Counted from the first letter of the stretch, positions 1 to 57,032 are shown. The stretch: 57,032 bases of DNA from a virus (IMGVR_UViG_3300017963_000310:1-57032); one strand, 5' to 3'. Notes: generated by a model not told the origin, from the sequence alone. Numbers and translations are program-made.

Positions 1-212
1 AACTCACTTTGACAAACAAGTCAAGACTATTGCTCTGTGTGTTAATCAACTCACTTTGACAAACAAGTCAAGACTATTAACGCACAGCATAATCAACTCA
101 CTTTGACAGACAAGTCAAGACTATTGCTCTGTGTGTTAATCAACTCACTTTGACAAACAAGTCAAGACTATTAACGCACAGCATAATCAACTCACTTTGA
201 CAGACAAGTCAA
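1..212. repeat. 47-bp tandem repeat array (left end)
   Basis: Four full 47-bp units start at 1, 48, 95 and 142, and a partial unit runs from 189 to 212. Every unit contains the dyad TTGAC, 6 nt, GTCAA (last copy 197-212). The remaining part alternates between two forms, ATTGCTCTGTGTGTTAAT and ATTAACGCACAGCATAAT, which are nearly reverse complements of each other. The array lies just beyond the 3' end of the leftmost gene and continues at the other end of the window, so the two halves most likely join in a circular molecule. Iterated dyads of this kind are known as iterons, partition sites or repressor sites; the sequence alone does not decide. Confidence 0.9.
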
Positions 213-214
213 TC

Positions 215-928
215 CTACTCCGCCGGGGTACTACCGTTAGTTAACAGCGGTACCTCTTGCCGTTCCATGAGTGTGAAATGCCCCTTGCGCTGGGACTCCA
301 TCACGGCAACAGTCTTATAGGGTCCGTACAGCTTGTTTTTGTAGGGCGAGTAAAAGCACCGGGCCAGTACCTCGGGCGGCGCGTCTAGCACACCGGGGCT
401 GCCCTCCTGTAACTGGTTTACGAGCTCTTTGTAGCGCCGTAGCTCGGCCCGCAGCTTTTTGACGACGTCGGTTTCATGCTGGGCGCTGCCCCGGTTAGCG
501 ATAGCGTATAGGGTGGCGAACAGGGGTAGAGCTATCGGCATGAGCACGATCCGGGCGTTAACCCATCCGTTTAGCCGGGACTCCCATTCCCCTGTGACAC
601 CGGCTGCATACATGAACTGGCTGGCGTGGTGCAGCGCATACAGCACTTGGGTGTACGCGCTAGCCACGGCGGCGATGGCGAACGCGATGGCCATCGATGT
701 CGACCAGCCATGGGATAAACGCCGGGCAGTGACCATCATGCCCACGTCGATCGCTATGGCCCCCAGCACGCCCTGCAAACCCCACCACAACTGACCGATC
801 GTATCGTCCGGCATGACGCCCTGCAGCGTGATGGCCATCGACCAGGTAGTGTGGGTAAACGTCGCGAAAGCCACGGCGAGATACACCCAGGTTAACGCGG
901 TGAGCGACATCGCTCGTCGTATGATCAT
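215..928 (-). CDS. Membrane protein with four predicted helices and cytoplasmic coiled coil
   Basis: About 237 residues. I do not recognise a family. The first 165 residues hold four hydrophobic segments (near residues 8-30, 45-68, 78-103 and 123-143), followed by a charged probable coiled coil (VVKKLRAELRRYKELVNQL) and a soluble tail. The start at 928 is chosen because GGAGG lies 5 nt upstream; the longer reading frame to 1012 would read through an operator-like site at 991-1002. It is the last gene of the leftward arm but has its own upstream region with four GAAC-N4-GTTC boxes, so it is probably controlled separately from the replication operon. A role at the cell envelope (exclusion, holin-like, signalling) is possible but unproven. 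Confidence 0.8.
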   Translation of the reverse strand: MIIRRAMSLTALTWVYLAVAFATFTHTTWSMAITLQGVMPDDTIGQLWWGLQGVLGAIAIDVGMMVTARRLSHGWSTSMAIAFAIAAVASAYTQVLYALHHASQFMYAAGVTGEWESRLNGWVNARIVLMPIALPLFATLYAIANRGSAQHETDVVKKLRAELRRYKELVNQLQEGSPGVLDAPPEVLARCFYSPYKNKLYGPYKTVAVMESQRKGHFTLMERQEVPLLTNGSTPAE

Positions 929-966
929 GTTGGCCTCCATTCTGTGTTTAGCGCGGTTGAGCTCGG

Positions 967-1096
967 AATAGCGTCCTAGCCTATTCGTTAGAACAAACGT
1001 TCTCAATTCCAAAATAGAACAGTCGTTCTGTAAACCGCAATTCCAAAATAGAACAGTCGTTCTGTAAACCGCAATTCCAAAATAGAACAGTCGTTC
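967..1096. promoter_or_regulatory. Four GAAC-N4-GTTC operator-like boxes upstream of the leftmost gene
   Basis: GAACAAACGTTC at 991-1002 and GAACAGTCGTTC at 1017-1028, 1051-1062 and 1085-1096; the last three sit in exact 34-bp direct repeats. A 19-mer at 967-985 (minus strand AATAGGCTAGGACGCTATT) has relatives in the 32.4 kb region. GAAC-N4-GTTC is the core of the Gram-positive-type LexA (SOS) box. Placement just upstream of the ribosome site of the membrane protein gene suggests repression of that gene by host LexA or a phage regulator. Confidence 0.8.
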
Positions 1097-1098
1097 GT

Positions 1099-1123
1099 CA
1101 GAATAGCGTACGGCGCTATTCTG
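1099..1123 (-). other. Inverted repeat overlapping the helicase stop codon
   Basis: Ten-bp perfect arms CAGAATAGCG and CGCTATTCTG separated by 5 nt span the stop codon of the helicase gene. No T-run follows on the minus strand, so it may be a transcript-end hairpin or a protein site rather than a classical terminator. Confidence 0.6.
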
Positions 1124-2477
1124 CGGGAAACGGCAGTTCGTCCAGAATAGCGTCTACCACCGCGCGCTTATCCCGCAGGGCGCGGTGGATCTTGGTGTCG
1201 ACCGTGCCCTTAGTCAACAGGTGGAGATACGTCACGGCGTGCTGCTGACCAGGGCGCATGATGCGGGCGCGGCTCTGTAGGTATGCGCCCAGATCAAAGG
1301 TCAAATCGTAGTATAGCACGTACCGGGCCCGGGTCATGCTGATGCCCTCGCTGCCCGCCTTGATCTGCACCACCAGGGCGTTATACATTCCGCTCTGCCA
1401 TTCGGCCAGTTGGTGGTGTGTTCCTGATAGCTCGGCGGCGCTGCGGCCAGCCCGGGCTAGCTCTTCTAGCACGAGCTGGATGCTGTGCCGGAACAGGCAA
1501 AACACCACCAGCGGCTCTCCGGGCGGCAAGTCGCGCAGCGTATCACGCAGCAGCATACGCTTAGCCCGAGAGATGACCTCGTGCGTTCCGTCATCATACT
1601 GTAGTAGCCCAGCGCTGGCGATCTGGTGCAGGCGCAGCAGCTTGGTCAGGGCGTTAGAGACAGTAACGATCCCGGCTGCGGTCCCGGCGATAAACTCTTT
1701 GTGCAGATCGCGGTATACCCGCTTGGCTTTGGGTTCTAGTACGGCGTAGCGCTCCTGGTCCACCTCGGGCGGTAGATCCAGCACATCCCGGGTACGTACC
1801 TGGACCGACAGGCTAGCGATCTTCTCGCTTAGCTCTCCCTGGTTGACCCACCGTATGACCTCGCGGTTTTCGAAGCCGCCCATGATCGCGTACCGAGCCC
1901 GGAAGTCCTCAAAGCGGGTCCCGAACACCCACGGGGCCAGAAAACGGAACTGAGCGTACACGTCGAGCGGTGAGTTGGGCATCGGGGTGCCGGTCAAAGC
2001 CAGTCGGCGAGGCATACGGCGGCCCAGGTGCCCGAAGAACTTGGAAGCTTTGCCCCCGGGGCTCTTGATACGGTGGCTTTCGTCCAACACGCACAAATCC
2101 CACTCGATAGAGCGCAGAGTAGCCGCCAGTACCGGACGCCAGGCGCTTTCATAGTTGAGTATGGCCCACAGTGGGCGGCGTTGCTGGAAAGCCTGTGTGG
2201 CATGGTTGGCCAACGCGGCGGCTTTGCCTTTAGAGTCACGCTGGTCGGGCGCTACCACGTACCACGGACGGCGCGACCAACGAACCACCTCTTCGGGCCA
2301 GACCGACAGCACGCCCTTAGGGCAGATTAGCAACACCCGGTTACAGTCCCAGCGGTCGGCCAGGTCGACAGCTATCCGGCTCTTACCGGCTCCCATGTCC
2401 AAGAACAGGCCAAACGCCTCGTACTGAGCGGCGGTATCCAGGGCGGCTTGCTGGTGTGGCCAGCGGGGCGGTGTCAT
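1116..2477 (-). CDS. SNF2-type superfamily 2 helicase
   Basis: 453 residues, a compact two-RecA-fold SF2 ATPase of the SNF2/RapA group common in phage replication modules. Visible motifs: Walker A region DMGAGKSR (about residues 27-34), motif II DESH (about 132-135), motif III LTGTPMP, and motif VI QSRARIMRPGQ near residue 400. It would translocate on double-stranded DNA and remodel replication or recombination intermediates. The ATG overlaps the end of the upstream VRR-NUC gene by 4 bp and has GGAG upstream, so the two are translationally coupled. Distal gene of the long replication operon. Confidence 0.93.
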   Translation of the reverse strand: MTPPRWPHQQAALDTAAQYEAFGLFLDMGAGKSRIAVDLADRWDCNRVLLICPKGVLSVWPEEVVRWSRRPWYVVAPDQRDSKGKAAALANHATQAFQQRRPLWAILNYESAWRPVLAATLRSIEWDLCVLDESHRIKSPGGKASKFFGHLGRRMPRRLALTGTPMPNSPLDVYAQFRFLAPWVFGTRFEDFRARYAIMGGFENREVIRWVNQGELSEKIASLSVQVRTRDVLDLPPEVDQERYAVLEPKAKRVYRDLHKEFIAGTAAGIVTVSNALTKLLRLHQIASAGLLQYDDGTHEVISRAKRMLLRDTLRDLPPGEPLVVFCLFRHSIQLVLEELARAGRSAAELSGTHHQLAEWQSGMYNALVVQIKAGSEGISMTRARYVLYYDLTFDLGAYLQSRARIMRPGQQHAVTYLHLLTKGTVDTKIHRALRDKRAVVDAILDELPFPAE

Positions 2478-2902
2478 GGCCTACTCCGGTATAACTGCTG
2501 TTCGGTGGTGACGACCCGGTGCAATCGTTGCTCACAGAGCAGCACTACCTCAAACGGGTCGCGTGGGTTGAGCTCGTCCAGTACTCGTAGGGCACTGCCA
2601 CAATGTGGGCAAGGATAGGGCAGTACATCTCCACATATCCGCAGCGCTTCCTCGGGGCTGGTGGCCACCCCGGCTCGAGCTCCCACCGACCGCCAACGTT
2701 TAAGCTGTGCGGCCTGGAGGGGCGTTAGCCGCCCCTCCTTGGTCTTGACCTCGATCGCCACAAACCGACCATGAAAGCAGGCAAACAGATCAGGGCGTCC
2801 ACGTTCGGTATACACTCCGGTGTTTTTGGTAGCGTCGGCCCCCTGATCCTGGATGGCCCGTATGATGGCCCGCACGACCGAGCTTTCAGAAGGGCAAGTC
2901 AT
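2474..2902 (-). CDS. VRR-NUC domain nuclease
   Basis: 142 residues. The core GRPDLFACFHGRFVAIEVKT gives the PD-(D/E)XK pattern of the VRR-NUC family (D near residue 38, E-x-K near 51-53), followed by GRLTPLQ. These small nucleases cut branched DNA and often sit beside SNF2-like helicases in phages, as here. After the nuclease core comes a CPHC pair and a later Cys, possibly a small zinc site. RBS AGGA upstream; it overlaps the end of the preceding gene by 17 bp. Confidence 0.9.
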   Translation of the reverse strand: MTCPSESSVVRAIIRAIQDQGADATKNTGVYTERGRPDLFACFHGRFVAIEVKTKEGRLTPLQAAQLKRWRSVGARAGVATSPEEALRICGDVLPYPCPHCGSALRVLDELNPRDPFEVVLLCEQRLHRVVTTEQQLYRSRP

Positions 2903-3614
2903 CGTCCATCCTGGACAAGAACTCGGCTTCTAGCGCAGCCAGGTCTTGGTCGGTCAGCCTGCAGTGCAGGATATAGTTGACCGCAGCCCGGAGATCGGGC
3001 ACCTGCACCACGTCGTGCGCCTCTAGGCTAACTAATGATCCGATCACTATCACCGACTTACCCAGTGCGCGGGCGTATTCAATCTCACGGATAGTACCGA
3101 AGCCCCGGCCCGGGCCCTTTAGGTTGGCTAGCACCAAAGTGCAGTGCTGGATGGCAGCCCGGTTGATGCTGCTAACCGCCTGGGCCATGGCCTGGTGTAC
3201 GTCTTTCAAGTCGGGCAGCTCATAGGCGGTTAGTGGGTTAAAGCAGGCCACCCCTCGCTGGGTTAGTAGCTGCTCAGCCTGATCACGCCAGCAGGCCCCA
3301 TCTACTACGTCGATGTCGTCGATCGGCCCAGCCAGGTACACCATGACCGTGTCGCTGGGCCACTCATCCCGGGCCACCAACAGGGCGATGACGGCATAGC
3401 CTGCGATGTCTTTGATGGTGTCTTCCAGGCTCTCGTTGTCCGGCTGTTGGCCGTTTTGAGCCAGGTTACGCAGGCGCACGATCTTGTCGGTTAGGCGCAT
3501 AGCCACCCCGGGTAGCCCGAGGTGGTATATGTTGTCGCGCGAGTAGTCGCGGCCTTTACCGCCTAGCATCGTGTCTAGCTCGTCTAGTATGGCCTTAATC
3601 TCGGGCGCTGACAT
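2886..3614 (-). CDS. Fusion of NMAD1 (DUF1599) domain and nucleoside 2-deoxyribosyltransferase-like domain
   Basis: 242 residues. The N-terminal part (about 1-85) shows the nucleotide-modification-associated domain 1 pattern: GRDYS, DKIVRLRNL, and NESLEDTIKDIAGYA (residues 60-74), an acidic helical core like that of all-alpha NTP pyrophosphatases. The C-terminal part (about 91-215) has VYLAGP, then NLKGPGRGFGTIREIEYARALGK (written here only to mark residues 165-186), the nucleoside deoxyribosyltransferase/DNPH1 fold, with Glu177 as likely nucleophile. Start at 3614 chosen for GAGGTG upstream; it overlaps purZ by 20 bp. In Z-genome phages MazZ makes dGMP and DatZ destroys dATP; this fusion could supply one or both steps. 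That role is inference. Confidence 0.82.
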   Translation of the reverse strand: MSAPEIKAILDELDTMLGGKGRDYSRDNIYHLGLPGVAMRLTDKIVRLRNLAQNGQQPDNESLEDTIKDIAGYAVIALLVARDEWPSDTVMVYLAGPIDDIDVVDGACWRDQAEQLLTQRGVACFNPLTAYELPDLKDVHQAMAQAVSSINRAAIQHCTLVLANLKGPGRGFGTIREIEYARALGKSVIVIGSLVSLEAHDVVQVPDLRAAVNYILHCRLTDQDLAALEAEFLSRMDDDLPF

Positions 3615-4689
3615 GCGGCACCTCAACGATCGACCACTCTGGCCCCCCGGTCCCAACGAACAGAACCGGTAGATCGAACTCCTGCTCTATCTGGCGCACG
3701 ACTACCCGCCCTTTTTCACTCAGGTCGTCCCAGCGGGTTTTGCCCTCGTCCTCTGGGCTGACGTAGTCCAGGAAGTTGAGCGCCAACCAATGCGGGCCGT
3801 TGACCCGGATGGCGTGTTCCACCAGGCGCGGATTAAACTCGGCCACGCGTCGAACTTTCTTGGTGACGGTGGTGTGCTCCAGCACCGGTCGGCCTACCCG
3901 GGCGCTTAGCTCTTCCCAGCTGATTTCGTCGGCAATCGGCCCGCTGTTGCCACCGACCCGGATCGGGTAGGTACGGATCACCAGGCCCACCTCGGTTACG
4001 GCATGCGGGGGCAGGCCGACGTCGGCGGCGAACTGGGCCGCGTTGGTGTCGTTACTGGTGACGTAGGGCCAGTGGCCATGGATCAAGGACAGCCCAAAGC
4101 CTTGCGCGCCCTCTAACAGGATGCGGCTGTTGGCCTGCCGGGCCTGGTGCAGCCATTGGGCGGTGTCAAGTAGGATACTCTGCAGCGCCCAACCGTTACC
4201 AAGCGTGTGATCGAACGCGACGTCGCGCATGCGCTTAAAATGGTCCGGGTTGCGCCGGATACGATCCAAACGCGCAGCGCCTACGCCTTCACCGGTGGAC
4301 CCGATGCGGGCGTGCAGTTCGCCTTGCGTGCCACCCTCTTCGGCGTGGTGTTGGTGCCCGATGATGCCCGCCCCCAGATCGACCCGCACGCGTTCGTAAA
4401 TGGTGGGGTCGACCTCGGCGATAGCGTCTAGCTCTTGCACTAAGAGCTTGGGGTCGACTAGTGCTCCGGCCCCGATGATGAGCGTAGCCTTGGGGTTAAT
4501 CCACCCACACGGCACGCTCTGCATGGCCCATGTGCGCCCTTGGTGTTTGAAGGAGTGGCCCGCGTTGGGTCCCCCTACCCGGACGTGTACGTCGTACTGT
4601 TGGGCTAGGTACTTAACGATGTTGCCTTTGCCCTCGCTGCCGTACTGGCCACCTATGATAGCTAGGACGGCGGGGTGTTGCTGTTGCAT
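3595..4689 (-). CDS. purZ: PurZ, aminoadenylosuccinate synthetase for 2-aminoadenine DNA
   Basis: 364 residues, an adenylosuccinate synthetase homologue shorter than bacterial PurA (about 430). The P-loop reads GGQYGSEGKGN (residues 13-23): Ser18 stands where PurA has its catalytic Asp (GDEGKG). That exchange is the known hallmark of PurZ, which joins aspartate to dGMP to make the precursor of dZMP; host PurB completes the step. The conserved GPNAGHS with His45 is intact. The gene lies between a PolA-type polymerase with one small gene between them and the NMAD1-NDT fusion, as expected for a Z-synthesis cluster. RBS GAGGAG lies somewhat far (about 11 nt) from the ATG. Confidence 0.95.
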   Translation of the reverse strand: MQQQHPAVLAIIGGQYGSEGKGNIVKYLAQQYDVHVRVGGPNAGHSFKHQGRTWAMQSVPCGWINPKATLIIGAGALVDPKLLVQELDAIAEVDPTIYERVRVDLGAGIIGHQHHAEEGGTQGELHARIGSTGEGVGAARLDRIRRNPDHFKRMRDVAFDHTLGNGWALQSILLDTAQWLHQARQANSRILLEGAQGFGLSLIHGHWPYVTSNDTNAAQFAADVGLPPHAVTEVGLVIRTYPIRVGGNSGPIADEISWEELSARVGRPVLEHTTVTKKVRRVAEFNPRLVEHAIRVNGPHWLALNFLDYVSPEDEGKTRWDDLSEKGRVVVRQIEQEFDLPVLFVGTGGPEWSIVEVPHVSARD

Positions 4690-4964
4690 GATGGTTTGTG
4701 CTCCTCTGGTAAGTCGGTAGGTGCTAGGTCTAGTATCTGGTGGACGCTAGACAGGCGGCGCTGGACACCAGCGGCGATGCGCTGGGCACCAGCCTGGGCG
4801 AGTGCCAGGTTTTCACACGCTAAACCGTGCTTATGCTGGTCATCGGCGGTATCGATCAGTAGCTGTAGGTAGTCCAGGTGATCGAGGGCGCTAGCTAGGC
4901 CTTCGAGCATCTCGGGTAACCGTACCAAGTACGGCTGTAGTTGAACATAGCGGTTATCAGTCAT
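4662..4964 (-). CDS. Small unknown protein between dpoZ and purZ
   Basis: 100 residues; no family recognised. Mostly helical in appearance (PEMLEGLASALDHLDYLQLL, then an Ala-rich stretch), with an unstructured tail DLPEEHKPSCNSNTPPS. The ATG at 4964 overlaps the polymerase stop (ATGACTGA) and has GGGGAG 7 nt upstream; its 3' end overlaps purZ by 28 bp. This tight placement between two Z-metabolism genes suggests a linked role, for example a subunit or a helical NTP-binding protein, but no MazG or HD motif can be seen. Confidence 0.8.
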   Translation of the reverse strand: MTDNRYVQLQPYLVRLPEMLEGLASALDHLDYLQLLIDTADDQHKHGLACENLALAQAGAQRIAAGVQRRLSSVHQILDLAPTDLPEEHKPSCNSNTPPS

Positions 4965-6666
4965 CAAGCATCTCCCCTAGACGCGTGCCGATCTTAACGT
5001 CCACCGCCATCGGGGCGCTGATCCAGCTGGGTACGTCCAGCATGATCTCCTCAACCGCGGCGGCTACCTCGTGTATGCCGTCCAGCGGCGTCTCTATCAG
5101 AAAGTCATCGTGGACCTGCAGCAGTAGATGGGTGTGGTCATCGCATAGCTCCTGGTCGATGCGCATCATGTCTTCGCGCATGATCTCGGCTACTGTGCCC
5201 TGGATGAGATTACTCATCGCTTTGTGGGCGGGGGCTCGTTTCCGGTCGTTGTAGTGCCGCCGTCGTCCGGTGTACAACTGGATGTAACCCCGAGTCTGGG
5301 CTATCCGTTGGGCGCGGTGGTACAGGTCCCGAAAACCGGGATACGCCCCGCGGTGTTGCCCTAGCAGCGCTTGGGCTTCTTTGTATGAGATGTGCAGGTC
5401 GTTAGCTAACGGGCCAGCCCCCATGCCGTACACCATGCCGAAGTTGATGCGTTTAGCAAAGTGCCGCGGTAAGCCTAGCTGCTCGGCGGTCGCGCTGTGT
5501 GGGTCCAGGCCCTGTTCTAACGCCCGGATCAAACCGGTCTCACGGGCATAGTGGGCCCCCACCCGTACCTCGGCTTGTTGGTAGTCGATCGCGATTAAAC
5601 CGTAACCCGGGCGGGCGACGATGACGTCCTTGACCTTGTACACCTCGGTGCGCACCGGCAGCGCTTGCAGGTTGGGGCTGTTGCACGACAGGCGGCTGCT
5701 GACCGTACCGGTGACGTTGAGGTTGGGATGCAGGATGTGTTGCCCGTCCATCTCCTCCAGAAAACGCCGGTAGTAACTGGTCAAGGCCCGGTGCCAGGCC
5801 CGGTAGGTTAGCATCAGCTGCGCGCCGGGGTGATCAGGCATGGTTTCTAATACATCGGCTGCTGAGCTCTGTACACCTAGCCAGGCCTGTACTTGCTTGG
5901 CGCTGCGCGGGTTGAGCTCGTAGCCTGCCAGAGCCTGAATACGGGCTTCGGTGACGGTGTGCTGCTCCTCGCACTCGGCCATGTATTGCTCGATCAGCGG
6001 TACGTCCAACTGCACGCCGTACAGCATCAAGCGGATAATCAGGTGGTTGTACGCGTTGACCTGCAGCCCTAGGTCGTGGAAATACCGCTTAGCCAGGTAT
6101 TGGTGCGCCAGCTCGGCCAGGGCCCAAGTCAGATCGACGTCCTGCACAGCGTACGACTCCACCAAGACAGCCGGTAACTGCCACATGTCGCCCTTGTTTA
6201 AGCCTCCACGCTTACCTAGCGCAGCCTGTAGCTCTCGCTCTTGGGCCTGGGCGTTGCTGTCGATGTACTTAGCCCCTAACTCTTTGAGCTTAAGACTGGG
6301 CTCGTTCTCGTTGAGCAGATGGATCAGGACCATGGTGTCCTCTAGCCGGACGGGGTGCACAGGAAAATCCCAGCCTGCTTGGACCATAAACGCTATATCA
6401 AAGGACCAGTTATGGCCCCGCCATACTGGCGCGTGATAGGTGGCTTCTATCAAAGCGGGTAGTTGTTCGAGCGGTAGGTTGTCCCCCTCTTTGTGCCGGA
6501 AAGGGAAGTAATAGCCTGTGCGTGGGGTACGCACCGCCACCCCGCAGATGCGATCACGGTGTGGCCCCCAGCGCTGTAACCCGGTGGTTTCCAGGTCGAT
6601 AGCTAACATCTCGCTGTTGGCGATGTCCTGCAGGGCGGCCTGAAAATCGGCCTGAGTGACTAGCAT
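4957..6666 (-). CDS. dpoZ: PolA-family DNA polymerase with 3'-5' exonuclease, DpoZ-like
   Basis: 569 residues. N-terminal DnaQ-type exonuclease: AIDLETTGL (Asp24, Glu26), HNWSFD (Asp90) and YAVQDVD (Asp176), all acidic residues kept. Polymerase motifs follow: motif A IAIDYQQAEVRV (Asp361), motif B RHFAKRINFGMVYG (Lys405), motif C LLLQVHDD (His519, Asp520). There is no 5'-nuclease domain. PolA enzymes next to purZ in Z phages (DpoZ) prefer dZTP over dATP; the neighbourhood supports that label, which I infer rather than see. TAATG overlap with the preceding gene; GGAGG upstream of the start. Confidence 0.92.
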   Translation of the reverse strand: MLVTQADFQAALQDIANSEMLAIDLETTGLQRWGPHRDRICGVAVRTPRTGYYFPFRHKEGDNLPLEQLPALIEATYHAPVWRGHNWSFDIAFMVQAGWDFPVHPVRLEDTMVLIHLLNENEPSLKLKELGAKYIDSNAQAQERELQAALGKRGGLNKGDMWQLPAVLVESYAVQDVDLTWALAELAHQYLAKRYFHDLGLQVNAYNHLIIRLMLYGVQLDVPLIEQYMAECEEQHTVTEARIQALAGYELNPRSAKQVQAWLGVQSSAADVLETMPDHPGAQLMLTYRAWHRALTSYYRRFLEEMDGQHILHPNLNVTGTVSSRLSCNSPNLQALPVRTEVYKVKDVIVARPGYGLIAIDYQQAEVRVGAHYARETGLIRALEQGLDPHSATAEQLGLPRHFAKRINFGMVYGMGAGPLANDLHISYKEAQALLGQHRGAYPGFRDLYHRAQRIAQTRGYIQLYTGRRRHYNDRKRAPAHKAMSNLIQGTVAEIMREDMMRIDQELCDDHTHLLLQVHDDFLIETPLDGIHEVAAAVEEIMLDVPSWISAPMAVDVKIGTRLGEMLDD

Positions 6667-7016
6667 TAGTCCTCCTCAGGGGCAGGCGTGCACCAGCCCG
6701 CCTGCAGGGCTGTCCACCGGTGGCTGTTGTTCAGTAGTTGCTGCACCTCCTGCTTGTTACTGTGGACGTGCAGCCGCTCCTGGTGCCAGTGCGCAAACAG
6801 CACCGAGTGATTGCCCGGACCCGCCTCGGATAGGAAAGCGATCATGCGCGGGCCGTGTTCGTACGCTTGGCTATCCTTATACACGGTAAACAGTACGTTA
6901 TCAGGGTTTATCTCTGGCCAGGTAGCGTGGATAAGCTCGGCCAGACATCTTGCGGCGGCGTCTCGATCGGTAGCGACGCTGCGCATGGTGAACAGGGTCA
7001 CGAGTTGTAACTGCAT
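6666..7016 (-). CDS. Unknown small protein upstream of the polymerase
   Basis: 116 residues, no family recognised. It reads as a compact alpha/beta protein with several aromatic and His residues (FAHWHQERLHVHS near residues 73-85) and an acidic end. RBS GGAGAG upstream of ATG; its stop shares one base with the polymerase start. Presence inside the replication operon suggests a DNA-metabolism accessory role, otherwise unknown. Confidence 0.8.
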   Translation of the reverse strand: MQLQLVTLFTMRSVATDRDAAARCLAELIHATWPEINPDNVLFTVYKDSQAYEHGPRMIAFLSEAGPGNHSVLFAHWHQERLHVHSNKQEVQQLLNNSHRWTALQAGWCTPAPEED

Positions 7017-7025
7017 GGTGCTCTC

Positions 7026-7535
7026 CTAAAAAAACTCGCGGTGGTCGAGGCACGCGACGGCGTCAGCGATGTCTTGTTTAGTAATCCACCGGCCCTGAAA
7101 GGTACCGGTCTCGGACGGGCGCTGCAGGTCCCACACGAACCAAGCGTACGTGTCCGGGTTGAAATCCTGCCCCATCTGCGCCGGGTGAAGATCGCGCAGG
7201 TGCACCCGGGTTAAACCAGTGCTTTCGAAATCAGCGCGGTGAAACTGTAGGTATCGGGGCGGCATGAGTAACGCGATCTTATGTGTAGCGCAGTGCACCA
7301 TCTTGTTAACCCAGAGTAAGCGATCAAAAGACGGCGGCTGGCCAATGATATTAGGCACTGGGGCCCCCTCGCAGTGTAGCAGAGAGCGAGACGCGGTGCA
7401 GACCGGCAGACCCCAGGCCCGTAAGACCTGGGGAAAGCCGGTGATGTCCCGCGTGGGGTCCCACACCAGCCCCTCGAAACGCTCCATGGATAGTAGCCCG
7501 AGGAGCGCGTCTCGGTGAGATGGTCGGGGCCCCAT
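7026..7535 (-). CDS. Degenerate adenine-methyltransferase-like protein
   Basis: 169 residues. The layout resembles small phage N6-adenine methyltransferases: WDPT near the start where motif I would be, then IIGQPPSFDRLLWVNK where the catalytic (D/N)PPY lies, then IALLMPPRYLQFHRADF and a YAWFVWD strand. Here the catalytic tetrapeptide reads QPPS and the SAM-binding glycine motif is not evident, so it is probably either inactive or changed in substrate. In a Z-DNA phage a target other than adenine would make sense. It starts 2 bp after the ssDNA-binding protein gene. Assignment is by pattern only. Confidence 0.6.
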   Translation of the reverse strand: MGPRPSHRDALLGLLSMERFEGLVWDPTRDITGFPQVLRAWGLPVCTASRSLLHCEGAPVPNIIGQPPSFDRLLWVNKMVHCATHKIALLMPPRYLQFHRADFESTGLTRVHLRDLHPAQMGQDFNPDTYAWFVWDLQRPSETGTFQGRWITKQDIADAVACLDHREFF

Positions 7536-7537
7536 GA

Positions 7538-8062
7538 TTAGAACTCTTCGCCGGTGTCGGGCCCGGGGGCCTGGTCTTCGATGCGGCTGCCAGCGGCGGG
7601 TGTAGGCTCAAAGTCGGGCACTTCGCCCGCTCCGAGCTTGGTGCCAGCCCCTTCAACGGGGGCCATAACGCGCGTGATCTCGTTGCGCATCTGCTCGTTG
7701 AACATGCTTTTACCCACCACTAAGCGTACCATGGTGTTGACGTATTCCGAGTATACTAGGCGCATCTTGGTGCCCAGCTTGCCCAGGCCAGTGGCCTGCA
7801 GCATCTCGCGGATCTTCCAGGCCGAGCTCTCGCTCTTGACCGTCCAGGTGCGCAGTTCGACCCCTGCGTGCGGCGGGTCGATCAGCACGAACTCCCAGAC
7901 CAACATGTCGTTGTTGTTGCGGCTGACGGCTTCGGTGACCAGCATCAGCACCGCGCGATAGGTGCCCTCTGGTATGGTATTGTCGTCGGACCAGCCGGTG
8001 GTGTCCAGCTCGATCCCCACTTCGCCGGTTTGGTTGTTGCCACCGGGCAGATCATCAGTCAT
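7538..8062 (-). CDS. DUF669-like single-stranded DNA-binding protein
   Basis: 174 residues. IPEGTYRAVLMLV, then a long strand-rich body and SAWKIREMLQATGLGKLG match the phage DUF669 pattern (OB-fold, SSB-like). The C-terminus is long, Pro/Gly/Asp-rich and ends in an acidic tip (GPDTGEEF), as in SSB proteins that recruit partners. It stands directly downstream of the Sak4-like ATPase, a usual pairing in phage recombination modules. RBS AAGGAG upstream of ATG. Confidence 0.8.
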   Translation of the reverse strand: MTDDLPGGNNQTGEVGIELDTTGWSDDNTIPEGTYRAVLMLVTEAVSRNNNDMLVWEFVLIDPPHAGVELRTWTVKSESSAWKIREMLQATGLGKLGTKMRLVYSEYVNTMVRLVVGKSMFNEQMRNEITRVMAPVEGAGTKLGAGEVPDFEPTPAAGSRIEDQAPGPDTGEEF

Positions 8063-8103
8063 GTCGAACTCCTTGTTATCTTAGGGTCGGATAGTGCTGC
8101 GGC

Positions 8104-8886
8104 TTACTGACGGCAGCTAAGCAGCAGGTCGTACAGCGTAGCGAGAGTATGCCCCTCTTCCACCTCGCCGGTCTCGGTGTTGGTCCCGGCTACGCGAAAG
8201 GTGGGGCCTATCTGCTGGGCGAACGCATGGCCGCGAGTCTTGGCCATGTAACCGCGGCGCTCGGTGGTTAAGACCATGCGCCGTCCATCCTTAACATACA
8301 CGTACCATACGAAATCGGCGAAGCCCGCCAGGCTGGTGCCCAGCTTACTGGTAAACAGTGGCACAACTTCGATAGGGTCGACGCCGGTCGTGTCTTCGAT
8401 GTTGGGCGGGTATATCTCTTTGGGTAGCGCTGTCATGATGACGTTGACGCGTAAGTCCCGGAACATCCGGCCCAGGCGGCGCAGCGCGGCGGTGTTGACC
8501 CCGTAGTCCTCCAGGTATATGTCGTTCGGCCCGCGGCGGGCGTCGGTGCGGGCTTTTTCCTCAGCGGTCTGGGCTAGCATGACGTTCTGCAGCTCTGTCC
8601 CGCTGTCGATCACTACGGTCTTGATCTGGCTATAGGGCTCCTCCTCGGCCTGGGCCAGCTTCCAAAAGATCTCCTCGACCGCGGCAGCGGTGGGAGTATC
8701 GGCGATCAGGATGTCGTCGCGGTGAGTCAACGATAGCATGCCCCCCTCGACGTTTAGGAACAGGACCTGGCGCATCGCCTCGTGGTCCCCTGCGGTGGCG
8801 GCCAAGCTGGTCTTACCGGCTCCGGCCTTGCCATACAGCAGCAGGTTAAACTGCCACGGTATGTTCGTACTACTATAGATCGTCAT
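8104..8886 (-). CDS. Sak4-like RecA-fold ATPase (AAA_24)
   Basis: 260 residues. Walker A GKAGAGKTS (residues 19-27), NVEGG, Walker B-like VVIDSGTE (about 90-97), and a later VNVIMTA strand are typical of Sak4/AAA_24 annealing-type recombination ATPases of phages. It likely acts with the downstream SSB-like protein and the upstream Cas4/RecB-like nuclease in recombination-dependent replication. The ATG overlaps the nuclease stop by 4 bp and GAGG lies upstream. Confidence 0.9.
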   Translation of the reverse strand: MTIYSSTNIPWQFNLLLYGKAGAGKTSLAATAGDHEAMRQVLFLNVEGGMLSLTHRDDILIADTPTAAAVEEIFWKLAQAEEEPYSQIKTVVIDSGTELQNVMLAQTAEEKARTDARRGPNDIYLEDYGVNTAALRRLGRMFRDLRVNVIMTALPKEIYPPNIEDTTGVDPIEVVPLFTSKLGTSLAGFADFVWYVYVKDGRRMVLTTERRGYMAKTRGHAFAQQIGPTFRVAGTNTETGEVEEGHTLATLYDLLLSCRQ

Positions 8887-9908
8887 GCATTAGCCTCTTC
8901 TCCGGGCCCAAAACCCGGCTTGTACTGGTACTCGGTCTGGAGCAGCCAGTCGGTGTCTTCGCCCCGGAGTTCAGCCAGGCAGAACTCGCGCACCAGGCAG
9001 CCCCGGCACTCCAGGCCGGTCATGTTGCGCCACGGGTGCATCTTGACCCGACCGATGGCCCAGGCGGCCCGCTGTACGATCTGCTTCCAGAAGGAAGCGA
9101 CGAGCTCGGGACTGCGATAGGCGAACAGCGGATCGAAGAACTTGTTATCGGCCAGTTTATCGGCCATGTCGACATAGTCAGCGGGGTCTAGGCCCGCAGC
9201 CAGTAGGGCCTCGCGATAGGTGGCCCAGTCGGTAATACAGGCGGCCCGGCTCATGCTGCCGTCTTTGTTACGCTTCGGCCAGCGCGGCGTCTCGGACCGT
9301 ATTTGAAACAGGCAGGTGCCGGTCGTTTCCACGCCGTTGCGCGTTAGCAGGTGCTGGTAGGCGGCCAGCTGCAGGTTGGTGTCTTCTGTCTCGGGACCCT
9401 GCAGCGCTTTGCGGGTTTTCCAGTCGACCAGCCACACTAGGCCGCTAGCTGGGTCGCGGGCCACCCAGTCGACTACACCCACGAAGCCCGCAAAGGGCGA
9501 CAGCGGGGCGCACAGCTTTTGCTCGACCAGGGGCAGCCGAACGCCGTCCGGGTCGGTAAACCATACCGTTTGCCAGCCGAGCTTGTTGATCTCGTCGATT
9601 GTGCGGTATACAATACCGATACTGAGCTCTAGTGCCTCATACCCTTCGGCCCGAGCGTCTACTGACAGCTGGCGGTCGTTAGCGTCTTGCTCCCAGCGGT
9701 GCCGCAGCGTGTCCTCAACCGGGCGATCTAGCAGGTGGGCGGCGATGCCCTGGTGTACGAAGCTGCCTAGGCGCATCGGCCCTGACACGGTGCGCCGTTG
9801 GATACCGCGCTTGTAGGCTAGCGCCCAGCGGTATGGGCAGGTAAAGCTTACGATCTGTGAATAACTAAGGTGGTGCTTTTGGGCCCACCAAGTGTTGTTT
9901 CGGGTCAT
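8883..9908 (-). CDS. Cas4/RecB-like PD-(D/E)XK exonuclease with Fe-S cysteines
   Basis: 341 residues. SYSQIVSFTCPYRWALAY at the N-terminus is the Cas4/AddB start with the first Cys; the nuclease core is GVVDWV... and LVWLVDWKTRK (D-x-K), followed by the QxxxY-type LQLAAYQHLL. CRGCLVREFC near the C-terminus supplies three more Cys, so a 4Fe-4S cluster is likely. It would resect DNA ends for recombination together with the Sak4-like ATPase. RBS AAGGAGG. Confidence 0.92.
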   Translation of the reverse strand: MTRNNTWWAQKHHLSYSQIVSFTCPYRWALAYKRGIQRRTVSGPMRLGSFVHQGIAAHLLDRPVEDTLRHRWEQDANDRQLSVDARAEGYEALELSIGIVYRTIDEINKLGWQTVWFTDPDGVRLPLVEQKLCAPLSPFAGFVGVVDWVARDPASGLVWLVDWKTRKALQGPETEDTNLQLAAYQHLLTRNGVETTGTCLFQIRSETPRWPKRNKDGSMSRAACITDWATYREALLAAGLDPADYVDMADKLADNKFFDPLFAYRSPELVASFWKQIVQRAAWAIGRVKMHPWRNMTGLECRGCLVREFCLAELRGEDTDWLLQTEYQYKPGFGPGEEANA

Positions 9909-9921
9909 GCGTTCGTCCTCC

Positions 9922-11841
9922 TTAAAACACGGGTTTGTCCCCGGCTAAGCTATACCGGAACTGGCTATCCTGGGTAACGGTGCCCTCTTGGCGTAAGGAG
10001 CGTAGGGCGCGGCTGATAGTAGTGCGGTGCACCTTGGTCTTGTTGGCTAAGTCGGCGGCCCGTAGTGGCTGCTCGGCCTGCAGCAGGCGGGTGATTTCAG
10101 CCTCTAGGCCCTGGTCGGGGCCGGTCTCGTCTTCGTCTTCCTCGATGTAGACGTTATAACGGGTGATGTCGGCGTCCTCCTTGCGGATGTCAAAAACCAT
10201 CTGCACGGGTGGTGGCTGGCCTGCGCCCTTGAAGTAGCGCGCTAGCCGGACCTTGCCGGTCTCCTCGTCCGGGTACAGCTGCCATTGTGTCTCGCTGGCG
10301 GCATTTAGGAACTGGCTGCCCCAGCCGCGTTCGCGACCCTCGGTATCGCCTTTCTTGCTATGGTGCACGATTACAAAGCCAACCTGGTACACCTCGCGCA
10401 ATCGTTTGAGCTTGCTAAGCTCTTGGGCGGTGTCGGCCAGGTATCCGTCTAGCTCTCCCCCGGCTACGTATAGTGGATCAATCACCACCAGCACCGGCTT
10501 GATGCGCCGGATTTGCTCCTCTAAGGCCCCTAGCGACCCGTCATGGTTAAGCTGCAGCTCGTTGGCGGGGTGCACGTACAACGGAACGTGCTCGGGTAGA
10601 TTAAACTGCCAGGCGTTTGGTGCGCCTTGTTCATCGCGCTCTAGCACTTCAATCATCGGCTGGTCGCCGTGGACCTTAGGGTGTTGGACGATGACCAGGC
10701 GCTCGGCGGTGGTCTGCCGGGCGTCTTCTTGTTGGTACAGTAGCACCGGGCCTTGCCGATTGACCCTCTCTCCGAGGTAGGTGTAGCCCCCGGCCACCGC
10801 CATAGCCAGGTCCAGCCCCATCCAGGTTTTGTGGCTGCCGGGCGGCCCGACGATGAAATGTAGCGAGTTGTCTGGCAGCCAGCCGTCGACCAGCCAAGTA
10901 ACGCCGGTCCCGGCATACTGTAGGGCATATGACCCGTACAGCTGCATCTCCATCGATCGTTGGGCTGGGTCGTCAAAAGCGGCAATCACCCCGGTAGCTT
11001 GCTCGGTGATATCGACCTCGTAGCGTTCGAGAAACTCGCTTTCGCCCTCCACCGCGCGGGGCGCGGCAGGCGGCGGTTGACGACGGGCGGCGGTGCGGTA
11101 TACCGAGGACACGGTACGATCGACATCCTCACGGGTCATAGGCGGGCGGTTGTGCAAGTTCCAGTTTTGCAGCAGGCCCTGGGCGATGTCTTCGGCTATC
11201 CGGTGCCCATAGAAGAACCCGGCTAGGCCCGCACAGGTCGAGTTGCGCTCTCCGCGCGCCACGCCGTGCTGGAGCTTATGGGCGATCCAGTGCTGGCCCT
11301 TGTTAGCTGCGATAGTGGGCTGGTCCAGCACCCAGGCCGGACAGGTCCCCCGGGTGCCGCTCTGGTGGTAGCTGTACAGCGTGCCGCTCTCGTGTACGCT
11401 AGGTGGCATGACGGCGACGCCACCATCGGCGCGTATGTCAATGCCGTCATCGCCCACACGGTTTGGCACCAACTCTTGGTCGGGCGGGTATTCGTAGTGC
11501 AGATGGTAGCCTCGCCCGGTTTTTACAATACGGGACGTCGGACCGCGTTCTAGCGCTTGGTCTAGTCCCTCGGCATGATCAACGTCCACCACCACGACCC
11601 CAGAGATCCGGCCTGTCACGATGCCCAGATTGGCCTCAGGCCACTTGGTCCACCAGGCGCGGATCTGGTCCGGCCCGGCCCGCTGTTGTTGCTGGGGGAG
11701 CCAGTTGATCATAGGCTCTTTGCCCCGGGGTTCGAGCGGGACAACAGAACAGCCCTGCTCGTGCAGCCGCAGCGCGGCGGCTAGAAGCGGGGCAGTTTGT
11801 TCTCCGGTCGTGGGAGCGGGTTGATTAGACTCGGCGATCAT
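9922..11841 (-). CDS. Bifunctional primase-polymerase and RepA/DnaB-like helicase
   Basis: 639 residues with three parts. Residues about 20-200: prim-pol domain with PRGKEP, GIVTGRISGVVVVDVDHAEG (marking the D-x-D at about 90-92) and GRGYHLHY. Residues about 290-560: RecA-fold helicase of the RepA/AAA_25 group with Walker A VGPPGSHKTW, VLVVIDPLY as Walker B and VIVHHSKKG. Residues about 570-635: winged helix with TKVHRTTISRALRSL, able to bind DNA. The protein would prime and unwind at the origin. It overlaps the HTH gene stop by 4 bp; RBS AGAGGA. Confidence 0.93.
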   Translation of the reverse strand: MIAESNQPAPTTGEQTAPLLAAALRLHEQGCSVVPLEPRGKEPMINWLPQQQQRAGPDQIRAWWTKWPEANLGIVTGRISGVVVVDVDHAEGLDQALERGPTSRIVKTGRGYHLHYEYPPDQELVPNRVGDDGIDIRADGGVAVMPPSVHESGTLYSYHQSGTRGTCPAWVLDQPTIAANKGQHWIAHKLQHGVARGERNSTCAGLAGFFYGHRIAEDIAQGLLQNWNLHNRPPMTREDVDRTVSSVYRTAARRQPPPAAPRAVEGESEFLERYEVDITEQATGVIAAFDDPAQRSMEMQLYGSYALQYAGTGVTWLVDGWLPDNSLHFIVGPPGSHKTWMGLDLAMAVAGGYTYLGERVNRQGPVLLYQQEDARQTTAERLVIVQHPKVHGDQPMIEVLERDEQGAPNAWQFNLPEHVPLYVHPANELQLNHDGSLGALEEQIRRIKPVLVVIDPLYVAGGELDGYLADTAQELSKLKRLREVYQVGFVIVHHSKKGDTEGRERGWGSQFLNAASETQWQLYPDEETGKVRLARYFKGAGQPPPVQMVFDIRKEDADITRYNVYIEEDEDETGPDQGLEAEITRLLQAEQPLRAADLANKTKVHRTTISRALRSLRQEGTVTQDSQFRYSLAGDKPVF

Positions 11842-12044
11842 TCCTCTAGCGAGAAGATCGTGGTAAGCGGCACGTTGTATAGTGCGGCGTAGCGCAGGGC
11901 GGTAGCCAGGCTGACCCCGATCTTGTTGTTCTCGTGCTTCGAAATCTGACTGACAGCCAGCCCGGTGAGCTCGGCTACTTGTCGTTGACTATACCCAGCC
12001 TGGCGGCGGGCCTCAGCTAGTCCGGTAACAGTGACCTTTTCCAC
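11838..12044 (-). CDS. Small Cro/CI-type HTH regulator (XRE family)
   Basis: 68 residues, essentially one helix-turn-helix domain: AEARRQAGYSQRQVAELTGLAVSQISKHE spans residues about 9-37 (given as position marker), followed by ATALRYAALYNVPLTTIF. I place the start at GTG 12044, because AAGGAG lies 6 nt upstream, while the longer frame would begin inside the -10 box of its own promoter. It is the first gene of the replication/Z operon, and its promoter carries the operator GTAC-N4-GTAA. It is therefore the best candidate for the protein that binds the GTAC-N4-GTAC sites throughout the left arm; this is inference. Confidence 0.88.
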   Translation of the reverse strand: MEKVTVTGLAEARRQAGYSQRQVAELTGLAVSQISKHENNKIGVSLATALRYAALYNVPLTTIFSLEE

Positions 12045-12084
12045 GTGGTACTCCTTGTTAGCTGCAAGCGGTCGGTGCTTTTCC

Positions 12085-12127
12085 ATTAAAACACGGGGCA
12101 GGCCCGCTGTCAACAGTACCTCGGTAA
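12085..12127 (-). promoter_or_regulatory. Promoter A with operator for the replication and Z operon
   Basis: On the minus strand TTGACA (12108-12113), 17 bp, TTTAAT (12085-12090). The operator GTAC-N4-GTAA occupies 12116-12127, directly upstream of the -35 box, in the same geometry as the other left-arm promoters. It precedes the HTH gene and so the whole leftward operon down to 1116. Confidence 0.88.
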
Positions 12128-12153
12128 AGTTGACGGCAGGCCCTAGATGGTGG

Positions 12154-13170
12154 CTACTCCAGCCGGTCGGAGGCGGCCCCCGGTGTGATACCAGAGCGGA
12201 AATCGGCGTTATCCCCGGCTTCTCGCCCTTTGCGGGCGGCTTGTAGGCTGTAGCCGCCCTTGGTCGACCCGTTGATGGGTCGGCTGCGAACCTTGGTGTT
12301 GAAGGCCTCGGCCACGCGATCGTGCGCGTCCTGCTGGGGAATGACCACCAGCGCGGTCTCCTGCGCGTGTCGGCCTGCGATCCGGTCGGCCCGTTCGCGC
12401 AGGCGGCGGGCGGCGGCCACCAAGAAGGTCTTTTTCCAGGCCATGCCGTCTACGCCCTTGTTGGGGGTCTCGGCGGCGGCCAGCTGGTAAGCGGCCTGCA
12501 GCTGTTCCAGCAAGCTGGTCATCATCACACAGGCGGCCTGCACGCTGACCTCTTCGCCCACGAATAGCGAGTGGGTGTTGCCCATGGTGTAGCCGTGCGT
12601 CAGAGTGACGCTGGCCACCGCCTGGGTAAGGTGTGCGCGCCAGGCGCTCTGTTCCCAGTATCGGCCCGTCAGGACCATGTCGTGCGTGATGATCACAGCC
12701 TGCACGCCCTCGCTGCGTCGGACCTCGGCCAGCGTCAAGCTGTAGCGGGCCAACAGCATGTGCACCCGGTCCCAGGCCAACTCACGTTCGGGGTCGCCGG
12801 TGTTGGGATGTTCGGCCAACGCTACCAGCTTCTCGATGCGGGCCAAGATGTGTTCGGGCGTGACGACCTTTTCGTCGGGCGTATCGTTGACTTCGGGCGC
12901 GGGGGCGGCTGACTGGGCCCCGGAGCGGTACAGAACCCGGATGTAGGACCGAGTGCGCTCCAAGACTTCATAGTGGCAGGGCTGCCCGGCGATGGCCAGG
13001 GCCCGGTCCACCTCGGCCAACAGGTTATCCAGGTGCGCGTTGCTGATGCCGACGCGGCCAAAGATCACCACGGCACCCTGAGAGTGGCTCTCGAGCGCGG
13101 TGCTCTTGAACCGGTCTTCGAAGTCCCGCAGGACCTCCTGCAGTCGTGTTTCGAGCGGCGTGCTGTTCAT
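12154..13170 (-). CDS. DUF2786-containing protein
   Basis: 338 residues. The middle (about 105-150) reads ILARIEKLVALAEHP, then ELAWDRVHMLLARYSL, the DUF2786 pattern found in phage and plasmid proteins of unknown activity; a DUF7168-like second half follows. The C-terminus is basic and Gly/Ser-rich (SRPINGSTKGGYSLQAARKG), suggesting nucleic-acid contact. AGGAGG upstream of the ATG. Last gene of the transcription unit starting at 14.1 kb; function unknown. Confidence 0.85.
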   Translation of the reverse strand: MNSTPLETRLQEVLRDFEDRFKSTALESHSQGAVVIFGRVGISNAHLDNLLAEVDRALAIAGQPCHYEVLERTRSYIRVLYRSGAQSAAPAPEVNDTPDEKVVTPEHILARIEKLVALAEHPNTGDPERELAWDRVHMLLARYSLTLAEVRRSEGVQAVIITHDMVLTGRYWEQSAWRAHLTQAVASVTLTHGYTMGNTHSLFVGEEVSVQAACVMMTSLLEQLQAAYQLAAAETPNKGVDGMAWKKTFLVAAARRLRERADRIAGRHAQETALVVIPQQDAHDRVAEAFNTKVRSRPINGSTKGGYSLQAARKGREAGDNADFRSGITPGAASDRLE

Positions 13171-13186
13171 GGGGTCCCTCCTGGGA

Positions 13187-13483
13187 CTAAGTCGTGCTAG
13201 GCTTAAGGTGTTGGATACGGCGGCGGTGGCTGCGCGGTATGTTGGTGCGCCAGGTCTGCCGATGGCGACGGATCTTTTTGGACACGTCCCGCAGCGGCGG
13301 CGGGTCGGGCGTCACGAGGACGTCCTCTACTGTGCGGGCAAAGGCGCGCGGGTTGTGCGCCTTGCGCCACCATTCCCCCTCTTGACGGCGCACAGCCTGG
13401 CGCTCGGCGATGCGCATTTCGCGGGTGTACCACCACTTGCCGGTGTTACGCTTCTTGAAGGTCTTGTCGTAGTAGTGTGCCAT
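13187..13483 (-). CDS. Small highly basic protein, unknown
   Basis: 98 residues, very rich in Arg, Lys and Trp (for example KKIRRHRQTWRT), pI clearly high; could bind nucleic acid. No family recognised. Strong RBS CCCAGGAGGGC. Sits 16 bp upstream of the DUF2786 gene, so the two are probably co-transcribed. Confidence 0.75.
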   Translation of the reverse strand: MAHYYDKTFKKRNTGKWWYTREMRIAERQAVRRQEGEWWRKAHNPRAFARTVEDVLVTPDPPPLRDVSKKIRRHRQTWRTNIPRSHRRRIQHLKPSTT

Positions 13484-13504
13484 CGTGCGCCCTCCTGGGC
13501 TGTG

Positions 13505-13527
13505 AGAGGGCCCCGCAGGGCCCCGGG
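13505..13527 (-). other. GC-rich hairpin between genes
   Basis: GGGGCCC repeated around a 3-nt spacer (13508-13524) folds into a GC hairpin between two genes. Several comparable GC hairpins lie between left-arm cassettes, none with a T-run; they may protect or attenuate the transcripts. Confidence 0.5.
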
Positions 13528-13539
13528 CGGTTGGGCGCG

Positions 13540-14013
13540 TTAGCTAGGCAGCTGCGCCCGGTACTTCACGAGAATGTTGCTGGGCGTCCAGGCGAGATCA
13601 CCTACCTGGACCAGGCGCTGGTCGGCGTTCAGCTGCTCCATGATCGCTTCGTCATACACGTAGAACGCGATCACATCGCCCTCGACGGTCATAAAATCGA
13701 GCTCGGGGGCCAGGCTGGTCAAGTGCTCCAGCGATTGGCGGCGGGCCTTGGCGATGCTGTCGGGGCTGGTGCTGCCACCTGTCAAGCGTAGCGCGTACTC
13801 CCACGCGATCTGATCGGCATATGTTTCGGCGGGAGTGAAGGGGCGCACCAACGAGGCAGCGGCTTTGGTGTGGTACTTCATCTTAGGGCTGTTGCCCAGG
13901 ATGATGCTGTCTTCGTGCGTGGTAATGAACCAGGCTGTTTGTGGCGGGCGTCCACGGCGGGTGAACTTGACCTGGGTGCCGGGTTCGAGCTTGCGGGCTT
14001 CGTTGATATCCAT
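13540..14013 (-). CDS. Accessory protein, unknown
   Basis: 157 residues beginning MDINEARKLEPGTQVKF. The first half (PGTQVKFTRRGRPPQTAWFITTHEDS) looks like a small beta-barrel/SH3-like fold, then a helical half. Start chosen at 14013 with AGGAGG 7 nt upstream; the longer frame would run through promoter B. First gene of its unit. Function not recognised. Confidence 0.82.
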   Translation of the reverse strand: MDINEARKLEPGTQVKFTRRGRPPQTAWFITTHEDSIILGNSPKMKYHTKAAASLVRPFTPAETYADQIAWEYALRLTGGSTSPDSIAKARRQSLEHLTSLAPELDFMTVEGDVIAFYVYDEAIMEQLNADQRLVQVGDLAWTPSNILVKYRAQLPS

Positions 14014-14050
14014 TGGGGGCCCTCCTGGGCTAGTGTTTGATCGTACTTCT

Positions 14051-14096
14051 ATTATACCACACTTTGAGCCTCGTGTCAATAGTACTCTGGTACTAT
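14051..14096 (-). promoter_or_regulatory. Promoter B with GTAC-N4-GTAC operator
   Basis: Minus strand TTGACA (14074-14079), 17-bp spacer, TATAAT (14051-14056): a perfect sigma70 consensus. The dyad ATAGTAC CAGA GTACTAT at 14079-14096 abuts the -35 box. Confidence 0.92.
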
Positions 14097-14104
14097 ATTG
14101 AGTC

Positions 14105-14124
14105 GGGGGCCCGGGCGGGCCCCC
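14105..14124. other. Perfect GC hairpin after the zinc-ribbon gene
   Basis: GGGGGCCC, 4 nt, GGGCCCCC lies just 3' of the next gene on the minus strand, between it and promoter B. No T-run; likely a transcript-end hairpin. Confidence 0.55.
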
Positions 14125-14130
14125 ATGGGC

Positions 14131-14535
14131 TTACTCGTGAAGCCAGTTGTCAACCACGGGATACAGGATCAGCAGATCGCCGTCCTGGGTCTGGGCCAAG
14201 ATCGGCCAGGTGATCGGGTAGAAGGAGTCACGGAACGGCTCACCCCACTCGACCGCGGCGCGGTCCAGATAGTGTTGGTAGCTGGCTTGGGTCATATAGG
14301 CGACCTTGTGATGACCGTCGTAACCACCGCAGCCCGTCAGCTGGAACTCGTCCAGCAGATAGCTATCGTAAACGTGGTCATCCCACCAGGGCACCACAGG
14401 GGCCGCGGTGGCTGGCACTGGGCCCGCCTGGGCGGCGGTCTGGGCGGCTTGGACTGTGGCGCAGCCCGGGCACAGGTCATCGCCCGGGTCGGGCACACCA
14501 CAACGTGCGCAAACGGGGGAATACGGCTTGATCAT
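14131..14535 (-). CDS. Accessory protein with N-terminal zinc ribbon
   Basis: 134 residues. CARCGVPDPGDDLCPGC (residues 9-25) is a CxxC-CxxC zinc ribbon, followed by an Ala/Pro-rich linker and an aromatic, acidic body without recognised family. RBS AGGAGG 6 nt before ATG. It is a single-gene unit with its own promoter C and a downstream hairpin. Confidence 0.82.
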   Translation of the reverse strand: MIKPYSPVCARCGVPDPGDDLCPGCATVQAAQTAAQAGPVPATAAPVVPWWDDHVYDSYLLDEFQLTGCGGYDGHHKVAYMTQASYQHYLDRAAVEWGEPFRDSFYPITWPILAQTQDGDLLILYPVVDNWLHE

Positions 14536-14576
14536 GATGGACCTCCTGGGTCACATGTGTACGGATCGATGCTCCT

Positions 14577-14622
14577 ATTAAATCACGTCCCGGGCAGCCT
14601 GTCAATGGTACCGCGGTACCAT
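14577..14622 (-). promoter_or_regulatory. Promoter C with palindromic operator variant
   Basis: TTGACA (14600-14605), 17 bp, TTTAAT (14577-14582). The operator is the perfect palindrome ATGGTACC GC GGTACCAT at 14605-14622. Core GTAC-N4-GTAC and distance to the -35 box are the same as in promoter B, although flanking bases differ. Confidence 0.9.
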
Positions 14623-14626
14623 GCGC

Positions 14627-14968
14627 TTACGCCATCAGGCTAACGACGCCGGACAGGATGAAGAGCGCAGCGCTGAGCAGACCAGGGTTGGGCATCAGAT
14701 CGATGCTCTTGCGGGCGGCGGCACGCGCAGCGCGGGCGGTGGGGTTGATGCCCAGCATTCGCACGGCGGCGTCGGCGGCTTGAGTCCAGTCGGCGGCGGG
14801 GATGGCCAGGCGCTGGCCGGTGCTCTCGCAGATCACGACCAGATAGCGGCGGCTGCGGGACAGGCCGACGATGACCTCATCCTGATCGCCAACCAGGACC
14901 ATGCCGTCCTGTACGCGGGCGCTGGTGTGCTTGCTGACTGCTTGGGCGAACTCTTGCGGGCTGCTCAT
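14627..14968 (-). CDS. Accessory protein with C-terminal hydrophobic segment
   Basis: 113 residues. The first 60 look like a small beta-rich domain (ARVQDGMVLVGDQDEVIVGL), then a helical part, and the C-terminal 20 residues (LLSAALFILSGVVSLMA) form a possible membrane helix, which would make it tail-anchored. Start at 14968 with AGGAGG upstream. Single-gene unit behind promoter D. No family recognised. Confidence 0.8.
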   Translation of the reverse strand: MSSPQEFAQAVSKHTSARVQDGMVLVGDQDEVIVGLSRSRRYLVVICESTGQRLAIPAADWTQAADAAVRMLGINPTARAARAAARKSIDLMPNPGLLSAALFILSGVVSLMA

Positions 14969-15022
14969 CGGGTGCCCTCCTGGGCTATTGATGCGGGCGG
15001 CGGTGCCCTCATCTCTACTTCT

Positions 15023-15068
15023 ATTATACCACATCTTGAGCCTCGTGTCAATAGTACTCTGGTACTAT
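15023..15068 (-). promoter_or_regulatory. Promoter D with GTAC-N4-GTAC operator
   Basis: TTGACA (15046-15051), 17 bp, TATAAT (15023-15028), dyad at 15051-15068 identical to promoter B. The stretch from the operator into the 5' leader is nearly the same sequence as at promoters B, E and H. Confidence 0.92.
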
Positions 15069-15072
15069 ATGG

Positions 15073-15103
15073 CCCAAGACCCCTAAAGCTTAGGGGTCTT
15101 GGG
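15073..15103. terminator. Long perfect hairpin upstream of promoter D
   Basis: CCCAAGACCCCTA, 5 nt, TAGGGGTCTTGGG: 13-bp perfect arms, lying between the upstream gene's 3' end and promoter D. No T-run on either strand, so it is at best a hairpin terminator of unusual type. The following 113 bp to 15216 hold only further GC-rich sequence without a gene. Confidence 0.55.
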
Positions 15104-15216
15104 GGCAGCCCTCCGGAGCCCTCCGAAGGGCCACGGAGAGGCGGGCCCGCTGCGGGGCCTCGGGCCCGTGCCATGCGGCTCTGGGCCCGAGGCGGGCTTC
15201 CGGTGAGCTCCGGGAC

Positions 15217-15921
15217 CTATTCCAGCCGGAGCGCTAAGCGTAGGACCTTAACCCGGACGGAGTAGCAGCGGGCGGCTGCCGAGAACACCTGTTCCACCGT
15301 GAGCTCGTTGTTGGCGAAGAGCTCACCGCCCTCGGCCTTGACCTTGGCCCGGGCCCACTCCAGCAACCGGTTTTCGGCCCGTACCAGGGCGCAGAACGCG
15401 CTATCGGTGATGCCCTCTTCCAGCTCGTCGATCATGCTGGAGCCCTCGCTGTAGCTGATGGCTTCCTGGCCTACGGCTTCGTACACCGGCTTGGCCAACC
15501 AGTCGGCGATGTCCTTAGTGCGTTTGTACAGCGCGGCGGCTTGGCGGTACGCGGCTTTGACGTCGGTGACTGCGGCAGCCTGGGTGGCTGGCCCCAGGTC
15601 GACGATGGTGATCGGGCCGAATGGTCCGGGCAGCCCAGCGGCGTTAAGCAGGTCGAAGATTTCGTAATCGTCGAGCTCGTCGCTGCCATAAGCTTCGCGG
15701 ATAGTCCACTCGATGTTGTCGGCCAGCACGGTGACCTGCCCGTTGCCGGTGTCGACCATGGCCCGCATCAGGTCGCCTGCTGTCTCGCTGTTGTCCAGGT
15801 CCAGCACGCGGTTGTCGCTAACGAATAGGGCGGTGGGGTCGACGGGTTCGCCCCCAAGCGTCCACAGGATCAGCGCGGCGTGTCGGCGTTCGATCTGTCG
15901 TTCAAAGGCGTTGACGTCCAT
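15217..15921 (-). CDS. Accessory protein, unknown, 234 residues
   Basis: The longest protein of the promoter-cassette region. No family recognised; it appears mixed alpha/beta, with an acidic first half (SDELDDYEIFDLLNAAG) and a helical second half ending in a basic tip. AGGAGG 8 nt before the ATG. No promoter of its own; it follows the 70-residue gene of promoter E after a short GGGGCCC hairpin. Confidence 0.82.
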   Translation of the reverse strand: MDVNAFERQIERRHAALILWTLGGEPVDPTALFVSDNRVLDLDNSETAGDLMRAMVDTGNGQVTVLADNIEWTIREAYGSDELDDYEIFDLLNAAGLPGPFGPITIVDLGPATQAAAVTDVKAAYRQAAALYKRTKDIADWLAKPVYEAVGQEAISYSEGSSMIDELEEGITDSAFCALVRAENRLLEWARAKVKAEGGELFANNELTVEQVFSAAARCYSVRVKVLRLALRLE

Positions 15922-15978
15922 AGTATTGCCCTCCTGGGGCTGTGGGGCCCGATGTGGGCCCCGGCTATTGATGGTGGC

Positions 15979-16191
15979 TTACCCGGCGGCTGCGATCCTC
16001 CAGAACCACTCCAGCAGCTCGTCCATGCCCTCGTCGTCCAGGATCATCTGGGCTGCCTGGTACAGGGCGCTGGACTTGTCCAGCTCGGAGAGGAAGAACT
16101 CGGCCATACGACGGGCCTTGGCGGGGGAGCTCATGTGGGCGATCCGTTGGATCATAAGCTTCTGTCCGTTGGTGATCTTGATCTCGTTCAT
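15979..16191 (-). CDS. Small helical accessory protein
   Basis: 70 residues, mostly helical, acidic at the end (ILDDEGMDELLEWFWRIAAAG). AGGAGG upstream of ATG. First gene behind promoter E, which lacks the GTAC operator. Function unknown. Confidence 0.78.
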   Translation of the reverse strand: MNEIKITNGQKLMIQRIAHMSSPAKARRMAEFFLSELDKSSALYQAAQMILDDEGMDELLEWFWRIAAAG

Positions 16192-16247
16192 CTGTTGTGC
16201 CCTCCTGGGCTGGCGACGAGAGCGGTGTTGCCCTCATCTCTACTTCT

Positions 16248-16276
16248 ATTATACCACATCTTGAGCCTCGTGTCAA
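16248..16276 (-). promoter_or_regulatory. Promoter E, lacking the GTAC operator
   Basis: TTGACA (16271-16276), 17 bp, TATAAT (16248-16253), identical to promoter D over the promoter and leader. The operator has been replaced by a run of CCTAA/TTAGG hairpins, so this unit may escape the common regulation. Confidence 0.88.
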
Positions 16277-16369
16277 TCCCCAATCTTTAGGGGGTCGGCG
16301 CAAGACCCCTAAGCTTTAGGGGGTTGACCTCCTAAAGCCTGGGGGGTTGACCTCCTAAGCCTTAGGGGG
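16277..16369. repeat. Cluster of CCTAA/TTAGG hairpins
   Basis: Several short inverted repeats of the type CCCCTAAGCTTTAGGGG follow each other, separated by copies of TTGACCTCCTAA. They lie between the 3' end of the gene at 16362 (which they slightly overlap) and promoter E. Perhaps transcript-end hairpins that have multiplied and displaced the operator. Confidence 0.65.
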
Positions 16370-16673
16370 CTAGCAGGTCGTCCAGGTCGGGCATGCCTCG
16401 CGGGACCCAGTACAGCAGCATAGTGCAGTCAGTCTCGCCACGCAGCTCGGCGGGCAAGCTGTCCAGGATCGATAGGTAGGTCTGGGTGTTGGGGTGGTAG
16501 GCTTCGGTGCCGCCAGCGGCGGTCAAGCCAGCCGCTAGGGCTTCCAGGCTTACAATGGCGGTGGGCAGCTGGTAGCCCTCGTTGAACACGCCATCGGGCG
16601 TGCCGCGGGCGATGTAGACTTCGCTCTCGGGGTCCATGGCTTGCAGTGCGGTGATCAGCTCTTTAACCTTCAT
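16362..16673 (-). CDS. Accessory protein MKVKELITALQ type
   Basis: 103 residues. The opening MKVKELITALQAMDPESEVYIA is typical of small phage proteins found in many genomes (regulator-of-metabolism-like, function unknown). Start at 16673 with AGGAGG upstream. Second gene of the promoter F unit, after the 64-residue gene; a GC hairpin (16723-16742) lies between them. Confidence 0.8.
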   Translation of the reverse strand: MKVKELITALQAMDPESEVYIARGTPDGVFNEGYQLPTAIVSLEALAAGLTAAGGTEAYHPNTQTYLSILDSLPAELRGETDCTMLLYWVPRGMPDLDDLLAP

Positions 16674-16722
16674 GGTGTGCCCTCCTGGGCTCGGGGCTTG
16701 CGCCCTCGATGTGATAGGGGTG

Positions 16723-16742
16723 CCCGGGGCTTGCGCCCCGGG
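16723..16742. other. Perfect 8-bp GC hairpin
   Basis: CCCGGGGC, 4 nt, GCCCCGGG between two minus-strand genes. No T-run. Confidence 0.5.
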
Positions 16743-16750
16743 CGGCTGCC

Positions 16751-16945
16751 CTAGGGCAGCCATTCGTGCTTGTACGGCGAGAAGACTTTGGTCATGCTGG
16801 TCATGCCGGACACCAGGTAGCGGAAAAAGCCAGGGCCGGTGCTGTCAGTGTCAGTCACCACGACCAACGTCCAGGACTTGGTGCCCTTTTCGCGGACCAG
16901 GATCACCTGGCCAACTCGGGGGGTGCGCTTGCGGGTGTTGCTCAT
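16751..16945 (-). CDS. Small beta-rich accessory protein, paralogue of the next
   Basis: 64 residues: GQVILVREKGTKSWTLVVVTD, then a GFFRYLVSG strand and FSPYKHEWLP. It aligns by eye with the 68-residue protein at 17035-17241 over nearly its whole length (QVI-VR, W-LV-V, FRY-V-G, F-P-EW). AGGAGG upstream; start chosen at 16945 since the longer frame runs into promoter F. Function unknown; a small barrel fold is likely. Confidence 0.82.
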   Translation of the reverse strand: MSNTRKRTPRVGQVILVREKGTKSWTLVVVTDTDSTGPGFFRYLVSGMTSMTKVFSPYKHEWLP

Positions 16946-16987
16946 CGTGTGCCCTCCTGGGCTGCTAGTGCGCTCAACTATACTTCT

Positions 16988-17033
16988 ATTATACCACACC
17001 TTGGGCTTCGTGTCAATAGTACTCTGGTACTAT
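16988..17033 (-). promoter_or_regulatory. Promoter F with GTAC-N4-GTAC operator
   Basis: TTGACA (17011-17016), 17 bp, TATAAT (16988-16993), dyad at 17016-17033. It sits immediately downstream of the stop codon of the next cassette. Confidence 0.92.
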
Positions 17034-17034
17034 G

Positions 17035-17241
17035 TCACTCGTTCGACATGAAAACCGGCCCGTGGCGTAGGTCCTTCCACTCCATCAGGCCGGGCACGAA
17101 CGTGCGCTCCTCGGGCTGGGCTCCTAGCACCCGGTACCGGAACCAGCCGTCCGGGTCCACGTGCACGACCAGGACCAGGTCCCACAGGATGCGGCCCTGA
17201 TCGCGCACGAAGATCACCTGGTACTGCTGCAGCGTGTCCAT
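17035..17241 (-). CDS. Small beta-rich accessory protein, paralogue of the previous
   Basis: 68 residues, MDTLQQYQVIFVRDQGRILW..., the duplicate of the 16751 gene. The start at 17241 is the only well-placed ATG, with a modest GTGAGG site; it is 7 bp downstream of the gene at 17249, so probably coupled to it. Confidence 0.8.
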   Translation of the reverse strand: MDTLQQYQVIFVRDQGRILWDLVLVVHVDPDGWFRYRVLGAQPEERTFVPGLMEWKDLRHGPVFMSNE

Positions 17242-17248
17242 GGCGGCC

Positions 17249-17875
17249 TCACTCCCGGGCCGATCGGGTGGCGACAGGCAGCCCGCGGTACAACACCTGG
17301 GCAGGGTCGAAGGGCCGAGGCTCGGGCAGGACCCGGTACACCATGCGGTAGGTGCGGGCTTTGTAGCCACGGATGTGGCGTAGCTTTTGTAGCCGCGGGT
17401 CCTGCCGGATGATGTGAAAGGCGGTGCCGTGCCGGTGTGGGCCCTCGACCACTACTACCACTATGTCCTTGCGGGTGAAAGCCTGGACTACGCCCTCGAA
17501 CCCGCAGGTAGCATACGCGTGCGCAATCCGCTGCGCGCGGCCCTCGACGGTGTCCCGGTAGGGCTGGCAGTCGAGGTTGGGCAACCTATAGCCGATCTCG
17601 ACCCAAGTGTTGTCGACGTCAACGATGTCAGTCTCGATGTCCAGCGCTTTGCGCAGCGCGTGGCATACGGACGAGTAGAAATCCTGTCCGATGTCGGGGC
17701 TGCCGTCCGGGGTGTTCCAGCGATCGAAGCTCAGAACGATGTGATCAGCTTCGACGTGCTCGGGCCATACCTCAAAGCGCCCCCAGTCGCCCTCGGCTGC
17801 GCCCTGTTCCTGGACCTGGACACAAATCTCGAAGAGCATGGCTTCCAGCTCGTGCAGAGTCGTATCTTTAAGCAT
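17249..17875 (-). CDS. Accessory protein, unknown, 208 residues
   Basis: Mixed alpha/beta protein without recognised family. The first half is acidic with strands (HIVLSFDRW), the second basic with several strands (IVVVVVEGPHRHGTAF) and ends in a loop-rich tail. Start at 17875 with AGGAGG upstream. It follows the 17904 gene after a short GGGGC hairpin and lacks its own promoter. Confidence 0.82.
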   Translation of the reverse strand: MLKDTTLHELEAMLFEICVQVQEQGAAEGDWGRFEVWPEHVEADHIVLSFDRWNTPDGSPDIGQDFYSSVCHALRKALDIETDIVDVDNTWVEIGYRLPNLDCQPYRDTVEGRAQRIAHAYATCGFEGVVQAFTRKDIVVVVVEGPHRHGTAFHIIRQDPRLQKLRHIRGYKARTYRMVYRVLPEPRPFDPAQVLYRGLPVATRSARE

Positions 17876-17903
17876 AGTGTTGTCCTCCTGGGACTGTGGG
17901 GCC

Positions 17904-18155
17904 TTAGCCCCAGCGGATGATAGTGGCTTGCTCGGTCCGGAGGTCAACCCCGCCCCCGCGCTGGATCACGCCGTCCCAGAAGCCGGTGATCACGTAGCCG
18001 TTGCTACGCTCTACCGTCAGCTGGCGCTGGTTGTGTTCCACCAGCAGGATCGTGCCGATGGGCAGCTTGCCTCGGCACCAGCCGGGCTGCCCCTCTTCCA
18101 AGAACGCTTGCGCGTCCTGGGGGAGTTCGGGGCTGGTCGTGCGCTGGGTTGTCAT
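17904..18155 (-). CDS. Small accessory protein, unknown
   Basis: 83 residues; PIGTILLVEHNQRQLTVERSNGYVITGFWDG looks like a small beta-barrel. Start at 18155 with GAGGAGGG upstream. First gene behind promoter G. Confidence 0.8.
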   Translation of the reverse strand: MTTQRTTSPELPQDAQAFLEEGQPGWCRGKLPIGTILLVEHNQRQLTVERSNGYVITGFWDGVIQRGGGVDLRTEQATIIRWG

Positions 18156-18210
18156 CGGGTCCCTCCTCGGGAGCCTGGTGGACGATGCGGGGTGCCCGTC
18201 CTCATTTTCT

Positions 18211-18256
18211 ATTATACCACATCTTGGGCCTCGTGTCAATAGTACTCTGGTACTAT
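18211..18256 (-). promoter_or_regulatory. Promoter G with GTAC-N4-GTAC operator
   Basis: TTGACA (18234-18239), 17 bp, TATAAT (18211-18216), dyad at 18239-18256. The operator overlaps the 3' end of the upstream gene and encodes its last residues. Confidence 0.92.
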
Positions 18257-18637
18257 ATCGGGGTCGGGTGGCATGATCTGGCACTGGTGCAGATAAGTGC
18301 GGCGTGCGCGTACTGCGGCGGGATAGTCTTCGAAGGGACCAGCTACCCGATGCCACCCGGCCAGCGGCGCGGTGGATAGGATGCAGTTATGCCGTCCGAC
18401 ATGTTCCTCTTCACTACCGGCCCGTCGCAACACCAGCCAGCCCTCGCTTAACAGGCTGGCGGCCACGTATAACCGCTCAGTGCCGTGTGGGTGGGTGCGG
18501 GCCTCTTCCTGGTTGAAGTCGTCCGCTAAGCGCAGCGCCTCCTCTTCGGACGAGCACACCGCGCTAACAACGGGGGTTACCCGGTGGCCAAGCGGGTTAG
18601 CGTAGCGTCCGATGCGGGCTACGATCCAGCAAATCAT
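18236..18637 (-). CDS. Accessory protein, C-terminus encoded by an operator
   Basis: 133 residues, family not recognised. SSEEEALRLADDFNQEEA followed by RLYVAASLLSEGWLVLRRAGSE suggests a small alpha/beta fold. RBS AGGAGG before ATG 18637. The last residues DIVPEYY and the stop codon are read from the operator and -35 region of promoter G, so the coding end and the control site have become one sequence. Confidence 0.82.
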   Translation of the reverse strand: MICWIVARIGRYANPLGHRVTPVVSAVCSSEEEALRLADDFNQEEARTHPHGTERLYVAASLLSEGWLVLRRAGSEEEHVGRHNCILSTAPLAGWHRVAGPFEDYPAAVRARRTYLHQCQIMPPDPDIVPEYY

Positions 18638-18653
18638 AGGGTCCTCCTAACAG

Positions 18654-18676
18654 ACCCGGGCCACTAGGGCCCGGGT
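18654..18676. other. GC hairpin between accessory genes
   Basis: Arms ACCCGGGCC and GGCCCGGGT (9 bp) with a 5-nt loop, between the genes at 18637 and 18685. No T-run. Confidence 0.5.
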
Positions 18677-18684
18677 GGGTGTCA

Positions 18685-18894
18685 CTACGTGCGCCATTCA
18701 GGCGAACGCTCAAAGGTGGGCGCGGGGATCGGCGGTACATCGCCGCGGGCCATCCGGTGCGCGTGATCCAGGCAGTAGTGGCCTGGGATAGGGGTGGGAT
18801 TGGAGCAGCCGGGCCACTGGCACGGGTTCCAATCTTTGCGGGGCTGCTGGTCGGGCAGCTGGCTATAGTTCGGGTTAACCACCTTACGGGACAT
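18685..18894 (-). CDS. Small zinc-binding accessory protein
   Basis: 69 residues. CQWPGC, 9 residues, HYCLDH (residues about 26-46) gives a Cys/His zinc site as in small phage HNH-like or zinc-knuckle proteins; it lacks a clear nuclease core. RBS GAGGAGG before ATG 18894. It lies just after an intrinsic terminator, so its expression depends on read-through or an unseen promoter. Confidence 0.78.
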   Translation of the reverse strand: MSRKVVNPNYSQLPDQQPRKDWNPCQWPGCSNPTPIPGHYCLDHAHRMARGDVPPIPAPTFERSPEWRT

Positions 18895-18925
18895 ACAAAA
18901 TCCTCCTCTCACCTAACCGGACGGT

Positions 18926-18947
18926 AAAAAGGGCGGCGGGGCCGCCC
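18926..18947 (-). terminator. Intrinsic terminator of the tRNA-like RNA
   Basis: On the minus strand GGGCGGC CCC GCCGCCC followed directly by TTTTT: a textbook rho-independent terminator, the only one of this form I found in the left arm. It follows the tRNA-like CCA end by 9 nt. Confidence 0.9.
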
Positions 18948-18956
18948 TGTAATGCG

Positions 18957-19068
18957 TGGTGGACGTGCCCGGAGTTGAACCGGGGTCTTGATCACGGGTG
19001 GTGGGCTGCGGGGTGTTGTGTGTCAGCGGCTGCAGCCCGCCCATGCCAATCGATGGCCTGTCACGCCC
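18957..19068 (-). ncRNA. tRNA/tmRNA-like 3' domain with encoded CCA
   Basis: On the minus strand the 3' end shows a five-pair T arm (CCCGG, loop TTCAACT, CCGGG), then the 7-nt acceptor strand CACGTCC, discriminator A and CCA (18957-18959). A matching acceptor 5' strand GGGCGTG lies at 19062-19068, seven pairs with one G-U, giving about 112 nt in total. Between them a D arm and anticodon arm of normal form cannot be drawn; a GGGCTGC/GCAGCCC stem is there instead. The strong terminator downstream argues for a real RNA. Options: a decayed or unusual tRNA, a tmRNA-like molecule, or an attachment-site remnant. Coordinates of the 5' end are uncertain. Confidence 0.5.
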
Positions 19069-19571
19069 TACGAAAGCGCTTGGATCAGCTCGTCGATGTT
19101 GCATTCCTGGCTGCCCAGGTAGTGGTGGTTCTGGCTGGCGCACATCTCGAGCGTGGGCAGGATGTAGGCCCGGGCGCGGCCTTGCTCCTCGGTGCCTTGG
19201 GTAGCCTGCTGGATCAGCCCGATGGCTGACAGTAGGTGATCGCGCGCTTCTTCCAGCTGCAGCACGCGCTCGTCCCGCTCATGCTGGGCTACGGCTTCGG
19301 CATGCAGCTCAATCTCGGCAGCGACGAGGTCCACACCATAGACCCATATCATCCAGTGACTGAGGGGGCTTTCTCGGTTCTCCAACCAGACCAGCCGGAC
19401 ATCGCCGTCCAATGTCTGGGTCAGCTGGCGGTAGTCCTCACGTGTGCCGTCCGTCTTGATGTAGAAGTAGATAAACGGGCCACACTGGGTCATGCGCTGC
19501 ACGACGGCGTACTCGCGGGTGTTATATTCCTCAACAATGTCTTGCGCGTGAGTGTCGATGTCGATGGTCAT
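19068..19571 (-). CDS. Accessory protein with helical C-terminal half
   Basis: 167 residues. The first half is alpha/beta (YAVVQRMTQCGPFIYFYIKTDGTREDYRQ marks residues 22-50), the second a charged helix pair (HAEAVAQHERDERVLQLEEARDHLL). No family recognised. RBS AGGAGG before ATG; promoter H upstream. Its stop codon touches the proposed 5' end of the tRNA-like RNA, so both would lie on one transcript. Confidence 0.82.
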   Translation of the reverse strand: MTIDIDTHAQDIVEEYNTREYAVVQRMTQCGPFIYFYIKTDGTREDYRQLTQTLDGDVRLVWLENRESPLSHWMIWVYGVDLVAAEIELHAEAVAQHERDERVLQLEEARDHLLSAIGLIQQATQGTEEQGRARAYILPTLEMCASQNHHYLGSQECNIDELIQALS

Positions 19572-19607
19572 GCGATGCCTCCTGGGCTAGTGTTTAATCG
19601 TACTTCC

Positions 19608-19653
19608 ATTATACCACGCCTTGCGTCTCGTGTCAATAGTACTCTGGTACTAT
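19608..19653 (-). promoter_or_regulatory. Promoter H with GTAC-N4-GTAC operator
   Basis: TTGACA (19631-19636), 17 bp, TATAAT (19608-19613), dyad at 19636-19653 overlapping the stop codon of the gene upstream. Confidence 0.92.
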
Positions 19654-19952
19654 ATCGAGTTGGCATACTTGCGCGACCAGGGGCTGCGCGCGGCAACACG
19701 CCACCGACGCAGGTCGCCGGTGATGCGGCGCATCTCCCGCGCGAGTTCTACCAGGTCGTAGTAGCGGCTGGCGGAGGGGTGCCACAGGGCACTGTCGGGC
19801 GCGCGTTGGTGTAGCACCAGACGATAGGCCCGGTCCTCTGGCCCTAACCAGACCGGGTGCACATAGGCCCAGGTGTTGGTGTCTTCGTACTCCAGGGCAT
19901 ACGCGCCCTGGGGGTGGTCTAGATACTTGCCGATGCGAGTGGTGGGCGGCAT
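19650..19952 (-). CDS. Accessory protein, paralogue of the 20204 gene
   Basis: 100 residues. YLDHPQGAYALEYEDTNTWAYVHPVW and the following YRLVLHQRAPDSALWHP match the protein at 20204-20521 almost position by position. No family known to me. Its end is encoded by operator H. It ends the unit that starts at promoter I. Confidence 0.82.
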   Translation of the reverse strand: MPPTTRIGKYLDHPQGAYALEYEDTNTWAYVHPVWLGPEDRAYRLVLHQRAPDSALWHPSASRYYDLVELAREMRRITGDLRRWRVAARSPWSRKYANSI

Positions 19953-19956
19953 GCTG

Positions 19957-20199
19957 TTACTCCTTGGTGACGGCGATTAGCCGCAGCACGTATAGCTCTT
20001 GGACTCGGTCGATGGCAATCGTAGTTAACGTAAACTGGCCGATGGTTAGCCTCTCACTCGTGCACAGCAGGTCACTGCTGCCGCGCAGGTAGTGTACGAC
20101 GTCAAACGACGCCAGGGTGTACGGCGACACGCCTATCCAATGGTACTCGTACTGGTCAAGGTCGGGATAGTAGGTCACCCGGATGGTGGAGTACCGCAT
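19957..20199 (-). CDS. Small beta-rich accessory protein
   Basis: 80 residues, MRYSTIRVTYYPDLDQYEYHW..., strand-rich, no family recognised. Start at 20199 with AAGGGTG upstream; 5 bp after the preceding gene, which suggests coupling. It separates the two paralogues on either side. Confidence 0.78.
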   Translation of the reverse strand: MRYSTIRVTYYPDLDQYEYHWIGVSPYTLASFDVVHYLRGSSDLLCTSERLTIGQFTLTTIAIDRVQELYVLRLIAVTKE

Positions 20200-20203
20200 G
20201 CCG

Positions 20204-20521
20204 TCACCCTTCCGGCCAGGGGCCATAGTGTAGGATGCAGGACGAGGGGCGCAGCACCGGCTTCCAGAGGTCCAGGTCTGGGACCAGGTCGCGCATCGCA
20301 CGCGTGACCTCCTGCAGCGTGCGGTGCCGGGTGTCTTGCACTGGGTCCCAGATGTTGGTGCCAGGCACGCGACGGTTGTGCACTAAGCGGTACAACCGTT
20401 CTCCCGAGTGCGGCAGGACGGGGTGCGCGTAGGCCCACAGGTCCGGGTCCTTGTACTGTAGGCCGTACCGGCTGGAGGGGTTGTCTAGCCAGGTGCGAAA
20501 GCGAACCGGGTAGTCATCCAT
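20204..20521 (-). CDS. Accessory protein, paralogue of the 19650 gene
   Basis: 105 residues: WLDNPSSRYGLQYKDPDLWAYAHPVL, YRLVHNRRVPGTNIWDP. Together with the 19650 product it forms a duplicated pair within 600 bp, suggesting tandem duplication followed by insertion of the 80-residue gene. It overlaps the upstream gene by 8 bp. Confidence 0.82.
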   Translation of the reverse strand: MDDYPVRFRTWLDNPSSRYGLQYKDPDLWAYAHPVLPHSGERLYRLVHNRRVPGTNIWDPVQDTRHRTLQEVTRAMRDLVPDLDLWKPVLRPSSCILHYGPWPEG

Positions 20522-20804
20522 GGCGCGGGCTCTGGTAGTATGCTAACCGCTCGTAGAGGCGCTGGCGCTCGGAGCGCGTGAAGCCGCCCCGAGCTAGAAA
20601 GTCCTCGTTGTAGCCGCGCAGCAGATCAACAAAGGCCTGGGCCAGCTCCCATTCGTGCTGGTCCCACAGGTAGCGCAAGATGCGACCCGTGCGCCAGGAT
20701 ACCGCGGGCAGCAGGGTGTCCAGCCGTTGCATGACCTCGGGGTCTCGTTGACGTAAACGCTGCTCGATGGTCGGGCAGATCACGCTAGTCTGGGGGTGCA
20801 GCAT
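20514..20804 (-). CDS. Small helical accessory protein
   Basis: 96 residues, helical and rich in Arg and aromatic residues; no family recognised. Overlaps the upstream gene by 20 bp, hence probable translational coupling. Confidence 0.78.
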   Translation of the reverse strand: MLHPQTSVICPTIEQRLRQRDPEVMQRLDTLLPAVSWRTGRILRYLWDQHEWELAQAFVDLLRGYNEDFLARGGFTRSERQRLYERLAYYQSPRHG

Positions 20805-21072
20805 CGGAGACCTCCAAGAGCGCAGCCAACACCATGTGCCCCGCCTCGGTCAGCTGGTAGCGGTTGCCCGGCAAACGCTCAACCAGCCTACGCCGCAGCA
20901 GTGTCGACCACAACTGGGTAATGGCGCTGGGCGGGGGTGGCAAATACGGACCGGGCACCGACTCTTCGCCCTGGAACGAGCGCACAATGTGCCGCTCGTC
21001 GGGGGACATATCACGCAGCGCCCAGAACGCGACTAGCTCGTCCTTGTTCATCTTGCGCGGTAGCTTAGTCAT
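20785..21072 (-). CDS. Winged-helix-like small protein
   Basis: 95 residues. SAITQLWSTLLRRRLVERLPGNRYQLTEAGHMVLAALLE (residues about 48-86, quoted as position marker in parts: LLRRRLVERL, RYQLTEAGHMVL) follows the pattern of the recognition helix and wing of winged-helix regulators. Related endings occur in the proteins at 21065 and 23898. No independent support for DNA binding. Confidence 0.75.
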   Translation of the reverse strand: MTKLPRKMNKDELVAFWALRDMSPDERHIVRSFQGEESVPGPYLPPPPSAITQLWSTLLRRRLVERLPGNRYQLTEAGHMVLAALLEVSDAAPPD

Positions 21073-21598
21073 GCGCCATGACCTCCTGCATCACCACGGT
21101 CAGCACCTCGCGGCCCAACGGGGTAATGCGGTACCGGGCGGTCAGCCAGTCTTCGTTCCAGGCCTTGGTGATGACGCCAGCCCGCAGCATGGCTTCCAGC
21201 GCGGGTCGGGTGGGCTGGGGGGTGTGGGTCGGGCTGTTGACGTCGATACCGCTTAGGCTGGTCTGGTTGAGGTAGAAACCTTGCAACAGCAGGTTGTGGG
21301 CCAGCGGCGGCAAGGCCTCGTAGGCAGCCACCGGGCCCAACTCACCCGCGGGCGGGTCGTTGCGGCTAGCGAACTCGGGGTCCAGGCGACGCTCTAAGAC
21401 ATCCACCCGGGCCATCACGCGGCGCTGTAGCTCACGCCGGTACTCGGGGGACAGGACGGTGTCGTGCAGCTCCTTGCGCATGGCGGCGATCGGAAAGTAA
21501 CGCGGCCCGGTACTGTCCGGGTGGTTACGCCAAGAGAAGATGCGCCATAACGCTATCGAGCGGGCGTGACGGCAGACAAAACGATTAGCAGGGGTCAT
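21065..21598 (-). CDS. Winged-helix-like accessory protein
   Basis: 177 residues. The C-terminal 45 residues (MLRAGVITKAWNEDW, ARYRITPLGREVL) resemble the wing region of the 20785 protein; the N-terminal part has a helical segment with many Arg. Start at 21598 with AAGGAGAG upstream and promoter I beyond it. First gene of its unit; a regulatory role is possible. Confidence 0.8.
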   Translation of the reverse strand: MTPANRFVCRHARSIALWRIFSWRNHPDSTGPRYFPIAAMRKELHDTVLSPEYRRELQRRVMARVDVLERRLDPEFASRNDPPAGELGPVAAYEALPPLAHNLLLQGFYLNQTSLSGIDVNSPTHTPQPTRPALEAMLRAGVITKAWNEDWLTARYRITPLGREVLTVVMQEVMAHD

Positions 21599-21632
21599 GA
21601 TCTTGCTCTCCTTGGTGGTGGTCGGTGTTTTC

Positions 21633-21678
21633 ATTAAACCACGGCTTAGCGCTCGGTGCAATAGTACCCTGGTACTAG
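21633..21678 (-). promoter_or_regulatory. Promoter I with GTAC-N4-GTAC operator
   Basis: TTGCAC (21656-21661), 17 bp, TTTAAT (21633-21638), operator around 21661-21678 (AGTAC CAGG GTACT). The operator lies inside the 3' end of the upstream gene. Confidence 0.85.
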
Positions 21679-21924
21679 GCCATCGCTAGGCTGCCAAGGC
21701 TCGAGGCCCAGGTACTCCACCTGCCAGGTTATGCCCGTCGTGACCCGGTCCCAGGCTAACACAGGCCGACCGGGCCGGTGCCACCAGGCGCGCGGGCGAC
21801 GCCAGCGGTACTGGTAGATGGTAGCCCGCGCGATTTCGCCATCCACTAGGATACGCACGCGGGCGTATGGGCGGCGGTGGGCCTCGATCGGGCCCAGCAG
21901 CAGGTCAAGTAGTCGGCTTAGCAT
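21646..21924 (-). CDS. Small basic accessory protein
   Basis: 92 residues, many Arg and Trp; strand-rich middle (ATIYQYRWRRPRAWW). Unknown family. It overlaps its upstream neighbour by 20 bp and its C-terminus is coded by operator I. Last gene of the long unit from promoter J. Confidence 0.78.
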   Translation of the reverse strand: MLSRLLDLLLGPIEAHRRPYARVRILVDGEIARATIYQYRWRRPRAWWHRPGRPVLAWDRVTTGITWQVEYLGLEPWQPSDGLVPGYYCTER

Positions 21925-22288
21925 GACTCAACCTATCCAGCACGGCACCAGCCAACGCGGCTTCGGTTTCGATCCAAGGGCGCATGTTGGTGTACGCAAT
22001 CAGGGCCCCGTTGGGCGCGGTGCGGGTGATGCGCTCGATGCCGTCAAACCCTTCTTTAGCGATCTGCAGTATAGCGTCGATGTACTCGGCATCGGCGGCC
22101 ACCGGGCGCACCGTATAGATACGCACAGCCGGGTACCAGCCAACTAGATCAAAGTCGTCGATGTCGACGTTAAGCTCGATGACCTTGCAGCCCAGCCAGT
22201 ACAGCCGGAACCAGGTCTTGTGACCTAGCCAGCGCAACAGGCGGGGGATCAGGCCGGGGCGGTGCCCGTATATGATGTTACTTTTCAT
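21905..22288 (-). CDS. Accessory protein, unknown
   Basis: 127 residues. Start at 22288 preceded by GAGGAGC at 10 nt. N-terminal segment basic and aromatic, then IELNVDIDDFDLVGWYPAVRIYTV strands and a helical end. No family recognised. Overlaps its upstream neighbour by 11 bp. Confidence 0.77.
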   Translation of the reverse strand: MKSNIIYGHRPGLIPRLLRWLGHKTWFRLYWLGCKVIELNVDIDDFDLVGWYPAVRIYTVRPVAADAEYIDAILQIAKEGFDGIERITRTAPNGALIAYTNMRPWIETEAALAGAVLDRLSHAKPTT

Positions 22289-22769
22289 CGGTTGTTTGCT
22301 CCTCGGTCGGCTCTTGCGGACCAGAATACAGGTCAAGACTACGGTAAATGGGCGGTATGGGGCGACGCTCGGCGGTTCGCAGCAATAGGGTGTCCCGCGC
22401 GGGGCAATAACCCACTCGCAGCAGCAGATACACGCCCTGGGCGGGGTCCTGGGCAATTAGCTGCTCCAGCTTTACGACGTCCTCAACGATGGATGGAGAC
22501 AGCTCGGGGTAAAAGACCAGCTCGGGCAGTAAGCGCAAGCGGCGTAACCAGCGGGTCTTGCGGCCAGGCTTGAACGAATACGGCGGCACGTACCCGGCCC
22601 GACAGCTAGCAGGACGGAAGATGACCTCGGTTGGCCGGTATACGCAACGGATGGTAGTAGTATGGTTGATCTGCGGCCATTTATCCAGCAGGGCCCCATA
22701 GGCGATCTGGACCACGCGTTCGTGCCAGTCGCCCAACAGTGCGGCGAGTTCCTCGTTACGTCGATGCAT
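22278..22769 (-). CDS. Accessory protein, unknown
   Basis: 163 residues from MHRRNEELAALLGDW. Start at 22769, overlapping the membrane protein stop by 14 bp, with GAGGAAGA upstream. Contains several Arg/Pro-rich loops and an acidic Glu/Thr end (EEQTTDEK). No family recognised. Confidence 0.75.
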   Translation of the reverse strand: MHRRNEELAALLGDWHERVVQIAYGALLDKWPQINHTTTIRCVYRPTEVIFRPASCRAGYVPPYSFKPGRKTRWLRRLRLLPELVFYPELSPSIVEDVVKLEQLIAQDPAQGVYLLLRVGYCPARDTLLLRTAERRPIPPIYRSLDLYSGPQEPTEEQTTDEK

Positions 22770-23640
22770 CGTCTTCCTCTTCGACATGGGCGTCCACTCC
22801 GGCCAGATACTCGGCATAGGTAGCGTACGCTTCACCGGTGAGCTCTGACACAAAAGGCTTAGGTCGTGTTGGCCAGGGGCCGGTGCCGTGACTGTAAGGG
22901 CCGGACGTGCCGTAGCTGTAAGGCATGCCCTGCATGTACCCACTGTAGGCTGGGGGGTTATCCTCCCACCAGTCGCGTTTTTCGGCGTGTGTGGCGGTGT
23001 ACCCTAGCAGGACGTCCTCGGGTTTGGGCCAGCCAAGGCTGGGCTCGTCCGGTACGGGGATAGGCGGCGGCTTTTTGCGTAAAAACAAAAAGTCAAGAAG
23101 CAAGCCGCCTGGTACCACTATGCCGGTAAAAAGCAAGAAGCCACGGGACGCCCAACCTGCGAAGATCCCCCACAGGGCAATGGCCACCAACCGGGTTAAC
23201 CAGCCCCATGGGTTACGGCGCAGCCAGGCGGGCATCGACCGGGGGCGGCGTTTGCGCTTGCGGCGGTACAGGGGCATGTCGGGCAGGTCAACCTCGGCTT
23301 TAGCGCTGGAGTGATAGTACACCGGGCAGCGCAGCTTGCCGGTGGCGTGTGTGCTCAGAGGCTGCCCGGTGCGGGAGTCGTACCTGGTGGCGTTGTACGA
23401 TACGTCCAACAGCAAACGTCGCCCACAGGCCGGGCAGTGGCTATGCTCAAACTCGCCCGGTTTTACGCGCCGGGTGTATTTACCCACGCGACGATGGGTA
23501 ACGAGCCAGCGGCTAAGCAGCTTGCCGGGGGTAGGGATCAGCACGTGTAGCGCATCGTCCAGCATGAGGATGGTCACCTCGGCCAACAGCCAGAAGGGCC
23601 AGAAAAGGAGCAGAACGAATAGCAGATCACCATCGGTCAT
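22756..23640 (-). CDS. Membrane protein with zinc-site-like cysteines
   Basis: 294 residues. Hydrophobic segments near 5-30 and 150-195 (two closely spaced helices), separated by a soluble loop with CPACGRR and a later single Cys that could bind zinc, and a strongly basic patch RRKRKRRPRS before the second pair. The C-terminal 100 residues are Pro/Tyr/Gly-rich with PYSYGTSGPYSHGTGPW, and end acidic. No family known to me. Coupled to the next membrane protein (overlap 14 bp). Confidence 0.82.
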   Translation of the reverse strand: MTDGDLLFVLLLFWPFWLLAEVTILMLDDALHVLIPTPGKLLSRWLVTHRRVGKYTRRVKPGEFEHSHCPACGRRLLLDVSYNATRYDSRTGQPLSTHATGKLRCPVYYHSSAKAEVDLPDMPLYRRKRKRRPRSMPAWLRRNPWGWLTRLVAIALWGIFAGWASRGFLLFTGIVVPGGLLLDFLFLRKKPPPIPVPDEPSLGWPKPEDVLLGYTATHAEKRDWWEDNPPAYSGYMQGMPYSYGTSGPYSHGTGPWPTRPKPFVSELTGEAYATYAEYLAGVDAHVEEEDDAST

Positions 23641-23905
23641 GGTGTTCCTCCCGGAAGAGATCCTCGATCCGGATGTCCAGCTGCCAGTCCTCCCAAGGCT
23701 TGGGGCGGCGCGTGTAGGCGGCTATCTCGACTAGGACGCCAAAAAAGACGACCCAGAACGCAAACAGCCAGGGGCGCAGGGTGATGTCCAGCAGCTGGGT
23801 GCAGACCAGGTATACCACCACAGCGGTACAGCCTCGCCCGATCCAGCTTCGGGGACGGCTAAAGGCGGCGCGAATAAAACGCAAGATTGGGTGTCGATCA
23901 GTCAT
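23627..23905 (-). CDS. Small membrane protein
   Basis: 92 residues with two hydrophobic helices (TAVVVYLVCTQLL and LFAFWVVFFGVLVEIAAY) and an acidic/charged tail. Start at 23905 preceded by AGGAGC. It directly precedes the larger membrane protein, so the two may work together at the membrane. Confidence 0.78.
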   Translation of the reverse strand: MTDRHPILRFIRAAFSRPRSWIGRGCTAVVVYLVCTQLLDITLRPWLFAFWVVFFGVLVEIAAYTRRPKPWEDWQLDIRIEDLFREEHHDRW

Positions 23906-24311
23906 CGGTAGGGGGCTCCTGTCGGTTATTGGGCGAGTCGAGCACGATCTGCTTGGCCTTGGTGATGGCTTCATACCGGAACCAGCGGGCCCCGAGATCG
24001 GTTAGTCTAAAGATGCTTACGGGCGGGGCGTGAACGACAAAATCAGCCAGACCCAGCTGCTCCATCTGCACCGCCTGCTGGAGGGTGCACGGGGTGCTTT
24101 CCCATTCCGAAGCACAAAACAGCATGTGCCCCAACGGTAGACAGGTAGGGCGCAGGGCGTTGATCTGGGCCACGATGCGGCGCATAGACGCGGTAGGCTT
24201 GCCAGGCGGGTCTTTCCGCAGCGCGGCGTAGCGTACGGCGGTCACCTTGTCCTGCCAGCGGCGCAGCCGAGACAAGCGCTTCACGATCGAGTTGCGGTTC
24301 CTAGTAGGCAT
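23898..24311 (-). CDS. Winged-helix-like protein with basic N-terminus
   Basis: 137 residues. Basic N-terminal helix (RNRNSIVKRLSRLRRW), then a domain ending MEQLGLADFVVHAPPVSIFRLTDLGARWF (in parts: LGLADFVV, IFRLTDLGARWF), resembling the wing of the 20785 and 21065 proteins. Start at 24311 with GGGAGA upstream; overlaps its upstream gene by 11 bp. Possibly a third member of a duplicated DNA-binding family. Confidence 0.75.
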   Translation of the reverse strand: MPTRNRNSIVKRLSRLRRWQDKVTAVRYAALRKDPPGKPTASMRRIVAQINALRPTCLPLGHMLFCASEWESTPCTLQQAVQMEQLGLADFVVHAPPVSIFRLTDLGARWFRYEAITKAKQIVLDSPNNRQEPPTDD

Positions 24312-24591
24312 AGTCGTCTCCCATCTCGGGGAACTGTTCGCAAGCGACGGCACCCGGCACTTTGTCGCCGTAGTCGCGCACCGCCTCGAACGGGACAGGG
24401 TCGCCGTACAGCTCGGCATACTCGGCAGGCATACGCTTTAACAACAGGTAGGCACACCAACCATCGACCCGTTTGGAGACCACGACCCGCACCGGGATCA
24501 TGCCCCAAGCGTAGGTCTCGATGAAAGAATACTGGCCGGGCTCTAGCGGCGGGTACGGGACCGGCTGGCCGGGTATAAAGGACATGGTCAT
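24301..24591 (-). CDS. Small accessory protein, unknown
   Basis: 96 residues, acidic, with the body PVRVVVSKRVDGWCAYLLLKR. RBS AGGAGG upstream of ATG 24591 (a second ATG follows at 24585). No family recognised. Confidence 0.78.
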   Translation of the reverse strand: MTMSFIPGQPVPYPPLEPGQYSFIETYAWGMIPVRVVVSKRVDGWCAYLLLKRMPAEYAELYGDPVPFEAVRDYGDKVPGAVACEQFPEMGDDYAY

Positions 24592-24592
24592 G

Positions 24593-24895
24593 CTATTCCT
24601 CCTGGGGTGTATGATCGGGCGGCATAGGCCCGCAGCGGTTGGGGTGACGGGCGGCTAGAGTCCGTAGGGGCCCGATCTCCTCGCGCAGCTGGCGCAGCTC
24701 CTGGTGCCAGCGCGGGCCGACATCTCGCCAGTCGCGAAGCTCCAGCAGGGCGCTGCGTACCAAGTCGGGACTAAGGACAGGCGCGGGCTGGGTGCTGGCC
24801 ACGCGCAGCAAGAGGTCGAGATTGTCCCGGCTGATGGGGTCGTAGCGGTTAGTGGCGCCGGGTAGCTCCCAAGGTCGAATGCGACGGGGTGACAT
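24593..24895 (-). CDS. Small protein with one ALxEL repeat, relative of the next
   Basis: 100 residues. LVRSALLELRDWRDVGPRW corresponds to the repeat that occurs three times in the protein at 24897 (V-RALWEL-RAI). Start at 24895 with GGAGGAG upstream; overlaps the upstream stop region. Likely arose from or functions with its neighbour. Confidence 0.78.
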   Translation of the reverse strand: MSPRRIRPWELPGATNRYDPISRDNLDLLLRVASTQPAPVLSPDLVRSALLELRDWRDVGPRWHQELRQLREEIGPLRTLAARHPNRCGPMPPDHTPQEE

Positions 24896-24896
24896 G

Positions 24897-26123
24897 TTAC
24901 TCCTCCTGCTCAATCGCGCGCCGTTCGGCTAACTCCCACAGGGCGCGGCGCAGTACTAGCTGATCGCGAACACAAAAGCCGTCGATATACAATGTGCTGG
25001 CTTGCCTTAACGCGTGCTCTATCTCGTCCGCAGTAACTGGGCTATACTCACCGCCCACGTGCGGGTCTGGGTGGTTATACCGTAGTTCACGACGACGCTG
25101 CATAAAGGTTAGTGCCTTGACCTGGGCCCACAGGGTCTGGCGCTCCTCGACCAGGCTGGCCCCGATGGCCCGCCACTCCTGCAGCTCCCACAGAGCCCGC
25201 TGTACAAGGGGGCGTTGGGGTTCAGGAAAATAGTCGTCGAGGGTTTTTAGCAGCATGTCGACAGAGGTCGGGTAGAGGGGTAAGTAGGTCTCGTCCAGGC
25301 CAGCGTCAGGCCGTAGGTAGCGGGGTGCAATCAGTGGCGGGGGGTCGAAGCCCTGTAGCAAGGCCGACTGGTGCGCGGCTTTTTCTTCCAGGCGCTCGTT
25401 GTCAGCCAGCAGGTCGTCGCGCTCGGCCTCTAACGCTTCTAACGTGGCCAGCAGCTCGTCATGCTGCCGGTGCAGGTCGTAGATCCGGTTTTCCATCCCG
25501 GTGATGGTGGAGCGGTGTGTTTCCTCCGCTACCTGGTACTTGGTCAAGCTACTCTGCAGATCGGCGATCGTGATAAGTAGCCTCTCTCTGACCGGCTGCG
25601 AGTCGGCAGTCTCCTGCTGGGCGATACGCAGCGCTTGCAGCTCCCACAGCGCACGCTGCACGATGGACCGGCGATCGGGGCGCTCGATGCACCACCACAA
25701 CACCTGGTCGATCTCGTTTTCGCCCACGCGCAGGTACTCGCCGGGCGGCGGTACGTCCCACGGCACGCGGCGCTCGGGCGGGGGCAGGTGTTCGGTGCCA
25801 GGCTGTGGGTCGTCCGACAGGGTGGTGTACGCACCTAGCTGCCGGGCCCGCTGTTCCAGGTGGGCCTCGTCCCAGGCGCTATCGTAGGGCAGCTGATCCG
25901 CTTCACGCTGGCGTTGGTGCCATCCACGCCGTAGCCCATCGGGCCACTCAGGCAAGCGGTCGTCCCACGATTTAAGGGGCGGCAGCCTGCGCTCGGTGTC
26001 AGCGGACAGGTTGGCTACCTGGTCGAGCACCTCCTCTTCGGTTTCGGCGGGCACCGCGGGGCGCGGCAGGCCAAGGCTCTCGGCCATTTCGGCCAGGGCC
26101 ACACTCAAACGGTAATAGGTCAT
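24897..26123 (-). CDS. Coiled-coil protein with three ALWEL repeats
   Basis: 408 residues. Three copies of a helical motif: RRSIVQRALWELQALRIAQ (near residue 135), RPLVQRALWELQEWRAI (near 305) and DQLVLRRALWELAERRAI (near 388), each preceded by a D-E/I-Q-L-like helix. Residues about 150-250 form a long coiled coil (IYDLHRQHDELLATLEALEAE and beyond). No family known to me; a filament, scaffold or inhibitor role is conceivable. Overlaps both neighbours by a few bases. Confidence 0.8.
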   Translation of the reverse strand: MTYYRLSVALAEMAESLGLPRPAVPAETEEEVLDQVANLSADTERRLPPLKSWDDRLPEWPDGLRRGWHQRQREADQLPYDSAWDEAHLEQRARQLGAYTTLSDDPQPGTEHLPPPERRVPWDVPPPGEYLRVGENEIDQVLWWCIERPDRRSIVQRALWELQALRIAQQETADSQPVRERLLITIADLQSSLTKYQVAEETHRSTITGMENRIYDLHRQHDELLATLEALEAERDDLLADNERLEEKAAHQSALLQGFDPPPLIAPRYLRPDAGLDETYLPLYPTSVDMLLKTLDDYFPEPQRPLVQRALWELQEWRAIGASLVEERQTLWAQVKALTFMQRRRELRYNHPDPHVGGEYSPVTADEIEHALRQASTLYIDGFCVRDQLVLRRALWELAERRAIEQEE

Positions 26124-26404
26124 GCGTCACTCTCCGGGTCTAGGCTGTTCCATAGGGGCGGGCGGTGGGCGTTAAGCTCGGCCTCGGCGTGCAGGCGGCG
26201 GTTATACCGTCGCAGGCTGTCGGCTTTGTTTTGCAGGCGGTCGACCTGCTGTTTCAAGTCGCGGACTTGTTTCTCTAGGGCGCTGGCCTGGTAGCGGGCG
26301 TCTTGCAGGGCAGCTACCAATACGAGCGTGGTCTCAGGCGGCATCGTACCGCCTGCTTCCAAGAACGCGCGCCAATACGCCAGGTCGTGCTCATTCTGTA
26401 TCAA
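26120..26404 (-). CDS. Small coiled-coil protein
   Basis: 94 residues; the middle (ASALEKQVRDLKQQVDRLQN) is a clear heptad coiled coil. It overlaps both the next coiled-coil protein and the HNH-like gene, so the three are co-translated. Unknown function. Confidence 0.78.
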   Translation of the reverse strand: MIQNEHDLAYWRAFLEAGGTMPPETTLVLVAALQDARYQASALEKQVRDLKQQVDRLQNKADSLRRYNRRLHAEAELNAHRPPLWNSLDPESDA

Positions 26405-26708
26405 TGCCGTGCCTCCAGGGGACGTACCGCAGGTTATAGGCGGCCAGGTTGAAGCGATCGCCGTCTCGATGTCGGACCACCACCATCTCGCCCAGCGGCG
26501 GCGGCGGTAGAAAGGCTTGCGCCACTAGCCAGCGGGCCCGCAGCAGCACCGGCTGGCCGGTCTCGTCGGGCAGCTGTACCGCCACTTCGTCGCGCGTGAT
26601 GCACGGGATGATGGCCAGGGGCGGGCGGCCCGGGACTAAACGCCGGATCTCGCCGGTGTCGCTTACTTCGTGCCGCGGGAAACCGCGGATCGGTCGCCAA
26701 ACGGGCAT
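26391..26708 (-). CDS. NUMOD4/HNH-type homing-endonuclease-like protein
   Basis: 105 residues. MPVWRPIRGFPRHEVSDTGEIRRL is the NUMOD4 opening (W-PI-G---YEVS--G-IRRL), and WLVAQAFLPPP, VVVRHRDGDRFNLAAYNLRYV is the HNH_3 core with the His and Asn in place. Such genes move between phages or cut competitor DNA; no intron or intein is visible nearby. It is the first gene of the long unit from promoter J. Start at 26708 with GGAGGTG upstream. Confidence 0.9.
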   Translation of the reverse strand: MPVWRPIRGFPRHEVSDTGEIRRLVPGRPPLAIIPCITRDEVAVQLPDETGQPVLLRARWLVAQAFLPPPPLGEMVVVRHRDGDRFNLAAYNLRYVPWRHGIDTE

Positions 26709-26727
26709 GGTCTCACCTCCTGGTCCC

Positions 26728-26773
26728 ATTAAATCACAGGCCGGGCCGCCTGTCCATGGTACCTTAGTACTGT
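26728..26773 (-). promoter_or_regulatory. Promoter J with GTAC-N4-GTAC operator (left-arm start)
   Basis: TGGACA (26751-26756), 17 bp, TTTAAT (26728-26733); operator half sites GTAC at 26759-26762 and 26767-26770. Outermost leftward promoter, driving about eleven genes from 26708 to 21646. Confidence 0.87.
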
Positions 26774-26803
26774 TGACGTCAGGCGCTCGTCACCCGCCGT
26801 TTT

Positions 26804-26821
26804 GGTTAGAATCCTCTAACC
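26804..26821. promoter_or_regulatory. Perfect dyad GGTTAGA-N4-TCTAACC
   Basis: Seven-bp arms with a 4-nt spacer, the same arm-N4-arm layout as the other operator families in the window but a different sequence. It lies between the leftward promoter J and the 18-bp element array. Confidence 0.7.
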
Positions 26822-26891
26822 GAAGCAAACCGGTTTCAAACGAGCTAAAGGTGAGGTAAGATGATCACTTTTGGTGCTCATGCTCAACGGG

Positions 26892-27124
26892 GTTGAGCTC
26901 ATACTCAACAAAGACGAGGGGAACGAGGGCGGTTGGGTATGAGCTCAACTGTCTCGGATTGAGCTCATACCCAACAGCGTCGGAGAGGACGGTTGGGTAT
27001 GAGCTCAACTATGCTCAGATTGAGCTCATACCCAACGGGGTTGAGCTCATACCCAACGCTCGTTCCCCTCAGAGAGCGGGGTTGGGTATGAGCTCAAGGG
27101 GGTCAGATTGAGCTCATACCCAAC
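26892..27124. repeat. Eight-copy 18-bp element array, candidate origin
   Basis: The element GTTGAGCTCATACCCAAC, or its reverse complement, occurs at 26892-26909, 26932-26949, 26958-26975, 26992-27009, 27019-27036, 27040-27057, 27081-27098 and 27107-27124 with one or two changes each. Orientation mostly alternates, so pairs can fold into large cruciforms. The whole 26774-27229 stretch has no gene. Position at the divergence point of the two arms fits a replication origin (primase-helicase loading) or a master operator. Confidence 0.85.
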
Positions 27125-27146
27125 CCGAGGGACCTACAAGCGAGGG

Positions 27147-27196
27147 GTGAGCACGGGCCCCGCGGACCCTTTAGGGGTCCGGGGCTCGTGGCTCAC
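27147..27196. other. Long imperfect hairpin
   Basis: GTGAGC-ACG-GGCCCC-GCGGACCC, loop TTTA, then GGGGTCC-GGGGC-TCGTG-GCTCAC pair over about 22 bp with small bulges. It separates the 18-bp array from the rightward promoter and could terminate transcription in either direction or be part of an origin. Confidence 0.65.
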
Positions 27197-27213
27197 TCTC
27201 GACTAGGCGATAT

Positions 27214-27258
27214 TAACGAAGGCGTTATCTTGACAGATTAGCTAAGCCGTGATTTAAT
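27214..27258 (+). promoter_or_regulatory. Rightward promoter K with its own dyad operator
   Basis: TTGACA (27230-27235), 17 bp, TTTAAT (27253-27258) on the plus strand, followed by GGAGG. Upstream is the dyad TAACG AAGG CGTTA at 27214-27227, in a similar position to the -35 box as the GTAC operator of the left arm but with another sequence. It would drive the packaging genes. Confidence 0.85.
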
Positions 27259-27271
27259 GGAGGTGGCATGG

Positions 27272-27364
27272 GTGACTGATCAGCGGCGGCCTGTGCGCAA
27301 GACCTCCTGGATGGTGGGCGGCTTTGGTTATTTCCAGCCGCCCACTACACTAGACGGGGAGTAG
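27272..27364 (+). CDS. Possible 30-residue leader peptide
   Basis: GTG at 27272 with GGAGG 8 nt upstream opens a frame of 30 codons ending TAG at 27362-27364, 3 bp before the terminase small subunit start. The peptide begins VTDQRRPVRKTSW and ends FQPPTTLDGE. It is the first thing translated from promoter K. It may be a real small protein or a leader for coupling; conservation would decide. Confidence 0.5.
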   Translation: MTDQRRPVRKTSWMVGGFGYFQPPTTLDGE

Positions 27365-27367
27365 GGG

Positions 27368-28051
27368 ATGCCAGGACTTCTGGCGGGCGTACAACAAGAG
27401 GGCGAGACGAGTAACGCAGTACTAGCATGTAACGACTGGCTACGCATGGGACCGGGCCGGTCTTTTGCTGTGTTAAACCAGCGCTACAACGACATGCCTC
27501 GGTCACAATCCCCCACCCAATCGCTAGATACTCTACATCGTTGGTCGTCCAATAACGACTGGGCGCGGCGGGCCCAGCTGTTTGACCAGCGGTGGGACGA
27601 CATTAAGACCGAAGCGTACCAACAAGAGATGGAGACCGGGCTGGCGCTGGCCAACGAGCGCGTGCGAAAGCTAAAACGGCTGGCACACGTCCTAGAAGGG
27701 CAGATGTACGAGCGCGGGCCGGTCGACGAGACCGGAGAGCGACCGTTCGTTAACCTGTGGCTGACCGAGCACAAGATGACAGGACCGGGCCGCGACGCCC
27801 AGCTGGTGGTGTCTAAACGGCGGTTTAACGCCGCCCTGGTGGCGCAATATCTGGCCACCCTCAACGATTTGGCGCGCGAGACCGGGGGCAGGACGACAAC
27901 GCATGACCATAGCATCTCAGGCCGACTCGACAGCGCTCCTCTCGTCACTCCCGAGGGATACACTGACAGCCTGGCTAAGCTCGTTGAAACCCTCGGAGCT
28001 GTGCTACCTTCAGGCGGTAATGGACGGGACGGCGCTATGGGTGCCTCGTAG
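27368..28051 (+). CDS. terS: Terminase small subunit
   Basis: 227 residues. RSFAVLNQRYNDMP, SLDTLHRWSSNNDWARRAQLFDQRWDD (in parts) is the usual DNA-binding helix-turn-helix region of small terminases (W--R---WD), followed by helical oligomerisation segments. It stands directly before the large subunit, whose start lies inside its last 50 codons. It would recognise the packaging site. RBS is weak (GGGGAG with little spacing), so translation may be coupled to the preceding small frame. Confidence 0.8.
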   Translation: MPGLLAGVQQEGETSNAVLACNDWLRMGPGRSFAVLNQRYNDMPRSQSPTQSLDTLHRWSSNNDWARRAQLFDQRWDDIKTEAYQQEMETGLALANERVRKLKRLAHVLEGQMYERGPVDETGERPFVNLWLTEHKMTGPGRDAQLVVSKRRFNAALVAQYLATLNDLARETGGRTTTHDHSISGRLDSAPLVTPEGYTDSLAKLVETLGAVLPSGGNGRDGAMGAS

Positions 28052-29432
28052 CGTCCCCCAGTGGGCGGCGGTACTGTCGCCTGCTGATGAGTTGTTTTAT
28101 GGTGGGGCGGCTGGTGGTGGCAAAACCGATCTATCGTTGGCGCTCGGGCTGTTCGCCCATCGCCGGGCCATCATCTTTCGACGTGAGTACACCCAGTTTC
28201 GAGATGTGATCGACCGGGGCAACGAGCTCCTCTCACATCTCGGCATTAGCTTTAACGCGCTGCGGGCGCGATGGGAGCTACCCAACGGGGCGTGGTTAGA
28301 ACTCGGGGCGGTGGACCATCCCAAGGACCTTAACAAGTATAAAGGGCGGCCCCACGATCTGATCGCGATAGATGAGGCGGCGGATATGCCCGAGTGGTGG
28401 GTCCGGTTTCTGAGCGCGTGGAAGCGCACCACGGACCCCAACCAGCGCACCCGTACTCTACTATGCGGCAACCCACCCACAGACAGCCAGGGCGAGTGGA
28501 TCATCCAGTATTTTGCTCCGTGGTTGGACGAGGACCACCCCAACCCAGCCAAGCCAGGTGAACTACGCTGGTTCGTGGCGATGGATGGCAAAGACCACGA
28601 GGTCGAGGGACCAGAACCCGTGGCGCACAAGGGCGAGAGCCTGCAGCCGATCTCTCGTTCCTTTATACCGGCCCTGTTGAAGGATAACCCGTTCTTACGC
28701 AACACCGGCTACGAGGGCGTGCTACAGGCTTTGCCCGAACCGTTGCGCAGCAAGCTACTGTTCGGTGATTTCGGCGCGGCGGCCATACCGAACCCGTGGC
28801 AGGTCATCCCCACCGAGTGGGTCAAGCTGGCCCAGGCCCGGTATAAGCGGGGCAAACGACCGGATTTAGCGCTGCGGGCGGTCGGGCTGGACGTGTCGCG
28901 CGGGGGCAAGGATCACACCGTAGCAGCGCGGCTATACCATGAGTGGTTCGAGACCGACGCTTGGCCGGGGGTCGAGATCAAGGACGGGCCCGCGGCAGCT
29001 GACCGGACGATCGCGCTACTGATGAACGACGGGCCCGCACCAATCGGGGTGGATGTGATTGGGTGGGGATCAAGCGCGTTCGACTTCCTGGTGTTTCACG
29101 GCATGGATGCCTACCCGGTCAACGTCAGCGACGGCACCACCGAGACGGACTCGACTGGGAAGTTTCGGTTTGCCAACATACGGGCGTTGATGCATTGGCG
29201 GATGAGAGAGGCGCTGGACCCCAACGGGCCACACGCCATCGCCCTGCCTCCAGGTCGGCGGATACGCACCGACCTATGCGCGGCCCGGTACACCGTGATC
29301 AAGTCGGGCATTAAGATCGAGAGTAAAGAGGCGATCGTGGACCGGCTGAAATACTCGCCTGACTGGGGCGACGCGATCATGCTAGCGTGGTACATCGCCC
29401 ACCACAGCGCACCCGGGATTAGCTTTAGCTAG
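27903..29432 (+). CDS. terL: Terminase large subunit
   Basis: 509 residues. ATPase: GGAAGGGKTD (Walker A, residues 68-76) and HDLIAIDEAADMPEW (Walker B with Asp157 and Glu158), then LLCGNPPT as coupling motif. Nuclease domain: AVGLDVSRGGKD, IGVDVIGWGSSAFDFL and a final Asp near WGDAIMLAW. Drives DNA into the prohead. The start at 27903 lies within terS (149-bp overlap), with a poor ribosome site; a later start cannot be excluded. Confidence 0.94.
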   Translation: MTIASQADSTALLSSLPRDTLTAWLSSLKPSELCYLQAVMDGTALWVPRSVPQWAAVLSPADELFYGGAAGGGKTDLSLALGLFAHRRAIIFRREYTQFRDVIDRGNELLSHLGISFNALRARWELPNGAWLELGAVDHPKDLNKYKGRPHDLIAIDEAADMPEWWVRFLSAWKRTTDPNQRTRTLLCGNPPTDSQGEWIIQYFAPWLDEDHPNPAKPGELRWFVAMDGKDHEVEGPEPVAHKGESLQPISRSFIPALLKDNPFLRNTGYEGVLQALPEPLRSKLLFGDFGAAAIPNPWQVIPTEWVKLAQARYKRGKRPDLALRAVGLDVSRGGKDHTVAARLYHEWFETDAWPGVEIKDGPAAADRTIALLMNDGPAPIGVDVIGWGSSAFDFLVFHGMDAYPVNVSDGTTETDSTGKFRFANIRALMHWRMREALDPNGPHAIALPPGRRIRTDLCAARYTVIKSGIKIESKEAIVDRLKYSPDWGDAIMLAWYIAHHSAPGISFS

Positions 29433-31823
29433 GTGACTATGCAGCTCTTACGGCGGTTTAGACGGCAGACTCTTCCTTCTCAGGCGCACCTGTACGCGGT
29501 GGGCCCCAGCGGCATACAGCCTTTTCGCAACGACCGAGGCAACCCGTTAACCGACGCGTTTCATGGTATCCTTAGCGAGAACGGCGACAACGAGTTCACT
29601 CGCAACGACCGAGGATATGCCCGGGCGTATAAAGCTTCGGGCTGGGCCTTCCGGTGTGTGATGACGCGGGCCCGGACGCTGGCCTCGATACCGATCATAG
29701 TGCAGGACGAGAACGGTAACGAGCTGCCCACCCACCCCATGCACCGCCTGTTAAAGTACAGCAGGCGACTGATGGACACGACCGAGCGCGACCTGCTGGT
29801 GTTTGGCCGGGCGTACTGGTCGATGGGCCTACGGAACGGGGTTAGCTCGGCCCGTCGTCTTAACCCGCAAACGATGTACAACCGGGCGGGGGTTAAGGGG
29901 CTGGAGGGTTTCTACCAGGAGATCGACGGCGTGTGTACGGGTAACTGGGCCCCGCATGAGATGAGCTATTTCTGGGATTACGACCCGGACGACGATTTTA
30001 ACGGCGTAGCCCCGCTGTCGTACACGCTGTCGGCGGTAGGCGTGACGCTCAACGTCTCGGCCTTTGCCGAGTACTATTTTAAGAACGGGGCGTTCCCCTC
30101 CGGTATCTTGGTTTCGGAGACCAGGCTGAGCGACCCCGACCGCGAACGGGTGCTGGCCGAGTGGCGGGCTAAGTTCCAGGGGTTGGACAACTCACACGGC
30201 ACCGCCCTGTTGGAAAAGGGCCGGATCACCTATCAACCGTTGACGCCACCGTTGAACGAGCTGGCCATGGTGGAGCTCTCAGAGGAAAAGCGGCGCGACA
30301 TCGCCGGGCCGCTGGGCGTGCCACCGGTGATAGCCGGTATTACGGACGCGGCTAACTTTGCGACGGCACAAGAGCAGCGGCTAAGCTTCTACACCGAAAC
30401 ACTGCTGCCCGAGCTGGACTTCATACTCGACACGCTAAACACCCAGGTTATGCCGTTGCACGGGGTGGGCCGGTTGATGTACGATGTCAGTATGCTGGAC
30501 GTAATGCAAGAAGACAAGACCGAGCTTACCACGCGCAACCAGGCCGCGGTGGGGGCGGGCTACATGAGCGTCAATGAGGCCCGGCAGCGCGAGGGGCTCG
30601 ATCCGCTGCAGAGTGATTTCTTCTTGATCGGCGGCCAACCGATAGACCGGGTTTCGGTAGAGGCGGGGGATTTCTCCTCTCTGGAGCAGTTGGCCCCGAG
30701 CGGCTTTCCTTTCTCCTTGACGGGGTTAACTGGGAGCGATCCCCCGCGCGTTTTGGAGCTACCTGCCCCGGCAGCACCAGCAGACCGCCAGCGCGTGATA
30801 GTAAGCGACACGTTGGCGCTCGACCTGCGGCGCTGGCAACGCAAGATCGAACGCTTGGGGGCCGACACACCGTTCTATCCGGACTATCTGCCGTCTACCA
30901 TTACCGGCTGGCTGCGCATGGACCTGGCCGCGTGGGATGGTGAAACCGACCGGGACGAGTGGGTGCGGGCGGCGTTTCAGTGGGCCGGGGCGCTGGTACG
31001 GGCTGAAGAGCCAGACACCACGCCGGAGGAGTTCGAACGCTTCTGGCGCGACATCGAAGCCCACTATGAGCAGCTGATTGCCGAGTGGGACGATCTGTGG
31101 GACGTCAACACGCAGATGATCGCCGGGCTGCTGCAGCAAGGCGCGGACATGACGACCATTAGCGCAGCGCTGGACCGGTCCGAAGAGCCCATGGTCGATC
31201 TGCTGGTTGGCACCGAAGAGCAACCCGGGCCGATAGCCAAAATCTTTATCGCGGGCACCATCCGCGGGCAAGAGCTGCTAGACGGCGAAGAGGCCAGCGC
31301 CGAGGTGCTGCGTAGCAGCCTGGGCATCGATTGGGACCTCGTCGCGCAGCTTAGCACGCAGTGGGGCCGGAGGCGGGTGGGCAGCCAGATACGTGGGATC
31401 AACAAGACCACTATCCGGCTGTTAGAGGAAAAGATCGTCGACTGGGTTGAGCGTGGCGGGACACTAGAGCAGTTTGCCGACTGGATACTGGGCAAGCTAC
31501 CGTTATTAGACATCCCCGAGGGTTGGAGCGCGGGCAAGGCTGAGTGGGCGCTAAGCCGAGCCCGTGCCCGCCTGATTGCTCAGACCGAGACGACGGCGGC
31601 ATTTTTTGAGGGCAACGTAGCCCGGTGGCAGCAGGTAGGGGTCACGCGGGGGACGTGGCGCACACAGCGCGAGAAGCGGGTCTGCAAGGACATCTGCCGT
31701 CCGCTGCACAACCAGGTCGGCGAGTTAGTGACGGGCTGGACTCACCCAGATAACGGTAAGCTGTACCGGCCTCCAGCCCACCCGGGGTGCCGCTGTTTCG
31801 CGGCCCCTAAGCGTGATGGCTAA
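29433..31823 (+). CDS. Portal protein fused to MuF head-morphogenesis domain
   Basis: 796 residues. Residues about 50-410 are an HK97-type portal (WAFRCVMTRARTLASIPI, LLVFGRAYW, PLTPPLNELAMVELSEEKRRDIAGPLGVPP in parts). The C-terminal 120 residues are a Mu gpF-like minor head domain: RARLIAQTETT, GTWRTQREKRVCKDICRPLHN and PAHPGCRCFA. In most phages these are two proteins; here they are one chain. GTG at 29433 follows the terL stop directly; an ATG two codons on (29439) with AGGTG upstream is an alternative start. Confidence 0.93.
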   Translation: MTMQLLRRFRRQTLPSQAHLYAVGPSGIQPFRNDRGNPLTDAFHGILSENGDNEFTRNDRGYARAYKASGWAFRCVMTRARTLASIPIIVQDENGNELPTHPMHRLLKYSRRLMDTTERDLLVFGRAYWSMGLRNGVSSARRLNPQTMYNRAGVKGLEGFYQEIDGVCTGNWAPHEMSYFWDYDPDDDFNGVAPLSYTLSAVGVTLNVSAFAEYYFKNGAFPSGILVSETRLSDPDRERVLAEWRAKFQGLDNSHGTALLEKGRITYQPLTPPLNELAMVELSEEKRRDIAGPLGVPPVIAGITDAANFATAQEQRLSFYTETLLPELDFILDTLNTQVMPLHGVGRLMYDVSMLDVMQEDKTELTTRNQAAVGAGYMSVNEARQREGLDPLQSDFFLIGGQPIDRVSVEAGDFSSLEQLAPSGFPFSLTGLTGSDPPRVLELPAPAAPADRQRVIVSDTLALDLRRWQRKIERLGADTPFYPDYLPSTITGWLRMDLAAWDGETDRDEWVRAAFQWAGALVRAEEPDTTPEEFERFWRDIEAHYEQLIAEWDDLWDVNTQMIAGLLQQGADMTTISAALDRSEEPMVDLLVGTEEQPGPIAKIFIAGTIRGQELLDGEEASAEVLRSSLGIDWDLVAQLSTQWGRRRVGSQIRGINKTTIRLLEEKIVDWVERGGTLEQFADWILGKLPLLDIPEGWSAGKAEWALSRARARLIAQTETTAAFFEGNVARWQQVGVTRGTWRTQREKRVCKDICRPLHNQVGELVTGWTHPDNGKLYRPPAHPGCRCFAAPKRDG

Positions 31824-32382
31824 AGCGTCGCTCGACCTGCGGCCCCATCGCCGGGTACAGCAGGCTATCAAGCAGCTGACCATTGGCCAGGCGGCTACCG
31901 AGGTGCTGCGGTACGCGGGTAACGACGTCGGGGTGGCTTTCGACGAGTTCGTGCGAAAGCAGCTACCGCCTAATGTGGTGCCCGGACGGCAGGCGCACCT
32001 ATGGACTAAGAAGCAAATGGCTTGGTGGTGGGCTACGATGCACGCTAAGGCCCAGGGGCTGTCGGACGCATTACCAGGTTGGACGGCTGAGTACAGGCGG
32101 ATCGACGGGGTCAAGACGCTGGTTATTAGCGGGTCGTATAAGCGCACGGGCTTAATGGTGCGATCGTTACACCACGCGGTAACAGCTGGGCCCCGGGGCG
32201 TAGATGTACAGTATGGGACGGCGGTTAAGTACGCGCGCCGGGTGATAAGCAAGGAGCACCAGGCTGAGTACCACCGGGGCAACTGGCCCGTGTTAGAGGA
32301 CCTGCTGTTCCAGTACGCGCCCGAGGCCCGCCGTGTCTTCGAGAACACGTTAACTGCCGAGATACAGCGGCGGCTAAACTAG
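31816..32382 (+). CDS. Putative neck/tail-completion protein (HK97 gp10-like)
   Basis: 188 residues. GSYKRTGLMVRSLHHAV, GVDVQYGTAVKYARRVI and the helical end resemble gp10-type head-tail closure proteins (tG-l--Si, v-yG---YA). That family normally lies beside the other connectors, here at 41-42 kb, so the place is unusual. The ATG overlaps the portal stop. Other head-associated roles remain possible. Confidence 0.65.
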   Translation: MAKASLDLRPHRRVQQAIKQLTIGQAATEVLRYAGNDVGVAFDEFVRKQLPPNVVPGRQAHLWTKKQMAWWWATMHAKAQGLSDALPGWTAEYRRIDGVKTLVISGSYKRTGLMVRSLHHAVTAGPRGVDVQYGTAVKYARRVISKEHQAEYHRGNWPVLEDLLFQYAPEARRVFENTLTAEIQRRLN

Positions 32383-32414
32383 CCTATTCTGGGCGCTGGC
32401 TCGGCTGGCCCCAG

Positions 32415-32778
32415 AATGGGCCAGGACGACATTTGGACGAACGGTTGTTCTATCACAGAATGTAGAACGGTTGTTCTAACGAATGGACTAGGACGACATT
32501 CTGGGCTTGGTTCAAAATAGGCCAGGGCGACATTTAGAAGAACGGCTGTTCTAACGGAAAATGGAGAGGGCGGCTTTGACCAAGAACGCTCGTTCTACGA
32601 AAAACCGAGGGGTTCTGAACCATAGAACATCTGTTCTATGCTCGACAAATCGCAGAACACCTGTTCTTGGTGGTTGGGCCGGGCTTGATTTTGGCCTTGG
32701 CTGTGTTTGGTTTTAAGCGAGGCCGGGCGTTATTCTTAAAGAACGCCTGTTCTACAACAAAGTGCAGAACTAGCGTTC
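32415..32778. promoter_or_regulatory. Noncoding region with eight GAAC-N4-GTTC boxes
   Basis: The 411 bp between 32383 and 32793 hold no gene. GAAC-N4-GTTC occurs at 32439, 32465, 32540, 32584, 32625, 32655, 32741 and 32767 (each 12 bp) with different central bases. A 19-mer of the form AATGGACTAGGACGACATT is repeated at 32415-32433, 32482-32500 and 32516-32534 and recurs upstream of the gene at 928. This looks like the control region of the capsid genes, open to host LexA or a phage protein. Confidence 0.85.
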
Positions 32779-32793
32779 TATGCGAGGGACAGT

Positions 32794-33099
32794 ATGACGG
32801 TACCGACGATCTATAACGAGACGCTGGCGGTGGCAGACCAGGAGTACGACGTCACGCTGCCTGCCAACACGCTGCGGTATGACATCCAGTGCCGGGACGC
32901 GCAGGTGGTGCGGTTTGCTTTTGAGACTGGCAAAGTAGCCACCCCAACGGAGCCCTACGCCACACTAAAGGCGGGGAGCAGTTTCGCTTCGGACCATCTG
33001 CCGCAGCGTATCGCGGTGGTGGATGCGGGTATTGTTTTGTATTTCGCCTCATCGACAGCGGGCGCGGTGGTCGAGGTCATCGCTCACCCCAGAACGTAA
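32794..33099 (+). CDS. Small head protein, unknown
   Basis: 101 residues, strand-rich, LRYDIQCRDAQVVRFAFETG, YATLKAGSSFASDH, VLYFASSTAGAVVEVIAH. The pattern (tLkaG--y, lYfas--ag-vvEvi) is seen in small structural proteins of siphoviruses. First gene after the GAAC-box region; GAGGGA upstream. Decoration or stabilising protein is likely but not proven. Confidence 0.75.
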   Translation: MTVPTIYNETLAVADQEYDVTLPANTLRYDIQCRDAQVVRFAFETGKVATPTEPYATLKAGSSFASDHLPQRIAVVDAGIVLYFASSTAGAVVEVIAHPRT

Positions 33100-33111
33100 A
33101 GGAGCGCAACT

Positions 33112-33516
33112 ATGCCGTGGAGCGGCGGGGGTAGTGGTGGTGCGGACGGCGCGGTTAGCGTTGAGCGTAAGACCACCTCGGTTACAATGACGATCGCCAG
33201 CGGGGCGTCGCTTAGCGACGCCATCGATATGAGCGCGTACGCCAGCGGGGAAATCATCATGCCTGCTGCCTGGACGGCAGCGGACATTGGGGCGCACACC
33301 AGCGACGCCCAAGCGGGGACATACCAGCCGAAGTACGACCGGTATAACGAGCTGTCTGCTGATGTTAGCATCGACGGACCAGCAGCCGCGCGCAACTATA
33401 TCATCCCACAGGACTGGTTCAGCGCGCAGTGGCTAAAGTTATGGTCGCACGACGGGACCGGCAGCAACACCAACCAAGGCGGGGACCGGTCGATTACCCT
33501 GCTCCTTAAATCGTAG
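33112..33516 (+). CDS. Small structural protein, unknown
   Basis: 134 residues with a Gly-rich start, then beta-strand segments and a jelly-roll-like pattern (SDAIDMSAYASGEIIMPAAW). AAGGAG upstream. Position between the small head protein and the protease-capsid fusion implies a virion role. No family recognised. Confidence 0.75.
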   Translation: MPWSGGGSGGADGAVSVERKTTSVTMTIASGASLSDAIDMSAYASGEIIMPAAWTAADIGAHTSDAQAGTYQPKYDRYNELSADVSIDGPAAARNYIIPQDWFSAQWLKLWSHDGTGSNTNQGGDRSITLLLKS

Positions 33517-33525
33517 GAGGGCACT

Positions 33526-35772
33526 ATGCCGTACGCTATCGTTCCACAGGGGACCGAGTGGTGTGTCTTTGCAGAAGAGGGCGGCCAGCTGGCGGGCGAG
33601 GCTCTGGGCAATCACTCCACCCTAGAAGAGGCCCAGGAACAGATCACGGCACTGCGCGCTAGCGAACGCAGCGCGATGCCCGATGGGAGCGGCTTCACTC
33701 TTAGCCCATCGGCTGGTGCCACTACCGTGACTGTTGCGCTAACCGACGATGGCCTGGTAGTTAAGCCGACAGGGGGTAGTCCTCAACCGGACAACACTAT
33801 CCGGAGGATAGGCGAGGACCGGGTTGGTGGTTATGGCGTGACGTGGGGCAGCCCAGATGAACGGGACATGTACGGTACGTATTGGACCCGTCAAACATAC
33901 CTGGGCGAGGCGATCGACCTATCCGGGGAACCAACCGAGATACGCATCACGTGGTATTATGACCATGGGCTAAGCGAACTGCCGCCCTCGATCGTAGAGC
34001 ATGAGGACATCCGCGACTACGTGATGGGTGAGGTGGTGCTGGCCCGGGTGGACGACGTAGGCGTGTGGATTGAGGCGCAACGGCAGCGGCACGATGAATG
34101 GTCGGAAGCCGTAATGCAGCTTATTGAGGACGGAGAGCTAGGCTGGTCTTTGGGGACAGCCCCGCATCTGGCCTTTATCGAAGAGGACGGTTGGGTTAAG
34201 GCTTGGCCGGTGGTGGAGTGGAGCAGCACCCCATCGCCAGCCGTCAACAACACAGCTATTAAAACACTGCGACACTTGGTGGACCGCGGCCAGACAGCGC
34301 TAGAGCGAAGCGATGGGCCAGGGGGAACCGGTGATGGCACGGTATCGAACGGAACGACAATCGAGCAAGGAGGGCGCATCATGCCCGAGATTAACGAGGC
34401 CACGCGTGCGGAATGGTACCGCGCTTACGTGGCGACTAACTGGGAACAGATCGAAGAGGCAATCGGGGACGTCGTACGGCAAGAGGGCGGCGCTAACCTG
34501 GTAGCCGAGGCCTTGCAGCCTTTAGCGGACGAGCTGGCCGGTATTGCCGGTGGCACAGCCGAAGAGGCGCTGGCTCTCTTGACCATGTACGTAGTCGAGA
34601 TGGCGCAGGGCGGGCCGACTGAGGAAGAGATCACCGAGGAGCCCGTCATGACCGACGACGCGGTGTATACGGTGAGCGAAGAACAGCTGCAGACCCTGAT
34701 CCAAACGGCGGTAGATGCCCGTTTGCCCGAGGCCCCGACCGGGGACGCTTTGACCGAGCGGGCGCGTAGCATCAACGTGCTGGGACGGGCGCAGCCTCCG
34801 ATGACCCTCGCGCGGCACATTCGCGCGGTGCGGGATAAAGACCACGCGTTTATGGCGCAACAACGACCGGCTGTGCTGCGCGGTTATCGAGCGTTGGGCA
34901 TCAGCCCGGACACGGCGGGCGGCTACTTGGTTCCCGTCGAGCAATCTAACCAGATCATCGAGCTCTTGCGGGCTAGCGCGGTGGTGTTACCGCTGTGTCG
35001 CCAGGTCCCGATGAACAGCTGGACGATGACCATCCCCTCGCAGACCGATGGCGCGACGGCGTACTGGGGCGACGAAAACGCCCAGTTGACCGCCAGTGAG
35101 CAGACCTTCAGTCAGATCCTCCTGGTGGCCAAGAAGCTGTCGGTACTGGTCAAGCTCAGTAATGAGCTGTTGGATGACTCAGACCCCGCGGTCGACGCTT
35201 TGATCCGAAGCGATATTGCCCGTGTGGCGGCGCTGAAAGTGGACGAGGCGATCTTGCGTGGTTCAGGCGTAGGCAGTGTACCGCTCGGTGTGCTGCACTC
35301 CGGAGCCACCACCACCGTGCTTAACGCGGCCTTGACGTACGCGGCCCTTAGCGGTTGTGTTAGCCGGGTTGAAGTCGAGAACGTAGACGAGGCCCCGCCC
35401 TGGGCGTGGGTCTTCCACCCCGCAGTGAAAGATACGCTCCGCCAAGTCGAAGACACGGCGGGCAATCTGATCTGGTCAGCCAGTGGGGACTATCAGACCA
35501 GCATGGCGACCGGTTCGCCTTCTTCGCTGCTCGGTTATCCGATGCACACCACGAGTAACATCACCCGCACCGGATCACCCGCGGAGTCTCGGGGGTATTT
35601 CGGCCAGTGGAACGATGTGGTTGTGGGCCAACGCAAGACACTCGAGATCGTGGCGTCCGGCGAAGCTGGGACCAGCTTTGAATATGACCAAACGTGGATC
35701 CGCGCGATCCTGCGTTTGGACGTGGCGCTCCGTCACAACGAGGCCATGGAAGTCCTGACGGACATTCGCTAA
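33526..35772 (+). CDS. Prohead protease, scaffold and HK97-fold major capsid protein in one chain
   Basis: 748 residues. Residues 1-45: small domain beginning MPYAIVPQGTEWCVF. About 95-235: HK97-type prohead protease (RVGGYGVTWG, ITWYYDHG with His, LGWSLGT with Ser). About 286-450: charged helical scaffold (delta-like) segment. About 455-748: HK97 capsid fold (GGYLVPVEQSNQIIELL, MTIPSQTDGATAYW, FSQILLVAKKLSVLVKLSNELL). Fusions of this order are rare. A strong internal start at 34381 would give the scaffold-capsid part separately. AGGAGG upstream of the ATG. Confidence 0.93.
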   Translation: MPYAIVPQGTEWCVFAEEGGQLAGEALGNHSTLEEAQEQITALRASERSAMPDGSGFTLSPSAGATTVTVALTDDGLVVKPTGGSPQPDNTIRRIGEDRVGGYGVTWGSPDERDMYGTYWTRQTYLGEAIDLSGEPTEIRITWYYDHGLSELPPSIVEHEDIRDYVMGEVVLARVDDVGVWIEAQRQRHDEWSEAVMQLIEDGELGWSLGTAPHLAFIEEDGWVKAWPVVEWSSTPSPAVNNTAIKTLRHLVDRGQTALERSDGPGGTGDGTVSNGTTIEQGGRIMPEINEATRAEWYRAYVATNWEQIEEAIGDVVRQEGGANLVAEALQPLADELAGIAGGTAEEALALLTMYVVEMAQGGPTEEEITEEPVMTDDAVYTVSEEQLQTLIQTAVDARLPEAPTGDALTERARSINVLGRAQPPMTLARHIRAVRDKDHAFMAQQRPAVLRGYRALGISPDTAGGYLVPVEQSNQIIELLRASAVVLPLCRQVPMNSWTMTIPSQTDGATAYWGDENAQLTASEQTFSQILLVAKKLSVLVKLSNELLDDSDPAVDALIRSDIARVAALKVDEAILRGSGVGSVPLGVLHSGATTTVLNAALTYAALSGCVSRVEVENVDEAPPWAWVFHPAVKDTLRQVEDTAGNLIWSASGDYQTSMATGSPSSLLGYPMHTTSNITRTGSPAESRGYFGQWNDVVVGQRKTLEIVASGEAGTSFEYDQTWIRAILRLDVALRHNEAMEVLTDIR
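34381..35772 (+). CDS. Internal in-frame start: scaffold plus major capsid protein
   Basis: ATG at 34381 (codon 286 of the fusion) is preceded by AAGGAGG 8 nt upstream, as good as any ribosome site in the window. Translation from here gives 463 residues beginning MPEINEATRAEW: scaffold segment and capsid domain without the protease. This would allow many capsid copies per protease, as with nested genes in lambda. Seen in the sequence; use in vivo is inference. Confidence 0.75.
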   Translation: MPEINEATRAEWYRAYVATNWEQIEEAIGDVVRQEGGANLVAEALQPLADELAGIAGGTAEEALALLTMYVVEMAQGGPTEEEITEEPVMTDDAVYTVSEEQLQTLIQTAVDARLPEAPTGDALTERARSINVLGRAQPPMTLARHIRAVRDKDHAFMAQQRPAVLRGYRALGISPDTAGGYLVPVEQSNQIIELLRASAVVLPLCRQVPMNSWTMTIPSQTDGATAYWGDENAQLTASEQTFSQILLVAKKLSVLVKLSNELLDDSDPAVDALIRSDIARVAALKVDEAILRGSGVGSVPLGVLHSGATTTVLNAALTYAALSGCVSRVEVENVDEAPPWAWVFHPAVKDTLRQVEDTAGNLIWSASGDYQTSMATGSPSSLLGYPMHTTSNITRTGSPAESRGYFGQWNDVVVGQRKTLEIVASGEAGTSFEYDQTWIRAILRLDVALRHNEAMEVLTDIR

Positions 35773-35832
35773 GACGGGCTTTAAGTACGAACTAGCGTAG
35801 GCTAGGATGAGGTAAAACGGAAGGGATCAGTT

Positions 35833-36270
35833 ATGGACCACGATTTCAACCACAACTTCGCCGTTCGTAACATGGGGACCCCGGCCCAGTGGGCCGACGC
35901 AACCCTGTACGCGGTTAGCACGTGGATCAGCATGGCCGGGTATGACCGCGCTATCTTCCTGCCGCACTGCGGCGAGTTGGACGGCGACATGGTGGTGTCG
36001 GTGTACGAAGCGACCGACAGCGCTGGGACTGGAGCCCAAGCGGTTAGCGGGCTGACGGGTACGTTCACCAACGGCGAGGACGAAGGACTGCCGGGTATCA
36101 TCGAGTTGCGCGCTGCGCAGCTGACTGATGGTTACCAGTACATCAACCTGCAGGTCAATCCTGGGGCAGCCGACGGCTTCTCGGGTATCTTGCTGTTGAC
36201 CGATGCCAAATCAGCGCCGGTGACAAACACGCTGAATTCGCATGTGGCATTCAAGACCGGCGAACAATAA
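35833..36270 (+). CDS. Putative capsid decoration protein
   Basis: 145 residues, strand-rich: ADATLYAVSTWISMAGYDRAI, DGDMVVSVYEATDS, GYQYINLQVNPGAADGF. Such proteins following the capsid gene are commonly decoration or stabilisation proteins of siphoviruses. GGAAGGG upstream of ATG. Just before the glycosylation island. Confidence 0.72.
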   Translation: MDHDFNHNFAVRNMGTPAQWADATLYAVSTWISMAGYDRAIFLPHCGELDGDMVVSVYEATDSAGTGAQAVSGLTGTFTNGEDEGLPGIIELRAAQLTDGYQYINLQVNPGAADGFSGILLLTDAKSAPVTNTLNSHVAFKTGEQ

Positions 36271-36342
36271 GCCGGTCAGCCGGGGCGTTAGCCCTGTAGC
36301 TTGCAGTGGGGGCACTATGAGCACACGGATGAGGGGCGAGTG

Positions 36343-37521
36343 ATGCGAGTACTACTGGTATCTGACTCGCCCTTTTCCACCAGCGCGTACGGGGCGCTAG
36401 GCCTGGAGCTTAGCACGCGTATGCGCGACGAGGGACACGAGGTTACCATCCTGGGCAGCAACTATTACGGTCATCCGCAGTCTATAGACGGGCTGCAGGT
36501 GGTGGGCGGGGTAGGGCCCCAGGACTTATACGGGCAGACTATCATGGACGCGTGCGCCCAGCAGGTAGGCGCTGACGTCATCATGACGCTAAAGGACCCG
36601 TACGTCTTCGATGCGAACCGGTTACAGCGGCTGGGCACCCCGTGGGTGCCGGTGGTGTGCATCGACACCGAGCCCCTAAACCTGGCTGTGCGTGAGCAGT
36701 TACGGCACGCGGCCCAGGTGTTCACACCAACCCAGGTCGGGCAGCAGATGCTAGCCGACGAGCTGGTTACATCGCACTATACGCCGTTTGGGGTGGACAC
36801 CTCATTCTGGACGCCGGGCGACAAGGCCACAGCTCGGGTAGCGCTGGGACTAGATACCGAGTCGTTTGTGGCGGCGTTTGTTGGATCGAACCAAACCCGA
36901 CCCAGCCGCAAGGGCTTAGAGCAGCTCGTCCTTAGTTGGTGGCTGTTCTTACAGCGGGCCGAGGAGTACCGGGACTCGATACTGTACCTGCACACCTCAA
37001 TGGACGGCTGGCGGGGCGGGGTTAACCTGGACGTCATGCTGCACAGCGTAGGCGTGCCAGCGGTCAACTACCGACACCCCGACCGGATCGAGTACGAGAC
37101 CGGCAGCCTGCCCCGAGAGCGGCTACGTGACCTATATCGGGCCGCGGATGTGCTGATCGGGCCCAGTACGGGCGAAGGCTTCTGGATGCCTGGGCTAGAG
37201 GCGATGGCGTGCGGCTGCCCGACTATCGGCTGCGACTTTGCTGGCCAGCGCGAGACAGCGCGCGTGGGGTGGCGTATTCCGGTTAATGACGATACCGGCC
37301 AGACACTGTGGAGCCCACTAGGGGCGTTTCGTTTTCTGCCTAAGCGGCAAGCCATCCTGGCCGCCCTGGTGCAGGCCTACCAAAACCGCGACGATGCCGA
37401 GCTTCAGGCTAACGCCCGAATGGCGGCAGTAAGATACGAATGGGGTACGGTGTTTGACACGCACTGGGCACCCGCGTTACAAGCAACTGAGGGGTTAATA
37501 AAGGAGGCTTGTCTTGTCTGA
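36343..37521 (+). CDS. GT4-family glycosyltransferase
   Basis: 392 residues, GT-B fold. MRVLLVSDSPFSTSAYG opens the first Rossmann half, PFGVDTSFW links, and the second half carries VGSNQTRPSRKGLEQL and the donor-binding loop GEGFWMPGLEAMACGCPTIG (residues about 285-305). Expected to move a sugar from a nucleotide donor; acceptor unknown (capsid, tail, DNA or host envelope). Start at 36343 with GAGGGG upstream. First gene of the island. Confidence 0.9.
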   Translation: MRVLLVSDSPFSTSAYGALGLELSTRMRDEGHEVTILGSNYYGHPQSIDGLQVVGGVGPQDLYGQTIMDACAQQVGADVIMTLKDPYVFDANRLQRLGTPWVPVVCIDTEPLNLAVREQLRHAAQVFTPTQVGQQMLADELVTSHYTPFGVDTSFWTPGDKATARVALGLDTESFVAAFVGSNQTRPSRKGLEQLVLSWWLFLQRAEEYRDSILYLHTSMDGWRGGVNLDVMLHSVGVPAVNYRHPDRIEYETGSLPRERLRDLYRAADVLIGPSTGEGFWMPGLEAMACGCPTIGCDFAGQRETARVGWRIPVNDDTGQTLWSPLGAFRFLPKRQAILAALVQAYQNRDDAELQANARMAAVRYEWGTVFDTHWAPALQATEGLIKEACLV

Positions 37522-38266
37522 TCACACACAGTTAGAGCACCGCATGGAGAAGGACTGGGACGAGCGGGCCAAGCGCGGGCCGTTCCACCACGTGTTAAAC
37601 CGGTACCCGATCGGCGAGTGGGACCTGGACGAGTTCTACGGTTCGGGCGGCCTGGACATGCAGCGCTGGTTGGACCCGTTTTGTGACAGAAACGGCATCA
37701 ACACCCGGACCCGGGTACTGCTCGAAATCGGCTGCGGGGTTGGACGGCAGACCATGCACCTGGCTCAGCGCTTCAAGCGCGTAATAGCGCTAGATATCTC
37801 CCAGGAGATGTTAGAAGTCGCGGCGCGCATGGTTGAGGCTGACAACGTGACGTGGGTTAAGGGCGACGGCGTATCGTTACGTGGCTTAAAAGCCAGCTCG
37901 GTGTCGTTTGCGTACAGCATGATCGTGCTGATGCACATCCCGGACCCCGAGATCCAGTACGCTTACCTGGCCGAGATGGGGCGCGTGCTGCGTCCGGGCG
38001 GCTGGTTCTTCATACAGCTGTACAACGATGTGGAGGGGTACGCCACCAAGCTACCCAAATGGCAGGACCGCGCAGCTACGCAAGAGCTTAAAGGTTGGAG
38101 CGAGGCGGCTCGGTGGGAGCTTGAAAACAACCGGTTCTACACCGGCATCCAGACCGCGGTTGACGCCGAGCGCACACTAGCAGTCTTGGCCGAGGCTGGG
38201 CTGGTGGTGTTGGAGAACGAAGGGCAGGGCACGCCGTTATGGGTCCTAGGGGGGCGCAAGGAATGA
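37514..38266 (+). CDS. SAM-dependent methyltransferase (class I)
   Basis: 250 residues. Motif I LLEIGCGVGRQTMHL, acidic ALDISQEML, and VLRPGGWFFIQLYND identify a UbiE/Methyltransf_11-type enzyme. TTG start at 37514 with AAGGAGG 6 nt upstream, overlapping the glycosyltransferase by 8 bp. Likely methylates a sugar or other small group attached by the neighbouring enzymes; the true acceptor is unknown. Confidence 0.9.
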   Translation: MSDHTQLEHRMEKDWDERAKRGPFHHVLNRYPIGEWDLDEFYGSGGLDMQRWLDPFCDRNGINTRTRVLLEIGCGVGRQTMHLAQRFKRVIALDISQEMLEVAARMVEADNVTWVKGDGVSLRGLKASSVSFAYSMIVLMHIPDPEIQYAYLAEMGRVLRPGGWFFIQLYNDVEGYATKLPKWQDRAATQELKGWSEAARWELENNRFYTGIQTAVDAERTLAVLAEAGLVVLENEGQGTPLWVLGGRKE

Positions 38267-39363
38267 CCCTCTTTGAAGCAGACGACGTACGGACCCTACC
38301 GGGGGAGTGCGGCAGTCATACCTTCATGTACCGCGGCGCGGGCCTGGCAGGCTTGCGCCGGGCGTTTAACCGGGACAACATCGCGGCCAAGATCCATCAC
38401 CGGGCTCTGCGCTGGGACGAGGGACCAGAACAATACGTATGGGGTTATCACTACCTGCCCCCAGCCGAGCAGACCCCGTTGATAGAGGCGTTGACTATCC
38501 AGAACGTGTACGCAGCGCTGGGTCTGGCCCCGCGAGTGTATGGCCTGGCGACGTGGCAGGATGAGTTCGGGCAACGGCACCCGGTGCAAGTGACCGAGGA
38601 TCTCGGGTGCTGCGATTGGGGCCAGCCGCCCCAGCTGGCGTACGATCTGTTCGACCGCATCGTGCAGCTGGCGGGTGAGTACGGTTTTATCGCGCCGGGG
38701 CGGGACAGCGGCGTGCATAACTACGTAGCTGGTAAGTGGGTCGACTTTAACGGCTTTCGGTTCGGGCCGGACTACTACCAGCAGCTAATGGACCGGTTTT
38801 GGCGAGGCACGCAGTGGGGCGACCGGCCCTACCAACAGGTACTGCAGGGTAGCCTGCGTAACACCTGCCGAGACATGCAGGTACGCATCACGGATCTCGG
38901 GCTTGACCGGCTGGATTTCAGCCCGCGGCATGTGCTGGACGTGGGCTGCAGCGGCGGCCAGTTCTTGAACTATTTGAACCGGCAGTACGGGGCCCGCGGC
39001 ACCGGATACGACACGCCGCGCGCTGTGCTATCTGCAGCCGAGTTTAGCGCTACAGCTGGGGCGTGGAACGTAGATTACTACAGCGCCGACTTGCGCGAAC
39101 AGGACGCCGTCGAGGGGCAGTACGACCTGGTCTTGTTTTTGAGCGTGTCGCGGCATATCGGCCTACCGGAGTACGTCAAGCAGTGCGCCAGCAAGCGGCT
39201 AATCATCGAGGCACACGACGAGCACCGGGAGGCGATCGAGCCATGGCTAGGGGACGAGTTCGAGATTGTACACCAGCAGGTCAGCGTCGACTACGGGCGG
39301 CGGGTGTACCACGCGGAGAGGCGAACGAATGGGCGAGAGGTTAACGTGGGCCGGGCCGTTTGA
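38263..39363 (+). CDS. Kinase-like domain fused to methyltransferase
   Basis: 366 residues. The first 190 resemble a protein-kinase-like fold: AAKIHHRALRW (possible Lys), QNVYAALGLAPRVYGL, and GVHNYVAGKWVDFNGF, where H-x-N and DF stand for the catalytic loop and metal-binding motif. Residues about 230-340 are a class I methyltransferase (VLDVGCSGGQFLNYL, GYDTPRAVLSAA). ATGA overlap with the upstream gene. Fusion of this kind is known around sugar-modifying loci; substrate unknown. Confidence 0.8.
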   Translation: MTLFEADDVRTLPGECGSHTFMYRGAGLAGLRRAFNRDNIAAKIHHRALRWDEGPEQYVWGYHYLPPAEQTPLIEALTIQNVYAALGLAPRVYGLATWQDEFGQRHPVQVTEDLGCCDWGQPPQLAYDLFDRIVQLAGEYGFIAPGRDSGVHNYVAGKWVDFNGFRFGPDYYQQLMDRFWRGTQWGDRPYQQVLQGSLRNTCRDMQVRITDLGLDRLDFSPRHVLDVGCSGGQFLNYLNRQYGARGTGYDTPRAVLSAAEFSATAGAWNVDYYSADLREQDAVEGQYDLVLFLSVSRHIGLPEYVKQCASKRLIIEAHDEHREAIEPWLGDEFEIVHQQVSVDYGRRVYHAERRTNGREVNVGRAV

Positions 39364-40306
39364 GGGCAGCGGCGCGTACCCGACCATGAACCGGCAGCTA
39401 TGCCGAGCGCTTGCGCGCTTGGGGCATGCTCCGCTGCGTAACGAACACAACGACGGCGCGGAGCTAACGCCGGTCCAGATCCGCAACACCTACCCGCTCG
39501 GTAGCCCGACGATTAGGCACCCGATTAACGTGGGGCTGGCCATCTGGGAGTTTACCGGCCAGCAGGGCGTACCGCTTAGCTTTAGGCGGGCCTTTGAGGA
39601 GTACGATCTGATTTGCGCTCCCGGAAAGTGGGTTTGCGACCAGTTCAAGGCGGTAACCGATACGCCGGTGGTCCAGGTACCGCTCGGAGTAGACCCTAGC
39701 GAGTTCTACCCGGACGGTCCGGCTATGCGCTGGGAAGAATGGCTGGGCTGTGAGGCCGTGCTGCTGTGGGTAGGCGGTACCGATCGACGGCACGGTTTCG
39801 ACGTGGCCCTGGAGGTCATGCGGCGGCTGCCGGACCGCTACCACTTGGTGGCCAAACAGTCGGTGCACTACCCAGAGGCCGAGGTTGAGGACCCGCGGGT
39901 GCACGTGATACGCGAGGATCTCCCTACCCTGGCCCCGTTGTACCGGGCGGCCCATTTGTTGCTACATACCGCTCGGGGCGTGGGCGACAGCCTGCCGGTG
40001 CGCGAGGCGCTGGCCTGTGGCTGCCCGGTGGTGTCTAGCGATCTGCCCCCGGTGCGCGAGTACGCGCCCGAGGGCCAGGTCCGGTTTGGGCGCGGAGAGT
40101 GGCAGCCCATGGGCATACACCATGTACACCGCGATTGTCTGCCGGTGTGGTTCGAGCCCGACCCTGCGCATTTGGCCCAGCTAGTGCTAGCGGGCGGCTT
40201 TGCGCCGTGGGCACCGCGTGCGTGGGCGCATGAGCATGCATGGGACGTAGCGGCTGGACGGCTGCTACAGGCATTACGTGAGCACCTAGGGCTGACGTTA
40301 GCCTGA
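39329..40306 (+). CDS. Second GT4-like glycosyltransferase
   Basis: 325 residues, GT-B fold: LTWAGPFEGSGAYPTMNRQL at the N-terminus, VPLGVDPSEFYP, LLWVGGTDRRHGFDVALEVM, and GVGDSLPVREALACGCPVVSS as donor loop with the conserved Glu. Related to the 36343 enzyme only distantly by eye. Start at 39329 with GAGAGG upstream, overlapping the previous gene by 35 bp. Confidence 0.88.
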   Translation: MGERLTWAGPFEGSGAYPTMNRQLCRALARLGHAPLRNEHNDGAELTPVQIRNTYPLGSPTIRHPINVGLAIWEFTGQQGVPLSFRRAFEEYDLICAPGKWVCDQFKAVTDTPVVQVPLGVDPSEFYPDGPAMRWEEWLGCEAVLLWVGGTDRRHGFDVALEVMRRLPDRYHLVAKQSVHYPEAEVEDPRVHVIREDLPTLAPLYRAAHLLLHTARGVGDSLPVREALACGCPVVSSDLPPVREYAPEGQVRFGRGEWQPMGIHHVHRDCLPVWFEPDPAHLAQLVLAGGFAPWAPRAWAHEHAWDVAAGRLLQALREHLGLTLA

Positions 40307-40365
40307 AAGGCGAGATGCCCCCATCGCTGGTGCTCACGTGTGGGGGTTTAGTAGGAGGGGCAACG

Positions 40366-40563
40366 ATGACAACGAGCACGAAGATCTATCTATGGCGTAA
40401 TACGCGCCGGGGCGTGTTGGCGGTGGCAGCTACCAGTCTGGAAAAAGCGCTTGGGATAATCGAGACCGAGCACCCTAACTGGCACAACTACGCCCGGGGA
40501 CATAAACCCGAGGAGATGTCGGCCAAAGCCGGGTCGACGCTATACACGAGGTTTCGAGGGTGA
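40366..40563 (+). CDS. Small protein of the glycosylation island
   Basis: 65 residues: MTTSTKIYLWRNTRRGVLAVAATSLEKALGIIE. AGGAGG upstream of ATG 40366. No family recognised. Upstream, 40320-40351 shows a weak CCCCCA/TGGGGG hairpin and TTT, possibly a partial terminator. Confidence 0.75.
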   Translation: MTTSTKIYLWRNTRRGVLAVAATSLEKALGIIETEHPNWHNYARGHKPEEMSAKAGSTLYTRFRG

Positions 40564-41258
40564 TTAGCCTGCTGATCCTCACACGGGGGCGTTTTGGGGT
40601 GACGGCGCGGTGTATGCGTTCGCTGGCCCCTATTTTAGCCCGTGAGGACGTCGAATGGGTGGTGCTGCACAACGGGGGTGAAGAGCCTCTGGGGCTGTGG
40701 TGGCTTAAGGTAGCGCAGCAGTACCCACAAGTACGAGTCGTATTGCAGGACAACAACCTGGGCGTAGCGGGCGGCAGGCAAAAGCTGCTAGGCCTGGCCC
40801 GGGGCGAGTATTTGGTGATCCTAGACAATGACGTCGAAGCGGTGCGGGCTGGGTGGTTGGACAGGCTGTTATGGCCCTTGGACCACGTCGAGGGGGTTGG
40901 GCTGTGCGGGCCAGGTGGGAATTGGATCACGCCGGGCTGGGAGTGGTACGATCCGGTATACCCGGGTTACGTGGGCTATGTGGACACGGTAGCTGGGTAT
41001 TGCCAGGCTTTTAAGCGGGACGTGCTATGGCAGGGCGTAGCCCTGGACCAGGCGTTTAACCCGTATTGGCACGAAGACACCGACATGGCTATGCAGATCG
41101 CGGCGCTGGGCCAAACAGTGTGGTGTACCGGGGACATCGGGATACGACACATCTTTGCGGGCACCGGGGATGACGGACGGGGCCAGGACAAACAGCGGTA
41201 TTTAGCGAGTAAATGGGCCGGGCGAGGCCTGGCCCGGTTCGAGAGGGCGGCGGTATGA
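40560..41258 (+). CDS. GT2-family glycosyltransferase (GT-A fold)
   Basis: 232 residues. MISLLILTRGRFGVTARCMRSL opens the fold, LQDNNLGVAGGRQKLL and VILDNDVEA (D-x-D for metal and nucleotide sugar) are conserved, and HEDTDMAMQ gives the catalytic acidic motif. GTG start overlapping the upstream TGA. Third transferase of the island. Confidence 0.9.
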   Translation: MISLLILTRGRFGVTARCMRSLAPILAREDVEWVVLHNGGEEPLGLWWLKVAQQYPQVRVVLQDNNLGVAGGRQKLLGLARGEYLVILDNDVEAVRAGWLDRLLWPLDHVEGVGLCGPGGNWITPGWEWYDPVYPGYVGYVDTVAGYCQAFKRDVLWQGVALDQAFNPYWHEDTDMAMQIAALGQTVWCTGDIGIRHIFAGTGDDGRGQDKQRYLASKWAGRGLARFERAAV

Positions 41259-41839
41259 CGGACTATTGCACCTCAACGCAGCTAAAACGATACATCGGCA
41301 CCGCCCAGGCGGGGGACGACGCGCTGCTGGCTGAACTGGTCACGCGGGCCAGTCGGCGAGTGGATGAGTACTGCGGGCGCACCTTTGTACAGCGCACTGA
41401 AACGCGCAAATACGACGCGGTGCGGGACGTGGACGGTCGGGTGCTGCTGGTGGACGACGACTTGTTAGCGATTACGACGCTAACCAACGGTGACGGCGAA
41501 GTCATCGCTGCGACGGAGTACGTGCTGTTGCCCACTAACGACACACCCAAGCACGCCATCCGGATCAGGGCCTCGGCCAGCAACACCTGGACGTATACTA
41601 CGGACCCTGAAGAGGCGATCGAGATAGCCGGTACGTGGGGCTTTGCCTTGGGGACGACCGCACCGGATGACATTCAACACCTGACTATCCGACTGGCGGC
41701 GTGGTACTACGCCCAGCGCAAAGCGCCCTTTGAAGCCACGCGTTTGCCAGGTCTGGGGCAGACTATTATCCCGGCCAGCATACCACCGGACATCGCCCGG
41801 GGCCTAGACCTGTACGTCCGGGTCAGAGTAGGGGGTTAA
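41255..41839 (+). CDS. Head-tail connector (gp6-like adaptor)
   Basis: 194 residues. TSTQLKRYIGTAQAGDDALLAELVTRASRRVDEYCGRTF (in parts) is the standard opening of gp6/gp15-type adaptors, and AAWYYAQRKAPFE later is also typical. Attaches below the portal ring. ATGA overlap with the transferase, so the island and the tail genes are read together. Confidence 0.88.
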   Translation: MTDYCTSTQLKRYIGTAQAGDDALLAELVTRASRRVDEYCGRTFVQRTETRKYDAVRDVDGRVLLVDDDLLAITTLTNGDGEVIAATEYVLLPTNDTPKHAIRIRASASNTWTYTTDPEEAIEIAGTWGFALGTTAPDDIQHLTIRLAAWYYAQRKAPFEATRLPGLGQTIIPASIPPDIARGLDLYVRVRVGG

Positions 41840-41840
41840 C

Positions 41841-42302
41841 ATGCCACCCGATACGGTTAAACCCCGGCTGGCGTCTATCGCAGAGGATTACATCACGGGC
41901 GTTGTGACCGGGCACAGCCGCATACCACGCGATTTATCCACCGCCGACATGCCCGCCCTGGTGGTGATGACCGGGGCCGCGCAGCAGGTCCAGCTCGGTG
42001 GGGGCGTGATCCAAGAGCTACGCACCTATTCGTTGGCGCTGCTAGCGCTGCCGTGGGTGATGGGGGTTGAGACCGAAGCCGAAGAGATACTAGAGCCTTT
42101 CTTTAGGCGGGTAGCTCTGTGCTTTTGGGGTCGCCCGGGTTTACACCTGGAGGATAACACGGACGCCCTAGCGGGTGTGCAGGACGTCCAGGTACTGGGC
42201 GATAGCGGCGTGATAGAGATCGCTCTGGCGGCGGTGTCGTATGCTGGGACTATGATCGAGCTCCAAGTAGAGGAGCTGTTTCTGGTAGAGCGAGGTGCTT
42301 GA
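41841..42302 (+). CDS. Putative neck or tail-terminator protein
   Basis: 153 residues, alpha/beta, with QELRTYSLALLALPWVMG and the end TMIELQVEELFLVERGA. Position between adaptor and tail tube fits a head closure/tail terminator role. No direct motif. Confidence 0.7.
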   Translation: MPPDTVKPRLASIAEDYITGVVTGHSRIPRDLSTADMPALVVMTGAAQQVQLGGGVIQELRTYSLALLALPWVMGVETEAEEILEPFFRRVALCFWGRPGLHLEDNTDALAGVQDVQVLGDSGVIEIALAAVSYAGTMIELQVEELFLVERGA

Positions 42303-42490
42303 TGGCTCACGGCAAGGTAGCGATCGTTAGGGTAGCTACGAGCAGCGGGGACGAGGTGCTAGCGGTAGAGATTAGCCTGGGAGATAAAGAGCTTACTATC
42401 TCGGACCAGGACCACACGCTAACGCCTAAGCTTCGGGAGATGGCACTGGCTTTGATCGAACAGGTAGAACAGGAAAGCAACAAGGAGTAA
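42302..42490 (+). CDS. Small protein before the tail tube gene
   Basis: 62 residues from ATG 42302, sharing bases with the upstream stop (TGATG). Strand pair KVAIVRVATSSGDEVLAVEIS and an acidic helix. Unknown role. Confidence 0.7.
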   Translation: MAHGKVAIVRVATSSGDEVLAVEISLGDKELTISDQDHTLTPKLREMALALIEQVEQESNKE

Positions 42491-42494
42491 CACC

Positions 42495-43331
42495 ATGGCA
42501 AACGGACCAGAGATCACCGCAGCCTGTGGCTTGCGGCGTATCCAAATCTTCTTGGTGAACAGCGACGGGTACCCGGACGGAGACCAATCAGGAGCGGACG
42601 GCTACGACGGCACCGAGGTAGAAGCCTGCCGCAGCCTGAACCTTAGCATCCCGGGCGTACGGCGCATCGCACACGTGGGTTCGGACCGGCTGAAAGCGCA
42701 GGACTTCCTGCCGCCGACTGATGGCGCGGGGGCCGAGATCACCACCGCGTACACCAACCTGACGTTGGACAACGTGCTGACCGGCATCAACTCGGTGCAG
42801 GTTGGTGAGACGACCATGACCGGGCTCCTGACGGACGCCCAGGGCAATGAAAAAGATATCTGCTTGATCGGCTACCGGCAGGCGTTGAAAGCAGGCCGGG
42901 GCAACACCCAGACTCGGGTGTGGCAGATGCACGTCTTCCCCATTGGCCGGATGGTCCCCAAGGCGGGCAACCCGACCGAGGGCGGGGCCGATGAGAACAG
43001 TTACGATTTCGCGGCTTCGGTGGCGCAAGCTCCTCCGTGGGGTCACGCTTTCGCCGAGGGGGCCGGTCAAGAGGGCTACTTGGAAGCGCAGTACTTACGT
43101 TTCTCAAGTGAATACCCGGCTATGGTTGACGCATGGGTGGGAGACGGTACCCTTACCGAGTTCAACTTAGCTTGGACGCCGATTTCGGTCGATAAGACAG
43201 CGGTCTTTTCGAACGGGGTTGAGGCGACTGTCTCGTCGGTGAACACCACCACCAAAACGGTGACGGTGTCGTCTCCACCAGCATACTTGGAGCGAGTCGT
43301 AGCCTGGTACGAGACCAGCGACGACATCTAA
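42495..43331 (+). CDS. Major tail (tube) protein
   Basis: 278 residues, MANGPEITAACGLRRIQIFLV, with many strands and a 60-residue C-terminal Ig-like domain (DAWVGDGTLTEFNLAWTP, KTVTVSSPPAYLERV). Position just before the tail chaperones and the size are those of siphovirus tube proteins. Confidence 0.85.
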   Translation: MANGPEITAACGLRRIQIFLVNSDGYPDGDQSGADGYDGTEVEACRSLNLSIPGVRRIAHVGSDRLKAQDFLPPTDGAGAEITTAYTNLTLDNVLTGINSVQVGETTMTGLLTDAQGNEKDICLIGYRQALKAGRGNTQTRVWQMHVFPIGRMVPKAGNPTEGGADENSYDFAASVAQAPPWGHAFAEGAGQEGYLEAQYLRFSSEYPAMVDAWVGDGTLTEFNLAWTPISVDKTAVFSNGVEATVSSVNTTTKTVTVSSPPAYLERVVAWYETSDDI

Positions 43332-43346
43332 TAGGAGGCGGGGGCC

Positions 43347-43826
43347 ATGCGTTGGGACGTAACGTTTTATAACGAACAAGAGGGTCGTTTGTACCGAGTA
43401 GCGGCCAAGCGGCTAACGGTGGGAGAGGGCATCACGGTGGACCAACAGCAGGATGAGTTGGCGCTCCGTGAAGGCTTAGAGGGGCGTTTGTTGTTGATGA
43501 TGCTCAACTACCCTCTCCTGCTACACGCCACCGAGCGGATTGAGTGGGCCTCGCGGGCCGAAGAGCCCGAGCGTGAAGGCGACCTGCACCAGATGGACGA
43601 GGTGTGGCAGTGGGTGCCCCTAGAGCTAACCGAGGACCGCTTTTTGAAGCTGGATGAGTTCGCGATGTGGGGCTGGCTGACGGCGGTGTACCATTACAAC
43701 CCACACCGTGACCGGTCGTACGAGTCTATAAAAAAAGCGTTGGCTCTGGCACGGCAGAGCCAACCCAACGACGAAGATACGACCGAGAGCGAACTCAGCG
43801 AGAAGAGCTCCGAGGACAAGTCGTAG
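43347..43826 (+). CDS. Tail assembly chaperone, short form (G)
   Basis: 159 residues. Helical, acidic at the end (DEDTTESELSEKSSEDKS), RBS AGGAGG. Position between tube protein and tape measure and a programmed frameshift at 43730 mark it as the G-type chaperone that binds the tape measure during tail building. Confidence 0.88.
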   Translation: MRWDVTFYNEQEGRLYRVAAKRLTVGEGITVDQQQDELALREGLEGRLLLMMLNYPLLLHATERIEWASRAEEPEREGDLHQMDEVWQWVPLELTEDRFLKLDEFAMWGWLTAVYHYNPHRDRSYESIKKALALARQSQPNDEDTTESELSEKSSEDKS

Positions 43827-44107
43827 ACGTACTATACGACTATATCCAGGACCGGCGGCTAGTTGAGAAGGGTAAACGCATCGGGGACGACAGCATCTTA
43901 GACCGTGATTGGACGCTGCGTTACCCGCGGGCCTCGGTGCTGCTGTATAAGACGCTGGACACTCGGGGTTGGCCACACCTGCCGGGCACGGGGGGCTGGT
44001 TGGACCAGGACGAGGCGTTGATGGAAGACCTGGCGACGCTGTCCCAGCTAGCTTACGTCTTGGAGGCTCATATCGAGGTAGACGAGAAACTAGGCGACGA
44101 TGGCTGA
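43347..44107 (+). CDS. Tail assembly chaperone, long form (GT) by -1 frameshift
   Basis: Join of 43347-43736 and 43736-44107, 253 residues. After the slip the -1 frame is open for 123 codons, continuing SVGSGTAEPTQRRR and including RGQVVDVLYDYIQDRRL, and stops at TGA 44105-44107, overlapping the tape measure start. No start codon with a good ribosome site opens this second frame independently, which supports expression by frameshift as in lambda G-GT. Confidence 0.88.
43730..43764 (+). promoter_or_regulatory. Programmed -1 frameshift signal
   Basis: Slippery heptamer A AAA AAA at 43730-43736 in the correct phase (zero-frame codons ATA AAA AAA GCG). Two nt downstream is a perfect 10-bp hairpin: GTTGGCTCTG (43739-43748), loop GCACGG, CAGAGCCAAC (43755-43764). 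Confidence 0.9.
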
Positions 44108-46406
44108 CATAGTCGAAGTACGATACCGTTTCGCACATGACCGCAACGCTACCAACCGCTTCTTGCGCGATCAGAAGCGGGTGGATGATGCGTTAGAAGG
44201 GCAGGCTGACGCAGCGCACGAGGTAGGCCAGGCCCACCTGCAGATGGAGCAGATCGTCGAGCGGTCAGCGGAAGCTATGCGCCGGTCGCACGAGGCCCAG
44301 ATCGACGCGGCCCGTAAAACAGCCGAGGTATACGGCGATGTTGCCAGCCGCACAGCGTCTTTTGCGGCGCTAACCTCGGGGCTGGGCGGCCAGGCGCTAG
44401 GCGGGCGTATGATGATTGTGTCCGACATCTTGGATGCAACCGAGGCGGCCAAGCTGCTGTCGGCTGAGATACCTAAGATGGTCGATCAGATGGCGGGCGC
44501 GGTAGGCGGTACCCGGAACCTAACCTTGGGCTTGGGGGCGCTAGGTGTTGCGATGGCGGCGGGCGTGATTGGGTTCAAGCTGTTGACAGATGCCCAGAAG
44601 GAAGCTACCCGCACGGCAGAAGCATGGATCGACGCCACACACCGGTTCCATGAAATGGACCCGTACGGGTTGACGTCCGCACAGATTGACGAGCAAATCG
44701 CGGCCCTAGGAAAGATAACCCACGCACGTAACTTTGAGATTAGCGCCGTGGAAGAGCAGATCGCAGCCCTTGGCGCTGAGGCCAACATGCTGGAGCAAGC
44801 GGGGGACATGCTGGGCGTTTGGGGTGAGGACCTGGAGAGGTACCGCAGCCAGCGCGCTGAACTGATGGCCCAAAACGACGCCGATGCTATGTTAATGGCG
44901 CAGTTGGTTGGACAAAGAGAGTCCAGTATTGTAGCCGTCAATGACATGATCGCTGCCGAGAAAGAGCTGGCCGAGGTGCGGTATACAGCTGGACAGCGCT
45001 TAGTGGGGATAGTCGTCGAACGGGCCCAGCTAGAAGAGACGATGCTTAAGCGCGCAGCCAGCTGGACGGTGGACCAGTCCAACCAGCGACTAAAGCAGAT
45101 CGAGATTGAGATACGCACCCAGGCTGTTATCCAGGACGGGCTCGACGCCCGACTGGCGGCGGGGGACCTCGAACAAAAAGCATATGATGAGGCCATGAAC
45201 GCTAGCAAAGACCGGGTGCTAGCCTTGCAGCATGAGCAGATCGAGATCGAGCGCGGGATACTGCCCGCTGCCGAGGCACGGGCGCGGGAGGCCGAGGCAG
45301 CGAAAGAGCTGGTCGAGGTTGAGAAAAGCCGGACCGAGGGGCTGTCGACCATGGCGCAGCTATCACTAAGCCTGACCGAGGCCGAAGGGCAGTATTTAGC
45401 TCAGCGGCAGGAGATCCTGGACTCAATCGGCGACCAGATGCAGGCGGCGCGCAGTAAGTTTCAGGAGCAAGACCGCAAAAACCGGGCAGCCATGCTAACC
45501 GAGTTGCAGGCCAGCGAGGAGGCGCATCAGGCTTCGCTTACGGAGCTAGACGAGGAGCACAAGGACGAAGAGCTAGAGCGGGTCCGAGACTTTGCCCGAG
45601 AACGAGCCCGGGCCGAGGAGGATAGCCGGGACCGTATCGCCGACTCGGCGGCGCGGCTGGACGCTATCGCGGTAATGGACGAGTTGCGCAGCGCGGAGAA
45701 GGACCGCAAACGGGCCCAGGAGGATTTCGACCAAGAGACGGACGACCGCAAGGCCCAACACCGGCAACGCAAGGAGCAAGAAGAGCAAGCTTTTGACGAG
45801 CGGCAGCGGGCGCGACGACAGCAGTACCAGACCCAGCGCACCGAGCTGCGAACCGCTCTTCGAAATGAACTAACCGAGCTGCGGGCCTCCAAGCGGCAGC
45901 AACTAACTGATTTACGTACGAGCTACGACCAGGAGACAGCCCTGCTGCGCAACAATGCCGTGAACCGGGTGGCTACGCTGACGGGCTTCTATAGCCAGGA
46001 AGAGCTGCTGCTACAGCAGCACATCAGCCGTCTGACCGCCATCTGGCAGGCGGGCAGCATGGGCAGCAAGGTCTCGTCGGTTATGGGCTCGGTCTCGTCG
46101 GTGGTCTCGTCGGCTTACGGTTCGGTGCGGGATTTCCTAGGCAGCTTCCAGGGCGGCGGCTACCTGCCTCGTGATGGGGTATTTGAAGGCCACCAGGGCG
46201 AGTGGGTGGCTGACCGCCACACCGCGCAGGCACTGGCGGGTATGGTGGGTGGGCGCTTAACTCAGCACAACGTGCGCAACCTAGACCGCAGCCAATCGGT
46301 TAGCATTGGCCAACTGGTGCTAGGCGACGTGGGCGGGTACTCGCCCGGGCAGATCGAGCAGCTGGTTGAGCGGGGCCTTATTCGGGCGCTAGAGAGGACG
46401 GTTTAA
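44100..46406 (+). CDS. Tail tape measure protein
   Basis: 768 residues. N-terminal 120 helical with a conserved opening (MADIVEVRYRFAHDRNATNRF), a hydrophobic stretch about 137-160 (LGLGALGVAMAAGVIGFKLL), then long charged coiled coil (residues about 350-640), and a Gly-rich C-terminal part. By the usual 0.15 nm per residue it predicts a tail of about 115 nm. Starts within the last codons of the GT frame. Confidence 0.93.
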   Translation: MADIVEVRYRFAHDRNATNRFLRDQKRVDDALEGQADAAHEVGQAHLQMEQIVERSAEAMRRSHEAQIDAARKTAEVYGDVASRTASFAALTSGLGGQALGGRMMIVSDILDATEAAKLLSAEIPKMVDQMAGAVGGTRNLTLGLGALGVAMAAGVIGFKLLTDAQKEATRTAEAWIDATHRFHEMDPYGLTSAQIDEQIAALGKITHARNFEISAVEEQIAALGAEANMLEQAGDMLGVWGEDLERYRSQRAELMAQNDADAMLMAQLVGQRESSIVAVNDMIAAEKELAEVRYTAGQRLVGIVVERAQLEETMLKRAASWTVDQSNQRLKQIEIEIRTQAVIQDGLDARLAAGDLEQKAYDEAMNASKDRVLALQHEQIEIERGILPAAEARAREAEAAKELVEVEKSRTEGLSTMAQLSLSLTEAEGQYLAQRQEILDSIGDQMQAARSKFQEQDRKNRAAMLTELQASEEAHQASLTELDEEHKDEELERVRDFARERARAEEDSRDRIADSAARLDAIAVMDELRSAEKDRKRAQEDFDQETDDRKAQHRQRKEQEEQAFDERQRARRQQYQTQRTELRTALRNELTELRASKRQQLTDLRTSYDQETALLRNNAVNRVATLTGFYSQEELLLQQHISRLTAIWQAGSMGSKVSSVMGSVSSVVSSAYGSVRDFLGSFQGGGYLPRDGVFEGHQGEWVADRHTAQALAGMVGGRLTQHNVRNLDRSQSVSIGQLVLGDVGGYSPGQIEQLVERGLIRALERTV

Positions 46407-46768
46407 TGGCAGTCCAGACAGCTACCGGCTGGGATAACGCCGGGGCATTGGCTGATCTTAGCGTTCAGCCGCGCGTATACCTACCCGAACCTGGGCGACG
46501 ACGTCGGGCGGGGGACGGCTTGACCTACATCGACGGGGCGCTGGTTCAGCGTATGACGTACGGCTACCTGACCAAGGCTAACTACACCACTACGCTAACC
46601 GAGATGGGGGTGGCTAGCGCTGAAAGCGCTAAGATGACGGTGCGTACGCTGGGGCGAGACGGGACCGAGGCTAACTGGAACGCGATCATTACCCGTCCAC
46701 CGGCCCCCGAGCTGTTCCAGAAAGTCCTCGGTATCGAGTTCGAAGTGTTACTGGTGGAGGCGCTGTAA
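46406..46768 (+). CDS. Putative distal tail component
   Basis: 120 residues; strand-rich with a TYGYLTKANYTTTLTEMGV segment. Placed between tape measure and the large tail protein and coupled by TAATG overlaps at both ends. No family recognised. Confidence 0.72.
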   Translation: MAVQTATGWDNAGALADLSVQPRVYLPEPGRRRRAGDGLTYIDGALVQRMTYGYLTKANYTTTLTEMGVASAESAKMTVRTLGRDGTEANWNAIITRPPAPELFQKVLGIEFEVLLVEAL

Positions 46769-49700
46769 TGCCAGCCATCCCCAGCCCGGCCACCTGGCGC
46801 ACACACCCCCAGATCGCGCGCGGTCTGTTATGGGTACACGTCCCAGAGGAGGTCATCAGTCGGCGGGTCAACCAGGCTAGCTTTACCTACCCTATTACCT
46901 CGTTGACATTTGACAATCCGGACGCCGACGCAGGCAGCACTGCCGACGTAGAGGCAGGCATGACGCTGCGCGTTACCACCTCGGCAGGGGTGTTGAAAGG
47001 CTACGCTCGGGTGCGTACCATCACCGGCACGGACACCGGTACGCTTGGCATCGGGGCAGTCGGCCAGGGGGACCTGGATTTCGCCGATAATGATATCCTG
47101 GTGGTGCTGGATGAGTACCGGATTTGGAACCTATCGCCCTCTATTAGCAGCGCGGGCGTGCTGTTCAAGGATTATGACGTCGCGTATAGCGATCAGACCG
47201 AAGAGCCGCCACCGGTGGCCAACGTTCTGATCGAGTGCGACGACTGGATGGTCGACCCTAGCACCAGCAAGATAACGGTCGAGTTCGATGGGACAAGCAG
47301 CTTGGTAGTAGCGCCGGGCGCTGCCGAGCACGGAACCACGCCGTACGTGTGGGACGTAGGCGACGGCACGATCACGGTCGGTACCGTCAACACGTCCACG
47401 ATCACGGCGACCTTTCCAGCTGGGGTGCGGTACGTAACGCTAACCTTCCAGGACGACAACGACAAGACGCACACCCAACGCGTACTGATCCCGGCTCTAA
47501 CAGAAGCCAGCACGGGCCTATATCCGGTGCTGGTCTCGCGCCTAGGCGACACGCTAGAGTTGGGCTGGGAGGCGAGTTTTAGCCTGCTGGCCGATGACGT
47601 CTCCGATTTCGAAGAGGGCGCGCGGGTGCTGTACTTCGAGCAGGAATGGTACGACGGCACCGCGGGGCCCCTGGACGGGCTGTGCACGAAGTTCGACGGG
47701 TGGATTGTCCAAGAGACGCAGAGCTTAACCCCTCTCGCTAGCGACGATGTGGTGATTAATTGCAAGGGGCCGATGGGCATACTGATGGAGCGCCCAGCCT
47801 TTCCACAAACGGTCAGTGAGGACGACACCCCGGACAACTGGGCTGAGATGAAAACGCTGGACGTGGTGCGGCTGTTGCACTATTTGTTGCAGTGGCATAG
47901 CACTATACTCGATCTGTACCCGTTGACCTGGCAGCCCAGCCTGGGCTACTGGACACGGCCCCGCATGGACACCGACGTCGACACGCTTAAGGCTCAGATC
48001 GATTTCTGGGCTAACGCGATAGCGGCTAAGTTCACCTGCGACAAGCACGGGCATCTGTACCTGCGGCTGTGGCCGGTGCTACAGGCTAGCGGCTTTCGGG
48101 ACACGGTGGCCGTAACCGAGACCTTAACCGAGGTTGACTGGGACGAAGACGGACTGCAGATCGAGGTACGTGACGCCGACGATGTGGCATGGGTCCGAGG
48201 GTCAGCCTTGGTAGCGTCCCCTACCCTATCCACCCCGTATCGCAGTGCAGCCCCGGGCGCGGTGGCCGGGCAAGGCGCGATCGTGGAGGGGCTGGAGCGG
48301 CAAATCGTGTCCGGCCAGACCGAGCTCAACAACCGCACCGGTTGGTGGTACGCTTGGCGCAACAGTAGACAAGACGGCAGGCGCGTTATTCGTCGCGTGA
48401 CAGTGCCGTTGCTGCACCGCGGGCTGTTGTTCGACACCGCCTGGTGCGAGTGGACTAAGCTCACCTTTACGGCGGCCAGCAACAAACGCGGGCTGGCCCG
48501 TACCGCGGCGCGGTTTGTATTAATGGGGGTCGAGAGCACATACGACCACGAGCGCATGGTGTCTAAAGAGACCTTGACCCTGGTTGAGGAAACAGATGGC
48601 GCAGCAGGGATCACGGTCGAGGTACCAACCGATGGCATCGAGGACGCGCCGATCCCGTCTTACCCACCGATCGTGATCGAGGACCCGGTGCCGGACGGGG
48701 CCACCCCGACCGACCTGGACCTGGTATACGCGGCCACCCAGTCGGTTATTAAGCGTACCTGGGAGTTCACAGCGGGTACGCCGGTGTGGGAGACGGTGTA
48801 CACCCCACCGGCTGGGTACGACATCCGGGACTTTCGGCTGGACCAGCACGACCCGAAGAATAAGGCGGTTGTGGTGTTGGTATACGGCAGCGGGTCGTGG
48901 GCCGACAAAAAGGTAGTCGGCTTGACCAACCTGAACGACGCCAGCCCGACCGCCACCGATCTGTATACGGGGTCATGGTGCGCGGGCGCGCACCAGTTAC
49001 TGCTCACGCACACTATCCAGTACCCGGACATGTGGTTCATCGGGATCGTGGACTACGGGCGCTTTCAGGTGCTGCATACGCACGACTACTGGCAGACTGT
49101 CACGAAAGTTCAGCCCAACACCGCTGACTTGAATTCGGTCGCCACCGCGTTTTCGATCTCATACAACCCAACCGCCGAAGACGCGGGCGGGGTGTGGTGT
49201 GGCGATGCACCAGGTAAGCTACGGGTCGGGGCTGACTATGGCGGCACGTTTCCGACCAGTATCACGATTACCGGGTCGGGTTACCAGCCGCATTGGATGA
49301 TGGTGCCCTGGTGGGATAACGCTAGCGACCTAAACATCTGGACAGCGGGTGGCTCGGGAGCCAGCCATGACGGCTGGATGCGGTATTCGGATGATGGGGG
49401 TGGCTCGTGGGCCAATCGATCGCCGAGCTACGGAGGCTACACCTGGGGCGGTGGGTACCGTCACCAGGACATACGGCGGCCTTTGTTATCCTTTGTGACC
49501 GACCCGTCTCGGCTGGTGGTGGCGGCCTATCAGAGCCAGGACAAACGCGGTACGACCGACCCGCGTTGTTTCGTCTCAGAAGACACCGGCCAGACCTGGA
49601 CGCACCGCAAGCAGTTTGCTAGCAAGGTCTTTGAGCTAGGCGGTTGGCCATACGACCAGGACGTGATTATCAGCACTGCCGAGGACAACATCGAGTACAG

Positions 49701-49785
49701 CGATGACTTCGGGGTGACGTGGTCGTATAAGAGTTGGGTCGGTTATTCGGATGGTTTATGCACCATCCCGGTATGGCTAGCATGA
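46768..49785 (+). CDS. Large distal tail protein with PKD-like domain and Asp-box propeller
   Basis: 1005 residues. First 260 residues are strand-rich; about 145-245 contains a PKD/Ig-like segment (KITVEFDGTSSLVV, VWDVGDGTITV). Middle 270-640 resembles a tail baseplate-hub body. From about 690 on, repeated Asp boxes appear: YSDDGGGSW, VSEDTGQTW and YSDDFGVTW, the hallmark of sialidase-like beta-propellers. So the C-terminal third likely binds or cuts a surface glycan. GGAGG upstream. Confidence 0.85.
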   Translation: MPAIPSPATWRTHPQIARGLLWVHVPEEVISRRVNQASFTYPITSLTFDNPDADAGSTADVEAGMTLRVTTSAGVLKGYARVRTITGTDTGTLGIGAVGQGDLDFADNDILVVLDEYRIWNLSPSISSAGVLFKDYDVAYSDQTEEPPPVANVLIECDDWMVDPSTSKITVEFDGTSSLVVAPGAAEHGTTPYVWDVGDGTITVGTVNTSTITATFPAGVRYVTLTFQDDNDKTHTQRVLIPALTEASTGLYPVLVSRLGDTLELGWEASFSLLADDVSDFEEGARVLYFEQEWYDGTAGPLDGLCTKFDGWIVQETQSLTPLASDDVVINCKGPMGILMERPAFPQTVSEDDTPDNWAEMKTLDVVRLLHYLLQWHSTILDLYPLTWQPSLGYWTRPRMDTDVDTLKAQIDFWANAIAAKFTCDKHGHLYLRLWPVLQASGFRDTVAVTETLTEVDWDEDGLQIEVRDADDVAWVRGSALVASPTLSTPYRSAAPGAVAGQGAIVEGLERQIVSGQTELNNRTGWWYAWRNSRQDGRRVIRRVTVPLLHRGLLFDTAWCEWTKLTFTAASNKRGLARTAARFVLMGVESTYDHERMVSKETLTLVEETDGAAGITVEVPTDGIEDAPIPSYPPIVIEDPVPDGATPTDLDLVYAATQSVIKRTWEFTAGTPVWETVYTPPAGYDIRDFRLDQHDPKNKAVVVLVYGSGSWADKKVVGLTNLNDASPTATDLYTGSWCAGAHQLLLTHTIQYPDMWFIGIVDYGRFQVLHTHDYWQTVTKVQPNTADLNSVATAFSISYNPTAEDAGGVWCGDAPGKLRVGADYGGTFPTSITITGSGYQPHWMMVPWWDNASDLNIWTAGGSGASHDGWMRYSDDGGGSWANRSPSYGGYTWGGGYRHQDIRRPLLSFVTDPSRLVVAAYQSQDKRGTTDPRCFVSEDTGQTWTHRKQFASKVFELGGWPYDQDVIISTAEDNIEYSDDFGVTWSYKSWVGYSDGLCTIPVWLA

Positions 49786-51176
49786 GGCTAAAACGAGCGT
49801 TAGACCAGGCAATCGAGGCCTCGGCTCGACGCACCACTTATTACGCGGTGCTGGGCAAGGGGGATGAGGACCAAACCCTGACGGTTACGGGCCGGACCTC
49901 TTTTGTGTGGGCGCGTATCCGGATGCCGGAGGGCGAGGCGGTGCGCCAAGTGCGGTGCCGCAAAAGCCGCCCGGTATATGGGGCTCCGGTGTTGGTGCGG
50001 GTGCACGCCATTGACCAGGAGATGGAAGTAGTCGAGGAAGACCCGATCGACGGGCCGGAATACTATGGCGACAGCTACGGCACCGGCAACGTGGGGGTGC
50101 ACGCTACCACCCATGGGTTGTACGGGGGCGACACGCTGTATATCGAAGGGCGACAGATGCTACCCTTCTTGACGCACCCCACCGATCCACCGTCGTTATC
50201 GGTGACTATCCGACCGTACACCTACCCGTACGGCACGGTTAAGCATTTCGCCGGGGACGACGTCGATCTAACCGCCTGGACACCCACTACCATCAACTTC
50301 CAACGGCTGGTGGTGACAGGCATCAACGGGCGCACCAACCAGGCAACGTACCTAGCCGGTGATCAGACCTTTATTTACTCAGCCGACCCGACCGGGGTCC
50401 CTTTTGTAGGGGTCGACGTAGCGGCGCTAATCAACGGGGCGGGGTCACCAGACTTTATACCCTCGGCGGCGGTGCGGCTGCGGTACGCCATGACCAGTAT
50501 TGAGCAGTATGACGTATGGTTTGATTGCCGGGGGTGGGCCGGGCGCGGAACGGTCGAGGGACGAGCCAAGGTCTCCTCTAACGACGACACGTTCGGCTAT
50601 TTGGGCGCTAAGCTGGTGGCGGGCGCTAATGTCACGCTAACCGAGAACAACGACGGCGGTAACGAAACGCTAACTATCGCGGCCTCGGAAGAAAGCGTGC
50701 CGATGATCCGTGTGCCGATGGACGACGGCGCAGGATCGGGGTCAGGATCGTCACCCAGCCTCGGTACCATTACGATCACGAACTGGTATATCCAAACCTG
50801 GGCGTTCGATCAGTCGAACCAAGAATACGTGGACTGGTTTCTTGCGTTGGCGGGAGCGCAGTCAGGGCTAACCACCACCGTGCGGGTGTACTGGACCGCC
50901 CAGGGCGGCACGGTAGGGCATAACGTCCTATGGCGGGCGGTGTGGCGCGTGGTGGCCGACGACGAGGCGTTAGGTACGGCGGGTACAACCGACGCTTTCA
51001 CCGAGGACGCCCTATTAGCGGTTAACGACGAGCACACGATCTCTAATGAGATCGCGCTGACCGGCTGGGACGCGGGCGACTTGTTGCAGCTTCGTATAGA
51101 GCGACTGCCCTCGGGTGAAAGCACCAGCCTGGCCGCGGACGCCCATCTGTTGGGCGTTAGCCTAAGCTTTGCGTAG
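49782..51176 (+). CDS. Tail protein, unknown
   Basis: 464 residues from ATG 49782 (ATGA overlap with the upstream stop). N-terminal MRLKRALDQAIEASARR helix, then strands; a Ser/Gly-rich linker (DGAGSGSGSSPSLG near residue 335) separates a C-terminal beta domain of about 125 residues. Position and modular build suggest tail fibre or collar. No family recognised. Confidence 0.78.
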   Translation: MRLKRALDQAIEASARRTTYYAVLGKGDEDQTLTVTGRTSFVWARIRMPEGEAVRQVRCRKSRPVYGAPVLVRVHAIDQEMEVVEEDPIDGPEYYGDSYGTGNVGVHATTHGLYGGDTLYIEGRQMLPFLTHPTDPPSLSVTIRPYTYPYGTVKHFAGDDVDLTAWTPTTINFQRLVVTGINGRTNQATYLAGDQTFIYSADPTGVPFVGVDVAALINGAGSPDFIPSAAVRLRYAMTSIEQYDVWFDCRGWAGRGTVEGRAKVSSNDDTFGYLGAKLVAGANVTLTENNDGGNETLTIAASEESVPMIRVPMDDGAGSGSGSSPSLGTITITNWYIQTWAFDQSNQEYVDWFLALAGAQSGLTTTVRVYWTAQGGTVGHNVLWRAVWRVVADDEALGTAGTTDAFTEDALLAVNDEHTISNEIALTGWDAGDLLQLRIERLPSGESTSLAADAHLLGVSLSFA

Positions 51177-51183
51177 GAGAGGC

Positions 51184-51555
51184 ATGATGTCGAAGAGCTT
51201 AGTAGGACGAGCGGGCCCGGTACGCCGAGTGGCGGCGGTATTGTTGTTCTTGTTGGGGTATCAGGTCTCGATTGAAGGGTCGATGGTGGCGCGATGGATA
51301 GCTGAGAGGGGCTTCCCAGCCGCGCTGTTCGGCGGCGCGATGATGGGCGTCGCGATGCTGTTGCTGGTTTTTGTGCAGGAGGACGTTGTGTTTGTGATCG
51401 CTACAGCGCCCTATGCGGTTTACGTTAGTATCGCAGTATGGTTGGTTATCAGCCGAGGGTCAGGCTACGCCACGGGCATCATCTACTCATTGACGCTAGT
51501 GCTGCTAGTTGACTTGTACCTAGCCGATAGGAGGAGATACGACAGTGGACGTTGA
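51184..51555 (+). CDS. Membrane protein with four helices (holin candidate)
   Basis: 123 residues starting at ATG 51184 with AGGAGAG upstream. Four hydrophobic segments (VAAVLLFLLGYQV, ALFGGAMMGVAMLLLVFV, FVIATAPYAVYVSIAVWLVI, IIYSLTLVLLVDLYL) and a basic start. In a late operon that ends with an endolysin this is a reasonable holin candidate, though the tail fibre gene separates the two. Confidence 0.75.
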   Translation: MMSKSLVGRAGPVRRVAAVLLFLLGYQVSIEGSMVARWIAERGFPAALFGGAMMGVAMLLLVFVQEDVVFVIATAPYAVYVSIAVWLVISRGSGYATGIIYSLTLVLLVDLYLADRRRYDSGR

Positions 51556-52159
51556 AACCTTGGGCTCGGTCGTTTTTGCCGTATTAACCGGTGTGTCGGC
51601 CTATTGGGGGTCGGTTCAGCGGATGCGCAAGTCGGCCAGCGAAGCAGCTGGACGGGTAACGGAGCTAGAAACGAAGTACACCCGGTTAAAAGCCGACCAT
51701 GGCACCCTAGAAGGCCGGTACACCACGTTAAAGGAGGAGGCGGGCGAGTTGCGCGCTACGTCGGACTCACAAGAGAAGCAGCTAGAAAGCGCGCAGGAGG
51801 AACTAACCGATTTGCGGCAGGTCAAAGCGATGCATGAGTTGTTAGAGCGCAATCATGAGCTCTTGACCGAAAACCACGAACGCCTGGTCGCGGAGTTTGC
51901 GACCGTAACCGCACGACTGGACGAGCAAGAGGCCCAGATTGAGCAGCTGTCTAAAGACCTCAAACGACGCGGCGACGAGGTGGTGTCACTTCGAGAGCGT
52001 AACGAAGCGCTGGTCGAGGAGCTGGCGGCGCGGGATGAGGCTGTGCGTGAGCTGGAGACTCGGGTCGAGGCCTTGCGAGAGGCGTTGATGTTGGTGCGCC
52101 CGGACGCGGCCCAGTCGATAGAAGGAGAAGAGAATGAGCCACACACTGAACGTAGCTGA
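51545..52159 (+). CDS. Membrane-anchored coiled-coil protein (spanin-like candidate)
   Basis: 204 residues, GTG start with AGGAGGAG upstream. One N-terminal hydrophobic helix (GSVVFAVLTGVSAYW), then about 150 residues of coiled coil (ETKYTRLKADHGTLEGRY onward). Topology resembles inner-membrane spanins or holin-like anchored rods. Overlaps the previous gene by 11 bp and the tail fibre gene by 26 bp. Confidence 0.72.
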   Translation: MDVETLGSVVFAVLTGVSAYWGSVQRMRKSASEAAGRVTELETKYTRLKADHGTLEGRYTTLKEEAGELRATSDSQEKQLESAQEELTDLRQVKAMHELLERNHELLTENHERLVAEFATVTARLDEQEAQIEQLSKDLKRRGDEVVSLRERNEALVEELAARDEAVRELETRVEALREALMLVRPDAAQSIEGEENEPHTERS

Positions 52160-54638
52160 CACGATCCGTATTCTGGATGAGCCCCCGCTGCGTTACCTGG
52201 TACGGGATTTCTTCTCAGAGGCCGAGGCTGCGCCGTTGGCGTCGCCCCGCACAGCGGACCACGAGGGGTACTGGGACGTGGAGCAGGACGCCGACGATGA
52301 TTTTAAGATCGTAGCGGGCCATCTCCAAAAGGACCAGCACACTGCGTTTGCCGATAGCTGGCTGGCCGTGTCCGACAGCGGCGGCACGCCGATCCCATTG
52401 ACACCGCGGGCGGGGATGGCTTGTTTTCTGGGCGAAGCCGCCGACACCCTGACCAAGATGATGGCGGGTTTTGCGGCAAACGTGGCCAGCGCGAATGGCA
52501 TGTGGTCGGGTTCGGGTGGCGTAGCGCTGTATGCGCGGGGCCTGTATTCGGCGGGTATGCCTGGTTCGTCGTGGGATGACGGAGATGACCTAGCTATTGT
52601 GCTGCGCAACTATGGGGCGTACTTGCTCAGAGCGAACGGCGAGCTATTGTGGGTCATGGCGACCACCTGGGGCGTCGATCCCATGTACGGCATGGTGAGC
52701 GGCACAGTAGCGGCTGACCAGGACTTGGTCAGCCAGGTGGCCTACGCTCGGCTGCCCGGCTCACCGACCGACGCCATCCAGGGCAACCATTACGATATGT
52801 GGGGTCACCGTGATTTGGACATCTCCGAGATTTTCACCTTTGTGGCGAATGGCCCGTTTGATCACACAATGGACTGCTACGTATCAGCCGTACTGACCAC
52901 GATGCCTACGGTTTCGAATACGGCGATCTGGTTGAGTGCTTCTGATTACGGGGCCGGTGCTCCGAATGACGGGTTGTACTTGCGCCCGGCACCCGGTAGC
53001 AACAACCTGCAAGTGTACAAGCGGATCGGGGGCGCGGCTGTTGAGGCTCTCGGTCAGATTAATGCGGTACTTTCTGATGGGTGTACTATTCAGGCTGTGC
53101 TGACTGCCGACAAGTTCATTGTAGGTGTGGACAACACAATACACGCCACCTACACCGACATTCTTGATGTCGTGCGGGTAGCGGAGGGGTACGTAGTCGA
53201 TGACGACGTGGTTGGCGCATGGGGCGACATCATTAGCTACACCCTGGACGGCACGGGCAATCACCAGTTCCCGGTTGAAGAACTGCTGACCGATGGCGAC
53301 ATGGAAGCTGCCGATACGAGCGCATACTCCGCCCTGAACGGGGCAACGCTCACCAAAGAGAGCACCGACCCCTATGAAGGGACGCAGTGCTTACGAGTGG
53401 CCTATAACGGGTTTAACAGCCCTATCGCGGCTCAGTCTGTGTTGCGGGCGGGGGAGTGGTTTTTGGTCACAGGTCGGGCGCGCAGTGACGGCAACGTCGC
53501 GCCGGAAATCCGGGGCGATAGCGCGGCTCAAGACGATCTGTGGGTGGGCACTACAAGCACCGACTGGCAAGAAATCTTTGTAGCGTTTGAGAGTACCACC
53601 AGTACAGCGGTGTGGCTTTTGGCGCGGTGCGTTGGCGCGGGTCAGTATTGTGAGTTCGATGATATGTGCGTAACCCGGATCAACCCCTACGCCGTGACTC
53701 CGGTCGATGGCTCGGAGCTACTCGCAGATGGCGATATGGAAGCGGTGGGAGTTGGGGATTGGTCGGCTGGTTTGAGTGCCACACTGACTAAAGAAACTAC
53801 TGATCCGTATGAGGGGGCACAGTGTTTACGGGTGGCCTACAATGGCACAGCTAATCCGTATGCGTATCAGTCAATTCTCACGGCTGGAGAAAGATACAGA
53901 ATTACAGGTGCGGCGCGGGGTGACGGTGTAGTGGCTCCAAGAATAATATCGGGGTCAAATCTGGACGAAACGCTACTGGCTTCAACAGACTGGCAATTGT
54001 TCAGCTTCACGTGGGTAGCCGATAATGCCGTGTTGGGTCTGCGTATTGTAGCGGCGGCTGCGGGGTATGCTGAATTCGATGACGTGAGCGTGGTTCAAAT
54101 CCCCGCTGACACCAACTGTCCCGGCTACGGTATAGCGACCGCTGTGCTGCCTGGGCCGCGTACTTTGACTCAATACTGCACGCATGAAGCGGGGCAAGAC
54201 GGAGTAAACATCGAGTTTGTGGTGGACGCTTTGCCCAGCGCGGGCTCAATCGTCACTTTTTTTGGGTATCAAGACGATCTGAACGGGTGGTATATTGATG
54301 TCACGAGCGGTGGTTACCTTTTTGTGCGGGAGTATATCGCGGGCGTGGCAACTATCCGGATTAACGCCGGGGCTGTGATCTCCGGGGGTGAGCGACTTAT
54401 TCTTAAGTGGAAGGGCGATACAATGGCCCTTTACTACGAACTAGCAGGGACACTCAATCTAGCAGGGACATATAGCTCTGCGGCCACGTACCTGGACAAG
54501 ACTACGGTCAAGATCCACACGTTGGGCACAGCCGGGGAAATGTCCAATTTGATCACGCGACCGTCTTTCCTGTACGATACCGCCTTGACGCCCAGCGCAC
54601 CGCGGGCGGGGCGGGCAATCACCCTTCTAGGGCAATAG
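52134..54638 (+). CDS. Receptor-binding tail fibre with duplicated carbohydrate-binding modules
   Basis: 834 residues. Two tandem copies (about 385-520 and 530-655) share ELL-DGDMEA, ATLTKE-TDPYEG-QCLRVAYNG and AGE---TG-AR-DG-VAP, like CBM4/9-type beta-sandwiches, the second with EFDDVSVV at its end. The C-terminal 170 residues resemble a LamG/concanavalin jelly roll (GVNIEFVVDALPSAGSIVTFF). N-terminal half unknown. GGAGAAG upstream. Best candidate for host glycan recognition. Confidence 0.85.
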   Translation: MSHTLNVADTIRILDEPPLRYLVRDFFSEAEAAPLASPRTADHEGYWDVEQDADDDFKIVAGHLQKDQHTAFADSWLAVSDSGGTPIPLTPRAGMACFLGEAADTLTKMMAGFAANVASANGMWSGSGGVALYARGLYSAGMPGSSWDDGDDLAIVLRNYGAYLLRANGELLWVMATTWGVDPMYGMVSGTVAADQDLVSQVAYARLPGSPTDAIQGNHYDMWGHRDLDISEIFTFVANGPFDHTMDCYVSAVLTTMPTVSNTAIWLSASDYGAGAPNDGLYLRPAPGSNNLQVYKRIGGAAVEALGQINAVLSDGCTIQAVLTADKFIVGVDNTIHATYTDILDVVRVAEGYVVDDDVVGAWGDIISYTLDGTGNHQFPVEELLTDGDMEAADTSAYSALNGATLTKESTDPYEGTQCLRVAYNGFNSPIAAQSVLRAGEWFLVTGRARSDGNVAPEIRGDSAAQDDLWVGTTSTDWQEIFVAFESTTSTAVWLLARCVGAGQYCEFDDMCVTRINPYAVTPVDGSELLADGDMEAVGVGDWSAGLSATLTKETTDPYEGAQCLRVAYNGTANPYAYQSILTAGERYRITGAARGDGVVAPRIISGSNLDETLLASTDWQLFSFTWVADNAVLGLRIVAAAAGYAEFDDVSVVQIPADTNCPGYGIATAVLPGPRTLTQYCTHEAGQDGVNIEFVVDALPSAGSIVTFFGYQDDLNGWYIDVTSGGYLFVREYIAGVATIRINAGAVISGGERLILKWKGDTMALYYELAGTLNLAGTYSSAATYLDKTTVKIHTLGTAGEMSNLITRPSFLYDTALTPSAPRAGRAITLLGQ

Positions 54639-54648
54639 GAGCAACCGA

Positions 54649-55281
54649 ATGGCGTTTGACTTCGAACGGATTATCGCGTTCGCACAGCGGTTTCAGCAAC
54701 AACCCTTAGGTACCGAACTGGGGTTCGTGCTGTCCGAGTGGACGTCGGGCGAACCGCTTGGCTTAGAAACGGCGTACCCGGCTGTGCGCGAAGACTTGCC
54801 ACCAACCGAGGACGCGCCAGCTAGCCGGGCGCGGCAAATGTGGGCCCGGCTCAACGGCGGGCCCTGGCAGCAGGTGATTAGCGTGGGGTCGGTGACCAAT
54901 GTTGGCCTGGGCCGCGTGGGCGTGTTGACTGGCGGCGTAGGCAACAGTATGGAGATCATACCCTGGCCCGCAAAAAACGTCGCGGTAGCCTGGGTCATCG
55001 CCCCTACCGCCACCATGAGCCAGATCAACGCAGACCGCGCCGAGGGCGTGGTCTTAATCCGTGTTATGGTCAACGAGGGCGACGGCGACAATCCTCTCGC
55101 ACCAGAGGAGCCATTCACCCAGGCACAAGTGGCTGTATTGGGCACCTGGCTCAATGATCACAGCATCACCGATGCCGAGTTCGCCGACCTGTTTGATATC
55201 TCGGCTTCCGAATTGGCGGCCTGGCTCAAAGGGCACCCGCGCTGGCGGTTCGCCCAACAAATTCATAACCGGTTTGGATAG
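54649..55281 (+). CDS. Unknown protein between tail fibre and lysis genes
   Basis: 210 residues. First part strand-rich (RVGVLTGGVGNSMEII), last 60 helical with AQVAVLGTWLNDHSITDAEFADLFDISASELAAWLKGHPRW (quoted in parts: DAEFADLFDIS, LAAWLKGHP), similar to a small HTH/Dit-like helical bundle. Family not recognised. RBS AGGAGC. Confidence 0.75.
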   Translation: MAFDFERIIAFAQRFQQQPLGTELGFVLSEWTSGEPLGLETAYPAVREDLPPTEDAPASRARQMWARLNGGPWQQVISVGSVTNVGLGRVGVLTGGVGNSMEIIPWPAKNVAVAWVIAPTATMSQINADRAEGVVLIRVMVNEGDGDNPLAPEEPFTQAQVAVLGTWLNDHSITDAEFADLFDISASELAAWLKGHPRWRFAQQIHNRFG

Positions 55282-55293
55282 AGGAGCAATACA

Positions 55294-55617
55294 GTGGAGT
55301 TACACGAGAACGCAATAACCGTTTTAGAGGCGGCGCTTAGCCTGGGCGTTCCGGCCCTGGTTGTGTTGGTGTTTGGCATTTTGGGGGCGTTGGGGCTGGA
55401 GCACGTCGTAGTGCGCGCTAAGGCTGTGGCCCGATCGCTTAAGAGCGCAGTGGACGAGCCCACTGACCCGCTAGTGGTGTTAGCGGAGCATTTGGCCGAG
55501 GCCATTCTGCAACGCGACGTAGACCCCGAACTGGTGCAGCGTGTGCTGGAAGCCTTACAGCAAGCGGCGGCCCAGCCACCGGTGGAAGTCAGCCTCGAAG
55601 AGACCCTTAAGCTGTGA
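55294..55617 (+). CDS. Small one-helix membrane protein, holin candidate
   Basis: 107 residues, GTG start with GAGGAGC upstream. LEAALSLGVPALVVLVFGILGALGL forms one long hydrophobic helix; the rest is charged and helical (LAEHLAEAILQRDVDPELVQRVLEAL). It lies directly before the endolysin with GTGA overlap, the usual holin position. Confidence 0.78.
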   Translation: MELHENAITVLEAALSLGVPALVVLVFGILGALGLEHVVVRAKAVARSLKSAVDEPTDPLVVLAEHLAEAILQRDVDPELVQRVLEALQQAAAQPPVEVSLEETLKL

Positions 55618-56894
55618 CTCGTCGGGTAGGCTGGTTTATACTGGGGGCGGTGTGTTATGCGGTGGTGTCTTTCGCGGTTCAGGCATGGGCCGGGGGAGAG
55701 GGCGACCCTTTCCTGTGTTTGTACCAAGATGGTAGCTGGCAGTACACCTCGGCTTCGTTACCAACGCCGACACCGAGCGCGACGCCAGCGCCGGTGGCAT
55801 CAGCGACGGTAGCGTGGCCTACGCCGACTGTCGAGGTAGGGCCACTACCTACCTCGACACCCGGGCCTACGCTGCCACCGCCCGACCGGCTATGTCCGGG
55901 CCGAGCACTGGTTAACCTTAACCTGCGGGTGGCCCCTGGAGTGGACGAGGCGTGGCTGGGTACTGTGCCGCGCGGGGCAGGGGTGTGGGTACTGTCTGAG
56001 CCCGTCGAGCACGATGGTGATGTGTGGGCTTACGTGCGCGCCAGTAACGAGCTCGAAGGTTGGGGCGCGGTGGTGTATGGCGGTACGGTGTTTTTGTCGT
56101 ACTCGTGCGATACCGCGTGGGGTGTGCATGTCGACCCCGGGGCTAACCGGGACGAGTTGCTACGCTTCGGGAGACAGCTACAAGAGGCCGGACGGCTGCC
56201 AACCGCCACCGTGTATGGCGCACCACAGACCGCCAACCTACTGTATGACGCGGGCTGGCTAGTGCTGGCCCGCCCTTTTATCGGGGACTGCCCATTCTTT
56301 AATATGGGCCCTGAACGCAGCGCCAGTGAGTGGGTCGATCGTGCGGTGGTCGACCTAGAACTCGTGCGCTATGACTGGCTAGTGCTAAGCAACGAGTGCC
56401 TCTTTCCAGATGCCGAGTACGCGGCGGCCTGGGTCGCGGCGGCGGTGCGCCGGGCTGAACGGCGGGGCATAGACGCTTTGGTCCCCACCGTGTTCGGTAC
56501 CGGGGGACCCGAGCTAAAAGACGTCCCAGCCTTAGCAGCCGCCCACCACAGCGACACGATGTTGGTGGGCTGGGGCCTGAACAGCTACCCGTTTTACGAC
56601 GGGGTGGCGCTCGACCAGTGGGACAACCAAACCGCTTGGACCACTTTTAGGCTGTTCTTGTACCAGGCGCAGCTGGGCGGCCTGCCGGTGTTGGTTACCG
56701 AAGTGGCCCGCTCTTGGGGCGAAGACGCGCCGGTGTGGGACGAATACCCGGGCTGGATACGGGTGTTTGACGGCATGGTGCAGGCAGTCTGCTTTTGGTA
56801 TACCGCGGGGGTCGACCTGCCCGCCTGGCGTGAGGCTAACCTGGCGGGCAAACTGGACGCTTTGGCCCAGGTGTTACTGAACTACACCTCGTAA
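55614..56894 (+). CDS. Membrane-anchored SH3-glycosidase endolysin
   Basis: 426 residues. N-terminal hydrophobic segment (about 5-27), a Thr/Pro-rich linker 47-90 with TPTPSATPAP repeats, bacterial SH3 domain about 95-165 (NLRVAPGVDEAWLGTV), then a TIM-barrel-like glycoside hydrolase to the end. Glu261 in LVLSNEC and Glu363 in VLVTEVA sit where clan A glycosidases have acid/base and nucleophile. Likely degrades peptidoglycan or a host wall glycan at lysis. The anchor may hold it in the membrane until release. Last gene of the right arm. Confidence 0.87.
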   Translation: MTRRVGWFILGAVCYAVVSFAVQAWAGGEGDPFLCLYQDGSWQYTSASLPTPTPSATPAPVASATVAWPTPTVEVGPLPTSTPGPTLPPPDRLCPGRALVNLNLRVAPGVDEAWLGTVPRGAGVWVLSEPVEHDGDVWAYVRASNELEGWGAVVYGGTVFLSYSCDTAWGVHVDPGANRDELLRFGRQLQEAGRLPTATVYGAPQTANLLYDAGWLVLARPFIGDCPFFNMGPERSASEWVDRAVVDLELVRYDWLVLSNECLFPDAEYAAAWVAAAVRRAERRGIDALVPTVFGTGGPELKDVPALAAAHHSDTMLVGWGLNSYPFYDGVALDQWDNQTAWTTFRLFLYQAQLGGLPVLVTEVARSWGEDAPVWDEYPGWIRVFDGMVQAVCFWYTAGVDLPAWREANLAGKLDALAQVLLNYTS

Positions 56895-57032
56895 GACAAG
56901 TCAAGACTATTGCTCTGTGTGTTAATCAACTCACTTTGACAAACAAGTCAAGACTATTAACACACAGCATAATCAACTCACTTTGACAAACAAGTCAAGA
57001 CTATTAACACACAGCATAATCAACTCACTTTG
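56895..57032. repeat. 47-bp tandem repeat array (right end)
   Basis: A partial unit from 56895, full units at 56928 and 56975, and 11 bp of a further unit at the very end. The variable half is ATTGCTCTGTGTGTTAAT once and ATTAACACACAGCATAAT twice; the latter differs by one base from the left-end copies (CGC versus CAC). This continues the array at 1-212 in a circular molecule, but the exact number of units cannot be known from the window. Confidence 0.88.

Follow-up and report, generated by a model that had tools for sequence, protein, structure and literature searches.

The genome of an uncultured phage from an environmental lineage appears to carry a module for the synthesis of Z-DNA (2-aminoadenine DNA) in which one protein, a fusion of an NMAD1 domain with an NDT domain, replaces the DutZ and DmtZ pair of other PurZ0 phages, to which this lineage is related. 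We give this explanation as a whole a probability of about 0.55. The source record is an IMG/VR virus sequence of 57,032 bp, and we refer to this whole stretch as the window. Comparison of the encoded proteins suggests that the phage DNA is probably built with 2-aminoadenine in place of adenine, and the two-domain protein probably rids the cell of adenine nucleotides. In the most likely scheme, the NMAD1 half, whose catalysis we infer, would hydrolyze dATP to dAMP and dGTP to dGMP, and PurZ would convert the dGMP to succinyl-dZMP, the precursor of dZMP, as is established for its family. The NDT half would either destroy dAMP, releasing adenine, or move its sugar-phosphate onto Z to give dZMP, as predicted from the published DmtZ and the conserved residues. 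Host enzymes would then complete dZTP, as is established for other Z-phages, and PolA would presumably incorporate it.

The longest open reading frame at the fusion (2886-3656) begins with TTG, and the ATG for a 242-residue product lies at 3612-3614. The gene is thus 2886-3614, and its overlap with purZ, which ends at 3595, is exactly 20 bp, as the initial annotation had it. Both domains exceed their Pfam cut-offs, the N-terminal one as PF07659/DUF1599 (27.0 bits against 25; also PHROG 1485, E = 4e-16) and the C-terminal one as PF05014 NDT (35.7 bits against 28.8), confirming the fusion proposed there. A search of purZ neighborhoods recovered the same fusion beside purZ in two other contigs (L003 and L009; about 39% identity), and this recurrence with conserved domain borders rules out a chance reading frame or an assembly artefact. 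In the NDT tree, the NDT parts of all three fusions cluster together (97/84). In contig L034, NMAD1 and NDT are separate adjacent genes, the second ATG falling 8 nt after the first stop, an arrangement that looks like the state before fusion. A PDB sequence search with the fusion gave no useful match, and one genome scan returned NMAD1-like matches only, in 3 MAGs.

Features of the window, with coordinates counted from its first nucleotide
Feature	Coordinates	Strand	Basis or remark
47-bp tandem repeat array, 4.5 copies	1..212	.	
VRR-NUC / Holliday-junction-resolvase-like nuclease, gene after the fusion	2474..2902	-	
NMAD1-NDT (NMAD1-DmtZ-like) fusion, 242 aa, ATG start	2886..3614	-	overlaps purZ by 20 bp
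NDT/DmtZ-like domain, about residues 90-195	3030..3347	-	PF05014, Foldseek, residue table, BLAST
NMAD1/DUF1599 helical domain, about residues 1-86	3357..3614	-	PF07659, alignment of 21, structure model
purZ (2-amino-adenylosuccinate synthetase), 364 aa	3595..4689	-	PHROG 1211 and Ser P-loop
101-aa ORF between polA and purZ	4662..4967	-	
PolA-type DNA polymerase with 3'-5' exonuclease, 569 aa	4957..6666	-	DNA_pol_A 228 bits
Remaining syntenic replication block: DUF669, Sak4-like ATPase, PD-(D/E)XK nuclease, Prim-Pol/helicase	7538..11841	-	
47-bp tandem repeat, 2.3 copies	56923..57032	.	unit identical to the 1..212 array

The enzymes that usually purge the nucleotide pool of Z-phages were not found in this record. 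Across the whole record we found no MazG, HD, DUF5664 (PF18909) or NUDIX match at E ≤ 1 and no dUTPase (PF00692, DutZ) at E ≤ 0.1, and home-made DatZ and MazZ profiles had no match in the window, which supports the earlier claim that the Z-synthesis cluster lacks both DatZ and MazZ. A single 47-bp tandem array spans both ends of the record, which also contains capsid and portal genes, so the sequence probably represents a complete circular genome cut within the array. The absences are then likely to be genuine, although several small ORFs have no assignment. The replication block occupies the minus strand of the left half (Prim-Pol, PD-(D/E)XK nuclease, Sak4-like ATPase, DUF669, PolA, PurZ, the fusion, VRR-NUC and a helicase). 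In L003 and L009 the gene order is PolA, PurZ, DutZ, NMAD1-NDT, VRR-NUC, so that the VRR-NUC gene adjoins the fusion there as well, and the window lacks DutZ at exactly the site between purZ and the fusion that it occupies in those contigs. Given that empty site and the shared terminal array, loss of DutZ beyond a contig end is unlikely. PurZ0 phages usually hydrolyze dATP and dGTP with DutZ (PMC12884076), and the absence of this enzyme, overlooked in the initial annotation, is the most unusual feature of the genome; it runs counter to the published pattern of a dutZ in every PurZ0 phage. Three small ORFs (4662-4967, 6666-7016 and 7026-7535) had no family match in domain and profile searches, and relatives of the first were sought and none found. 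A perfect 34-bp tandem repeat (2.7 copies, 1004-1096) lies between the first two minus-strand genes, and the structural arm (27368-56894) also has glycosyltransferase and methyltransferase genes.

The NDT half can be compared with an enzyme of known activity. DmtZ, published in February 2026, is an NDT-family dAMP N-hydrolase and dAMP-to-Z transferase, and its mutants show that Tyr6, Asp12 and Glu103 are essential while Asn77 and Pro57 affect the rate (PMC12884076). All five of the residues tested match in the window (Y93, D99, P127, N151 and E177 for DmtZ Y6, D12, P57, N77 and E103), and the catalytic triad of Tyr6, Asn77 and Glu103 is thereby kept. The full YDPNE pattern occurs in 42 of 51 NDT homologs on purZ loci; at the Asn77 position, all seven homologs from larger records without purZ have Asp, the ordinary residue. 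The association of YDPNE with purZ has a Fisher p of 3e-5, uncorrected for phylogeny, and three further YDPNE rows from loci without purZ are fragments or come from a contig with purZ elsewhere. The AlphaFold model (pLDDT 80) matches an NDT (6evs, E = 2e-5) and DNPH1 (8rpt, E = 7e-5) in Foldseek, and BLAST to the DmtZ domain of phage Wayne gives 27% identity (E = 2e-8). In the NDT tree, which is built on a short alignment, the window clade stands apart from the DmtZ of Ghobes and Wayne, and phages without purZ contribute NDTs to both halves. Because of this separation, we describe the NDT half as putatively DmtZ-like by function, rather than as an orthologue. A generic nucleoside deoxyribosyltransferase is less likely, since the residues at the Asn77 and Asp12 positions are those typical of purZ phages. 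Homology and signature residues thus argue for the dAMP removal that the initial annotation had suggested for this domain; as that activity is already published for DmtZ, this half of the idea was known (PMC12884076). On two purZ contigs with DUF5664 and no dUTPase, we also observe NDT genes lacking the DmtZ Asp12 and Asn77 (YKPDE; L061:4943-5608 and L065:5465-5986).

To place the NMAD1 half we surveyed its distribution over 80 IMG/VR loci with purZ, together with reference phages, which gave 71 distinct neighborhoods with at least 2.5 kb downstream. NMAD1, or a helical family that we term Xfam (Ghobes gp51 and the C-terminus of Galactica gp66), is found in 34 of the 71. Profile comparison relates Xfam to NMAD1 with a probability of 84-86% (E about 5e-6; common pattern K..YG ... 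K..R ... DT..D...Y); three Xfam members tested had no Pfam match, and a PDB search with the Xfam profile gave no useful match. DUF5664, a dATP/dGTP pyrophosphohydrolase (PMC12884076), is found in 16 neighborhoods and never together with NMAD1 or Xfam (0 of 71, 7.7 expected; p = 4e-6, or 9e-5 after clustering PurZ at 90% and 0.01 at 70%). Close purZ relatives have swapped the two families, with NMAD1 in L034 and DUF5664 in L056, whose PurZ proteins are 62% identical. Three fusion pairings occur, NMAD1-DmtZ, DmtZ-DutZ and NMAD1-DutZ, the last as 242-residue proteins directly after purZ (L081, L084 and L085, each at 7098-7826). NMAD1 and DutZ are both present in L003, L009, L034 and L035, so NMAD1 is not simply a substitute for DutZ. 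Several side observations come from the same survey. Xfam (for example, L010:7082-7645) adjoins purZ in a third of the neighborhoods. On purZ contigs without DutZ and DmtZ, a neighbor of DUF5664 is a conserved protein that bears an HD-like motif (FFVHDLGYIG/NMDG; L060:7816-8418 and L077:6317-6832), has no Pfam match and is possibly an unrecognized DatZ analogue. Eleven neighborhoods (L059, L079, L086, L087, L089, L091, L092, L100, L115, L116 and L011) have no known pool enzyme within 4 kb of purZ and may point to other solutions.

A role for NMAD1 as a purine dNTP pyrophosphohydrolase is a plausible, putative assignment. The domain is modeled as three long helices (pLDDT 81), for which the nearest solved folds are HisE/HisIE (probability 0.91) and the MazG protein YpjD; HisE and MazG proteins account for roughly one in four of the 50 best matches, none of them significant (best E 0.49; 0.49-1.1 for HisIE and YpjD). 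Homology to MazZ or DUF5664 was rejected, as hhalign found no similarity, and a literature search on NMAD1/DUF1599 function gave nothing relevant. An alignment of 21 sequences lacks the ExxE ... ExxD metal-binding motif of MazG and conserves K20, N28, G33, G36, R40, D43, K44, R47, E61, D65, D69 and Y73, of which D43, E61, D65 and D69 could, with K20, R40, K44 and R47, form a site different from that of MazG. The pyrophosphatase activity suggested in the initial annotation therefore fares unevenly: the nearest folds, the exclusion of DUF5664 and the fusions to DmtZ or DutZ speak for it, and the missing MazG motif and the non-significant fold matches against it.

The missing motif would also fit an explanation in which the NDT half functions as a DmtZ-like enzyme while NMAD1 is non-catalytic (serving dimerization, substrate channeling or regulation), with a host MazG or dUTPase or an unrecognized phage protein cutting dATP and dGTP. 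Coexistence with DutZ in four contigs agrees with this, as do the several window ORFs that match no known family. We nevertheless consider it unlikely, because the strictly conserved D43, D65, D69, K20, R40, K44 and R47 resemble a metal or phosphate site more than a scaffold, because NMAD1 and DUF5664 exclude each other, and because NMAD1 also stands alone as a gene in L034, L035 and L037. It is less probable still that NMAD1 acts on another substrate (for example dUTP, dITP or, in proofreading, dZTP) and that dATP is removed through the NDT half acting on dAMP from other routes. NMAD1 is present in many phages without purZ, so its ancestral job was not Z-specific, and DutZ and DUF5664 accept dUTP too (PMC12884076); in purZ phages, however, NMAD1 is fused to DmtZ-like or DutZ domains. 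We retain a putative dATP/dGTP pyrophosphohydrolase as the preferred role.

The Ser-type PurZ and the PolA of the initial annotation are both confirmed, the polymerase by its DNA_pol_A match and PurZ by its best match, PHROG 1211 ("2-aminooxy adenylosuccinate synthetase", E = 9e-79), and by a P-loop, GQYGSEGKG, in which Ser replaces the catalytic Asp. PurZ scores 264 bits, below the NCBIfam amino_Aden_PurZ cut-off of 300. In the PurZ tree the window protein belongs to an environmental group of 23 rows (96/90) whose neighbor is the actinophage PurZ0 set (100/100); the two join at 97/90, and the phiVC8/S-2L set (100/99) lies apart. PolA likewise lies below both NCBIfam DpoZ models (203.5 of 500 bits for DpoZ_1 and 51.8 of 350 for DpoZ_2). 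It keeps Tyr in motif B (KRINFGMVYG), a residue shared across the distinct set (99/97) in which it falls, whereas the Wayne and Ghobes polymerases have Phe, as does that of phiVC8 (PMC8599892). By these comparisons, the window PurZ and PolA would fall outside both characterized Z-phage lineages. In S-2L the PrimPol is unspecific and dATP removal bears the load (PMC8599892); if PolA has no selection for Z, exclusion of adenine would similarly be left to dATP removal. As PolA meets neither DpoZ model, dATP purging may be the main means of excluding adenine here. That no Z-DNA is made, purZ being vestigial or in another purine pathway and the fusion serving ordinary nucleotide salvage, is very improbable: the PurZ (264 against 300) and DpoZ (204 against 500) scores and the ordinary motif-B Tyr would fit, but the Ser P-loop, the PolA-PurZ-(DutZ)-NMAD1-DmtZ synteny conserved in related contigs and the place of PurZ inside the tree region containing characterized PurZ0 do not. 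Elsewhere in the survey, PurZ/PurA-like proteins with an Asp P-loop (GDEGKG) lie beside DmtZ-DutZ or DmtZ-like genes (L037:6690-7781 and L044:2675-3916).

Based on these data, we tentatively extend the proposal, at slightly below even odds. NMAD1/DUF1599 and its remote gp51-like relatives would be an unrecognized family of purine dNTP pyrophosphohydrolases. A large fraction of PurZ0-type Z-phages would have taken it up as one more convergent way to remove dATP and supply dGMP. Here one NMAD1-NDT protein alone would replace DutZ and DmtZ, in a Z-phage lineage whose polymerase is not recognized as DpoZ. This would give a testable enzymatic role to a widespread phage domain and to the Ghobes gp51-like proteins, and add an apparent further Z-phage lineage equipped with a PurZ, a PolA and a pool enzyme of its own; a single 242-residue protein that clears adenine nucleotides would also be a compact tool for producing Z-DNA in cells. 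The initial annotation had presented the solution of two problems in one protein as new. DmtZ is already known fused to the dNTPase DutZ in Wayne, so the principle is not new. What is new is the partner, NMAD1/DUF1599 instead of DutZ, together with how widely purZ phages carry NMAD1 and with a purZ genome that lacks DutZ and every other recognized dNTPase. The mutual exclusion of NMAD1/Xfam and DUF5664, the occurrence of all three fusion pairings and the position of PurZ and PolA relative to the characterized Z-phage lineages also count as new. None of the first three was found in the literature searched, outside which lie the Science 2021 Z-genome and the 2023 PurZ0 papers.

The closest known system is that of Arthrobacter phage Wayne, in which an NDT-Dut (DmtZ-DutZ) fusion accompanies PurZ0 (PMC12884076). 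In both phages an NDT-family dAMP hydrolase/transferase, predicted for the window, is fused to a known or putative dATP/dGTP hydrolase close to purZ. The partner in Wayne is a C-terminal dUTPase, whereas that in the window is the N-terminal helical NMAD1; the window genome has neither DutZ nor DUF5664, and its NDT domain, at 27% identity, branches elsewhere in the tree. Gordonia phage Ghobes (PurZ0, gp51, DmtZ gp53 and DutZ gp55) has DmtZ and, beside purZ, a remote NMAD1 relative in gp51; in Ghobes, however, the genes are separate, DutZ is present, and no function is assigned to gp51. Acinetobacter phage SH-Ab 15497 and cyanophage S-2L (PurZ, MazZ and DatZ) likewise encode a dGTPase and an enzyme that removes dATP next to purZ, but these are MazG-like and HD proteins, neither of which is in the window, and their PurZ belongs to another clade. 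Lastly, the N-terminal domain passes the Pfam cut-off for NMAD1/DUF1599 (PF07659) and its fold matches phage NMAD1 proteins; it differs from them in being fused to NDT and in lying inside a purZ operon.
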